Shown here in pieces: positions 1-54,559 of a stretch of 54,559 nucleotides of DNA. The number at the start of each line of letters is the position of its first letter. The stretch's first letter is position 1. A model generated the notes under the pieces. The model made no database searches and was not told the DNA's origin. It was given only the letters and a program-made list of their open reading frames with translations. Source of the stretch: Chthoniobacterales bacterium (lineage in GTDB: Bacteria > Verrucomicrobiota > Verrucomicrobiia > Chthoniobacterales > JACTMZ01); NCBI GenBank assembly GCA_021463515.1, contig JAJTYZ010000070.1, positions 1 to 54,559 of the forward strand, given 5' to 3'. A program made the position numbers and the translations under genes.

Positions 1-591
<591 letters not shown>

Positions 592-607
592 TCCACGGGA
601 ATTATTG

Positions 608-638
608 ACGGCACTCGAAGAAATTCGGGTGCCGTTTT
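608..638 (+). terminator. hairpin with T-tract between gap and pgk (terminator/attenuator)
   Basis: ACGGCACTCGAA-GAAA-TTCGGGTGCCGT then TTTT: 12-bp stem (one G:U type pair), GNRA-like loop. Confidence 0.7.
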
Positions 639-650
639 CCATCTTACGCC

Positions 651-1895
651 ATGGCTAAATTCAAAACTCTCCACGATCACGATTTCGCGGGAAAGCGCGC
701 TCTCATTCGTGTGGACTTCAATGTTCCGCAGGACAAGACAACCGGAGCAATTACAAATAATCAGCGCATCGTCGCCGCATTGCCCACGATTCAGCATGTT
801 CTGGATCATGGGGGAGCGGTGGTGTTGATGAGTCATTTGGGGCGTCCGAATGGGCAACGTGTGGAAAAATTCACACTGCGCCCTGTGGCGGAGGAGCTGG
901 AAAAATTGCTGGGACGTCCGGTGAAGTTTGTGCCGTCGTGTCATGGGCCGGAGGCCGAGGCTGCCTGCGCCAATCTCCACCCTGGGGATGTCGTACTTTT
1001 AGAAAACTTGCGTTTTCACATTGAGGAGGAGGGCAAGGCAAAAGGTGCAGATGGAACCTCGATCAAAGCCGATCCTGCGCGGGTGGCGGCTTTTCGGGAG
1101 AGCCTGAGCAAACTTGGAGACATCTACATCAACGACGCTTTTGGCACGGCGCATCGCGCTCATTCTTCGATGGTGGGTGTTGCTCTTCCGCATAAAGCAG
1201 CGGGATTTTTGATGGAGAAAGAATTGAAGGCTTTTGCTTCGGTGTTGGAACACCCGAAACGTCCGCTTTTGGCCATTTTAGGAGGCGCAAAAATTGCAGA
1301 TAAAATTCCGCTTATTACGAATCTCATTGAAAAAGCCGACGAAATTATCATCGGTGGAGGGATGGCTTACACATTCAAAAAAGAGAACGAAGGAATGGAA
1401 ATAGGCGAGAGTCTTTTTGATGCCGAGGGGGCAAAGATTGTGCTGGATTTGGCAGCCAAGGCGAGAGCCCGTGGGGTGAATTTGATTTTTCCGGTGGACT
1501 ATGTATGCGGCGATTGCTTTTCGGCGGATGCTAAAACTCAGTCCGCCGATGATGCCTCGGGCATTCCCGAGGGATGGCAGGGATTGGATGCGGGGCCGAA
1601 GTCTATTGCCCTTTATCGTGAGGCGATTCTTCGTGCCAAAACCATCATTTGGAATGGCCCTCCCGGGGTCTTTGAGTTCGAAAAGTTTTGCGGTGCCACG
1701 CGGGCGATGGCCGAAGCGGTGGCGGAAGCCACGGCAAAAGGGGCCATTACGGTGGTAGGCGGAGGCGACACAGCCACGGCAGTAAAAAAGTTTGCGGTGG
1801 TCGATAAAGTCAGCCACTGCTCTACGGGTGGCGGTGCCAGTTTGGAGTTTTTGGAAGGTAAATCGCTCCCCGGAGTTGCCGCCTTAGAATCCTGA
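651..1895 (+). CDS. pgk: phosphoglycerate kinase
   Basis: [34 protein letters not shown] and GGGDTATAV motifs; downstream of gap. Confidence 0.97.
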
Positions 1896-1971
1896 ATCAC
1901 TTGCCCACATGAGCATGAGAGCTTAACCTTTTAAGAGCGATTTATCCGATGCCTTGGTGTCGGTGCAAAGC

Positions 1972-3558
1972 ATGTTTAAGTTTTTTCATCGCCAACAGTT
2001 GGTTAAAAAAGGCCTCGCCTGCGGTAAATCACGCCGCAAGGTGGACGAAAGTCCATGGCGCGAGGCACTCGCTTGTGGATGGCTGCCTCGGATGCTCGTT
2101 TTTGTCGCCTTTGCTATTGGGTTAGCGGTGCTGATTTTTACCGGCGATCAGGCAGAGCCGCTTAAAAAATATCTTATCTGCTTTCTCGTCTTTGCCATTT
2201 CGGTGGCACAGCTTTGGGTAAATTACCCACAATCCTTTTATCGCAATTCCAGCCTCGCACTGATTTACGCGATTCTCTTTTTGCAGCTGGGAGTCATTAA
2301 AGGGCTGCTGATGTTGGCAAATTCTGGAAAAATTGATGTGCAACTTGTGCCCATGCTTATCCCTTATGCACTGGCACCTCTTGTCTTTTCAGTTCTTCTC
2401 GGGCGGCATCTGGGGCTTTTTGGCGGTATTTTGGTCAGTCTATGGGGTGCCTTTCTCATGCCGGTGATTGACACGGTATTTCTTGTAATTTCGCTGATTT
2501 CGGGTGTCGTGGCGGTTCTTTTTACATTGCAAGTACGTCGTCGCAGTCAACTCATCCGCGCCGGAGTTTATGTTGGTTTGGCCGTGTGGTTGTTGGGGGC
2601 GATCTTTGGGCAAATTGGTCCCAACATTGTGACATCGCCCGATCTGACGGATTGGATGATGGTCGGATGGCAGACGTTGGCAGCCTTCGGCGTTGGCATC
2701 GGAACGGCAGTTGTGGTGAGCGGAACATTGCCGATTGTTGAACATATCTTTGGAATCACGACGGATATTTCGTGGTTGGAGTCCGCCGATTTGAATCACC
2801 CGCTGCTTAAGCGTATGACGCTCGAAGCTCCCGGCACTTACCATCACAGCCTTGCCGTCGCTAACCTTGCCGAGGCTGGGGCGGAAGCCATTGGAGCCAA
2901 TCCGACGTTATGCCGTGTATGTGCGTATTTTCATGACATCGGCAAACTCGTAAAGCCGGAGTATTTCACCGAAAACATGGTTTCCGGCGAGAATCCCCAT
3001 GATGATCTTGCGCCCTCCATGAGTGCGCTCATTATTATTTCGCACGTCAAAGAAGGGGTTGATCTCGCGTTGAAACACGGGCTCAACGAGCGCATCGTGG
3101 ATGTGATTCGAGAGCATCATGGCAATTCGCTCGTTCGCTATTTTTACAAACGTGCCCTACAGCAAGCAGAGGACGCCCGTCTCGGCGGAAAAATCATGAA
3201 TCTGCGTTCAGATGATGTTCCTACGGTGAGCGAAGAAAGTTTCCGCTACCAGGGCACGAATCCACAGACAAAGGAAAGTGGCATTATTTGCCTTGCGGAC
3301 GCGGTGGAAAGCGCGTCGCGTAGCTTGGAACGTCCGACGCCTCAACGCATCGAGGACTTGGTGGATGAAGTGATCTCGCAAAAAATGGAGGATGGAATAC
3401 TTGAGGAATGCCCGTTGACCTTGGCAGACATACGCCATCTTAAAGCCAGCTTCGACTTCACGCTGCTCAACATGATGCACAGTCGCATTGCTTATCCGAA
3501 AGACGAAGAGCGTGGTTCGACAAATGGGGGACGAACGACGCCTGCGGTGACGGCATGA
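1972..3558 (+). CDS. 7TM-HD family HDIG-domain phosphohydrolase (PgpH/YqfF-like)
   Basis: Multiple TM segments then HD domain: HHSLAVANLAEAGAEAIGAN...FHDIGKL...ISHVKEGVDLA...REHHG. Start taken at internal ATG 1972; ORF track starts at TTG 1954. Confidence 0.88.
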   Translation: MFKFFHRQQLVKKGLACGKSRRKVDESPWREALACGWLPRMLVFVAFAIGLAVLIFTGDQAEPLKKYLICFLVFAISVAQLWVNYPQSFYRNSSLALIYAILFLQLGVIKGLLMLANSGKIDVQLVPMLIPYALAPLVFSVLLGRHLGLFGGILVSLWGAFLMPVIDTVFLVISLISGVVAVLFTLQVRRRSQLIRAGVYVGLAVWLLGAIFGQIGPNIVTSPDLTDWMMVGWQTLAAFGVGIGTAVVVSGTLPIVEHIFGITTDISWLESADLNHPLLKRMTLEAPGTYHHSLAVANLAEAGAEAIGANPTLCRVCAYFHDIGKLVKPEYFTENMVSGENPHDDLAPSMSALIIISHVKEGVDLALKHGLNERIVDVIREHHGNSLVRYFYKRALQQAEDARLGGKIMNLRSDDVPTVSEESFRYQGTNPQTKESGIICLADAVESASRSLERPTPQRIEDLVDEVISQKMEDGILEECPLTLADIRHLKASFDFTLLNMMHSRIAYPKDEERGSTNGGRTTPAVTA

Positions 3559-3600
3559 GCCATCCATGATGGCCGAGGCGACGGGCGTAGGGAGAAGGGT

Positions 3601-4050
3601 ATGAAAACTCCGCCATTTCTTTGGCTAAATCGCCAGCGGATTGTACCCGCCAAAGAATTACAAGGCGGCATTACAAAAAAAATCGTGCAATCTGCTTATC
3701 CCGTCATCGTCAAGAAAGCGACACCGGATTCCGTGTTAAATGCCTTGGATGAAATTGTGGTGACGCTTGTTTCTGATCGCCGTATGGCATCCTTGCATTG
3801 TGAATTTCTCGGCGACGATTCACCGACGGATGTGATCACCTTCCATCATGGAGAAATTGTACTAAGCGCAGAAACAGCCCAACGCGAAGCACGAGAACGC
3901 AAATTGCCCTTGCCGCAAGAAATCGCACGGTATGCAGTGCATGGTCTTCTTCATTTAGCGGGTTGGATGGATGACACACCGAAAGCCGCCGCAGCGATGC
4001 GTGATGTGCAGGAGGAAATTTTACGACGCGCTTGCGGTGACTTGTGCTAG
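3601..4050 (+). CDS. ybeY: endoribonuclease YbeY / rRNA maturation factor
   Basis: SPTDVITFHHGEIVLS and HGLLHLAGWMDD metal-binding motif. Confidence 0.9.
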   Translation: MKTPPFLWLNRQRIVPAKELQGGITKKIVQSAYPVIVKKATPDSVLNALDEIVVTLVSDRRMASLHCEFLGDDSPTDVITFHHGEIVLSAETAQREARERKLPLPQEIARYAVHGLLHLAGWMDDTPKAAAAMRDVQEEILRRACGDLC

Positions 4051-4059
4051 ATTGCACCG

Positions 4060-4659
4060 ATGTTTCACCCGAGCTGTCATCCTGAAATCACCGCGCAACT
4101 CACCGAGTGGTGGCGCATGGTGGAGTTATGTTTGCCCGGGCACACCCAATGCGGTGCCGCGACATTTTGCCCTACAGGATGGAAAACCTTGGAGAAGGAA
4201 TGGGATGAATGGGTCGAAGAAATTTATTTGCCAACGCTCGCCTGTGATTTGTCCTTTTGTTACACGCTCTGTGCGCTGAATGAAATAGGGGACTATTTGA
4301 ATTCGGATGTTATGTGCGGCTGTATGCTCGAAGGGGCGGTTGGAGAGCGGAGCATTGCCGTTGGGCGAAGGACGCTGATTGATTACTTGCCTCCTCGTGG
4401 AGCAAAGATGTTGGGGCAGTATCGCCGGATGGCACTGAATGACACGCAGCGGGGGCACATGGTTCTCGTTTTGCTGATGCGAGGTTTTATTTTCCATCTT
4501 CCCGTTCTGGAAATTTCCATCGCCCTTTTGCTGGCGGAATCCGTTCTTGGGGCGCGTTCCATCGGCGTAACATTGCCTGCCGAGCAGCTCATGGACATGA
4601 TTCGTCGTGTCCGGGAGCCGACGTTCAAAGCCTTAGCGGTAGAGATTGCGGCGGTATGA
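4060..4659 (+). CDS. uncharacterised protein between ybeY and clpS
   Basis: Intact 199-aa ORF, ATGA-overlapped with clpS; no family recognised. Confidence 0.7.
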   Translation: MFHPSCHPEITAQLTEWWRMVELCLPGHTQCGAATFCPTGWKTLEKEWDEWVEEIYLPTLACDLSFCYTLCALNEIGDYLNSDVMCGCMLEGAVGERSIAVGRRTLIDYLPPRGAKMLGQYRRMALNDTQRGHMVLVLLMRGFIFHLPVLEISIALLLAESVLGARSIGVTLPAEQLMDMIRRVREPTFKALAVEIAAV

Positions 4660-4943
4660 TTGCGGCTCCGACATTAAAACCCGAAGCGCGAGATGAGGCG
4701 CGACTTTTAACACCTTGGAATGTCGTGGTTCATAATGACCCCGTGAATTTGATGCCCTACGTGACGATGGTTTTTCAGCGTGTTTTTGGGTTTTCTCGCA
4801 CCAAGGCAGAGAAGCACATGTTGGAAGTACATCATAAGGGTCGCTCCATGGTGTGGTCAGGCGAGCGTGAACGGGCAGAGGCGTATGTGGAAAAATTGCA
4901 TGGATTTCTCCTGCTGGCGACCGTGGAGCAGATAAATTCCTGA
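4656..4943 (+). CDS. clpS: ATP-dependent Clp protease adaptor ClpS
   Basis: PWNVVVHNDPVNLMPYVTMVFQRVFGFSRTKAEKHMLEVHHKG signature. Confidence 0.93.
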   Translation: MIAAPTLKPEARDEARLLTPWNVVVHNDPVNLMPYVTMVFQRVFGFSRTKAEKHMLEVHHKGRSMVWSGERERAEAYVEKLHGFLLLATVEQINS

Positions 4944-4947
4944 CCTT

Positions 4948-5433
4948 ATGCGAATCGCTCGCCATTCGTCAGATACATGGGAAATTAGCCATATCCCATC
5001 CTTTTTTTATGAGTGCCTCCGAGATTTGCCCTCGCTTGCTGCCGTGCATGACAAGGTAAAATCGCGATTGTATCCTGATCCCGTGACAAGCGATGGGCCT
5101 GACGATTTGCGTGAGGACTGGCGGGAACATATTCAGCCGGAGTTGGAATGTCTCTTTGCGGGGAGCCGGGAAATTGTGGCCAAAGATATTGGCGGGCTGA
5201 AGCCTTCGCATGGAGAATTGCGGGTGATTGTTCCAACGGCCCATGGCGAGGCTTGGCTCAATGTTCTCAATCAGGCGCGGTTAATCATCGCGGAGAAAAA
5301 CGGCTTCACCGAGAGGGATTTTCAACATAAGGAGTTCCCTGATTTTTCTACACAGCGGGGAATGGATTTGCTGCGTATGGATTTTTACGCGCATATGCAG
5401 ATGTTGATCTTGGAGGCACTGGAAGAACATTGA
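4948..5433 (+). CDS. DUF2017-like protein (ClpS neighbour)
   Basis: 161-aa ORF immediately after clpS, general resemblance to the DUF2017 family that neighbours clpS elsewhere. Confidence 0.5.
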   Translation: MRIARHSSDTWEISHIPSFFYECLRDLPSLAAVHDKVKSRLYPDPVTSDGPDDLREDWREHIQPELECLFAGSREIVAKDIGGLKPSHGELRVIVPTAHGEAWLNVLNQARLIIAEKNGFTERDFQHKEFPDFSTQRGMDLLRMDFYAHMQMLILEALEEH

Positions 5434-5969
5434 TGAAGGCTGCGGAAACAACGCAGGCCATCTTGTTGCGCCGCGCTCGCTTTAGTGAATCTAGTTATGT
5501 CTTGATTTGGCTCGCGCCCGACCAAGGAAAGCTCCGCACCGTGGTGCGGGGAACGGCAAAACGCGGCAGTACGATGCGGGGGAGATTGGATTTATTTTAC
5601 TTAGTAGAAATTCAATTTGCCGAAGCAAAGAAATCCGATCTTCATTCCTTACGCGAAGTACGCCTTCTCGAAACATGGGAATCGCTGCGTGAAAATTACG
5701 CCCGCCTGTTAGCCGCCTCCTATTTCACGGAATTGTGCGATTTACTTTCCGAGCCCGGACATGCGGCGCACGGACTTTTTGGCCTTCTCCAACGCGCACT
5801 GGGATACCTTTGTAAGCATGACCCCTCCAAACGTTCTGTGGAATTTTTTGAGTCTGAAACATGCCGCCTCATGGGATTTGGTCATTCTCAGAACGCCCCG
5901 GGTGCCATCGAGGAACATGCCGGACACCTGCCCGCCAATCGTCGCCGCTTGATGAGGATGTTTGGGTGA
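5430..5969 (+). CDS. recO: DNA repair protein RecO (short form)
   Basis: AILLRRARFSESSYVLIWLAPDQGKLRTVVRGTAKRGSTMRGRLDLFYLVEIQF is RecO OB-fold-like; 179 aa. Confidence 0.75.
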   Translation: MMKAAETTQAILLRRARFSESSYVLIWLAPDQGKLRTVVRGTAKRGSTMRGRLDLFYLVEIQFAEAKKSDLHSLREVRLLETWESLRENYARLLAASYFTELCDLLSEPGHAAHGLFGLLQRALGYLCKHDPSKRSVEFFESETCRLMGFGHSQNAPGAIEEHAGHLPANRRRLMRMFG

Positions 5970-5975
5970 GGGAAG

Positions 5976-5998
5976 GCCCGATGCGTTGCGAATCGGGC
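5976..5998 (+). terminator. hairpin downstream of recO
   Basis: GCCCGAT-gcgttgcga-ATCGGGC perfect 7-bp inverted repeat 7 nt after the recO stop; no T-tract. Confidence 0.4.
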
Positions 5999-6114
5999 AT
6001 GTATGAGTCAAGGAGCACAAGCGATCATGTCTGGGATTTTCATGGTTGATAGATAGGTCGGTATTTTCTTGATATGCCTCTCGGCGCACGGGAGAAACTC
6101 TGAGCTTCTGCTCC

Positions 6115-6783
6115 ATGCGTATTTTTGAAATAATTGGACCCTCTATGATTGGTCCTTCGAGCTCGCATACGGCTGGTGCTTGCCGTTTGGGGTGGGTGGC
6201 GCGGGAGTTATTGGGGGAAATACCCACGGAGGTTATCGTGGGATTGCATGGCTCATTTTGGGCGACAGGCGACGGACATGGGACGAAAGAAGCAATTACA
6301 GCAGGGCTGCTGGGGTTTGCGCCGGATGATGAAAGACTCATTCAAGCACCTGTCTTGGCACGAGAGGCGGGAATGACGGTTCATTTTGATTTTCTTGATC
6401 TCGGCCCGCAGGCGCATCCCAATTCTGTGCGACTTCAACTTCGTGGAGCGAATCGTGAGGTCGCCTTGATTGGCTCTTCCGTGGGGGGAGGGAATGTGTG
6501 CGTGCAGGAAATTGACGAGCTTCCGGTAGATATTCGCGGCACCTTGGTGACCCTCATTTTATGGCATCAGGATACACCGGGATTTCTTGCGGGAATTACG
6601 GCGGTATTGGCCTGCGTGCAAATCAATGTCGCCACCATTCGCACAAGTCGTCTGCAACGTGGGGAAGAGGCGATAACGGCGATAGAAGTAGATGGGGCTG
6701 TGCCGCGTGAAGTAAGTGCTCTCTTGCAAAAGGCATCGGCCATCGAACGCATCGTATGCCTCTCTGTCTTACCGGGATTCTAA
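6115..6783 (+). CDS. sdaAB: L-serine dehydratase, iron-sulfur-dependent, beta subunit
   Basis: EIIGPSMIGPSSSHTAGACRLG motif plus C-terminal ACT-like domain. Confidence 0.93.
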   Translation: MRIFEIIGPSMIGPSSSHTAGACRLGWVARELLGEIPTEVIVGLHGSFWATGDGHGTKEAITAGLLGFAPDDERLIQAPVLAREAGMTVHFDFLDLGPQAHPNSVRLQLRGANREVALIGSSVGGGNVCVQEIDELPVDIRGTLVTLILWHQDTPGFLAGITAVLACVQINVATIRTSRLQRGEEAITAIEVDGAVPREVSALLQKASAIERIVCLSVLPGF

Positions 6784-6785
6784 CC

Positions 6786-7715
6786 ATGCAATATCAATAC
6801 CGAACGGCGGCGGAATTATTGGAGCTTTGTCGAAGTCATTCGCTATCGGTCGCGGAGCTGACTGTGCGTGGCGAGGTGGAAAATGGCATGGCAAGCCGTG
6901 AGGAAATTGAATCTCGCATGCTCACTTATTATCGAAGCATGAAAGATTCTGTTCACAAGGGATTGCAAATTACAGAACGGAGTCGCAGTGGACTTTCTGG
7001 TGGAGATTCACGTCGGGTTTTAGCTCATAGTTCAGGGCCCAACCCAAGTGCTCTCGGCGCGACTTTTGAACGCTGCATTGCTTACGCTTTGGCGGTGTTG
7101 GAAACAAATGCCGCGTTTGGTCGTATTGTGGCAACGCCAACGGCTGGAAGTGCGGGAATCTGCCCGGCGTGTTTGCTGACATGGCAGGAAGAACGGAAGG
7201 CGACGGACAAAGTCACAATGCAGGGATTATTTACAGCGGCGGGTATTGGGCGCGTGATTGGTCTCGGCGCCTGTTTTTCCGGTGCGCGGGGGGGATGTCA
7301 GGCGGAAGTGGGGAGTGCCAGCGCGATGGCGGCGGCAGCAATTTGCGAGCTAGACGGCGGGTCGCCGGAGGATGTGGTTCATGCTGCGGCATTAGCTTTG
7401 CAAAATACCTTAGGACTTATTTGTGATCCGATTGGAGGCTATGTGGAGGCTCCCTGTATGATGCGTAACGGACTTTTTGGGCTACATTCTTTTGGAGCCG
7501 CTGCGGTCGCTCTCAGTGGTGTTCGCAGCATCGTGCCTTTTGACGAAGTGGTATCCGTCCTTCGTGAGGTCGGCAATAAAATGCCACGAATTTACAAAGA
7601 GACGGCAGAGGGTGGACTTGCCACAACACCGACGGGATTGCAATTTTTACGACATCCAAAACCTGCCGGTGACAGAGGATTCAAGGCTTCGCAATGGCCG
7701 CAACCGGAGGCGTAA
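6786..7715 (+). CDS. sdaAA: L-serine dehydratase, iron-sulfur-dependent, alpha subunit
   Basis: ATPTAGSAGICPACLL, GARGGCQAEVGSASAMAAAA, CDPIGGYVEAPCMMRN. Start set at ATG 6786. Confidence 0.93.
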   Translation: MQYQYRTAAELLELCRSHSLSVAELTVRGEVENGMASREEIESRMLTYYRSMKDSVHKGLQITERSRSGLSGGDSRRVLAHSSGPNPSALGATFERCIAYALAVLETNAAFGRIVATPTAGSAGICPACLLTWQEERKATDKVTMQGLFTAAGIGRVIGLGACFSGARGGCQAEVGSASAMAAAAICELDGGSPEDVVHAAALALQNTLGLICDPIGGYVEAPCMMRNGLFGLHSFGAAAVALSGVRSIVPFDEVVSVLREVGNKMPRIYKETAEGGLATTPTGLQFLRHPKPAGDRGFKASQWPQPEA

Positions 7716-8080
7716 AACTCAGTTGGACGTTCACCCACGCATTTTTAATTTTTCAAAATGAGGGCCGATTGAGGTGAGATTTGGCCAGCCCGGCTGACGG
7801 GGAAGGTGCCCACCGCCGTGATCGCAAAGGGCCACAACATTGGCAGCAGCGGCGGTGACGTGTGGGTTAAAGCCCGCGAGAATGAGAGAGGTCGCCTCCC
7901 GGACTCGAACCATAAATCACTCAATGTTTCCCATCCCCATCCGGACGCTTTGTGATTTCGTTGCGTATCTCATGTTTTTAACTTCGAAAGAATTTTCAAA
8001 CGAAACTTAAAAAACATGTTGACATCTTTTTCAGAATGTGTCAAACAAGAAGGAGATTACTTTTCAAGTTTCCCTCATTT

Positions 8081-8875
8081 ATGAAGACACGAGGTTTTTT
8101 TACAATTTCTCCGAGGAATCCATGGAAGTGTAGGAGGGCATTTACCTTGGTAGAAATGTTGGTAGCCGTCGCCATTTTGATATTTTTGGCGATGCTGCTT
8201 ATTCCTGGAATTAAGGGTGTGGTTTCAAAATCTCAAGGCGTCCATTGCATGAGCAATCTACGCCAAATTGGCTTGGGAGTTGCCAGCTATACCGCAGAGC
8301 ACAATGGGGCATTTCCTCGGGGCGGTTGGAATGATGGGAATGGTGTACCGTTTGAGCAGCCTTATTTAGATGGCATCGCGTGGCTGTCGGACATCTACCC
8401 TTATGTGGGAGAGAACCGAGACATCTTTGTGTGTCCTTCGGGAAAAAACCAATCTCCTACGGGTCTTTCCTCGTGGATTCGTATGCCAGGCGGTAAATCC
8501 TCCGATCCCAAATACCCCTTTCATTACGCGTACAATGCGCACCTCAATTCCAATCGGCTCAATTTACTTAACAACACGCACGTTCAGGCATTTGTAAATA
8601 GGGTGGCGGCGGTGCGGAATCTTTCGGGACTTCCCGTTATGATTGACATTGTTTTTCAGAATAATTTTTCCGGTGATTTTCCGGTTTTTGAACCCAATCC
8701 CTCCGACACAGCCGCCCAAATTTTTGCAGCGCGACATAGTGAGAGAGGCAATGTGTTGTGGGGAGATGGCTCGGTAAGCTCCATGACATTCAAGGAGTGG
8801 GTAAGTGCTCCTGCGACACGAATTTCTAGTGGAAGTTGGAAAAACTACCGCTTTTGCACAGGAAATTATCCATGA
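8081..8875 (+). CDS. type II secretion/prepilin-type pseudopilin with H-X9-DG domain
   Basis: RRAFTLVEMLVAVAILIFLAMLLIPGI N-methylation motif; C-terminal HSERGNVLWGDG = H-X9-DG. Confidence 0.9.
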   Translation: MKTRGFFTISPRNPWKCRRAFTLVEMLVAVAILIFLAMLLIPGIKGVVSKSQGVHCMSNLRQIGLGVASYTAEHNGAFPRGGWNDGNGVPFEQPYLDGIAWLSDIYPYVGENRDIFVCPSGKNQSPTGLSSWIRMPGGKSSDPKYPFHYAYNAHLNSNRLNLLNNTHVQAFVNRVAAVRNLSGLPVMIDIVFQNNFSGDFPVFEPNPSDTAAQIFAARHSERGNVLWGDGSVSSMTFKEWVSAPATRISSGSWKNYRFCTGNYP

Positions 8876-10557
8876 CAATTCTCCGCCTTTTACCTGCGAG
8901 CGTCGTTCTTATCGGCATTATCACTTTTGCGTCCTGCAAGAAACAACCAGCACCTATTGCCTCTATTGATAAAACGGAAGATCTCCGCCACCGGCTTGAA
9001 CAGGCACTTGCGACGGGAGAAAAAGAAATTGTTTTGCCGCCGGGGCGTTACCGTGTGACACCAAAAAACCGCGAACATTTGGCTCTCCGTGGCGTATGTG
9101 ACCGCGTCATTATTGCCGATGGTGTGGAGGTAATATGCACCGAAACGACACGCGCCCTGACCATTGAAAATTGCCATAATGTGACATTGCGTGGCCTGAC
9201 GATTGACTATGATCCGTTGCCTTATACGCAGGCTCGCATTGAGGAAATTTCGTCCGACGCGTCGCGGCTGAAAGCCCGCGTGATTGACGGCTATCCGCAC
9301 GCGGAAGCAGGTTCGGGGAGCGTCGAAATTTTTAATCCCGAGACCAATCGTTTGCGGGGACGAATGACTTATTATGGCACGCGTTTTGAGCCTATGGCAG
9401 ATGGTATGGTGTTATTGGTTAAGAATCGCGTGCAGCCGGAATTGGCGATGGAGAGGGGGGGGGATATTGCGGTCTTTAAGGTTCCCCACGCACCCGGAGG
9501 AGAAATGCCGCATGCGATTATGTCAACCGATAGCACCGGATTGGTTTTTGAAAATGTGACACTCTATGCCTCAAATGTTTTTGGGTTTTTCGAAAACGGA
9601 TGCGATGGCTCTAAATATCTTGGTTGCACGGTGGAACGTCGTCTGCTGGATCGCGACATCTTGCCACGGGCCTATCCGCGTTTGCGCTCGTTAAATGCCG
9701 ATGCCTACCACTCCAAAAATGCGCATCATGGCCCAACTTATGACCACTGCGTGGCGCATTTTATGGGGGATGATGCGATTGCCATTAATGGCGATTTTCA
9801 TTTTGTCACGCAAGGGGAAGGGCGTGTTTGGCGGGTGTTGGCTAAGGGAAAGATGAACATGCAAACGGGTGATGAGGTGCAGATATTCACTTACGATGGT
9901 AGGCGTTTGGAAAATCGAAAAATTCTTTCACTAACGCCGGATGGTACGGCTACGGAGGAGGAACGTGAGCTGGTGATACAACAGCAGATGAATGAGGCGC
10001 TGCGAAAGACAGGGCTAACATCCGCATGGCGCGTGGAGTTAGACCGTGTGGAAAGTGTTCCACCGGGCACCTTGATTTGTTCTGCCGATCGTATTGGCAA
10101 CGGATTTTCTATTCGCAATTGCCATGTAGGCTTTAATCGTTCGCGTGGCATTTTGGTCAAAGCCGGACATGGAGAAATTTCCGATAATGTGATTGAGGGT
10201 TCTGTTATGACCGGCATTTTAATTTCGCCGGAATACTGGTGGTTGGAGGCGGGACTTGCGGATGATCTTATCATTGCCAACAACCGCATTGAGCAAGGCA
10301 GCGGCATGGGAATTGCGGTGGTTGCCGAGGGAGGAGATCACACCCTGGCACCCGCCGGTGCTTTCCGTTCTCTTCGCGTCATTGGAAATATCATTCGTGG
10401 CGGAGCTTCGCCTGGGCTTCTTCTTACATCCATTCGTGGCCTTACCGAGGAAAACAACACGGTAGAACCAGACCCAAATATAGAACTTCTCCCATGGCAT
10501 ATCGGACCGTGGGGGCACGACGGAATTACGCCTGTCATACACATGAACGTCGAATGA
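8872..10557 (+). CDS. lipoprotein with right-handed parallel beta-helix repeats
   Basis: Lipobox FASC, then IENCHNVTLRGLTIDYDP, IRNCHVGFNRSRGILVKAGHGEISDNVIEG repeats; ATGA overlap with preceding gene. Confidence 0.85.
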   Translation: MTILRLLPASVVLIGIITFASCKKQPAPIASIDKTEDLRHRLEQALATGEKEIVLPPGRYRVTPKNREHLALRGVCDRVIIADGVEVICTETTRALTIENCHNVTLRGLTIDYDPLPYTQARIEEISSDASRLKARVIDGYPHAEAGSGSVEIFNPETNRLRGRMTYYGTRFEPMADGMVLLVKNRVQPELAMERGGDIAVFKVPHAPGGEMPHAIMSTDSTGLVFENVTLYASNVFGFFENGCDGSKYLGCTVERRLLDRDILPRAYPRLRSLNADAYHSKNAHHGPTYDHCVAHFMGDDAIAINGDFHFVTQGEGRVWRVLAKGKMNMQTGDEVQIFTYDGRRLENRKILSLTPDGTATEEERELVIQQQMNEALRKTGLTSAWRVELDRVESVPPGTLICSADRIGNGFSIRNCHVGFNRSRGILVKAGHGEISDNVIEGSVMTGILISPEYWWLEAGLADDLIIANNRIEQGSGMGIAVVAEGGDHTLAPAGAFRSLRVIGNIIRGGASPGLLLTSIRGLTEENNTVEPDPNIELLPWHIGPWGHDGITPVIHMNVE

Positions 10558-11480
10558 TCACACGCCTCTTTACGCTCATTTTATTTTTCCTCTGCGCCGT
10601 AACAGGAGGTCATGCGGAAGATGTTCCAAAGACGTTGCGGCTGTTAACGGTAGGAAATAGTTTTGCCTATAACGCCACCAAATTTCTTCCCGACTTAGCG
10701 AAAGCTTCGGGGAATAAGATTGAAATTCACGCGGCAAATTTTCGAGGTGCCTCCTTGGAACTGCATTGGAAAACAGCCCAACTTGCAGAGAACGGAAAAT
10801 CTTCGGGGGCCATTTACCCGCCCAAAAAGAGAGGGGCACCCAAACGTACACTGAAGGATTTTTTGCAGGACGGTACGTGGGACATTATCACCATTCAACA
10901 GGCGAGTGCTCTCAGTGATGATGCGACAACCTATCGCCCGTTTGGCCCCAATCTCGTGGCCTATCTCAAAAAATACGCGCCACAAGCTGAGATCGTGATT
11001 CACGAAACATGGGCATATCGCAACGATGATCCGCAATTTAAGGGTGGTAGTACTCCCGCCACCATGCACGACGGATTGCGCCGTGCTTACCGAGAACTCG
11101 GCGAGGAACTTGGCCTGCGTGTTGTTCCCGTAGGAGATGCCTTTGCGCTGGCGGCCACGCGGCCGGAGTGGACATTTCGAGCAGATGCGTCGTTTGATCC
11201 TTCCACAATCAATTACCCCGAAGTGCCGCCACAACCGCACTCCCTGCATGTGGGATGGACTTGGTTTATGAAATCAAAGGGGCCGAAGTTTGCGCTCGAT
11301 GGACATCACGCCAATATCTTTGGCCAATACTTGGGCTCTTGCGTATTTTACGAATTTCTTTTTAACCGCAGTGTGATTGGCAATCCGTTTGTTCCAACCG
11401 GCATCACTCCTGACCAAGCACGTTCGCTGCAAGAAATTGCCCACGAAGTACGAGGCACCGTCCGTGCCCAGGCTCATTGA
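10554..11480 (+). CDS. secreted SGNH/DUF4886-like hydrolase
   Basis: Signal peptide then LRLLTVGNSFAYNATKFLPDLAKASG and late DGHHANIFGQYLGSCVFYEFLF; ATGA overlap. Confidence 0.75.
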   Translation: MITRLFTLILFFLCAVTGGHAEDVPKTLRLLTVGNSFAYNATKFLPDLAKASGNKIEIHAANFRGASLELHWKTAQLAENGKSSGAIYPPKKRGAPKRTLKDFLQDGTWDIITIQQASALSDDATTYRPFGPNLVAYLKKYAPQAEIVIHETWAYRNDDPQFKGGSTPATMHDGLRRAYRELGEELGLRVVPVGDAFALAATRPEWTFRADASFDPSTINYPEVPPQPHSLHVGWTWFMKSKGPKFALDGHHANIFGQYLGSCVFYEFLFNRSVIGNPFVPTGITPDQARSLQEIAHEVRGTVRAQAH

Positions 11481-13135
11481 TGATGAAGTCACCTTTGATT
11501 TTTGAACCTTCTCCGCATCGTGATTTTACGCCGCTCGTTCGCGAGGCCTTGTGTCATTCCGCGTCCCCTCATTTCATTTTTAAACCCGGACATTACAATT
11601 TTCATCCGACCTTTGCTCTGGAGCACTATGTGTTTGTTTCCAATAATGATGAAGGACTCAAGCGAATTGCCTTCCCACTTTTTGGGCGGCAAGGCGTGAT
11701 GATTGAGGGAAATGGGGCACTCTTTATTTTTCATGGAGGCATTGTCCCTTTTCTCGTGTCACAGTGCTCCAAAGTTTGTCTGCGCGGATTTTCCCTTGAT
11801 TGGAAAATCCCTTTTCACGGAGAAGCGGAGGTGTTGACTGCAGATTCTCAAGGTGCTGATGTTCTGATTCTCGAGGGGTTTTCTTATCGTGTCGAAAACG
11901 ACCGTCTCGCTTTTGGTACAGAGCCGTTTGAAGTGCGGAACATTCTTGCTTTTGATGCCCTGCGGCGGGAAACCGCTTTTTTGACACGCGATCATTACGG
12001 CGTCGTTCCTCGTTGTGTGCCCAGTAAAACTATTCCCCGCGGGGTCCGCCTAGAAATGGCCTTTAACGACCCGCTTCCTGCACCGGGTGATATTCTCGCG
12101 ATCATGGGTGAACGACGCGATTATCCGGGCATCATCCTCGATGGCGTTGCTGAGGCGACTTTAGAAGACATTACAATTCATCACGCAGGAGGGATGGGCA
12201 TCATTGCGCAGCGCAGTGAAGATATTACCCTGCGCCGCGTCCATGTTACTCCCTCGGAAGGACGCATGATTTCCACGACGGCGGATGCCACGCATTTCGT
12301 CCATTGTCGAGGTCACGTTCAGATCGTTGATTGTGTTTTTGAAAATCAGATGGATGACGCTGTGAACATTCATGGTATTTATGCGCCGATTGTGGAGAGT
12401 TCTTCGCCGGAGATCGTACTTGTACGGCTCCGTCACCCGCAGCAGTTTGGGGCAACCATCGCGAGGGTGGGGGATCAATTGGAATTGGTGCGTGGGACGA
12501 CGTTGGAGACTTTTCATAAAACCACCGCAGATCAGGTGGAGATTTTGAATAAGGAATATGTGCGTCTTCGACTTGGGGATGAAATCGCCGAGGAAATTCA
12601 TCCCGGAGATGTCCTCAACAACCTCACATGGCATCCCAGCATTGAAATTCGTGCTTGTCGTTCTTGCGGCAATCGCGCTCGTGGATTTTTGCTTTCCAGC
12701 AATCAGAAAACAGTGATTAAAGATAACGAATTTCACACACCGGGTGCAGCGATTCTGGTGGCGAGTGATGCCTACGATTGGTTTGAGAGCGGGCCGGTGG
12801 AGAGCCTGCTGATTCGTGGTAATCGCTTTCTAAATTGCAATTATGGCATCTGGGGCCATGCCGCTATTCAAATTCTTCCTCGCATTGCAAAGCCTGATTC
12901 TTCCCTGCCGCGTTATCATCGCAACATTCGTATCGTTGAAAATTATTTCGAGGTCTTTGATGCCCGACTCATTTATGCTCGCAGCGTGGAGGGTTTGGAG
13001 ATTGAAAAGAATCACATTCTTTTTACCGATGTGTATCCTTCTCAACATCGAAGTTCCGAGGCCTTCGAGATCAAACAATGTGTCCAAGTAAAGCTTCATG
13101 ATAATGTCTTTGAAAACGAAACACCGTTTGTATGA
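11480..13135 (+). CDS. right-handed parallel beta-helix protein without obvious signal peptide
   Basis: LEDITIHHAGGMGIIAQRSEDITLRRVHV, QIVDCVFENQMDDAVNIHG repeats. Confidence 0.82.
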   Translation: MMKSPLIFEPSPHRDFTPLVREALCHSASPHFIFKPGHYNFHPTFALEHYVFVSNNDEGLKRIAFPLFGRQGVMIEGNGALFIFHGGIVPFLVSQCSKVCLRGFSLDWKIPFHGEAEVLTADSQGADVLILEGFSYRVENDRLAFGTEPFEVRNILAFDALRRETAFLTRDHYGVVPRCVPSKTIPRGVRLEMAFNDPLPAPGDILAIMGERRDYPGIILDGVAEATLEDITIHHAGGMGIIAQRSEDITLRRVHVTPSEGRMISTTADATHFVHCRGHVQIVDCVFENQMDDAVNIHGIYAPIVESSSPEIVLVRLRHPQQFGATIARVGDQLELVRGTTLETFHKTTADQVEILNKEYVRLRLGDEIAEEIHPGDVLNNLTWHPSIEIRACRSCGNRARGFLLSSNQKTVIKDNEFHTPGAAILVASDAYDWFESGPVESLLIRGNRFLNCNYGIWGHAAIQILPRIAKPDSSLPRYHRNIRIVENYFEVFDARLIYARSVEGLEIEKNHILFTDVYPSQHRSSEAFEIKQCVQVKLHDNVFENETPFV

Positions 13136-14658
13136 CGTCACAGCCGAACATTCTTCTCATTACCAGCGATCAACAGCATTGGCGCACATTAGGAAAAAAT
13201 CTTCCGGGGATTAAAACCCCCAATCTTGATCGCCTTGCCGATCAGGGAACGCTTTTTCATCGCGCCTATTGCCCCAACCCCACCTGCACACCCACGCGTG
13301 CTTCACTTCTCACAGGACAACAACCCTCGCGCCATGGTGCTTGGTCTCTTGGCACAAAACTTTCTGAATCGGCGGAGACTGTCAGTGAGCTTTTTTCTCA
13401 AGCCGGCTACGATACCGCTCTCATTGGAAAAGCTCATTTTCAGCCTTTGCGTGAAACGCCGGAGTATTCTTCGCTGGAGAGTTATCCCCTTCTGCGTGAT
13501 TTAGATTTTTGGCGCAACTTTCACGGGCCGTTTTACGGCTTTGAGCATGTGGAATTGGCTCGCAATCATGGCGACGAATGTCATGCCGGGCAGCATTACG
13601 CGCTTTGGATGGAGGAAAAGGGACTGACGAATTGGCGGGATCATTTTCACAATCGTTGGAACGAATTTGCCTTTGGCGAAAAAATCAATCCTCCGCAAAA
13701 ACACCGATGGACACTCCCCGAAGAATTTCATCCCAATGCGTGGATCGCCGAACGTTCCATCGTGCGCATGGATAAGGCGCAACAGGAAGGAAAGCCGTTT
13801 TTTTTATGGGCAAGTTTTTTTGACCCGCATCCTCCCTACCTCGCTCCCGCACCATGGGACACGATGTATGATCCGAACACCGTCGAAATTCCTTCAGCAG
13901 ACCCCGAGGAATTAGAAAATGCGACACCGCTTTTGCGCGAAGCGATGAAGGAAAATCCGGACTTCAGCGCATGGCAGGAAACCGAATTTGAAAATCACGG
14001 ACTGCATAGTCATGTGCATGACCGCGCGACGTTGGCAAAAAATATCGCCGTTTATTATGGAATGATTAGCCTTCTGGATAAATACGTCGGGCGTATTTTG
14101 GATCACCTTGACGCCACGGGGATGGCAGAAAACACCCTTGTCGTTTTTACGTCGGATCATGGTCATTATTACGGTCACCATGGTCTCATCGCGAAAGGGC
14201 CATTTCACTTTGAAGATGGTATTCGGGTTCCTTTTCTTGCACGAGGCCCGGGTTGGCGTCGTGGGGTTGAAACCGAGGCACTGACCAGTCTTATTGATCT
14301 CCCTGTGACATTTCTTTCCGCAGCGGGGATCAAGATTCCTCGCATGATGCAAGGGGTAGATATGGGGCCTGTTTTGCGCGGGGAAAAGAACGCGGTGAGA
14401 GACAATGTGGTGGTGGAATTTCGACATCAGCCATCCGCGCTGTATCTCAAAACTCTCGTGGAGTCAGGGCACAAACTCACTGTCTATTTCGATCAACCCT
14501 ATGGCGAACTTTACGATCTTGAGGCTGATCCGGGAGAAACGAGAAATCTTTGGAATGATCCCTCGCGGGCAGCTTTGCGTGAGGAGCTAACGCGTCGTCT
14601 CCTGTATGCTGAAATGGGTGCCGAGCCGCTGTGGATGCCACGCCTTTCCAATGCGTGA
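13132..14658 (+). CDS. sulfatase (Cys-type, S1-like)
   Basis: NILLITSDQQHW, CTPTRASLLTGQQPSRHG (C-x-P-x-R), FTSDHGHYYGHHGL. Confidence 0.93.
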   Translation: MTSQPNILLITSDQQHWRTLGKNLPGIKTPNLDRLADQGTLFHRAYCPNPTCTPTRASLLTGQQPSRHGAWSLGTKLSESAETVSELFSQAGYDTALIGKAHFQPLRETPEYSSLESYPLLRDLDFWRNFHGPFYGFEHVELARNHGDECHAGQHYALWMEEKGLTNWRDHFHNRWNEFAFGEKINPPQKHRWTLPEEFHPNAWIAERSIVRMDKAQQEGKPFFLWASFFDPHPPYLAPAPWDTMYDPNTVEIPSADPEELENATPLLREAMKENPDFSAWQETEFENHGLHSHVHDRATLAKNIAVYYGMISLLDKYVGRILDHLDATGMAENTLVVFTSDHGHYYGHHGLIAKGPFHFEDGIRVPFLARGPGWRRGVETEALTSLIDLPVTFLSAAGIKIPRMMQGVDMGPVLRGEKNAVRDNVVVEFRHQPSALYLKTLVESGHKLTVYFDQPYGELYDLEADPGETRNLWNDPSRAALREELTRRLLYAEMGAEPLWMPRLSNA

Positions 14659-14669
14659 ATCGCGCCGTT

Positions 14670-15161
14670 ATGACTTCTTTGTGTCTCGACGTTTTTTTTG
14701 AAAAGGCAACTCCGCACGATTTTCTCTCGGTGGCGGCGTTAGATCGCGTTGTTTGGCAGGCATCGGCGGGTGGTAAATATATTCCCGATGGCGAGCACAC
14801 GTGGCGTATCTGGTGCGAACATGCCCTCACGGTTGTTGGGAAAGATTCGCAGGGAAAGGTAGTGGCTGCGTTGTTGGCGTTTCCTTGTGCGAATCAATCC
14901 TATTGCCTGCACAAAGTTATGGTGGCTCCGTCGCATCAAGGGCAGGGGATGGGTGCCAAGCTCTTCGATGTGCTGATCTCTGAACTTGACCGCCTCGGGG
15001 TAGATTGCTTCCTCACCGTTTCGCCGAGTAATACGAGAGCACTGAAACTTTATCGTCGTTACGGCTTCACGAAGGAAAATTTTGTGCAGGGCTTTTATCG
15101 TCCGGAAGAGGATCGCCTTATTCTCATACGGCAGAGCGTTGAAATGACAACGACGCGATGA
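14670..15161 (+). CDS. GNAT family N-acetyltransferase
   Basis: LHKVMVAPSHQGQGMGAKLFDVLISELDRLG...VSPSNTRALKLYRRYGF. Confidence 0.88.
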   Translation: MTSLCLDVFFEKATPHDFLSVAALDRVVWQASAGGKYIPDGEHTWRIWCEHALTVVGKDSQGKVVAALLAFPCANQSYCLHKVMVAPSHQGQGMGAKLFDVLISELDRLGVDCFLTVSPSNTRALKLYRRYGFTKENFVQGFYRPEEDRLILIRQSVEMTTTR

Positions 15162-15589
15162 AAATTGAAGCACTCCATATTTACCGCGTTCGCATGCCGC
15201 TTTTAGAGCCGTGACGAACATCTTATGGGAGTGATGACGCAATTGAATCGGTGTTGGTGGAAATGCGAGCGGAAGGAAGAGTGGGGTGGGGGGGAAAGTA
15301 CACCCCTCGCGCTGCCTTATGATAGTGCTGAATATGCGGCGGGTGTCTTTAGTTAGAGAGTTCCTTAGGAGTCATGCAATGTGCGGCTCTCGCGACGTTG
15401 CCCAATTTTCTATATCCGTCCGATGTATTTCCCTCGTCACGATTTTATGCCGAAGACCTTTCGACTCCCGCCATTGCCCATTCCTCGCCGTGGCATGTGA
15501 CTTTGACGGAGTCTCCGGGAACGGGCGCAACGCCGGATATTCATCGGCTGAAAAAACGGACGCTCGAAAAAGCAGCATTTGGTATTTGA
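15158..15589 (+). pseudogene. decayed enolase-superfamily (mandelate racemase/muconate-lactonising-like) gene
   Basis: MKIEALHIYRVRMPLLEP*RTSYGSDDAIESVLVEMRAEGRVGWG | frameshift in G-run | ESTPLALPYDSAEYAAGVF | SLVREFL..., then C-terminal MQCAALATLPNFLYPSDVFPSSRFYAEDLSTPAI; central domain missing. Confidence 0.75.
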
Positions 15590-15668
15590 GGTGTAAGGCA
15601 TGGTGTTTGTTGAGCGTTGAAATTTCCGGCGTTGCTTTGTGAGGACGATTTCCTGTAAGGTGGTGAAT

Positions 15669-15911
15669 ATGACACGGATTGCTTGTCTCCTCTGCATGGC
15701 TTTGGCCTTTACGGGTTGTTACACGCTGAAAAGCCCCACTCCCAAACGCGCGCCTCTCACAGACGCACAACAAACACTTGTAGATCCTTCGCGTCGCGCC
15801 CCGGATGGTACCACTTACAAGCGTAATCAGCCGCAGGGCCTCGGCCCTCATAGCGAACTTAAAGAGGCGAGCATCCGTGGAGTTCATACTCATGTAGGGA
15901 GCCAGCCTTGA
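15669..15911 (+). CDS. small lipoprotein
   Basis: MTRIACLLCMALAFTGC lipobox; 80 aa. Confidence 0.65.
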   Translation: MTRIACLLCMALAFTGCYTLKSPTPKRAPLTDAQQTLVDPSRRAPDGTTYKRNQPQGLGPHSELKEASIRGVHTHVGSQP

Positions 15912-16047
15912 AGGTCTCCACTCAGTCCAAGGTATTAAAGCAAAGCGGGCGAGCATTCTCCCGCACAAGTCGAGGGAAAACGGCTATGTTTGAGCCGTTG
16001 TCAATTCTCTCTTTATCCGATACAAGAAAGCCTTTGGTGCTTATTTC

Positions 16048-17388
16048 ATGAAAATTGTCAGCATTACCGGGGAAGATGTTATTCCGCCTCTTGCCAGCAG
16101 CCTATGGAAGCCCAAGAGCGACCTCTTCGATAAATGCGCGGCCTATGATGAACCGGCGCGGGCAAGGGCATTGGGGATTTATCCGTTTTTTCGGCCGATT
16201 GAGGAAATGGACGGAGCGGAAGTTCTATGTGAGGGCAAGCGTGTCATCATGGTTGGTGCCAATAACTATCTCGGTTTGGCCAATGATCCCCGTGTCGTGG
16301 AAGCAGCGATTGCGGCTACGCGAAAGTATGGGCTCGGCTGTACAGGATCGCGCTTTCTGAGTGGGAATTTGATGATTCACGAGCAATTGGAAGAATCTCT
16401 GGCGGCTTATATGGAGAAGGAGGCATCGCTTCTTTTTTCAACAGGATATTTTGCCAATCAAGGTGCCTTGACGAGTTTGTTTGAGGACGGAGATTACATT
16501 CTTTGCGATAAAGAAAATCACGCCAGCCTCATTGATGGATGCCGTATGTCCGCGGCCAAAATTATTCCTTTTTCCCACAATTCTCCGGATTCCTTGCGGC
16601 GACGTTTGGCACGCTTGCCGGCAGAAGCGGGGAAGATGGTTGTGATTGATGGGGTCTTTAGCATGTCGGGTGATATTGCGCGATTGCCGGAATTAATGGC
16701 TGTTGCAAAGGAGTTTGGAGCCAAGTTTTATGTGGATGAGGCTCATGCTCTGGGTGTCATTGGTCCGGATGGACGTGGAACGGCACACCATTTTGGAAAG
16801 GCCAATGATGCCGATCTTATCATGGGGACATTTTCAAAATCTCTTGGTTGCATGGGTGGATTTCTTGCCGGTGATGAAGATGTGATTCAATACATTCGCC
16901 ATAAAGCGCGGTGTTTTATTTTTACCGCATCACCGCCTCCGGCTGTGGCAGGTGGTGTCCTTCGTTCTTTGCAAATTATGCAGGAGGAACAATGGCGGAT
17001 GGTTAAGCTTTGGGAAAATACCCATCGCATGCACAAGGAGTTTCGTTCGCGAGGATTCCACATTGGAACGACGGAAACGCCGGTGGTACCAATTCTTGTC
17101 GGCGATGAACAAAAGGCTTTTTTCTTTGCGCAAAAACTTTTCGATAATGGCGTCTTTGCCACGCCGGCCATTTATCCTGCTGTACGTCGCGGTCAGGCCA
17201 TCATTCGCACCAGCTATATGGCCACGCATACGCCTGAGCAACTTGATCATGTGCTTGAAGCTTTCGAGCGCATTGCCTGTGAACTCCGCATCTTTGAAGA
17301 CGATGCCTACCAACGCGCCGCTCGTGAAATTCCACAAAGGCATCCACATCCGCCTGTGCCAAAGCCGGGCCGATCTGCGGCGATTTGA
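16048..17388 (+). CDS. serine palmitoyltransferase-like alpha-oxoamine synthase
   Basis: GANNYLGLANDPRV, GCTGSRFLSGNLMIHEQLE, DKENHASLIDGCRMS, VDEAHALGVIGPDGRG, PLP lysine GTFSKSLGCMGGFLAG. Confidence 0.85.
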   Translation: MKIVSITGEDVIPPLASSLWKPKSDLFDKCAAYDEPARARALGIYPFFRPIEEMDGAEVLCEGKRVIMVGANNYLGLANDPRVVEAAIAATRKYGLGCTGSRFLSGNLMIHEQLEESLAAYMEKEASLLFSTGYFANQGALTSLFEDGDYILCDKENHASLIDGCRMSAAKIIPFSHNSPDSLRRRLARLPAEAGKMVVIDGVFSMSGDIARLPELMAVAKEFGAKFYVDEAHALGVIGPDGRGTAHHFGKANDADLIMGTFSKSLGCMGGFLAGDEDVIQYIRHKARCFIFTASPPPAVAGGVLRSLQIMQEEQWRMVKLWENTHRMHKEFRSRGFHIGTTETPVVPILVGDEQKAFFFAQKLFDNGVFATPAIYPAVRRGQAIIRTSYMATHTPEQLDHVLEAFERIACELRIFEDDAYQRAAREIPQRHPHPPVPKPGRSAAI

Positions 17389-18460
17389 AAATTGCGCCGA
17401 GGATATTCTTGGCGACGCTCTGCAGTTTGTGCCGCCCATCCCGGGTGATGTGGCCGGCACCTTTTCTCCGAAAGCACCGTTTTCTCGGATGCACGGAGAA
17501 TTGGCCCCATTTCTTGCGCTTTACGAGGGACGCCCCGTAGGACGCATTGCGGCTATTCTCAATCGCTCCCATAATGAATGTCATCATGATCGCATGGGCT
17601 TTTTTGGGTTTTTCGATTTTGCGGATGACGCTGCGGCAGCCGCGCTCTTTGGGGCGGCTTGCGCGTGGTTGCGAGAGCGTGGCCTGACGTCCATTCGTGG
17701 CCCCTATTCGCCGAGCATCAATGATGTTTGCGGTCTGCTTTCTGAGGGATTTGAACTCCCGCCTTCGGTGTTTATGCCATGGAATCCGCCGCGTTATAGT
17801 GCCACCTATCGCGCCTTGGGATTAGAAGAAGTGCGCACGCTTTATTCATTCCGTATTCCCCTCGATGTTCCGGCTCCTGCGGTGGTGGAAAAAATGGCGC
17901 AACGTGCGCGGCAACGCAGTGGGCTTACCGTTCGTCCGTTTAATCTTCAGGCACTGAATGACGAACTTCGTATTCTGCAGCGTCTCTACAATGTCACTCT
18001 CGATCGTAATTGGGGTTATGTGCCGATTAAATGGGAAGACCTTGAACATTCCGCAGAAGGGCTCAAAGCCATTGCCGACCCCAATATGCTTTTCTTTGTC
18101 ATGCACGAGGGACGCGAGGTTGGCTATTCCATTTCACTGCCGAACATCAATATCTTCCTCCACCGCACGCGTTCATGGCCTCGTGGCGTTTGGCGGTTTT
18201 TACCGCTGTTGTGGTTTCTCAAAACGTCCAAGCCAGGAGATGCGAGGCATCTTATCCTTGGGGTGGAACCGGAGTTTCGTCATCGTGCGGGTGTGGCACC
18301 AATGCTGTTTCAGGAAACTTTCAAACGCGTGAGTGCCGCAGGAAATCCTTCTGCCGAGATTTCGTGGATCGAAGCTAATAATACCGAAATTGTACGCGCC
18401 ATTGAGGTAATGGGAGGGTATCAGGAAAAAACTTACACCATTTGGGAAAAGGAACTTTAA
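17303..18460 (+). CDS. GNAT-fold N-acyltransferase-like protein (candidate bacterial ceramide synthase)
   Basis: RLCQSRADLRRFENCAEDILGD...FFGFFDFADDAAAAALFGAACAWLRERGLTSIRGPYSPSINDVCGLL; ATG 17303 or GTG 17324; between SPT-like and epimerase genes. Confidence 0.7.
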   Translation: MPTNAPLVKFHKGIHIRLCQSRADLRRFENCAEDILGDALQFVPPIPGDVAGTFSPKAPFSRMHGELAPFLALYEGRPVGRIAAILNRSHNECHHDRMGFFGFFDFADDAAAAALFGAACAWLRERGLTSIRGPYSPSINDVCGLLSEGFELPPSVFMPWNPPRYSATYRALGLEEVRTLYSFRIPLDVPAPAVVEKMAQRARQRSGLTVRPFNLQALNDELRILQRLYNVTLDRNWGYVPIKWEDLEHSAEGLKAIADPNMLFFVMHEGREVGYSISLPNINIFLHRTRSWPRGVWRFLPLLWFLKTSKPGDARHLILGVEPEFRHRAGVAPMLFQETFKRVSAAGNPSAEISWIEANNTEIVRAIEVMGGYQEKTYTIWEKEL

Positions 18461-18466
18461 GGCGTT

Positions 18467-19459
18467 ATGCGAATTTTAATCACAGGAGCCACGGGATTTA
18501 TTGGACGCACACTTGTTATGCACGCTTTGCGAGACGACAGCATCACCGAAGTGATTGCGCCGGTGCGCTCGGTCGAGAAATTACGAACGCAACTTACACG
18601 GGAAGGGGTGCCGGAAAGCCCCAAGCTCCGCATCATGGAAGCCGAAGCTCCCGACTGGAATTTTCGTGATCTCGGTGCGGTTGATCGCGTGGTTCACGGT
18701 GCCGGCGTGTTGTTTAGCCGCTCACGCGATGCCTATTTTCGTATCAACGTCGAAGGAACGACGCAACTTTTGCAAACGCTTCGCGGCAGTCCGCGGGTTG
18801 TCATTCTTTCCTCACAATCAGCAGGGGGCCCCACGCCCAAGGGGGCTTTTGCGAAGAAGGTCGGTGATTCCGATCGCCCTCTCTCATGGTATGGTGCTTC
18901 GAAACTCCGCATGGAATTAGCAGTTCGTGAAATGGCACCCCGCTTTCCTGTTTTACTCCTGCGTGCGCCTATGGTTCTTGGCCCGGGCGATATGGCGACA
19001 TTGCCGCTTTTTCGGATGGTGCGTGGAAAAATTTGGCCCAAACCCGGATGGCGCTCGAAGTATTTTAGCTGGATTGCATCCGAAGATTTGGTGACAGCCT
19101 GCAACGCATGGTTTGCGCTGGATACCGCAGAAGTTCAAACCATGCACATCGCCGAACCCGATGTCATTTGTGACGCTCAACTCATGCGAACGGCAGCACT
19201 GGTAAGCGAACGGCGTGGCATTTTGCTTCCTGTCCCCCAGATGTTACTGCGCCTTGTCGCTCTCGCTTCCCAATTCATGCCGTCCATCGGCGAAAAAGTT
19301 CCCTCCCTCACTCCCGATCGCGCTCGTGAAATTTGGCCCAACCGTTGGGTATTGGATACAGAACCGTTTTACGAAATGACCGGTTGGCGTGGAACAGCAA
19401 CATTAGAAGAAACGTTAGCGCGAACTTTGGCATGGTTTCGACGTGAGGGGTTGATATGA
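18467..19459 (+). CDS. NAD-dependent epimerase/dehydratase (candidate ceramide reductase CerR-like)
   Basis: RILITGATGFIGRTLVMHAL Rossmann motif; Ser...SWYGASKLRMEL (YxxxK). Confidence 0.82.
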   Translation: MRILITGATGFIGRTLVMHALRDDSITEVIAPVRSVEKLRTQLTREGVPESPKLRIMEAEAPDWNFRDLGAVDRVVHGAGVLFSRSRDAYFRINVEGTTQLLQTLRGSPRVVILSSQSAGGPTPKGAFAKKVGDSDRPLSWYGASKLRMELAVREMAPRFPVLLLRAPMVLGPGDMATLPLFRMVRGKIWPKPGWRSKYFSWIASEDLVTACNAWFALDTAEVQTMHIAEPDVICDAQLMRTAALVSERRGILLPVPQMLLRLVALASQFMPSIGEKVPSLTPDRAREIWPNRWVLDTEPFYEMTGWRGTATLEETLARTLAWFRREGLI

Positions 19460-20028
19460 CGCAGAAAAAAAGGGCTACGGATAAAATGGAGGCACCCCCT
19501 ATCTTGACGATTGGACACTCGACGCGCTTGCTGGAAGATTTTATTGCGTTGCTGAAAGCCCATGGTGTCACCCGCATCGTGGATGTACGGACGATTCCAC
19601 GCTCGCGCCATAATCCGCAATTTAATCGCGAGAGCCTGCCGCAATCTTTGGAAAACGAAGGGATCGGCTACACGCATCTTGCAGAACTTGGGGGGCTTCG
19701 GCACACGAAGGAGCCATCGCCCAACACCGGTTGGCGCAACACGTCGTTTCGCGGCTATGCGGATTATATGCAGACGCCGGAATTTACGGCGGCCATCGTA
19801 CGCTTAATTGACATGTCGCAGCATGATCGCCTTGCGGTCATGTGCGCCGAGGCCGTTCCGTGGCGTTGTCATCGTTCGCTCATTGCCGATGCGTTACTTG
19901 TTCGAGGCATTCCGAGCGAAGATATCCAAAGCCTTACCCGCACACAGCCTCACAAGCTTACACCATTTGCTAAAGTGGAGGGGCAACATATTACTTATCC
20001 GCCTGTGGATGCGCTGCCAGGATTTTAA
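19456..20028 (+). CDS. DUF488 family protein
   Basis: ILTIGHSTRLLEDFIALLKAHGVTRIVDVRTIPRSRHNPQFN...MCAEAVPWRCHRSLIAD. Confidence 0.9.
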   Translation: MTQKKRATDKMEAPPILTIGHSTRLLEDFIALLKAHGVTRIVDVRTIPRSRHNPQFNRESLPQSLENEGIGYTHLAELGGLRHTKEPSPNTGWRNTSFRGYADYMQTPEFTAAIVRLIDMSQHDRLAVMCAEAVPWRCHRSLIADALLVRGIPSEDIQSLTRTQPHKLTPFAKVEGQHITYPPVDALPGF

Positions 20029-20106
20029 AATGATTTCGATTTTTGGAGGCGGCTTAGACAATGCGGCTTGCCTTTGTGCGCTGGGCTTTTGAGGATGCGC
20101 GCTTCT

Positions 20107-20997
20107 ATGACGACGGCCCGTGTCACTTTTGCCCGCCGCTTGGTGAGTACCCTGCTTATGTGGGCTATCGGACTTGGAACCATTCTCTCCGGCTACGAGC
20201 AGCTTTTTTTCATTACGATATCCGGCCTTGGGTTGCTGGGATTGTGGGAGTACTACGAGATGCTGGATCGTCGTGGGATTCCCAATTTCAAACTCACCGC
20301 CCTCATTACGGCTGTCATTTTTTTTATCGGTAGTTTTTACACGTTTCGCTCCGTAGATCATCATGACAAGTCCTACGATTTTGAAATTGCAGTGCTCGTG
20401 GTATTTCTGATGGTGGTTTTTGGGCGTCAGATGTTTCGCCGCACACGCGATAAGAATCCGTTGGAAACGATGGTTTATACTCTCTTTGGGCTGCTCTACA
20501 TCGTGTGGCTTTTTAATTTTCTTACCAAAATTGTCTATCTCCCGCCACGGGATGCGATGGGATATACGACAGGGCAGTATTACGTGCTTTACCTCGTACT
20601 CGTGACAAAGTTTAGCGATATGGGTGCTTATGTGGTTGGCTCCTTATGTGGCCGACACAAACTTGTGCCGCATATTAGCCCCAAAAAAACATGGGAAGGA
20701 TTGGCGGGAGCGATGGGCTTTTCGTTCGCAGGGAGTTTTGGGCTTTGGATGTTGATTCCGGTTCGCTTGTCGGTTTTTCATGCGGCGGATGTGGCCGTTC
20801 TGGGATTGCTCCTGGGATTTACGGCTGTCCTTGGAGATTTGGCGGAGTCCATCGTGAAACGCAGCATTGACGCTAAGGATTCCGGCGGATTGTTGCCCGG
20901 GATTGGAGGCGTGCTGGACCTCATGGACAGTCTGCTTTTCACGGCACCCATTCTTTTCTTTTATATGCGGCTTGTGTTGGGATTACCGACACCATGA
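20107..20997 (+). CDS. cdsA: phosphatidate cytidylyltransferase
   Basis: Multi-TM; KFSDMGAYVVGSLCGRHKLVPHISPKKTWEG...GDLAESIVKRSIDAKDSGGLLPGIGGVLDLMDSLLF. Confidence 0.92.
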   Translation: MTTARVTFARRLVSTLLMWAIGLGTILSGYEQLFFITISGLGLLGLWEYYEMLDRRGIPNFKLTALITAVIFFIGSFYTFRSVDHHDKSYDFEIAVLVVFLMVVFGRQMFRRTRDKNPLETMVYTLFGLLYIVWLFNFLTKIVYLPPRDAMGYTTGQYYVLYLVLVTKFSDMGAYVVGSLCGRHKLVPHISPKKTWEGLAGAMGFSFAGSFGLWMLIPVRLSVFHAADVAVLGLLLGFTAVLGDLAESIVKRSIDAKDSGGLLPGIGGVLDLMDSLLFTAPILFFYMRLVLGLPTP

Positions 20998-22154
20998 CGC
21001 CACGAAATATCGTTCTTCTCGGAGCTACCGGTTCCATTGGGCGAAGTGCCTGCCGCGTGGCCAAAGATTTACCGCATCGCGTTCGCGTTGTGGGGATGTC
21101 TGGTTACCGCAATATCACGAGGCTCGCCGAGGAAGCGAATACATTGCATCCCGAGGCACTGGCGGTACCGGATGAGCAAAGTGCCGCAGAATTACGCGCC
21201 AAATTGGATTATCGCCCCAAAGAAATTTTCATCGGCGAGGAAGGGCTTTGTCGTCTCGTGCAAATGGAGGGAGCAAACATGGTGTTGGTTGCCATTGTGG
21301 GGATGGGGGGCTTGCGCCCAACTTTGACCGCCGTGGAAGCAGGGCGTGATATTGCGTTGGCGAGTAAGGAAGTGTTGGTGGCTGCGGGAGAAATTGTGAT
21401 GGCCGCAGCCCAAGCATACGGCGTTCGCATTCTTCCAGTGGATAGCGAACACAATGCCATATTTCAATGTCTCGAAGGGCATAAGTCGTGTCATGTCAAA
21501 CGCCTTATTCTCACGGCGTCAGGTGGTCCTTTTCGCTCGTGGTCGGTGGAAAAGTTGAATGTCGCCACGCGTGAAGAGGCACTCAAACATCCTACATGGA
21601 GGATGGGAGAAAAAATCACGATTGATTCAGCCACTTTGTTTAACAAGGGATTGGAAATGATCGAGGCGCGTTGGCTTTTTGGATTACCCATGGAGCGCAT
21701 AAGCGTGGTGATTCATCCGCAGAGCATCATTCACTCGATGGTGGAGTTTGTGGATGGATCTGTTTTAGCGCAAATGAGTCATTCCGATATGCGCTTTCCC
21801 ATACAATATGCGCTGACATGGCCCGATCGAATTTCAGGGAGTCTGCCACCTCTCGATTTTACAAAACTTGGACAACTGGATTTTGAAGAACCGCGCTATG
21901 GTACTTTTCCTGCGTTGAGTTTAGCGCGTCAGGCTGTGGAGCGGGGAGGGATGGTTCCGGCAGCTCTTAACGCCGCCAATGAAGTTGCCGTCGCTGCATT
22001 TCTCGATGGAAAAATTTCCTTTCCCAAAATTTGGGAAACCGTAGCCCGCGTGTTGGAACGTTTTCCCAATGGCGATGCAAGTAACCTTGAAACGCTGCTC
22101 AAAGCGGATGGCAAGGCGCGTCAGTTAGCCGATGAAATTATCACCGCAGGTTAA
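20994..22154 (+). CDS. dxr: 1-deoxy-D-xylulose-5-phosphate reductoisomerase
   Basis: IVLLGATGSIGRSACRV, LASKEVLVAAGE, VDSEHNAIFQCLEG, TASGGPFRSW, HPQSIIHSMVEFVDGS. Confidence 0.96.
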   Translation: MTPRNIVLLGATGSIGRSACRVAKDLPHRVRVVGMSGYRNITRLAEEANTLHPEALAVPDEQSAAELRAKLDYRPKEIFIGEEGLCRLVQMEGANMVLVAIVGMGGLRPTLTAVEAGRDIALASKEVLVAAGEIVMAAAQAYGVRILPVDSEHNAIFQCLEGHKSCHVKRLILTASGGPFRSWSVEKLNVATREEALKHPTWRMGEKITIDSATLFNKGLEMIEARWLFGLPMERISVVIHPQSIIHSMVEFVDGSVLAQMSHSDMRFPIQYALTWPDRISGSLPPLDFTKLGQLDFEEPRYGTFPALSLARQAVERGGMVPAALNAANEVAVAAFLDGKISFPKIWETVARVLERFPNGDASNLETLLKADGKARQLADEIITAG

Positions 22155-22193
22155 TTGACGCTCTTTGCGCGGGTGAGGGGAGCGTGACCGCTT

Positions 22194-23441
22194 TTAGCGA
22201 TCGCACTCACCCATCACAAAATCAATACTGCCGAGAATCGCGGGCACATCGCTGACGTAATGGCCGGGCAAGATTTTCGGCAAGATGCTGAGATTGGCAA
22301 AACTTGGGGCGCGAATTTTAAGGCGATAAGGAACCCCGCCACCTCGGCTGTTGATGTAAAATCCCAACTCGCCCTTCGGGTTTTCGGAAGCGGAATAAAC
22401 TTCGCCCGCAGGCGCATCAATACCCTGAGTGACGAGGATAAATTGATGAATCAGCTCCTCCATTTTCGTGAGAACATCGGGCTTCACCGGCAGGAGACCC
22501 TTGGGATTTTCCACGCAAACGGGGCCAGTTGGCATCTTGGTGAGAGCTTGTTCGAGAATGCGGGCACTTTGACGCATTTCTTCCATGCGAACGAGGTAGC
22601 GATCAAAGCAATCACCGACCGTCCCCACAGGAACTTCAAAGTCATAGTGTTCGTAACCAAGATAAGGATGCGCTTTACGAATGTCGTAATCGGCACCTGT
22701 GCTTCGCAAATTCGGGCCGGTGATGCCGTAAGCGAGAGCGTCTTCGCGAGTGATCGTTCCTACGTTTTTCGTGCGATCTAACCAAATCGGATTCCGCGTG
22801 AGAAGTTTGTCTATTTCGTCAAGACAAGGGAGCAGTTCTTTAATGAATGCGCGAACACGGCTTGGAAAATCTTCCGGCATATCACGCGTCATCCCTCCAA
22901 TGCGCGTGTAAGTCGTGGTAAAACGTGCGCCGGTAAGTTGCTCGCAGAGATTGTAGATCGTTTCGCGTTGCGTGAAGGTATAAAGAAAGACGGTCATGGC
23001 ACCGATATCCATCGCATAACATCCAATGCCGAGAAGGTGGGAAGAAATGCGTGCCAACTCACAACACAGCACGCGAATGGCTTGCCCACGCGGGGGAAGT
23101 TTCCAGTCCATCAATTTTTCCACAGCCAAGGCATACGCCACGTTATTGGCCATGGGCGCGAGATAATCCAAACGATCCGTGTAGGGAACGAATTGATTGT
23201 ACTGCATGGTCTCCGCAATTTTCTCATCCCCGCGATGCAAATACCCAATGTCCGGCGTCGCTTTGGTAATGACCTCGCCATCCAGCTCCAGCACGATCCT
23301 CAGCACGCCGTGAGTGGACGGATGCGAAGGGCCCATGTTGATTGTCAGACTCTCACCAAGCGGACCTCCATTTTCGAGGGCTTTGCTTTCCGCCTCGCGG
23401 GCACGCATGGCGACATCGGGTGACTCATAGACGGTGGACAT
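22194..23441 (-). CDS. nuoD: NADH-quinone oxidoreductase subunit D
   Basis: LTINMGPSHPSTHGVLRIVLELDGE, PDIGYLHRGDEKIAE, SVGDCFDRY-like segment, C-terminal LPGHYVSDVPAILGSIDFVMGECDR. Confidence 0.95.
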   Translation of the reverse strand: MSTVYESPDVAMRAREAESKALENGGPLGESLTINMGPSHPSTHGVLRIVLELDGEVITKATPDIGYLHRGDEKIAETMQYNQFVPYTDRLDYLAPMANNVAYALAVEKLMDWKLPPRGQAIRVLCCELARISSHLLGIGCYAMDIGAMTVFLYTFTQRETIYNLCEQLTGARFTTTYTRIGGMTRDMPEDFPSRVRAFIKELLPCLDEIDKLLTRNPIWLDRTKNVGTITREDALAYGITGPNLRSTGADYDIRKAHPYLGYEHYDFEVPVGTVGDCFDRYLVRMEEMRQSARILEQALTKMPTGPVCVENPKGLLPVKPDVLTKMEELIHQFILVTQGIDAPAGEVYSASENPKGELGFYINSRGGGVPYRLKIRAPSFANLSILPKILPGHYVSDVPAILGSIDFVMGECDR

Positions 23442-23594
23442 CAGAGCGATTGTCGCGTTAGTTGCTTGTTTTTGCAATCTTCGGTCACCGCTTCGGAAAA
23501 AAATTACACTGCACCGCAGGGGAGATTTTTTTCATCATTGATTGCCAACCTCTCCGCCAATAGGGTATTAGACGAACTTTTAACTACACATCTT

Positions 23595-23906
23595 ATGTCA
23601 ACCAACCTCACCAAACGCGACATGGTCGTCAGCATCAGCAAAGAAGTCGGCATCACCCAGCAGCAAGCCTTCGCCGTCATCCAGAAAACTCTCGACCAAA
23701 TCACGGCAAGCCTTGCGCAAGGCAATAATGTCGAGCTGAGAAACTTCGGTGTTTTTGAAGTGCGTCTCACCAAACCGCGTTTGGGGCGGAATCCTAATAA
23801 ACCGGAAATTGATGTCACCATCCCGGCACGCGCCATTGTGAAATTTACGGCAGGAAAAGTGATGCGTGAGAAGGTTCTACGCCGAACGGAACTGATGCTC
23901 GATTAG
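23595..23906 (+). CDS. HU/IHF family DNA-binding protein
   Basis: LTKRDMVVSISKEVGITQQQAFAVIQKTLDQITASLAQGNNVELRNFGVFEVR...GRNPNKPEIDVTIPARAIVKF. Confidence 0.92.
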   Translation: MSTNLTKRDMVVSISKEVGITQQQAFAVIQKTLDQITASLAQGNNVELRNFGVFEVRLTKPRLGRNPNKPEIDVTIPARAIVKFTAGKVMREKVLRRTELMLD

Positions 23907-24041
23907 CGGGTATTTGTTGAACGCCTAACGCTTCGGCCAAAACTTTTTCGCTCGGACGCTCATTGGCGCATTGCTTGAGCGGCGGTTTGCGTTATTCTAT
24001 CCGGTCGCTGTCGGTTCTATGGGGGCCGCAGCGAATTCGGC

Positions 24042-27000
24042 ATGGCATCTCGAAAACGTTCCACTTCATCGCAGCTCCCTCGTGTTCCAAGCATTCGCGT
24101 TCGCGGGGCACGCCAAAACAATCTTCAAGGCATAGACCTTGATCTTCCGCGTGGACTTCTCCACGTCATCACCGGCCCCAGCGGTTCGGGAAAATCTTCG
24201 CTTGCCTTTGATACAATTTATGCCGAGGGGCAAAGGCGTTACATCGAAACATTTTCGCCTTACACGCGGCAATTTTTTGATCGTATGGACAAGCCGCGGG
24301 CGGATGTTATTGAGGGCATTCCTCCGGCGATCGCGATTGAGCAATCGAACAATGTTAAAACAACTCGTTCGACGGTTGGCACGATTACCGAGATTAATGA
24401 CTACCTCAAACTTCTTTTCCCTCGCCTCGCCATAGCGTCGTGTCCGTCTTGTCAGCGTCCGATTCGCCCCGAAACCGCACGGAGCATCGTGCGTGAGGTG
24501 CAATGTCTTTCTCGTGGAAAACACTTATTGGTGACTTTTCCGGTTGGAACGGGTGACAGCGAAAAGCGAACAGCGGCGCAATTTTTTTCCTTTCTTCAAC
24601 AGCAGGGCTATCTGCGAATTTGGAATGAGGGAAAAATTTTACGTACGGATGAAACGCCTCCGCCGACGCTTCCCGCGACGGTGCTGGTGATTCAAGACCG
24701 TGTGGAGAGTGATTCCGAAACGCGGCTTACCGAAGCTATTGAGGCGGCATTGCACCTTGGAAAAGGGCGCCTCGAAGTGATTGATGAGGACAATGGAAAA
24801 TCGCATCCCTTTTCTACAGGTTGGCATTGTGCATGGTGCGATATGGATATTCGTCCGCCGACTCCCGGACTGTTTAGTTTTAATCATCCCTTGGGTGCTT
24901 GTCCGGAATGTCGAGGATTTGGCCGGACGATAGGGTTGGATTGGCAACGGATCATTCCCGATCACAGCCGCACCTTGGCAGAAGGCGTCGTTCGCCCATT
25001 TCAAAACGGCATGGCCCAGGAATGTCAGGAAGACCTCCTTCGCCACGCCCGACGTCGCAAAATGGACCTTCATTGTCCGTTTCATTTGCTCCCGCAAGAT
25101 GATCAAAATTGGGTTATTCAAGGTGACCGCCGTGCGGGCGAATCTCTCAACGACGTTTGGGATAGTGATCGCTGGTATGGCGTGCAGGGATATTTTGATT
25201 GGCTCGAAACCAAGACGTACAAAATGCACGTTCGCGTACTGCTGAGTCGCTATCGCAGTTACAATGAATGTCCAAAATGTTTCGGTGGCCGTTTCCAGCC
25301 TGAAACGCTGAACTACCGACTCCGAGGAAAAGACAATGTGGCCCTCACGCTTCCCGAACTTGCGGCGAAACCGATTCATCATCTGCGTGATTTTCTCGTG
25401 GGGGTTGTCGTTCCATCCGGTGATCGCACCACGCAGCTTCTGCACGATCAAATTACATCACGACTTTCTTATTTAGTGGAAGTCGGACTTCCTTACCTCA
25501 CCTTGGATCGCCCTACGCGAACGCTTTCCGGTGGCGAAGTTCAACGCGTCAATCTCACAACATGCCTCGGTGCCTCGTTGGTGAATACTTTGTTTGTGAT
25601 GGATGAACCCAGCGTGGGACTGCATCCCCGTGATCTCGACCAACTCTTGCGCATCATGCGTAAACTCCGTGACAAAGGAAACACCCTCCTTGTTGTGGAG
25701 CATGACGAAGCGGTCATGCGTGCCGCCGATTGGCTCACGGATATTGGACCTGGGCGAGGGGAAACTGGCGGACGCCTCATGTTCAGCGGTTCGCCCACAA
25801 AAATCTCGGACGCTCAAAATTCGCTAACCGCCGATTTTCTTCTCGGGCGCCGCCACATTCCGATTCCCACCAAGCGACGCAAAGCCAAAAAGTTTTTACG
25901 TCTGCGTGGAGCCTCCTTGCATAATATCCGGAAACTTGATGTAGATTTTCCACTCGGCGTTTTCACCTGCGTCACGGGTGTCTCCGGCTCGGGAAAATCC
26001 ACCCTTGTTCACGGACTTCTTCACCACAATCTTCGGCGTGAACGCGGGGAGATGGTGGAGGGCGATGCGGGAGTGATAAAAAAAATAACCGGCATTGAAC
26101 ATGTGGGCGACGTGGTGATGGTGGACCAATCTCCACCCGGGAAATCCTCCCGCTCCACGCCGGTCGTTTACATTGGCGCATGGGACCCTATTCGAGAACT
26201 TTTCGCCCATAGTGGCGCGGCTAAAGCCGCAGGACTGACAGCGTCATCCTTTAGCTTCAATTCCAATCACGGACGTTGCGAACGTTGTGCAGGACTGGGT
26301 TATGAACGCGTGGAAATGCAGTTTCTAAGCGATGTTTCGCTGGTCTGTTCCTCCTGCGGTGGCAAACGTTTTCAGCCTCATGTACTCTGCGTGTTGCTCG
26401 AAGGAAAATCGGTGCATGACATCTTGGAAATGACGGTCACCGAGGCGTTGAGCTTTTTTAAGACTTTTCCAAAGCACGAAAAGATTACGAATTTGTTGCA
26501 AACCCTCGCGGATGTGGGGCTGGGGTATTTGAGATTGGGACAACCCACGAGTTTTCTTTCCGGCGGCGAATCCCAGAGACTTAAATTGGCGGCTCATCTT
26601 GCCGATGCGGATGCCGAGGCTTCTTTGCTGCTTTTTGATGAACCAACAACGGGTCTTCACCTTGATGACATCGAACGCCTCCTTAGCGTTTTTCAACGCC
26701 TCGTGGATGCGGGACACACCCTCATTGTCATTGAACACAACACGGAGGTCATTAAAAGTGCAGACCACATTATTGACATTGGCCCCGAGGCAGGCGAAGG
26801 CGGCGGACGCATTGTGGCTACGGGGACTCCCGAAGAAATTGGACGTTCGACGGAAGCTCGAACGGCCCCATTTTTGCGAGAGGCATTGGAAAAGAGTGAA
26901 GACAAGCCAACCCTGCGTGTGGCGGAAACCGGCACAGCACCGGTACTCGCTGACAATGGGCGCATTCGCATCAGTGGTGCACGTGAACACAATCTCAAAA

Positions 27001-29576
27001 ATATCTCGCTCGAAATTCCACGAGATGAGTTTGTCGTTGTGACGGGATTGAGCGGCTCCGGAAAATCCTCTTTGGCCTTTGATATTCTTTTTGCGGAAGG
27101 TCAGCGACGATTTTTGGACTGCATGTCCACCTACGCTCGGCAGTTTGTGGGGCAAATGGAAAAGCCGGATGTGGATCATATCGAAGGTCTCCCTCCCGCC
27201 GTTGCCATTGAGCAGCGCATTTCACGTGGAGGTGGAAAATCCACGGTGGCGACCATTACGGAGATTCATCATTTCCTGCGCTTGCTCTACTCGAAACTTG
27301 GCACGCAATACTGTCCGCATTGCCACATTCCCGTGGCCAGTACCACCCTTGCGGAAGTGGCGGATAAACTCCGTGCATTTTCCGAAGTTGGCACCGTACA
27401 AGTTTTTGCTCCGCTCATTAAATCCCGCAAGGGCTATCATAAGGACGTCGCCGCGTGGGCTGTGCGGCATGGTTTCGAAAAACTTCTCGTGGATGGGCAT
27501 TTTATCAATGCCGACCAATTCCCCGAACTCTCACGCTATCGCGAACATTCGATTGATGCGCTCGTGGGACAAATCACCCGTGCCAGCGAGGAAGAAGCTC
27601 TCGATCTTGCCCGACGCGCTTTGGAAATTGGTAAAAATACCGCTCGGCTCGTACGCGGAAATGAAAACGAGTTGCTGAGCATTGAAATGTCTTGTCCCTC
27701 GTGCGCTCGCGCTTTTGAGCCCCTCGATCCAAGAATGTTTTCCTTCAACTCTCCACACGGTTGGTGTGAAACCTGCCGTGGCTTCGGGCTCGTTTACGAT
27801 CGTGATTTTCAGACCGATCAGGCCCACACCCAACTCGAGGCCGACCTGCAGGAAGAGCAGGCTCGCGAAGATGTCGAAGAAGGAACAGCCCATCCGTGTC
27901 CGGAATGTGAGGGCGTTCGCCTCAATGTGGAAGCACGCCATGTTATGGTGCAAGAACATCCCATCGCCGACTTTACCCGTGCGAGTGCCCGTGAAGCCGA
28001 GCATCTGTTGGAGAGTCTCCTATTTCATGGAAATGACGCCACGCTGGCCGCAGACATTCTTCCTGAAATTCGGCAACGCCTAGGATTTATGCGGCGGGTT
28101 GGATTGGATTACCTCACGCTCGATCGTCCGGCGACAACTCTTTCCGGTGGCGAGGCCCAGCGTATTCGTCTTGCAGCACAGCTCGGGTCTAATTTACGCG
28201 GTGTCCTTTATGTGCTTGATGAACCCACGATCGGACTTCACGAACGTGACAACCGTAGCTTGCTTGATGCGCTGGAGGAATTAGTCAAACAAGGTAACTC
28301 ACTTCTCGTCGTGGAACATGATGAGGCGACGATGCGCCGCGCTTCACGCGTGATTGATCTCGGCCCCGGGGCGGGCACTCGGGGCGGAGAAGTTATGGCG
28401 ACGGGAACCCTGCAAGAAATCCTGCGTTCGGAAAATTCTGTCACCGGACGTTGCCTCGCGCATCCCACACCGCGCCCCTCGCGTGGCAACCGACGCTCCC
28501 TCAAAGATGCCGATCTGCACTGGCTCGAATTACACGGCGCTTCGTTGCACAATTTGAAAAATATCAATGTCCGCATTCCCCTTGGACGACTGACCGTGGC
28601 TTGTGGCATTTCGGGTTCCGGAAAGTCCTCTCTCCTGCGTGGCACCCTTGTTCCGGCGCTAAAAGAAACCACAACGCGCCGTGGCCGAAAACCCGCTCGC
28701 AAAGCGACACCGCCGCCTTATGACAAACTTCTCGGCACGGAGCATGTGGCCGGCGTTCACATGGTGGATCAATCCCCCATTGGTAAAACTTCCCGCTCCA
28801 CACCGGCCACATATATTAAAGTCTTTGACGAAATTCGTCAGATTTTTGCCGGCCTTCCCGCAGCGCGTATGCGCGGCTATAATGCAAGTCGTTTTTCTTT
28901 TAATACCGATGGCGGACGCTGTGAAACCTGCCTTGGGCAAGGCGCAATTAAGCTCGAAATGAGTTTTCTTCCCACGAGTTGGCTCCCCTGCAGCGAGTGT
29001 GAAGGGAGCCGTTACAATCGTCAGACTCTCGATGTCACTTATCGTGGAAAAACCATCGCCGATGTCATGCGGATGACCGCCGCAGAAGCAGCGACATTTT
29101 TTGAACCCCATCCCAAGATTCATCGTGCACTTTCGTATCTCGTTGAAACAGGACTCGGTTATCTCACGCTGGGGCAACCAAGCCCGACGCTTTCCGGCGG
29201 TGAAGCACAGCGCATTAAACTCGTCACTGAACTTGCCCGAGCCGGTGGGGGAAAAAGTCGGCGGTTGCACGCTGATAAAGTCGGCAATTTTTATCTTCTC
29301 GAAGAACCGACGATTGGACTTCACATGGCGGATGTCGAGCAGCTCATAGCCATCCTTCATCGTCTCACAGATGAAGGCCATACAGTCGTGGTAATTGAGC
29401 ACAATCTCGATGTGATTGCCGAAGCGGACTACGTTCTCGAAATTGGCCCGGAGGCCGGAGCGGAAGGAGGGCACCTTGTAGCCGCCGGTACACCCGAGCA
29501 AGTTACGCTGATAAAAAACAGCCCCACGGCTCCCTTCCTTCAACCGCTTTTGACGCGTAAATCATCTCAGGACTAG
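24042..29576 (+). CDS. uvrA: excinuclease ABC subunit A, tandem-fused double UvrA (1844 aa)
   Basis: Four Walker A motifs ([36 protein letters not shown]), four LSGGE signatures, duplicated CxxC zinc modules. Confidence 0.95.
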
Positions 29577-29874
29577 CTGAATCTTGGTCGTAAGTTCTCC
29601 ACGAGATATCCCAATGGCTTGCTGCCCTGTTTTTTTAAGCCCCCGTACCGTCAGGATGCACTTTAGTCGTAGTACTATCTCACATTGCTCCCTTCGAAAG
29701 TCACGACATTCAGAACAACATTCCTTTTGAAATGGACGCCTAAAAATTTTTACTCAAAAAATGTTCTGCGCCTCTGGCTCTGCCAAAGGAACCATTTCAG
29801 ACAGGAAGCCCGCCATCAAAAATCCTTCCCGATAAGTTTTGACAACGACTGTTCGATTTGCAAAAAGCCCCCTG

Positions 29875-30909
29875 ATGAAAGTTGTCATAGCTCGAGGAAG
29901 AGGCAAAGTTGAGATGACGGACATTCCATTGCCTCAGCCGACTGCTTATCAGGCTCTGTGCAAGATTGACGCCTGTGCGACATGCAGTGGAACGGATCAG
30001 AAGATCGTCGCGGGGACGTTACCTTGGAATACAGATTACCCCGGTATCCTCGGCCACGAAAGCGTAGGGCGCGTCGTTGAAATTGGAAAAAGGGTTAGAA
30101 ATATTCGCCCGGGCGACACCTTTTTACGCCCAACCGCAGTCTATAATGGAGACAAGTTGGGCGACTACTTTTCGCTCTGGGGGGGATTTGCGGAATATGG
30201 GCTGGTGACCGACACACAAGCTCTGCTCGAAGATGATGCGGACGCCAAACCGAACGGCTATTGCGTCTTCCAACAAAAGATTCCGTCCGGCATCGCGCCA
30301 GCAGATGCTACCATGATGATCACGTTAAAAGAGTGCGCGAGCTTTCTGGCAAACGTCGGCGCCAAATTCCGAAATTCGTTGGTCATTCTGGGCAGCGGGC
30401 CTGTCGCGGCGGGGATGACGTATTTTGCGAAGCTTTACGGAATGTATCCGGTCATCGCGATCGGACGGCGGGATCAACCACTGGCGGAACTCCGGAAAAT
30501 CGGGGCGGATTTCACGATCAACAACACGACCGAAGACATCGTGACGAAGGTCAAAGAGATCACGTCCGGGCGGGGAGCAAATCTCGTAGTGGACTGCGCT
30601 GGCGATGCGGCGTTGATTACCGCCGCCAGCCAACTCCTCGCAGAAGACGGGCGACTTGCGCCCTACGCCGTAGGGCATGAGTTCCAATACAAATTGGATC
30701 GCGTCCCCGGCCCCGGTGCGTGGGAATTTGTTTTCGCGGGACCGAACGAGGATTTAGCGCACCAGTATCTTCTGGATCTTCATCGCCTCAACGTGCTGCC
30801 CCTCACCTCATTTTATTCCCACCGACTCTCATTTAACCAATTCCTCGAAGGCTTCGAAATGCTGAAAAACAAGCAAGCCTCAAAAATCGTTTTTGAAATG
30901 GAGACATAA
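29875..30909 (+). CDS. MDR-family zinc-type alcohol/polyol dehydrogenase
   Basis: DACATCSGTDQKIVAG...PGILGHESVGRVVEIGKRVRNIRPGD; GSGPVAAGMTYFAKLYG. Confidence 0.82.
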   Translation: MKVVIARGRGKVEMTDIPLPQPTAYQALCKIDACATCSGTDQKIVAGTLPWNTDYPGILGHESVGRVVEIGKRVRNIRPGDTFLRPTAVYNGDKLGDYFSLWGGFAEYGLVTDTQALLEDDADAKPNGYCVFQQKIPSGIAPADATMMITLKECASFLANVGAKFRNSLVILGSGPVAAGMTYFAKLYGMYPVIAIGRRDQPLAELRKIGADFTINNTTEDIVTKVKEITSGRGANLVVDCAGDAALITAASQLLAEDGRLAPYAVGHEFQYKLDRVPGPGAWEFVFAGPNEDLAHQYLLDLHRLNVLPLTSFYSHRLSFNQFLEGFEMLKNKQASKIVFEMET

Positions 30910-30914
30910 ATAAG

Positions 30915-31925
30915 ATGAGCGATCTCAAAACCAACGCGGTCATTTTCCCGGAAGCCAACAAATTCGCAATCACCGAGCTGCAACTCGAGCCGCCCGGCCC
31001 CACGGATATCATCGTACGCACCCTTGTCTCGGCGATTTCGCCCGGCACGGAACGATGGATCTTGCGAGGCAAACACGTCGGCACAACTTTCCCCTGCGCT
31101 CCCGGCTACCACCGGATCGGCATCGTCGAATATTGCGGCCCCGACGTGAACCGATTCCAAGTCGGCGACGTGGTGTACGGCTCTGCCAACCGCTGGAAAG
31201 GCGACATTGCCTCCATGTGGGGCGCGCACGTTGGACTCTCGGTCGGCGAGCAAGCAGAATACCGGTTCCTCTCCACCACCCTTCCCGCGCAGGTTGAGTT
31301 GGAAGCTCTGTCCTTCACGGTGCTCGCAAGCGTGGCACATCGCGGAATAAGATTTTGCGAGGTCAAATCACGGCAGCGACTTCTCATCATTGGAGCCGGA
31401 TTTCTCGGATTATGCGCCGCACAATTTGCGATCTACCGGGGAGCGGAGGTTGTACTCCTCGATCTGGATGACAACCGGATTGCGCTGGCCAAGCAGTTTA
31501 CACCCCATGCGTTCCGCTCGGATGATCCCGAAATAGAAGAGAAATTGCGCGCCATCGCCCCGGATGGGTTCGACCTGCTCTACGACACGGTGGGGCATGC
31601 AGAAACAACAGACCAACTCGTGCCGCTCGTGCGCCAACAAGGAAGCCTCTTGCTACAAGCTCAATATTTTGATCGCCAGCACTGCGCGATTAACCTCGAC
31701 CAGATAAAGCAACGAGAGCTGACCATGAAAACGACCTGCGGTTGCGACGGCCTTGATCTCGCGGAGACGACAGCAGCCATCCGCCAGCGCATTGTGCAAG
31801 TCACACCGACAATCACCCACCGGTTCGAAGCGAAGGATGCGCTACAAGGATTCGAGATACTCCACACCGGACAGCCCTTCAACATGGGGATCGTCCTGCG
31901 CTGGGACGAACGGGTGCGTGACTAA
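30915..31925 (+). CDS. MDR-family dehydrogenase (BchC-like)
   Basis: ISPGTERWILRGKHVGTTFPCAPGYHRIGIVEYCGPDVNRFQVGDVVY; LLIIGAGFLGLCAAQFA. Confidence 0.75.
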   Translation: MSDLKTNAVIFPEANKFAITELQLEPPGPTDIIVRTLVSAISPGTERWILRGKHVGTTFPCAPGYHRIGIVEYCGPDVNRFQVGDVVYGSANRWKGDIASMWGAHVGLSVGEQAEYRFLSTTLPAQVELEALSFTVLASVAHRGIRFCEVKSRQRLLIIGAGFLGLCAAQFAIYRGAEVVLLDLDDNRIALAKQFTPHAFRSDDPEIEEKLRAIAPDGFDLLYDTVGHAETTDQLVPLVRQQGSLLLQAQYFDRQHCAINLDQIKQRELTMKTTCGCDGLDLAETTAAIRQRIVQVTPTITHRFEAKDALQGFEILHTGQPFNMGIVLRWDERVRD

Positions 31926-32046
31926 AAAACTAGCACTCCCTGCTACCTGCTAAAACACCCCAACCGCCAGCTTGCTGGGGCAGGTCATGCGGACGTTAGC
32001 CAGAGAGCAGGCTCGCAACCGCATTCCGAATGTTAATCTTGTCCTC

Positions 32047-32274
32047 ATGAAATCGGAGTTCACAGCAATCATTGAAAATGCGCCAGAAGGCGGATATTGG
32101 GCGATCTGCCCGGAAGTGCCGGAAGCAAACGGGCAGGGGGAGACGGTCAAAGAGACGAAGCAGAATCTCATTGAGGCCATTGAATTGATTCTGGAAGACC
32201 GTCGGCTCAACATTTTGCGCGGACTTCCCGATGATGCGATACAAGAGAAAATACTCGTCAGCGAACCCCGTTGA
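32047..32274 (+). CDS. HicB-family antitoxin-like protein
   Basis: FTAIIENAPEGGYWAICPEVPEANGQGETVKETKQNLIEAIELILEDR. Confidence 0.78.
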   Translation: MKSEFTAIIENAPEGGYWAICPEVPEANGQGETVKETKQNLIEAIELILEDRRLNILRGLPDDAIQEKILVSEPR

Positions 32275-32389
32275 AAAAGGTTCCTTTTTTCCATCTTCCC
32301 CGCCGTCTCTCTGTAATAATCTCTCCACTCCAACCCCCTTCAACCCTTTTCCCTTGGTCATGATGTGCGAAAGGAAGAGAGAACCTGAG

Positions 32390-32491
32390 GACATGCGTTG
32401 GTGGTCATGTTGGCCTATTGGCTGGTTCAGGAACTGATCCGCTGTTGCGTTGATTTGGATCTCACCGTAGGCGAAGGCATCAAGCAAAATT
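32390..32491 (+). pseudogene. transposase C-terminal remnant
   Basis: Frame with GHALVVMLAYWLVQELIRCCVDLDLTVGEGIKQN*, reminiscent of DDE transposase C-termini; stop immediately upstream in frame. Confidence 0.45.
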
Positions 32492-32533
32492 GAGTACATT
32501 CTCGGAATTTCTCCATGGCATGCGAAATTTTAT

Positions 32534-32550
32534 CATGCGTGAAAAGTGCT
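32534..32550 (+). promoter_or_regulatory. candidate shared operator, copy 1
   Basis: CATGCGTGAAAAGTGCT identical to 36476..36492; upstream of the 32721 gene. Confidence 0.5.
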
Positions 32551-32720
32551 ATAAATTTGGATAATTGTTCAATTGAATATAGAACAATCATAGTGAAGGA
32601 TACCATGCGTTGAATCCTCTTACACCCATGCCCATTGGCACTCTCATGGCTTTCATTTTTGCGCCCGCGTCTAGAAAGGCTCCATTCGAAATATCCGCTT
32701 CATCATAAGCGCACTGAATT

Positions 32721-34517
32721 ATGAACACAGCTAGCAACACCGACCTTACAAAGTTTTACTCTACGAAAGCCGAACGCCGTCGCCGCCTGTTTCACTTGGC
32801 CATTGAGTCGGTGGAATCAGGCGTCCAGCCTTTTGACGAGAAACATCTTCTGATTCAGCAGATGCCAGATCGCGGGCCATCACCGCATCGCGCCGGCCTG
32901 ACGGTCGTGCAGCAGACGCCGGAATACGCGATTGCCCTACTGGAGACCGGACGCGATCCTGAGCTGGCCCTCCGCATTCTGAATCGTCTTTTGGATTATC
33001 AATGCACCGATCCCAACCGATATGACTTTGGGAATTGGCTTTGGATGGATGGGTGGGAACGCGCCCGCGATACGAATGCGGTCGGGATGATCCTCCCACC
33101 GCTCGCCTACGTGCTCCGTCATCACAGCCATCGCGTCGAGGACGCGCTGCGGGAACGTCTCCTGCGAGCCTTCGACTTGGCGGGTCACGGCCTGCTGGGC
33201 CTGCGATTCACGACGGCATACACCAATATGCACGTCATTCGGATGCTCGGACTCTTCATCGTGGCGCATTTTACTGAGAATGCGCGTCTGCGCGAGCTGG
33301 CCTATTGGGATTGGGTCGAGTGGATGCAGGAAATCACCCTGCACGGTTTCAATGAATACTTGAGTCCCACCTACACCGGCACGGTTCTCTTCGCTCTCGA
33401 GGAGCTGGCCGAAGCGCCGGGGGTCACGCCGGAATTTCAGGAACAAGTCCAGCAAATCATAACGATTCTTTGGGCGCAGATGCTCGATTGGTATCATCCC
33501 CCAAGCGGTCGGCTGTGCGGGCCGTTCGCCCGCAGCTACGATCCGCGCCTCTTGCCCGGCGGGGCGGACTCCGGCGTTTCCCAGCTTTTCTGGCGCGAAT
33601 TTGGAGACCCAGAGCCGGAGCCTCTGCCCAGCACGGTGTGTGCCCGCTGGGCCATGAGCGAATGGGTGATGCCCGACGAAATCCACCAGCAATTGGCGCG
33701 TCGGACGTGGCCCCACAGCGTCGAGGGACGTGCACCGTTCTGGCCGAAGGATCACCGCAGTGGCTACCAAACCGAGACCTTTGCCCTGGGAGTCAAATGC
33801 GGGGGGCATCGGAGCGGTGCCGACGAGATTCCGTTATTTCTGTCATGGGCCGACACGCATCCTCGGCGCACGCTTTTCCTGAGTACGGATCACGCGGGCA
33901 TCACGCACCACGCCACACAGGATGATTTCCGTGTGCTTGGTGCGTGCCTGACTCATCAGCCGATGCCCAATCACCAATCGCCCGAGCTGCCGGTTTTCTG
34001 GGGCTTGAAGCCACCCCAACCGCTGCCGACAACGGTCAGGGTGATGTTTCATCTGGGCGCATCGGATCAGATGGATATTGAGGCATCCGAAGGCGCGCTT
34101 CTCCCCAATGTGCCTCTACGATGGAACGTGGGGCCGATCGCCTGCGTCTGGCAATGGTTGCCTCGATCCGCCGAATTTGCTCATGCGGCGCTCGTGTGCC
34201 GCGCTGGAGAGTGGTTGATCGAAGTTTCGCTGCAAACCGACCACCTGCCTCCCGGCACCTCCGATGGGTTCGCCTACGCTCTTGTGGTTGCCCAGCGCGC
34301 GGAATCTGTCGCTCCCATTCAGACCCTCCCCGGGAAACCGCAGGAATGGCTGCTCCACGCCACCCTGGGCGGGAGCGTACTAAACCTCACCGTCCCGCTC
34401 GATCAGTCGTTCCACCACCGGAGCCAGGAGATCTTGGTCACGGAGGAAACCTACTTTGGAGTTTCTCTATGGTCTGCCGTGCGGCAACCCTTCGCTGCGC
34501 TTGGAAAGTTGCAGTGA
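32721..34517 (+). CDS. uncharacterised protein, possible alpha/alpha-toroid (lyase/glycoside hydrolase-like)
   Basis: 598-aa intact ORF, helical-repeat N-terminal half including TNMHVIRMLGLFIV...HGFNEYLSPTYTG, beta-rich C-terminal half; no signal peptide. Confidence 0.6.
   Translation: MNTASNTDLTKFYSTKAERRRRLFHLAIESVESGVQPFDEKHLLIQQMPDRGPSPHRAGLTVVQQTPEYAIALLETGRDPELALRILNRLLDYQCTDPNRYDFGNWLWMDGWERARDTNAVGMILPPLAYVLRHHSHRVEDALRERLLRAFDLAGHGLLGLRFTTAYTNMHVIRMLGLFIVAHFTENARLRELAYWDWVEWMQEITLHGFNEYLSPTYTGTVLFALEELAEAPGVTPEFQEQVQQIITILWAQMLDWYHPPSGRLCGPFARSYDPRLLPGGADSGVSQLFWREFGDPEPEPLPSTVCARWAMSEWVMPDEIHQQLARRTWPHSVEGRAPFWPKDHRSGYQTETFALGVKCGGHRSGADEIPLFLSWADTHPRRTLFLSTDHAGITHHATQDDFRVLGACLTHQPMPNHQSPELPVFWGLKPPQPLPTTVRVMFHLGASDQMDIEASEGALLPNVPLRWNVGPIACVWQWLPRSAEFAHAALVCRAGEWLIEVSLQTDHLPPGTSDGFAYALVVAQRAESVAPIQTLPGKPQEWLLHATLGGSVLNLTVPLDQSFHHRSQEILVTEETYFGVSLWSAVRQPFAALGKLQ
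34318..34504 (+). repeat. diverged direct duplication, copy 1 (3' end of the 32721 gene)
   Basis: TTCAGACCCTCCCCGGGAAACCGCAGGAATGGCTGCTCCACGCC... matches 35358..35535. Confidence 0.85.
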
Positions 34518-34598
34518 AAACCTCCACCGCCCCCTCCATCCTCCATCTATAAAGCCCCCCTCCTTGCCATATTTCTATTTATGGGATACCTTATTTTT

Positions 34599-34850
34599 AT
34601 GAAAACCACCATTGATCTCGCGGACGATCTTACCGCCAAACTCAAAAGAAAAACCGTGCAGAACGGCATCTCCATGCGCGCCGCTTTCCATGAAGCACTC
34701 CGTCTTTGGCTGAAGAGGCAGCCTGTCGAGCCCAAGCCGCAAACGATCCGTCGCGACGTCGGTTTGATGTCCGGCCGTGGACTAACTCCCGAGGCCGCCT
34801 CTCTCTCCTGGGATGAGATGCGCTCCCTCAGCTACGACCAACGCGGGTAG
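34599..34850 (+). CDS. VapB-like ribbon-helix-helix antitoxin
   Basis: MKTTIDLADDLTAKLKRKTVQNGISMRAAFHEALRLWLKR; directly before PIN toxin. Confidence 0.8.
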   Translation: MKTTIDLADDLTAKLKRKTVQNGISMRAAFHEALRLWLKRQPVEPKPQTIRRDVGLMSGRGLTPEAASLSWDEMRSLSYDQRG

Positions 34851-34859
34851 GCAAATCGT

Positions 34860-35303
34860 ATGGTAGCTCTGGATACCAATCTCCTTGTCTATGCCCACCG
34901 GCAGGATTCCCCATTTCATGTTTCCGCGCTGGATACCCTCGAGCGACTTGGCAATGGCACCCGCCCCTGGTCCATCCCTTGGCCCTGCATCCACGAATTT
35001 CTCAGCATTGTGACACATCCGCGCATCTACAATCCGCCCAGCCCGATCACAACCGCCCTGGATTTTCTGGAAAACTGGCTCACCAGCCCCTCTCTCACGC
35101 TGATCACGGAAGGGGAAACCCACTTCTCCCAACTCGCCTCCCTCGCCCGCAAGGCCAAACTTTCCGGCCCCCGTATTCACGACGCCCGCATTGCCGCTCT
35201 CTGTCTCGCTCACGGCGTGGATGTCCTCTATACCGCCGACCGCGACTTCTCCCGCTTCCCGCAGCTCAAAACCCGTAATCCGCTTTTGGAAAACGATGAA
35301 TGA
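34860..35303 (+). CDS. VapC-like PIN-domain toxin
   Basis: ALDTNLLVYAHRQDSPFH...CIHEFLSIVTHPRIY...HDARIAALCLAHGVDVLYTADRDFSRF. Confidence 0.88.
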   Translation: MVALDTNLLVYAHRQDSPFHVSALDTLERLGNGTRPWSIPWPCIHEFLSIVTHPRIYNPPSPITTALDFLENWLTSPSLTLITEGETHFSQLASLARKAKLSGPRIHDARIAALCLAHGVDVLYTADRDFSRFPQLKTRNPLLENDE

Positions 35304-35357
35304 TCAAGCGCAGCACCGAAGACAATTTGGCTTGTTTTTGAGATTTTACTATGCGTG

Positions 35358-35535
35358 TTCAGACCCTCTCCGGAAAGCCGCAGGAATGGCGGCTCCACGC
35401 CATCCTGGGCGGGAGCACTCTAAACCTCCCTGTCCCGCTTTCCACCACCGGAGCCAGGAGGTCTTGGTCACGGAGGAAACCTACTTTGGAATCCCTCCAT
35501 GGTCTGCGGCCCGGTAACCCGTCATTGCGTTTTGG
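35358..35535 (+). pseudogene. diverged, frameshifted duplicate of the 3' end of the 32721 gene
   Basis: TTCAGACCCTCTCCGGAAAGCCGCAGGAATGGCGGCTCCACGCC... ; about 10 nt missing (cccgct-[cgatcagtcg]-ttccacc) destroys the frame. Confidence 0.8.
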
Positions 35536-36442
35536 CTGCCCGAGCTATCGGGCGGCGGACGTGTGAGCGGATTGGTTTAGCGGACTTTTTTTTCGTCCGC
35601 GACCGCTTGGGTGCTGCCGTCGAGGAGGGCACAGAAGCACTCTTCGGCGGCTTTTTAACTACGGCTTGCCTTTTGGTCTGCTGATACTGATGGGGTGCGA
35701 CGCCCATGATTTTGCGGAATTGCCGCACAAAAAATGATGCGTCGGAATAACCGAGATCAGCGGCAACCATTTTCACCGACTTCGAGGTTTCCATGAGGAG
35801 AAAGCAGGCATAGCGGATGCGTTCGCGGATGATGTAGTCGTTGGGAGAACCGCCGGTAATTTCCTGAACACGACGGGTGAATTGCGACGCGGAGAGCTGT
35901 ACCTTATGCGCAAGGTCAGGAATATTGGCTGTCCGTTTTGAACCGTGCGCGACTTGCTGCAATATCTCGATAATTTTTTCATTCTGCGTCGCATGTGGAA
36001 GTTGGTGAGCCTCGCGCCAAAGGTGCGACATCATCGTGAGGAGAGCCCATTCGGCCTGCTGGTGCCCTAGCGGATCGCCACGCTTAAAAGCACTGGCCGC
36101 TTCGATAGATAATTCGTGGAAGAGAGCCAGCCGAGTAGTGCTTCTCCCAAAAATTGGATCGAGATGCCGGTAGGGAATCCGTTGCTCGGGCAGCGGAAAA
36201 AAATGCGCGGCGAAAGACGCCATCTTAATGCCTTCGTTGTATGTGGCCTTTACCTTAGTTCCGGGAGTGAACAGGAAGCAGGTTCCCGGCTCAAGCTGGT
36301 ATTCCTTGCCTCGGCATTCCAGACGCCCCGCGCCTTTGGTCATGAGCCAAAAATTGTAATGGGGGATTGCCGCTTCCCACACACACGGCCAGACTGTTGG
36401 GTAATGAAAACACGGCCCGTAAGACACAAATCTTATCCGCAT
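35522..36442 (-). CDS. AraC-family transcriptional regulator with cupin-like sensor and basic C-terminal tail
   Basis: PGTCFLFTPGTKVKATY sensor; HTH ...LSASQFTRRVQEITGGSPNDYIIRERIRYACFLL...LGYSDASFFVRQFRKIMGVAPHQYQ. Start at ATG 36442; ORF track begins at TTG 36496. Confidence 0.9.
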   Translation of the reverse strand: MRIRFVSYGPCFHYPTVWPCVWEAAIPHYNFWLMTKGAGRLECRGKEYQLEPGTCFLFTPGTKVKATYNEGIKMASFAAHFFPLPEQRIPYRHLDPIFGRSTTRLALFHELSIEAASAFKRGDPLGHQQAEWALLTMMSHLWREAHQLPHATQNEKIIEILQQVAHGSKRTANIPDLAHKVQLSASQFTRRVQEITGGSPNDYIIRERIRYACFLLMETSKSVKMVAADLGYSDASFFVRQFRKIMGVAPHQYQQTKRQAVVKKPPKSASVPSSTAAPKRSRTKKKSAKPIRSHVRRPIARAAKTQ

Positions 36443-36475
36443 GAACGGAAACGTTGAGGGTGTAAAGGATTTCAA

Positions 36476-36492
36476 CATGCGTGAAAAGTGCT
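36476..36492 (+). promoter_or_regulatory. candidate shared operator, copy 2
   Basis: CATGCGTGAAAAGTGCT in the divergent gap between the AraC gene and the PEP-CTERM gene. Confidence 0.5.
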
Positions 36493-36607
36493 GCAAATAG
36501 TCGGATTTTCTACTTGTTGATGATGCCAGAAAAAACTCAAATTATCGCGTTCGCCAGCACGCGTATTTCCATCAAACTTTTCTTCACCTCTAACCCACAA
36601 CAAGACC

Positions 36608-38380
36608 ATGAAAAACGACAAAATCCCCACCAATGATACCCAACTACCGATGTATCTTAAATTCGTTTGTAGCCACCACAGCCTTTCGGCGGAGCGGAGT
36701 AGTCCCCCCCTTCCCCCCTCGTCACGCCTAAAATTCGCGTCTGCGTTGATCGCGGCGTTGCTGCTTGGGATTGGGAGCACCTTTGCGGCTGATACCACCT
36801 TCACGGGAGCCGTTAATACCGACTGGTTCACAGCAGGAAATTGGAACAATGGAGTTCCTACTGTTGCGGACAAAGCATGGGTCAATGCGGCAAACACGAA
36901 TCAGACAATTAATTTGGACGGTGCCAACGGTCAAGCGTTGGTTCTTACTATGCGGGCGTCGTCCGGCTATCTCTTCACCCTCAATGTCACAAACAGCACA
37001 TTGACGGTTGACACCTCAACCAATGGGGCTAATCCAGGCATCTTCCGCAATTCGGTAATGAATATCGAAACGAATGGCGTGGTGAATATGTTTAGTACAG
37101 GAAGCTCCGATAAACACGTCGTGATAGACAACTCTGTCGTCAATATCAATGCAGGTGGCACTTTAAATGTGGGGGCAAACAAGGATGAAAGAATGCAGTT
37201 CAGTATAGGTATAGCCTATTGGGACAGTGATCCCCATACTGGAACCGTTAATGTGAATGATGGGAAATTAAGCGTTTATCATGTACTGTCTTTAGGGAAT
37301 GGTACTGCAGGAAATCTCAATATCAGCGGGAGCAATGCTCTTGTCAAAGGAGGTAGCATTATTGTCGGCCATGGAACAGCGGGAACTAATCAAAGTAAAC
37401 TTACGGTGAGTGGTGGGAGACTGGAGATTGGTGCGCTGGGATACCCCTCGGGAGATTATGACGCGATGTATGTCGGTTTGCTGGGCCACGGCTTGGTCGA
37501 ACTTTCCGACGGGGTTATCTCGAATGCCGGTCTTTTGAATATTGTTTCCAAATCTACAGCGAACGGTATCACGGGAACCATTAAACAAACAGGTGGGGCG
37601 TGGCATCAGGGAGGTGACTTGAATATCGCCACGGCGGATAACAGAAGTGGTATCACTGGAAAATACCTGTTAAGCGGAGGGGTTCTCGCCGTCACAAATG
37701 CTTCGCATAGCAGAACCATAACAATTGGAGGCACAAATTCATCGAACACGGGATTTATCGAAAAAACCGGAGGAACGATTTATGCCGATAACATTGTTAT
37801 TGGCCAATACGGGCATCTGGTTAGCGGGGCAAATCAAACATGGAGTGTCTTCGCTAATTTTTCAAATTCTTCTACCTTAAACACCAACTTCGATATGACG
37901 GGTGCCACAGTGAGTTTCGAGGGGGCGAGGGCGCATGTCCTTAATATCGCTGGAACTAATTTCGGCACTAACTTCGCGCTTGGGAGTGTGGACAACTTTG
38001 CTTTCGATGCAATTTCGTTGGATGACGTGGCCGACACCTTAACGCTGACCAACACCCTTGGTGGGAGTCGTGCGCTCTATATTAACGCCCTGCTGCTTGC
38101 TGGAAGCGATACTAATCTCATTGCGTCTAATATCACTAGCATCAACGGGCTAGACATTTATTATCGGCTTGATGATCCACGTAGTTCGTACCTTGGGGGT
38201 GCCACCTATAATCTGAAAAATGGCGGCCAGTTGATTGGCGTAATTCCCGAGCCTTCTTCTTTTGCTTTGCTAGTGGGAGCCATACTTGGTCTTGGGGGAA
38301 TATGGCTGTTGCGACGCAGTCGCCGTAATATAAATAAGGAAACGGCGTCTCTTGTGCCGGACTCAAATCGCTTTGTCTAA
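36608..38380 (+). CDS. secreted repeat protein with PEP-CTERM sorting signal
   Basis: Internal signal sequence, TWFTAGNWNNGVPTVADKAWV-type repeat region, C-terminal IPEPSSFALLVGAILGLGGIWLLRRSRR. Confidence 0.9.
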   Translation: MKNDKIPTNDTQLPMYLKFVCSHHSLSAERSSPPLPPSSRLKFASALIAALLLGIGSTFAADTTFTGAVNTDWFTAGNWNNGVPTVADKAWVNAANTNQTINLDGANGQALVLTMRASSGYLFTLNVTNSTLTVDTSTNGANPGIFRNSVMNIETNGVVNMFSTGSSDKHVVIDNSVVNINAGGTLNVGANKDERMQFSIGIAYWDSDPHTGTVNVNDGKLSVYHVLSLGNGTAGNLNISGSNALVKGGSIIVGHGTAGTNQSKLTVSGGRLEIGALGYPSGDYDAMYVGLLGHGLVELSDGVISNAGLLNIVSKSTANGITGTIKQTGGAWHQGGDLNIATADNRSGITGKYLLSGGVLAVTNASHSRTITIGGTNSSNTGFIEKTGGTIYADNIVIGQYGHLVSGANQTWSVFANFSNSSTLNTNFDMTGATVSFEGARAHVLNIAGTNFGTNFALGSVDNFAFDAISLDDVADTLTLTNTLGGSRALYINALLLAGSDTNLIASNITSINGLDIYYRLDDPRSSYLGGATYNLKNGGQLIGVIPEPSSFALLVGAILGLGGIWLLRRSRRNINKETASLVPDSNRFV

Positions 38381-38400
38381 GGTATATTTCATTAGCCGCC

Positions 38401-39282
38401 ATGCTGTTTACACAAGTTAGTGCGGATACCTTTACCCGCCACATAAAACAGCAGCGAACGGGGCAAACACTCACTCCAGGCCATACACAAGTGAATTGCC
38501 TTGTAGAAAGTAGAATATCTCTAGGGTTTGGACTTGTAGAGCTATTAGTGACCATGGCGATCGTTGCCTTTTTAGCCATCCTCATTTCTCCCGTTTTGCA
38601 AAAAAGTTTTGAGGGTGCCCGCAGTGCGAAATGCCTATCCAATTTGAAGCAGATTGGCATGGGAATCTTGAACTACACCACGGACAATAATGGAGTTTTT
38701 CCCGCGTTTCAGGAGGGCACGTACACCACCTGGGAATATGTCGGAAGATACGAACAGGATGGAACGCTCGGCGACATGGCGGGATGGGGCGGCCACATTT
38801 ACCCCTACCTGGGAGGGCGCGGGAATTGGAAGGTCTTTGTGTGTCCATCCGACCCTCACGCCGCAGAGCGGAATCTTACCGACTACACAAGCAACGGCGG
38901 ATTGGGCACCGGTGCCTCTTACAGCCTCAACGCGGGTTATATCGGAGCACCCCGCGGCGTGAGCTATAATGTTGCTGCCGAGAATTCAGGCGCACAGAGC
39001 CGCCAGGTACGCATCACCGATCTGCAGTGGCCATCGCAAACCTGCCTCGTGGCGGATGATTCCTGCAGGAACGTGTGGCCCGTGAACCAAAGCCGCCCGG
39101 TCGGCCTCCTCTATGCCCCGTGGTCCTCGGCGGTCTATCACCCCCAGCACTCCGGCGGATTGAATGTACTCTACTGCGACGGACATGTCGCCCCCACCAG
39201 CCTCGACTTTTTTCGACTCAACGCACAGCCCGCCCGGGGCACCCCGGCATGGCGGTTTTGGTTTGTGAAAAGCAATCCCTGA
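38401..39282 (+). CDS. prepilin-type pseudopilin with H-X9-DG domain
   Basis: LGFGLVELLVTMAIVAFLAILISPVLQ; HSGGLNVLYCDG = H-X9-DG. Confidence 0.87.
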   Translation: MLFTQVSADTFTRHIKQQRTGQTLTPGHTQVNCLVESRISLGFGLVELLVTMAIVAFLAILISPVLQKSFEGARSAKCLSNLKQIGMGILNYTTDNNGVFPAFQEGTYTTWEYVGRYEQDGTLGDMAGWGGHIYPYLGGRGNWKVFVCPSDPHAAERNLTDYTSNGGLGTGASYSLNAGYIGAPRGVSYNVAAENSGAQSRQVRITDLQWPSQTCLVADDSCRNVWPVNQSRPVGLLYAPWSSAVYHPQHSGGLNVLYCDGHVAPTSLDFFRLNAQPARGTPAWRFWFVKSNP

Positions 39283-39312
39283 CACCTCCTCCACCCCACA
39301 CACCCTGTAATC

Positions 39313-40344
39313 ATGAAATCCATCACAAACTCCACCATCCCCGCAAGAAATCCTCACACCAGAATCAGGAGAGCGAACCCGACCGGATGCGGAAAATTCG
39401 CCGCCATCACCGTGTTGACACTTGCGGCGACGCTAACGCTCCATGCGGAGGACAATCCACTCGAGCGGCTGAAGGCAAAGGCCAGTCAGGCGAGTGCCTC
39501 CCTGAATGTGGAGGAATCCACCGAGACGATGAGCGTGGACGGACGTGGTGATCTGGAAATTCAGAGAACCACGTTCAGCATAGACACCGGAGCGCGACTT
39601 TTTAAGATGTCCTACCGCAGTTTTGTGGAGGGAAATGCAACCCAGAACCCCGACCTGCTCAACGATGGCGGCAGCGGCTATGGCATGCTCGAACCGGATC
39701 GCAATTGGTACTGGCAGGGATTCATTTCCGCGAGTTTCCGGGGAATTCCCGGAACGGATATCAGAAAACGCCAGGCTAAAGTACGCATTCTGGCGACGGA
39801 AGGAGAACGCATCGGCTACGATTTGGTTTTTGAAATGGAGGCAGGCACCATCGTCATCCGAACGGTGGCACTGGCGGGACGGGAAGAGCTGTTTGTTTCC
39901 GTGTTTGGCGAGAATGGCGGCGAAGAGCTGGCGGTGGAATTTCGCGGCTACCCGTTGGGATTCGATGGCCCGTTTGACCGTTGGGCGCATTCAACATCGG
40001 CCGACATTCAAAATCAGGGCGAGGAAAGAATCGTTGTGCCGCTGGATGTCGCCACGGATCATTGGGTTTTACTAACTGATCACATGCTGGCGGACACCGT
40101 AGCCGACGGCCAGCTCGGGCTGGTCTGGTCGCCGGGCAGCCTGGAAAGTGCCAAGGTCATCCACTCAGGAAACTACGCAACGGGTCTCGATGCCTCGAAC
40201 CGGGGGATCCGCCCCGAACAGCAGTACATGCTCTGCCATATCGTCGGCATGAGCTGGCAGGAGGCGCGCGAAGCCATGAAGACGCTCGCCCCGTCCGCAC
40301 CCGATCTCATCACCAAGGCTCTCAACGGATGGGCACCACAATAA
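39313..40344 (+). CDS. uncharacterised secreted protein
   Basis: Signal sequence (FAAITVLTLAATLTLHAE) and 343-aa intact ORF; no family recognised. Confidence 0.65.
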   Translation: MKSITNSTIPARNPHTRIRRANPTGCGKFAAITVLTLAATLTLHAEDNPLERLKAKASQASASLNVEESTETMSVDGRGDLEIQRTTFSIDTGARLFKMSYRSFVEGNATQNPDLLNDGGSGYGMLEPDRNWYWQGFISASFRGIPGTDIRKRQAKVRILATEGERIGYDLVFEMEAGTIVIRTVALAGREELFVSVFGENGGEELAVEFRGYPLGFDGPFDRWAHSTSADIQNQGEERIVVPLDVATDHWVLLTDHMLADTVADGQLGLVWSPGSLESAKVIHSGNYATGLDASNRGIRPEQQYMLCHIVGMSWQEAREAMKTLAPSAPDLITKALNGWAPQ

Positions 40345-40355
40345 CACCAATACCC

Positions 40356-43300
40356 ATGAATTTACTCATTCCCAGACACGCAAAAATCTCGGCGGCTCTC
40401 TTTGTTTTCTGCCTGCTGGCCTTCGCTGTCCCCCTCGCGCATTCTGCCACATCCGGGCAATCGGAGGCGGACGTAGTGGTGCCACGCGTGGACGCGCCGG
40501 TGACCATTGACGGAAAGCTGGATGAAAAATTCTGGGCGGACGCATCGTGGCGGAGTTTGGTTTTGAACGACGGGTCGGGTGCCCCGCAAGTGGGTGCCGA
40601 GGTGGCCTTTGCATTCGATGCAGAAAATTTCTATGTGGCGCTGAAGGCGCATGAGCCGCATCCAGAGAAAATCTCTCTCCAAGCTCTTGGTGCATTGGAA
40701 GGCGGCAAACTCTGGAGTGGCGAGATGATCGAGTGGTTTGTCCAACCCGGCGGGGAAGGTGCCTACGTCCAGATGGCATGGAATCCGGCCAATGCGAAAG
40801 TACAGGCCAGCTTCCAGGCACCTGCGCAGGCCGATCCGTCCAAGGACATTTCTTGGGAGACGAAGACGATTGTGGGCAAGGAGGGCTGGGTAAGTGAGGC
40901 CGCGATTCCCTTTAAGACATTGGGAATTAAGGCACCTGCCGATGGGAATGCGTGGGGAGTCAACCTCATCCGTCAACGGCTGATGGGAGGCTCGGAAATC
41001 AGTGCTCTGTCCCCGCCATTCAAGAATCACCATGATCCAGAGCGGTTTCAGACAGTCTGGTTCGGGAAGGTCGGCACCAAGAAATCCTATGTCAAAGCCG
41101 GCGATGGCCCCGTTCGCGCTCTGGTAGGTTGTTACGATGCGGCTGTGGGCTACGATGTGCTTCTGGAAGCAAGGATACACTTGGCGAGAGCCTTGGGTGC
41201 CGACAACGTGGACGTGCGCCTTTCATCAACCTACGACGCATCCATCTACGACGCGATCAAGGGTTGGCCCCGGAGCCTCGAGGAATTGCAGCAATACTCG
41301 CTCGTTGTACTCGAGGGTCTGCTCTCCACCAGCCTTTCCGCGAAACAAATCGAAGACCTTGCGAAGTATGTCGAAGAGGGCGGCCACCTCTTGATGGCCG
41401 CCATCCTGCCGGAACGAGGCGGCACGTCATGGGAGAAGTCCGCACTCGGGCCGCTCCTTCCCTCCCATGCCGAAAACGTGCAGACCCGGATGCGGCGGAC
41501 GATTGTTGTGGATGCAGCGGGCCACCCGCTCTTGGGAAACCTTCCATCAGGTGAGCCGCTCACGGTCTGGGGTGCCGACGCCCAATTGGCACCGGAGGGA
41601 ATAGCGCTGGCCCATCTAAAGGACCCCAAGGGGAAGGACGACTGGACGTTTCTGTCGGAAAAAGTCACCGGTAAAGGCTCCGTGCTCCGCATGAATGCGG
41701 CGTATTCGCTAAGCGCCACCATCGTTCCCGTCGAAGGGTTGCTGCGTGAGAACGACTTTTGTCGCTCGCCGTTTTATCCGATATTCTGGGACAATCTGAT
41801 CCGCTACTGGGCGGGCACACCTCCTCCAGTGCCCGCCAGCGATCAGGTGGCAGGAACCGAAGCCCATGAAGCCAAAAATCCGCCTCTTGCGCTGCGCATT
41901 CTGGAAAGCAATGACGGCGATATTTTCCGACCGCAGGGCGCGATCCTCATCAAGTCGCCTGTTCAGAAGAATGATCTGTACCCGTGCGAGGTGACGTTTT
42001 CCGTGCTGGCCGGCCCGGACAACACGCCCATCACATGGGACAAATTTGCTCTGGAGAACGCGACCCACGAGCCAATCCGCTTGTCCCTGCCCGACCTCGA
42101 TGCTGGTGCCTACACGCTCGAAGGCGTTCTTATCAAAGACGGCAAGGAAATCGGACGCGCCAGGGAACGCTTCTCCGTGGCGTTCCCTCCCACCGAGAAG
42201 GACGAATTCCCAATCGGCGTGATCATCCAGCCAGCACTCGGCGAAGCGGACCTGACCCGGATTATTCAGGATTTTCGAAAGGTCGGCTTTAATATGACCA
42301 CGTATCTTGGCGGCATCGTGGCGGATAGCTATGCAGGCCAGTACCGTTCCTATTTGGAGAGCTTGTTCAATTCCCGCATGCAGGAAGCAGGCATCCGCAC
42401 GTGGCCGAACTGGTATCCGGTTTGGTACTACCTTTTGATGCCTGAGGGGAAGGGCAACTACAACTACACCCGGCATGACCCCGCCGCGCCGGATTGGGCA
42501 TTCCCCGGGAAGGAATTTCTTCCCTGGCAGTCGTATTGGCTGAGCTGGTTTGACCGGCGCTTTGGCGGCCTGCCCCTGACCACCGGGATGGTCATGGGCG
42601 ATGAGGTCACCTCAACGATGCTCCCCGTGAGCAAGCGCCTGTTGGAGGGTTTCCATAAATTCACCGGGAAGCCGGCTCCCTCACCTGCGGAAATCGAACG
42701 CAATGCGAATCTGGATTTTGTGGAATACCGGGCAAAAGCCATGAACGACGCCACATGGCTGACCAGGCAGACCATCAAGACATTCGAACCCGCATGGAAC
42801 CTCGCCAGCGTCATCACCCCGAATTGCTTTGCGGGACACTCCACCTGCCTGATTGATGTCCCCGGCCAGGCATCCGCCATTGATGCCGTAAGCGTGGATG
42901 AATACCACTACGGAGAACCAAAATTTTACCAAAAAAATCTGAAATCGCTGGCCGTGATTTGGTCAGGGTCGGATTTTGGGAAGCTGGCCAATATGGGCCT
43001 CTGCGCCGGAAATTTGAATCACCACTATTTTATGGATTACCCGGAGCAGGTGTTTGCGGGCTTGTCCGCCGGCATCCGCTGGCTGGAAATTTTTTCCTTC
43101 ACCTCGGCCGGATTCGAAGTCAATGGCCAGCAGGAACAAAAGTTCGCCGAGATCGCCAAGCGCACCAATCGGGAGGGCGGACGCATTGGCAGGATGCTGA
43201 CCCACTATGAGCGCACGCGCGCTCGGGCCGCCGTATTCTATCCGCACACCTCGCACCTCTGGCTGTCGGCGGGGAAGGAACTCAATCGTGACTACCTTGC

Positions 43301-44438
43301 CATGACGGGATCCTCGAGCCAATACCTCGACCTCGGGCATGCGTTTGAGACCGCGTTTGATGTGGGACGGCGACTCTTTGGCCATCTGGATGTGCTCTTT
43401 GACCAACAAATCCAACGGGGAGACCTGACGAACTATGATGTCCTTCTCTTGGGCTACTCGAAGCAGACCGACGAGGCGACCTTGCGGCAAATCCGGCGAT
43501 TCGTCGAGCGGGGGGGCACCCTCCTCGTTTCCTCCGATTCCGGCGCGCTGAATGCCGCTGGCCAGCCCACTGAGGTGCTCACCAAAATCCTGCCGGCCAC
43601 CGTTGGCGCCGGGCGATCCGCTCCGGTGGATTATTCGGAGGTCCGCATGAGTGACAAGGAACCATGGAGTCGTGGACACGAATTGATTCCCAACCCCAAT
43701 GCCGAGGTGCTCTTCAAATTTCCTGATGGCAAACCGGCCTGTGTCCGTGGTGCCGTCGGTCGCGGAGAAGTTCTTTTTCTTGGAATGCCCCTTGCGTCTC
43801 TGAAAGGGAAGTCGGGCAGCGCCCGGTTCGAACTCGTGGATTTTCTGCTCAATCAGCGGGCAGCACTGGTTTCCCGCCCCACAGACCCGGAGTTCAGCGC
43901 GGCCACCTTCCGCGCCCGCCGCGACCACCAGCGGGTATTTATGATTGCCAATCACCACCAGAAAACGGCGGAAACCGAAGTGCTGGCGGCAAGCGACGAA
44001 TCGGAACGCGCAAATGTCCTCGTGGACGTCGTGTCCGGCGAGCGACTCCCATTCGAAATCAAGGACGGAATCCTGCGGTTCCGGGTCTCGTGCCCGGATC
44101 GCTGGGGCCGGGCATTGGCCTTCCTCAATGAACCACCCACAGCCATCGAGCTGACCACCGCATCTAAAACCATCCGACAAGGTGAGTCCTTCTGGCTCCT
44201 GGTTCGCCACCTGCGCCGGGATGGACTGCTGGCCAATACCACCCTTCCCTTCGATCTCGAAGTCAAAGACCCAACCGGAAAATTGCGCGAAGACCTATCC
44301 GGTGTCCGTGTGGCAGAGAACGGCGTCTGGTCGTTCCATCGCCAGTGGCCGATGGTGGCACAGCCAGGAAAATGGACGGCCCAAGTGAAAGACCCGGTCA
44401 GCGGCGCGACCAGCTCTCTCGAATGGGAGGCCCGTTGA
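40356..44438 (+). CDS. large secreted modular protein: CBM9-like N-terminus, GATase1-like domains, TIM-barrel GH42-like core
   Basis: Signal peptide; DAPVTIDGKLDEKFWADASWRSL (CBM9-like); LEELQQYSLVVLEGLLSTSLSAKQIEDLAKYVEEGGHLLMA; MGDEVTS and SVDEYHYGEP; YDVLLLGYSKQTDEATLRQIRRFVERGGTLLVSSDSG. Confidence 0.72.
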   Translation: MNLLIPRHAKISAALFVFCLLAFAVPLAHSATSGQSEADVVVPRVDAPVTIDGKLDEKFWADASWRSLVLNDGSGAPQVGAEVAFAFDAENFYVALKAHEPHPEKISLQALGALEGGKLWSGEMIEWFVQPGGEGAYVQMAWNPANAKVQASFQAPAQADPSKDISWETKTIVGKEGWVSEAAIPFKTLGIKAPADGNAWGVNLIRQRLMGGSEISALSPPFKNHHDPERFQTVWFGKVGTKKSYVKAGDGPVRALVGCYDAAVGYDVLLEARIHLARALGADNVDVRLSSTYDASIYDAIKGWPRSLEELQQYSLVVLEGLLSTSLSAKQIEDLAKYVEEGGHLLMAAILPERGGTSWEKSALGPLLPSHAENVQTRMRRTIVVDAAGHPLLGNLPSGEPLTVWGADAQLAPEGIALAHLKDPKGKDDWTFLSEKVTGKGSVLRMNAAYSLSATIVPVEGLLRENDFCRSPFYPIFWDNLIRYWAGTPPPVPASDQVAGTEAHEAKNPPLALRILESNDGDIFRPQGAILIKSPVQKNDLYPCEVTFSVLAGPDNTPITWDKFALENATHEPIRLSLPDLDAGAYTLEGVLIKDGKEIGRARERFSVAFPPTEKDEFPIGVIIQPALGEADLTRIIQDFRKVGFNMTTYLGGIVADSYAGQYRSYLESLFNSRMQEAGIRTWPNWYPVWYYLLMPEGKGNYNYTRHDPAAPDWAFPGKEFLPWQSYWLSWFDRRFGGLPLTTGMVMGDEVTSTMLPVSKRLLEGFHKFTGKPAPSPAEIERNANLDFVEYRAKAMNDATWLTRQTIKTFEPAWNLASVITPNCFAGHSTCLIDVPGQASAIDAVSVDEYHYGEPKFYQKNLKSLAVIWSGSDFGKLANMGLCAGNLNHHYFMDYPEQVFAGLSAGIRWLEIFSFTSAGFEVNGQQEQKFAEIAKRTNREGGRIGRMLTHYERTRARAAVFYPHTSHLWLSAGKELNRDYLAMTGSSSQYLDLGHAFETAFDVGRRLFGHLDVLFDQQIQRGDLTNYDVLLLGYSKQTDEATLRQIRRFVERGGTLLVSSDSGALNAAGQPTEVLTKILPATVGAGRSAPVDYSEVRMSDKEPWSRGHELIPNPNAEVLFKFPDGKPACVRGAVGRGEVLFLGMPLASLKGKSGSARFELVDFLLNQRAALVSRPTDPEFSAATFRARRDHQRVFMIANHHQKTAETEVLAASDESERANVLVDVVSGERLPFEIKDGILRFRVSCPDRWGRALAFLNEPPTAIELTTASKTIRQGESFWLLVRHLRRDGLLANTTLPFDLEVKDPTGKLREDLSGVRVAENGVWSFHRQWPMVAQPGKWTAQVKDPVSGATSSLEWEAR

Positions 44439-44515
44439 TCCGCTCGCTCAGAAATGATGTAACGTCTGTCAAATCCGGAGTTTGATCTCTCCCGGAACCC
44501 GGTGATTTCTATCAA

Positions 44516-45988
44516 ATGTTCAAGCCCGCTCCACCTCCGGATACTCTCGCTGCAACTACGGAAGCGAATCGCCTGCGTTGCGGAACGCTCACTTATACGA
44601 AGGCGGGGCTCTTTGTTCTCTTCTCGTGGCTTCTGTTGGGGGATTTTTGCTTCACCCTCATGGAAACCATCTGGCCAGCCATCCTGCCGTTGGTCTTGCA
44701 GTCTCACGGTGCCCCCAACTTTTTGATCGCCGTGGTCATGACCACGATTCCGCAGGCGATGAATTTTTTCCTTAATCCGATCATCAGTACTACAAGCGAT
44801 CGGTTTCGGAGCAAGCGCGGACGCCGCATCCCCTTCTTGCTCTTCTCCGCGCCATTCATCAGTATTTTTCTCATTCTCCTTGGTTTTTCACAAGAAATTG
44901 GCCAATGGATCCATTCGTTAATCAGTCAAGGAAACTCCGACCTATCCGCCTCGACAATCATCATCGCTCTCATTTGCGTGTTTATCGTCTTCTTCCGGCT
45001 CTTCGAGCTTTTTGTTGGTACCGTTTTCTTTTATCTGTTCAACGATGTCGTTCCCGCCGCATTTATCGGGCGTTTTATCGGATTTTTTAAGGTGGTAGGG
45101 GCGGCAGCAGGAGCATTGTTTAACTTTTTTATTTTTAAATATGCAACCTCGCACACCTCGGTAATTTTCCTCGGAGCGGCTATCCTTTACGTGACAGCTT
45201 TCACACTTTTGGGGCTTAATGTTAAAGAAGGTGAATATCCCCCACCCGATAAAATAGTGGATAAAAAGCGAATGTTTTCGCTAGCACCGATCAGGGTATT
45301 CTTCACGGAATGTTTCTCCGCACGCATTTTTCGCCTTGTATTTCTCTATTCGATATTGATCGCGGCGGGTGGGTCTATCAATGTCTTCCTCATCTTCATG
45401 GCTTTTTCCGTTGGTCTAACTATTGATGATGTTGGAAAAATTAACGGTTTAAGTGCTATAGGCAGCGTTGTTCTTATGCTCTCCATGGGGGTTCTGGTGG
45501 ATAAATTCCATCCGATAAGAATTATGATTGTGACTCAGATTGCTTTCGTCTTCGCCACGCTATTCAAATGTGTCTTTTTATTTTACAATTTTCAACGAGA
45601 CACAGCCTTCTGGATATATATTGTATTAGCGTTCCTTTACCTCCCTTTCTTTTCGGCCAATACCATGGCGAGTTTTCCGATGCTCATGAGAATATTCCCT
45701 TCCAACAGATTTGGCCAATTCTGTGCGGCTAATGCCATGTGTGGGGCAGCCAGCAATATCATCGCAGCGATTCTGGCAGGGGTGTATCTTGATGTATTGA
45801 GGAGATTTTTTGCTAGTAGCGGAGATTTTTATTATCGCTTTGTTCCTGTTTGGGGTTTTGTATTCGCGGTACTCACGGTGGGTGCGACCTTCCTTCTCTA
45901 CCGCGAATGGCAACGGTTGGGCGGAGACAAAAACTATCGTGCGCCGCTAGAGCTAGACACGACGCCCCCATCGCAGCCCCAAACTTAA
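44516..45988 (+). CDS. MFS/GPH-type sugar transporter
   Basis: About 12 hydrophobic segments; NPIISTTSDRFRSKRGRRIPFLLFSAPF loop typical of GPH/MFS. Confidence 0.85.
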   Translation: MFKPAPPPDTLAATTEANRLRCGTLTYTKAGLFVLFSWLLLGDFCFTLMETIWPAILPLVLQSHGAPNFLIAVVMTTIPQAMNFFLNPIISTTSDRFRSKRGRRIPFLLFSAPFISIFLILLGFSQEIGQWIHSLISQGNSDLSASTIIIALICVFIVFFRLFELFVGTVFFYLFNDVVPAAFIGRFIGFFKVVGAAAGALFNFFIFKYATSHTSVIFLGAAILYVTAFTLLGLNVKEGEYPPPDKIVDKKRMFSLAPIRVFFTECFSARIFRLVFLYSILIAAGGSINVFLIFMAFSVGLTIDDVGKINGLSAIGSVVLMLSMGVLVDKFHPIRIMIVTQIAFVFATLFKCVFLFYNFQRDTAFWIYIVLAFLYLPFFSANTMASFPMLMRIFPSNRFGQFCAANAMCGAASNIIAAILAGVYLDVLRRFFASSGDFYYRFVPVWGFVFAVLTVGATFLLYREWQRLGGDKNYRAPLELDTTPPSQPQT

Positions 45989-46010
45989 ATTCGGAAAGAA
46001 CCACCAAACT

Positions 46011-47012
46011 ATGACCCTTCCCATCCCTGACCAACCGCTTAAGTTTTTTCCTAATTATCCGCATGATCTGGAGTGTTGCGAAATCCGACGGCGGTTTCTT
46101 GCGCTTTTGGGCGACTTCAAGGTGCCCTCGGTTCCGCTTAATCTGGAGCGTGGCCAGCGGGTTGAGCTGGAGGGAGGGGTCGTGCGTGAGCGGGTGACTT
46201 ATGATGTGGACGACGGGGAACGGGTGGCTGCTTTCCACCTTTTTCAGCCAGACCAACCGGAGGCTACGCCGGGGATTCTCGCCATTCATGGTCATGGTGG
46301 TGAGGACATTTTTCCCGTTGGTAAGGAGTTCCATTGTCATCCTATAGAACACGATCCGGCGCAGTACAGTTATCACGCGGCACGTGCGGGATTTCGCGTC
46401 CTAGCCCCCGATGCCCTTTGTTTTGGGGAGCGTCAGGCCCAATGGGGCTATTCGATGAAATTCTTTGATGAAATAGCCGCCCATGCAGAACTGGCTTCGC
46501 GGGGCAAAAGCCTGGGATGGAAATCCGTCTGGGATAATTCCCGCGCCATCGAAGTGCTCGAAGCCTTGGGAAGTTCGTCCATTGGCGTCATGGGTTGGTC
46601 AGGCGGGAGTATCCAGTCCTATATCCTCGCCGCCGCAAACGAAAAAGTTCTCGCAGCCGCTTGCTTTCAGAGCTTCATCACCTTGCGGCACCAATTTGGT
46701 CAGTACCGCCTCTGCCATTGTCTCTACCCTTATCTGCCCGGCATGATGAAAGCGGGGCTTGATTGGGATCAAATCGTGGCCTTGATTCCGCCGAGAAAAC
46801 TATTCCTTGGCTGGGGTGCTTTGGACGAAGGGACTCCGGAAATTATGTTCCGCAGTTTTGTGCAGGCTATGGAGCGCCGGACGCAAGAAAAGGCATTTGC
46901 TCCGAGTGTTTTTATTCACGAAGAATTGGCTAGCGGCCACGAGATCACGCCGCCGATGCTGGAGGCAGCCTTAGAATTTCTCCGAAAATATACGGAGCCA
47001 CGCGATTTATAA
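46011..47012 (+). CDS. alpha/beta hydrolase (dienelactone hydrolase/acetyl esterase-like)
   Basis: GILAIHGHGGEDIF, nucleophile elbow GWSGGS, late SGHEITPPM. Confidence 0.8.
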   Translation: MTLPIPDQPLKFFPNYPHDLECCEIRRRFLALLGDFKVPSVPLNLERGQRVELEGGVVRERVTYDVDDGERVAAFHLFQPDQPEATPGILAIHGHGGEDIFPVGKEFHCHPIEHDPAQYSYHAARAGFRVLAPDALCFGERQAQWGYSMKFFDEIAAHAELASRGKSLGWKSVWDNSRAIEVLEALGSSSIGVMGWSGGSIQSYILAAANEKVLAAACFQSFITLRHQFGQYRLCHCLYPYLPGMMKAGLDWDQIVALIPPRKLFLGWGALDEGTPEIMFRSFVQAMERRTQEKAFAPSVFIHEELASGHEITPPMLEAALEFLRKYTEPRDL

Positions 47013-47017
47013 ATTCG

Positions 47018-48394
47018 ATGCTAGAAAGCCCAACACCCGCCGCCCGCTCAACCGATCGGAAGGAACCACTAAAATTGACCATGCTCGGAGCAGGCTCAGC
47101 ATTTTCTATCAATGTGCTTGAAACGCTGGATGATCCTATTTTTGAGGGATGTACGTTCTGCCTTATGGACACCCAGCCATCGTGCTTGGAGCGCGCCGAA
47201 GGAGCCTTGCGGACGATCATGAAGGAGCGGAACATTCGCGTGCATCTCTCGGCGACGACCGATCTTCGCGCGGCTCTGGATGGCGCGGATTATGTGATTG
47301 TCTCCTGCGAGCAGGATCGCTACCGCAATTGGATTCAGGACATCGAGATTCCCGCCCGGCATGGAGTCGAGCAGCTGATCGGAGAAAATGGCGGGCCCGG
47401 CGGTCAGATTCATGCCATGCGCAACATCAACATGCTGATGCCCATTGTCGCGGCCATGACCGAATTATGCCCGGAGGCGTGGCTGCTCAACCTGACGAAT
47501 CCGATGTCCATCCTCTGTACTTATCTGTCCAAGTACACTCCAATAAAATTCGCCGGATTTTGTCATCAGGTGCATGGCACAGTGGGAGTCATCGCCGAGC
47601 AGTTGGGTTTCGAGGCGGGCGAGCTGGAGGGGATCAGCGGGGGAATTAACCATCTCAATTGGCTCTTCGACATCCGTCGCCGTGGTACCGCGAAAAGTTA
47701 TCTTCCGGAATTCATCGAGGCCATCAGTACTTCGAAGTGGTGGAAGCCTCACCAAGGCGCAGGAGCTCCGGAGCACGCCTTTAGCCTCGAGGTGTTCCGC
47801 GCCTTTGGGATGTATCCGCTCGGCTATGACAATCATATTTGCGAATATTTTTCCTGTTTTTATGAAAAGGAGGAATGGGCGGAGCGCGGTATCATTCCGC
47901 TCCTTGACAGCCGTTTACGCCCACAGGTTGCAAGCCGCAAGACGACGCTCGAAGCCCAGCACCTGATGGGTGGTACGGGAAATAAGTACCCGTTTCCACA
48001 AAACCCGCAGAACCCCTATTATCGCGAGTCGGTCAGCCCCGTGATTGTCGCCCTAGAAACCAACCACCCGTTGTATCTCGACGCCATGGTGGGCCGGAAC
48101 GATGGGGCGATAAGTAATTTGCCACCGGATGCTGTGGTGGATCGCCCAGTGGTCGTCGTTGGCGGTGAGGTGCGGAGCATTCACGTCGGCAGCCTCCCGC
48201 CGGGACCTCTCGAGATTTGTCGTCGCCAAATTGCTCTCCATGACATGGTGGCCCAAGCAACTGTGGAGGGCGATGAGCGACTGGCCGTTCAAGCCCTCTG
48301 CCTCGACCCTTATGTGCGCTCCATCACGCAAGCCAGAAATATTTGGGCGGATTTTCGCAAAGAATATGCGTCCTCTCTGCCTTCGTTCGAATGA
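47018..48394 (+). CDS. GH4-family alpha-glucosidase/alpha-galactosidase-like protein (NAD-dependent)
   Basis: MLGAGSAFSINVLETL Rossmann start, GENGGPGGQIHAMRNINMLMPI, LLNLTNPMSILC, GFCHQVHG. Confidence 0.88.
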   Translation: MLESPTPAARSTDRKEPLKLTMLGAGSAFSINVLETLDDPIFEGCTFCLMDTQPSCLERAEGALRTIMKERNIRVHLSATTDLRAALDGADYVIVSCEQDRYRNWIQDIEIPARHGVEQLIGENGGPGGQIHAMRNINMLMPIVAAMTELCPEAWLLNLTNPMSILCTYLSKYTPIKFAGFCHQVHGTVGVIAEQLGFEAGELEGISGGINHLNWLFDIRRRGTAKSYLPEFIEAISTSKWWKPHQGAGAPEHAFSLEVFRAFGMYPLGYDNHICEYFSCFYEKEEWAERGIIPLLDSRLRPQVASRKTTLEAQHLMGGTGNKYPFPQNPQNPYYRESVSPVIVALETNHPLYLDAMVGRNDGAISNLPPDAVVDRPVVVVGGEVRSIHVGSLPPGPLEICRRQIALHDMVAQATVEGDERLAVQALCLDPYVRSITQARNIWADFRKEYASSLPSFE

Positions 48395-48640
48395 AGGAGA
48401 ACTTCAAGTGACCAAATTGGGGTATCCCGCGTATTATCGCCTTTTTCCTTGCGCCCACGACTCCCACCAATGCAAAAATCTGACTCTCTTGCCTACGAGC
48501 TTCGAGTATTTCGGAATACTGCTCTGTATATACCTCTAAAGCCCATCCTTTCCTCAATAGCCCCGCACACAACAGATTGAGATGCACGCAAACTCACACC
48601 ATCCTCATCCTAGAAAAATTGATTCCTTCCTGTCGCCACA

Positions 48641-48658
48641 ATTTATCACATGATAAAT
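48641..48658. promoter_or_regulatory. palindrome, candidate operator
   Basis: ATTTATCA-CA-TGATAAAT, 8-bp perfect arms. Confidence 0.35.
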
Positions 48659-48777
48659 CATTCATTCGTATTCCACTCGCAGCCGACGCGCCATATTTCT
48701 AGTTTAGAAACACACCCCAAATGTATCAATACGCGGGATCCCATTTTGGAGATGAATCTAACTCATGTGGTTTGTGG

Positions 48778-50529
48778 TTATGGTTTCGTTCGTACAAATG
48801 CCTTGATTGTTGCGCATGGAGAACCCTCGGGTAGTGGGCGAATGATATAGTCGCCTGCTGCACTTGGAAGAATAAAAGTCTCGGCGTAATGAACTTCCAT
48901 CGGTGCGAAGCTCCCATCGGGACTTTCAATGCAGGCAGCCTGGCCTTCGACTAGATTGAGGATTTCCACGCTTCCAGTGCGCTGATGCCTGACGGGCTTG
49001 CAAAACCAATGGCGACGGGTCTCAATAAACACTGTCTCGTGCAAACCCGTGCGCTCTTCCCTCCAGCCGTCCCCGCCGTCAATAAGCTCGATTTGATTAA
49101 TCAGATGATGCCGTGCGCAGTCTTCATCACAATCCCATCGGAGAACCTCCCGTCCACGTGCGGCATTGACCGGGCGGGGCAGTCCATCGAGACCCATACG
49201 GTTCCAGTCCCAGAGCTTGAATGTGAAAATATACGGTGTGGCACTGATTTCGAGAACCATGCAGCCGGAACCAGAGCAATGGAGCGTGCCAGATGGAATG
49301 AGGAAGTGGTCGTGTTTTTTAGCAGGGAAACGTGCGACGAATCGTACGTCATCAAACGGCTTTTCTCCCCGCTGGGCGGCATCGAGGTCGGCAAAAAGTT
49401 CTTCTACGACGACGTTCGCTTTGTGTCCCAGAAGCACCTGCGCACCGGGTTCGGCATCGAGAAGATAATAGCTTTCGTCCTGTGTGTAGGAAATGCCAAA
49501 GTGTTCCCGTGCGTAGTCGGGCGACGGGTGGACTTGCAGACTCAGATTCCCTCCGCTCATGGTATCGAGGAAGTCGAAGCGGATAGGGAACTCCGCTCCG
49601 AACCGGTCAAATACCGCTTCGCCCAATAAGGCCCGCGGTTCAGCAAAGACTAGGTTGATCGAGGGAATTTCCACCCGTGCGGTGTTGAACTCGAGCAGAA
49701 GCGAATTTTCCTCCGGAACGCATGTAAACCCCCAAGCGTAGTTGGACGGCCTATCTGGAAGCCCAAAGGCCTTCCGCATCCACTGCCCACCCCACGGTCC
49801 CGGATCAAAAAAGGGGACGACACTGAACGGACGTGTGACCGCATGACGCAGAACCGCACGATGCGCTTTTCCAGTGATCAACTTGGGGAATTCTTCCTGC
49901 GTCGTATCCAACAAAAAATCCCACCGATCCATCGTTTGCCGCTTGAGGCGGTCGCACACGCGCCAATCCACAAAGAACGAGCGCTTGTATTGCAAGGAGG
50001 GCTTTTCTCCCCTGTTGCGTACGCCGAGATTGTCTACTTCCCCGCGCCGTTGCCGCAGCTGGCCCTCCCAGCGGGGCATGTCGGCGTACACGAAAATATC
50101 GGAGTCAACGAGGAGAGAGGCTCCCGGACCCACCACGAGAATGAGCCCCGTGGCTTGATTCCGGATCGCCTCCTCCACCGCACGCGCCGCTGCGACATCC
50201 AAAAAATCCTCCATGCACAATCGTGTGAGGCGACCGAAGACCGGATCGTCCCCGCCCAAATCCGGAGCCACCAAACGGTCAATGGCTTCCGGCGATAGGA
50301 AGGCGGACTTAGAGTCCACGACCAGCGCAGGGCGCAGAGCCTGCACGCAACGCTCCCGCAGGTCATCGTCTAAGACCCCTGTGTAGCATTCCACGGCGAG
50401 AACTGTTCGTGCTCCACTTACGCATGCGCTCAACTTAGAAAAGATTGCATTCCATCCCGCCCAGCAGTCATCGGCATAGGGGTGAGGGACGACGATGTGC
50501 GGATAGTGATTGAAGCGTGCGGAGTTCAT
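48778..50529 (-). CDS. class I mannose-6-phosphate isomerase-like protein with N-terminal kinase-like extension
   Basis: NLSLQVHPSPDYAREHFG, KHDHFLIPSGTLHCSGSGCMVLEIS; start at ATG 50529 overlapping upstream stop (ATGA). Confidence 0.78.
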   Translation of the reverse strand: MNSARFNHYPHIVVPHPYADDCWAGWNAIFSKLSACVSGARTVLAVECYTGVLDDDLRERCVQALRPALVVDSKSAFLSPEAIDRLVAPDLGGDDPVFGRLTRLCMEDFLDVAAARAVEEAIRNQATGLILVVGPGASLLVDSDIFVYADMPRWEGQLRQRRGEVDNLGVRNRGEKPSLQYKRSFFVDWRVCDRLKRQTMDRWDFLLDTTQEEFPKLITGKAHRAVLRHAVTRPFSVVPFFDPGPWGGQWMRKAFGLPDRPSNYAWGFTCVPEENSLLLEFNTARVEIPSINLVFAEPRALLGEAVFDRFGAEFPIRFDFLDTMSGGNLSLQVHPSPDYAREHFGISYTQDESYYLLDAEPGAQVLLGHKANVVVEELFADLDAAQRGEKPFDDVRFVARFPAKKHDHFLIPSGTLHCSGSGCMVLEISATPYIFTFKLWDWNRMGLDGLPRPVNAARGREVLRWDCDEDCARHHLINQIELIDGGDGWREERTGLHETVFIETRRHWFCKPVRHQRTGSVEILNLVEGQAACIESPDGSFAPMEVHYAETFILPSAAGDYIIRPLPEGSPCATIKAFVRTKP

Positions 50530-51626
50530 TCGGGCAGATGGGATTGATGGATTCTGTTTGTAAGGCGTTGGTGCCAAGCTATATCCCGCCACATCCCGCA
50601 GAATTGCGGGCCGCAGAAGTTACTGGTACAGATTGCTGCCCAACGACCGGTGGCCGCCGCTCGCTCAACGGCGGCGGTATTTAATTCCTTAACCCATCCC
50701 CAATCCAGGCCCGGCCAATCCTTATAGTCCACAATCGCCCAGCCCTCTGTAGTCACCAACGTACGCCCAGACATCCGGCTCCAGTCGGCCAGCGCGTCAA
50801 TCCCCGCCATCAAACGGGACAGCCAGTAATGCTCGTCACTTCGGTAGAGCCGCTCTGCATGCTTTACGAGATTCTCATAGCCAATCCCATCGAACTGCTG
50901 ATACTCATATCCAATCCGACTGTAAAAATCCGTATGCCCCGCCATCCAAAAATGGGGTTCCAGAAAATCGAGAAAGCCCACATCGCATGAGGAATACACC
51001 GCACGATCGGGTGCGATGCTGAAGGAATACGTCATCGGGAGATCCGGAAAGGATTGCTTAAGACGCAGCACGCTTTCCCGCATCCAGGCCGTGGATTGCT
51101 CCGCAAACCACCCTTGGGCGTAAAAGGGATAGAAAGGTGCCCAAGCAGCAAACGGCCACTCATTGCAAAAATCCACGTAGAGCAGACAATCCATCAAGCC
51201 TGCCTGCCGGATGGCAGTGAGAGTTTTCCTCCAAATCTCCGCGTGAGCCGATGGACTGGCAATGCCTAGCCGAACTTCGCTCACATCCTTCCGAAACCAT
51301 GTGGAGAGACCGACTTTCAGATTTCGCTCTGAACATTTTTCCAGAAATTCCAGCAGCGCGGGGAGAATACGCGTGAGGCGGATGCGCGCCGGACTGCCCC
51401 AATCCTGCTGGTTCCATTGAGGGAGGATGTCCCATGATCCCTCTGGATCGTTGGCAATCAGGTGGGGATAGGCGTCAATCCGCACCGCATCGTAGCCCCG
51501 CTCGACCAACTCATCGAGCGCCAGGTTCCAATCCTCATAGCCCGCGCCGGGCCAGCGGCGCTCGAGCCAGGAAAAGTCCCACATCGTAATGGCCAACGGC
51601 CGTGTTAATTTATCAAACGTTTGCAT
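50526..51626 (-). CDS. cellulase-like (sugar-binding TIM-barrel) protein
   Basis: ITMWDFSWLERRWPGAGYEDWNLALDELVERGYDAVRIDAYPHLI...LLYVDFCNEWP...LVTTEGWAIVDY; start at ATG 51626. Confidence 0.75.
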   Translation of the reverse strand: MQTFDKLTRPLAITMWDFSWLERRWPGAGYEDWNLALDELVERGYDAVRIDAYPHLIANDPEGSWDILPQWNQQDWGSPARIRLTRILPALLEFLEKCSERNLKVGLSTWFRKDVSEVRLGIASPSAHAEIWRKTLTAIRQAGLMDCLLYVDFCNEWPFAAWAPFYPFYAQGWFAEQSTAWMRESVLRLKQSFPDLPMTYSFSIAPDRAVYSSCDVGFLDFLEPHFWMAGHTDFYSRIGYEYQQFDGIGYENLVKHAERLYRSDEHYWLSRLMAGIDALADWSRMSGRTLVTTEGWAIVDYKDWPGLDWGWVKELNTAAVERAAATGRWAAICTSNFCGPQFCGMWRDIAWHQRLTNRIHQSHLPE

Positions 51627-51627
51627 A

Positions 51628-52023
51628 TTATTCTCCTTGTTGTGGCCTGGAAAAATCATCCGCGTAGCGGGTGATGTCCTCCTGTTGCCAATTTCCGAAA
51701 GCGATTTCCAGAACCCGGACGGGGCGTTTCCCAGAGCAGCCGAGCCGATGCTTTTCGTTGACGGGAATCCACAACTCCTCACCCATCTGGCAATCGCGAA
51801 CCACCTCGCCCACCTGAACCTGTGCCCCGTCATCCAGTACAATCCACCGCTCCGCGCGCCCGGTGTGCGACTGTAAGGAAAGCCGCTGACCCGGCTGGAC
51901 GGTCATCAGGGAAACCGTCACGCTTTGATTGAAGGCGTATTGCCGAAAACTCCCCCAGGGTCGGTGGACGCAGGCAACAGGGGGCGGCTCGGCAGGAATG
52001 GGCAAGGTCGGGTCGGTATTCAT
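51628..52023 (-). CDS. phosphomannose isomerase type II-like cupin
   Basis: RPWGSFRQYAFNQSVTVSLMTVQPGQRLSLQSHTGRAERWIVLDDGAQVQVG...IPVNEKHRLG. Confidence 0.85.
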   Translation of the reverse strand: MNTDPTLPIPAEPPPVACVHRPWGSFRQYAFNQSVTVSLMTVQPGQRLSLQSHTGRAERWIVLDDGAQVQVGEVVRDCQMGEELWIPVNEKHRLGCSGKRPVRVLEIAFGNWQQEDITRYADDFSRPQQGE

Positions 52024-52036
52024 AGTTTAAAATCCT

Positions 52037-52618
52037 TCATCGGGGTTCCAACACAACGACGCCCGCTCGTTCCACGATCACCATGCGGAAATTTTTCGCT
52101 GCAATCGCCGCATAGTCATGTCCGGCATTCGACGGATAGATGCCCAGATAGACGAGTGGTTCGGCACCGGTGTTGACTGTTCGGTGCGCGGTGTGGCTTG
52201 GCACATAAACCACGGAGTTTTCCTGCAATGCCACCATGCGGCTTTCTCCAGACGATTCGTCTTCCAGCAGCATTTGCCCCGTTCCCCGCAGCCCCACATA
52301 AACCTCTGCCGCAGATCGGCGGGCATGGAGATGGCCCTTCGTCAGATAAAACTCATCGCCGATTTTTCCCGGATGGAGAACGCCCAATCCGTAGTGCATT
52401 TGTCCGTCGCCGGAGGCAGGTTCGATCGGAGTAACCGCATAAACGAGCGGGTTGCCCAAGGTTAAGGCCAATTCGTAGCTTTGCGCATCCCGGAAGGCGC
52501 CGTACAAATCAGAGAGGTAGCGCTCTGTTCGGGGGTGCCCCGGAATAGTGCCTTGGGACAGGTTAAGATTCACCGCCCCGTCCTTACTTTTTAAATCTTT
52601 GAGAAAACGATCGTTCAT
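52037..52618 (-). CDS. cupin-type glucose-6-phosphate isomerase
   Basis: YYLTKGHLHARR-like segment (FYLTKGHLHARRSAAEVYVGLRGTGQMLLED), VPSHTAHRTVNTGAEPLVYLGIYP. Confidence 0.85.
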   Translation of the reverse strand: MNDRFLKDLKSKDGAVNLNLSQGTIPGHPRTERYLSDLYGAFRDAQSYELALTLGNPLVYAVTPIEPASGDGQMHYGLGVLHPGKIGDEFYLTKGHLHARRSAAEVYVGLRGTGQMLLEDESSGESRMVALQENSVVYVPSHTAHRTVNTGAEPLVYLGIYPSNAGHDYAAIAAKNFRMVIVERAGVVVLEPR

Positions 52619-53583
52619 AGATGAAATTCATTCGATAAAATCTTTGGCAATGGAGCAATGCCTGCGCTCTTGAGCGCATTAAGCGCGGCCCCCTGCAGCG
52701 GAGAACCTTCGGGTGCAACGAGGCGAATGTGTGGGCAGGTGTCGAGCAAGATCCGTTCCAACAAATTCTGATAGGGAAAACCGCTGCGAGCGCAACCCCC
52801 AAGCAAAGTCACTTCCGGAGGTTGTGAATAGCTCAATGCCGCGAGAGTTTCTTTAACCAAGCCTGCCAATGCTTCCGTTCCATCTCGCAAAATGGCCCCG
52901 GCAACTGCATCACCTTCTGCCGCGAGCCGCATCACCACCGGAGCAAATTTCGCAACATCCCCGGGAGTCCATGGTTTGGCGTAGAAGCAGGACAACAACT
53001 CGTTCGGCTCCGAGACGCCAAAAAAGGCCAGCACGAGTGGCGTAAGTGCAGTGGTCTGGCCTCTCCCGTCTGCCGCACGTGTGACAGCTTTCACTGCCGC
53101 CAAAGCAAGGCCAAAGCCGCTCCCCTCGTCATCCAAAAGCCATCCCCATCCTCCACACATAAACGACACCCCCTGCGGGTCGCGGCCCAGACAATTGGCA
53201 CCTGTCCCCGCAATCAACGCGATCCCCGGCCTCCCGGAGAGTCCGCCCGTCAGCGCGTTCGACAGATCGTTTTCCACGGTCACATCTCCCGCCGCCGCCA
53301 ACCCCGCATCTTCCGCCGCCGTGCGCATTGCACCAATCTCCTGATGCGACTTAACCCCAGCAATTCCTACAAATGCGCCTCGAGCCAGCTGAAAATCTTT
53401 CCCTGCGGACGCCCACGCATCCGAAGCCGCTTCGCGCAATCGCACTTGCGCAATCGCTAGCCCCACATTGTGAGGATTGGCCGATGCCGCACTACCTACC
53501 CCCTTCACACGCCCCCTGCTATCCACCAAAACAGCACGTGTCCTCGTTCCTCCCCCATCTATACCAAGAAACCAATCAATCAT
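52615..53583 (-). CDS. BadF/BadG/N-acetylglucosamine kinase-like ATPase
   Basis: MIDWFLGIDGGGTRTRAVLVDSRGRVKGVGSAASANPHNVG, ALIAGTGANCLGRD, GWGWLLDDEGSGFGLALAAVKAV; start at ATG 53583. Confidence 0.88.
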   Translation of the reverse strand: MIDWFLGIDGGGTRTRAVLVDSRGRVKGVGSAASANPHNVGLAIAQVRLREAASDAWASAGKDFQLARGAFVGIAGVKSHQEIGAMRTAAEDAGLAAAGDVTVENDLSNALTGGLSGRPGIALIAGTGANCLGRDPQGVSFMCGGWGWLLDDEGSGFGLALAAVKAVTRAADGRGQTTALTPLVLAFFGVSEPNELLSCFYAKPWTPGDVAKFAPVVMRLAAEGDAVAGAILRDGTEALAGLVKETLAALSYSQPPEVTLLGGCARSGFPYQNLLERILLDTCPHIRLVAPEGSPLQGAALNALKSAGIAPLPKILSNEFHL

Positions 53584-53590
53584 GCCCTCA

Positions 53591-53658
53591 CGATAACAAG
53601 CAATTCTTGTATCAACATGCAAAATAACAGAACATAACACAAAACGAAGTTTGTAACA
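53591..53658. promoter_or_regulatory. divergent promoter region with repeated ATAACA units (candidate DeoR operator)
   Basis: ATAACA at 53593, 53624 and 53634, GTAACA at 53653; inverted repeat ACAAG-caatt-CTTGT at 53596..53610. Confidence 0.4.
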
Positions 53659-53662
53659 TTTC

Positions 53663-54433
53663 ATGCTAGCCACAATTCGCCACCAACACATTCTTGCCAC
53701 CTTACATAATCAAGGGAGTGTATCCGTCGCAGCTTTACGCCAAGAGTTTCAAACAACCTCTATGACAATATGGCGGGATCTGAAAGCTCTTGAGGAACTG
53801 GGGCTATTGCGGCGAACGCACGGCGGAGCCTGCTTGCATGGCCACTTTTTTGGAGAACCGAACTATGAGGCCAAGAATCAAAGTGCATTCGAGCCAAAGC
53901 GGCGAATTGCCACTTTGGCGGCTCAGGAATTTGTGCGGAAAGGGGACGCGATAGCAATGGAAGGTGGCACCACAGTGTCCGCATTGATTGACTATCTACC
54001 TACGGAGCATATTTCCATTCTGACCAATAGTCTGCCTGTGGCACTTCGTATCCGCGCTCTGCGCCCCAAGGTTCCGGCACTTGTCGCTGGAGGGTGGATA
54101 AGCCGAGTTTCTGGCAACACCTGCGGGCCGGAAGCACTGCGCAGCATGACAAAATGGCGGGCAGATGTCTGTTTTATCAGCGCTACCGCCTTTGATGCTA
54201 TTGTGGGGCCTAGCGATCCGAACCCCTTAGAAATTGAAGCTAAGCGTGCTCTCGCTGCCTGCGCTCGTAGAGTCGTTATTTTGCTCGATTCGACGAAATT
54301 TGGTCAACGTTCTGCTGCGGTCACCCTACATCCTCGTCGCATTGATGCCCTAGTGACAGACGCCGATCCACCTGCACCCATTTGCACTTTACTCGATCAA
54401 TACGGTGTTCGCATTTTCACCGCCCCCTGTTAA
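53663..54433 (+). CDS. DeoR-family transcriptional regulator
   Basis: RHQHILATLHNQGSVSVAALRQEFQTTSMTIWRDLKALEELGLLRRTHGGA; sugar-phosphate sensing C-terminal domain. Confidence 0.92.
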   Translation: MLATIRHQHILATLHNQGSVSVAALRQEFQTTSMTIWRDLKALEELGLLRRTHGGACLHGHFFGEPNYEAKNQSAFEPKRRIATLAAQEFVRKGDAIAMEGGTTVSALIDYLPTEHISILTNSLPVALRIRALRPKVPALVAGGWISRVSGNTCGPEALRSMTKWRADVCFISATAFDAIVGPSDPNPLEIEAKRALAACARRVVILLDSTKFGQRSAAVTLHPRRIDALVTDADPPAPICTLLDQYGVRIFTAPC

Positions 54434-54559
54434 TCAGAACGTTTGTCGCGTCGTGTCGCCTTGTGTCGGGACTGCACGATCTGCGGGAAAGGCCAATCCA
54501 GGAGTTCCTCCACCACCAAAAGGGTATGAGGGAATCTTTTTAACATCTCAAGAATTTCA

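Follow-up and report, generated by a model that had tools for sequence, protein, structure and literature searches.

Our results indicate that the three genes at positions 16048-19459 of the analysed window, which is the whole 54,559-nt stretch of DNA (contig C109 of a Chthoniobacterales assembly of 2.1 Mb and 65.7% completeness), very probably form a compact operon for ceramide synthesis. SPT would produce 3-ketodihydrosphingosine, the bacterial ceramide synthase (bCerS) would N-acylate a long-chain base, and CerR would reduce the 3-keto group, with dihydroceramide as the product. The identities of the enzymes rest on homology, phylogeny, diagnostic residues and synteny, while the serine substrate, the acyl donor and the product are what we infer from the genes. 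The initial annotation had proposed a candidate bacterial ceramide operon of Spt, bCerS and CerR, and this proposal was supported by the SPT tree, the homology to YghO/bCerS and the CerR profile score. The locus thus adds a well-supported case to a pathway that is already known and does not represent a new kind of system.

All three genes lie on the forward strand. The first, spt (16048-17388), codes for a 446-aa PLP-dependent α-oxoamine synthase with PLP lysine K264. The second, bcerS (17303-18460), codes from its ATG at 17303 for a 385-aa protein modelled as a tandem-GNAT N-acyltransferase and assigned by homology to the YghO/CC_1154 (bacterial ceramide synthase) family. The third, cerR (18467-19459), codes for a 330-aa extended SDR, a putative ceramide/3-keto reductase. 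These positions had been given correctly to the base in the initial annotation, and the motifs reported there (TGSRFLSG, DKENHASLIDGCRMS and GTFSKSLG in the synthase, and YxxxK in the SDR, which reads YGASK with Y142 and K146) were all present. The reported overlap of the first two genes was also confirmed and measures 86 nt (17303-17388), as was the 6-nt gap between bcerS and cerR.

Full-length homologues were found for all three frames. SPT was present in all 10 other genomes of the genus, and the order and strand of the trio were kept in each of them, so that spt-bcerS-cerR occurs in 11 of 11 sampled genus genomes. Since ten congeneric genomes carry the trio in the same arrangement, a binning artefact is argued against. 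The spt gene had 445-446 codons in all 11 genomes examined, and the bcerS ATG was located 86 nt upstream of the spt end (89 nt in one), that is, within 3 nt genus-wide. This conservation shows that both the long overlap and the bcerS start are genuine. The closest named relative of the SPT (63% identity) is encoded by a metagenome-assembled genome from a pond, which carries the label Verrucomicrobiaceae (L052). A scan for promoters and terminators gave no signal above chance.

Several lines of evidence identify the first gene product as an SPT. Among solved relatives, it scored best with the SPT of Sphingobacterium multivorum (414 bits), followed by the Sphingomonas SPT (291 bits) and a thermophilic AOS (290 bits), with lower scores for the other α-oxoamine synthases KBL (255), CFAT (236), ALAS (215) and BioF (203). 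The two top NCBIfam models were both SPT equivalogs, matched at 503 (503.5) and 401 bits and thus below their cut-offs of 640 (Bacteroidota model) and 500, which are curation thresholds rather than biochemical criteria and belong to models named for narrower taxa. In a tree of 42 α-oxoamine synthases, the protein fell within a 31-row SPT clade (SH-aLRT 99) that takes in all known SPTs of the tree, of both the E. coli/Roseomonas type and the Sphingobacterium/Bacteroides type, while KBL, BioF and HemA were placed outside. The phylogeny that the initial annotation had suggested as a check therefore groups this protein with characterised SPTs and not with KBL, AONS or HemA. Within the clade, it lies on the Bacteroidota/deltaproteobacterial side, outside the proteobacterial branch that uses AcpR. 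The residues that contact PLP and serine have been described for the S. multivorum enzyme (PMC10196870), whose numbering is 20 lower than that of the present protein (K264 = K244). N72, S101, H158, S205, D230, H233, T261 and K264 correspond to N52, S81, H138, S185, D210, H213, T241 and K244, and two substitutions were observed among the compared contacts: Thr99 for Ala79, and Ile291 for Met271, a main-chain contact.

The substitution at Thr99 bears on an alternative product. If the SPT-like enzyme preferred alanine or glycine over serine, the operon would make 1-deoxy-ceramides or another N-acyl amino-ketone lipid. The S. multivorum SPT can also use alanine and glycine, although inefficiently (PMC10196870), distant Spt-like proteins were considered possible (1-deoxy)ceramide makers in a Black Sea study (PMC11334938), and Ala79, the position changed to Thr99 here, is proximal to the side chain. 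However, the serine-contacting side chains N72 (Asn52), H158 (His138) and S101 (Ser81) are kept, and Thr at the Ala79 position is also found in the aligned proteobacterial SPTs of E. coli and Roseomonas. We thus regard this alternative as very unlikely. A sulfonolipid operon, in which a cysteate acyltransferase (SulA/CFAT) would act first and the N-acylation and reduction steps would be unchanged, is extremely unlikely. Such an enzyme shares the fold and superfamily, and sulfonolipid synthesis is thought to run parallel to ceramide synthesis, but Lys281, the residue that separates SulA from SPT (PMC9304779), corresponds to Ala294 here, as in SPT, and the score with CFAT was 236 bits versus 414 with SPT.

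The host genome encodes KBL (above the curated cut-off) and a BioF-type protein (407 of 426 bits, just under the cut-off) in separate genes, so the gene at 16048 is not needed for either role. The folds of α-oxoamine synthases and SDRs are common, but an ordinary KBL or BioF standing by chance beside an unrelated acetyltransferase and a sugar epimerase is a negligible prospect given these separate genes, the exclusion of KBL, BioF and HemA by the tree, and the conservation of the trio across the genus and many phyla. Taken together, the bit scores, the tree, the separate KBL and BioF-type genes and Ala294 rule out a KBL, BioF, HemA or SulA identity, and the gene is best read as spt.

No family in Pfam or NCBIfam matched the middle protein, and profiles of its homologues and a structure model were therefore used. 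In tblastn searches it matched E. coli YghO (about 30% identity over 97%) and a Roseomonas protein. The Roseomonas homologue is flanked by LptF/LptG and a nucleotidyltransferase, and its cluster also holds acpR, spt, aasR and an SDR; this is the arrangement of Caulobacter CC_1154. YghO is the orthologue of CC_1154, and the epimerase encoded next to it is the orthologue of CC_1164 (PMC9386255); the E. coli and Roseomonas orthologues served as stand-ins for the Caulobacter proteins in our comparisons. A bCerS profile built without the middle protein gave it 311 bits, compared with 382 for YghO, so the comparison with bCerS called for in the initial annotation showed homology to YghO/bCerS. The AlphaFold model (pLDDT 91) matched tandem-GNAT structures with E values of about 1e-13; FemX and N-myristoyltransferase were further matches. 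The earlier description of a GNAT-fold-like 385-aa protein was thus right despite the lack of a Pfam family, and the model sharpens it to a tandem GNAT. The bCerS of this lineage is divergent, with 22-46% identity to other bCerS proteins. These results indicate that the middle protein is a tandem-GNAT member of the bCerS family, for which N-acylation of a long-chain base is predicted. Apart from this locus, E. coli K-12 MG1655 (L134, 3129043-3132408) has an IS5 copy at the place of the aasR-cerR-acpR-spt-lptGF stretch of PN43 (L038); its yghO is retained and annotated as a DNA-binding regulator, yet scored 380 bits with the bCerS profile.

The SDR carries the Rossmann glycine motif TGATGFIG (residues 6-13) in addition to Y142 and K146. 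A fold search returned generic extended SDRs and nucleotide-sugar epimerases only and was not discriminating. With a CerR profile built without this SDR and its nearest relative, it scored 208 bits, similar to the documented proteobacterial CerR orthologues (188-221 bits: E. coli epi 221, Pseudomonas 220, Roseomonas 188), while the best SDR paralogue of its own genome reached 120 bits. The comparison with CerR, also proposed in the initial annotation, hence placed the protein with that family. The CerR of this lineage is divergent as well (21-47% identity to other CerR). Its N-terminus coincides with the first Rossmann strand and is not extended, so that there appears to be no space for a signal peptide. 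Not all genomes of the same order have cerR beside the other two genes: L153, L155 and L156 (family f4) carry spt-bcerS without a neighbouring cerR and encode a strong CerR elsewhere. In three same-order genomes of this kind, the single strong CerR scored 227-232 bits, well above their other SDRs.

In the proposed pathway, SPT would form 3-ketodihydrosphingosine by condensing L-serine with the thioester of a long-chain acyl group, for which acyl-CoA is the most likely form. The tandem-GNAT bCerS would N-acylate a long-chain base and the SDR CerR would reduce the 3-keto group, giving dihydroceramide, either in this order, as proposed for Caulobacter, or in the reverse order. Work in Caulobacter supports acylation first and a periplasmic CerR (PMC11087976), and a different 3-ketosphinganine reductase is used in Bacteroides (PMC9278070). 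Because the CerR N-terminus appears to have no space for a signal peptide, all three steps might be cytoplasmic here, unlike the situation with the periplasmic CerR of Caulobacter. We tentatively suggest, with rather less than even confidence, that the locus is a minimal ceramide module of three genes, self-contained and lacking a dedicated ACP system, with a conserved 86-nt spt/bcerS overlap and all steps in the cytoplasm.

The SPTs of Caulobacter and related bacteria preferentially use acyl-AcpR, which AasR makes (PMC9386255). Neither AcpR nor AasR is encoded in the window. A search for AasR-like proteins in the host genome, two congeneric genomes and two genomes of the same order found none: AMP-binding matches were weak, at most 50 bits, against 545 and 770 bits for the positive controls. 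The initial annotation was right that a dedicated ACP and acyl-ACP synthetase are absent from the window; its corollary that they would have to be elsewhere needs changing, as none was found in the relatives examined either. The dedicated ACP/AasR pair characterises the proteobacterial branch and is not required by SPTs of the present type. Acyl-CoA, or the housekeeping ACP, is the likely acyl donor.

A DUF488 gene (19456-20028) follows cerR and is itself followed by cdsA, and these two genes may be co-transcribed with each other here. The remark that cdsA follows closely is true in the window. The lipid-flavoured neighbourhood (cdsA, dxr) read into it was not borne out, as an examination of 10 congeneric loci found neither CdsA nor Dxr close to the trio. 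This neighbourhood thus appears incidental, and cdsA, dxr and DUF488, being absent from the congeneric loci, were rejected as parts of a lipid operon. Recurrent neighbours in related genomes were also considered as head-group genes, and no conserved fourth gene was found by a neighbour clustering that is crude, because long antisense ORFs in GC-rich relatives spoil simple ORF picking. Upstream of the trio, congeners carry genes for what we take to be a RodA-like protein and for a secreted protein of uncharacterised function, and in G125 a presumed purA lies 3' of bcerS; the RodA and PurA names come from reading the sequence and not from a database match. Elsewhere in the window, an 1844-aa ORF at 24042-29576 resembles two tandem-fused UvrA copies, with repeated motifs in its translation. 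The upstream ORFs at 8836-15161 read from their translations as right-handed β-helix-like, SGNH-like and sulfatase-like, which hints at the use of sulfated polysaccharides and has no relation to the trio.

The linkage of the three genes extends far beyond the genus. Contigs were scanned with an SPT alignment, and of the 80 SPT loci from GTDB that are most similar to the present one, at least 46 had bCerS in the retrieved stretch, usually adjoining spt, and at least 19 had consecutive same-strand spt-bcerS-cerR; both counts were made by eye and are lower limits, because many contigs are short. The consecutive trio occurred, among others, in Sphingobacterium, Pedobacter, Dyadobacter, Mucilaginibacter, Gemmatimonadota and an acidobacterium, and also on Rubrobacter and Streptomyces plasmids. 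Spt-like genes have already been reported for Verrucomicrobiota, in 22 Black Sea genomes (PMC11334938). In an even sample of 195 Verrucomicrobiota genomes only a few reached SPT-range scores (above 480 bits), but the trait is general in the present genus. Our results provide firm gene-level grounds for expecting the uncultured Verrucomicrobiota of this genus to contain sphingolipids, and name three candidate genes for their synthesis.

Two further arrangements were observed during the survey. In a Bacteroidales metagenome-assembled genome (L128), two tandem low-scoring bCerS homologues come right after spt. In Verrucomicrobiota of another family (L011, L014, L015 and L016), bCerS homologues adjoin a different α-oxoamine synthase, about 36% identical, and no adjacent cerR was found within 1.5 kb. 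Synthases of this type, two of the four being included in the tree, formed a long branch outside the SPT clade. These loci possibly represent a second, unstudied pathway to N-acyl amino-ketone lipids.

Among known systems, the loci of Sphingobacterium, Pedobacter and Dyadobacter (L102, L117, L093, L101) contain the same three families in the same order and on the same strand, with genes that nearly touch and SPT identities of 46-49%. The Verrucomicrobiota side differs from them in its long spt/bcerS overlap, C-terminally extended SPT and divergent CerR. Consecutive spt-bcerS-cerR genes, nearly touching or overlapping, are also carried by plasmids of the Actinomycetota Rubrobacter radiotolerans and Streptomyces sp. 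NBC_01001 (L036, L039), with a condensation-domain gene added in Streptomyces. The aasR-cerR-acpR-spt and cerS genes of Caulobacter crescentus (CC_1165-CC_1162, CC_1154) and the yghO cluster of E. coli encode homologous Spt, CerR and CerS/YghO. Unlike those clusters, the present locus lacks an adjacent AasR or AcpR as well as linked genes for LptF2/G2 or head groups, and its cerS shares one operon with spt and cerR. It has been stated, from proteobacteria, that cerS is always in an operon different from that of spt and cerR (PMC11324152). Our results contradict this statement outside Proteobacteria, since cerS often shares one operon with spt and cerR across many phyla, and this weakens the salvage-pathway argument that was built on a separate cerS operon.
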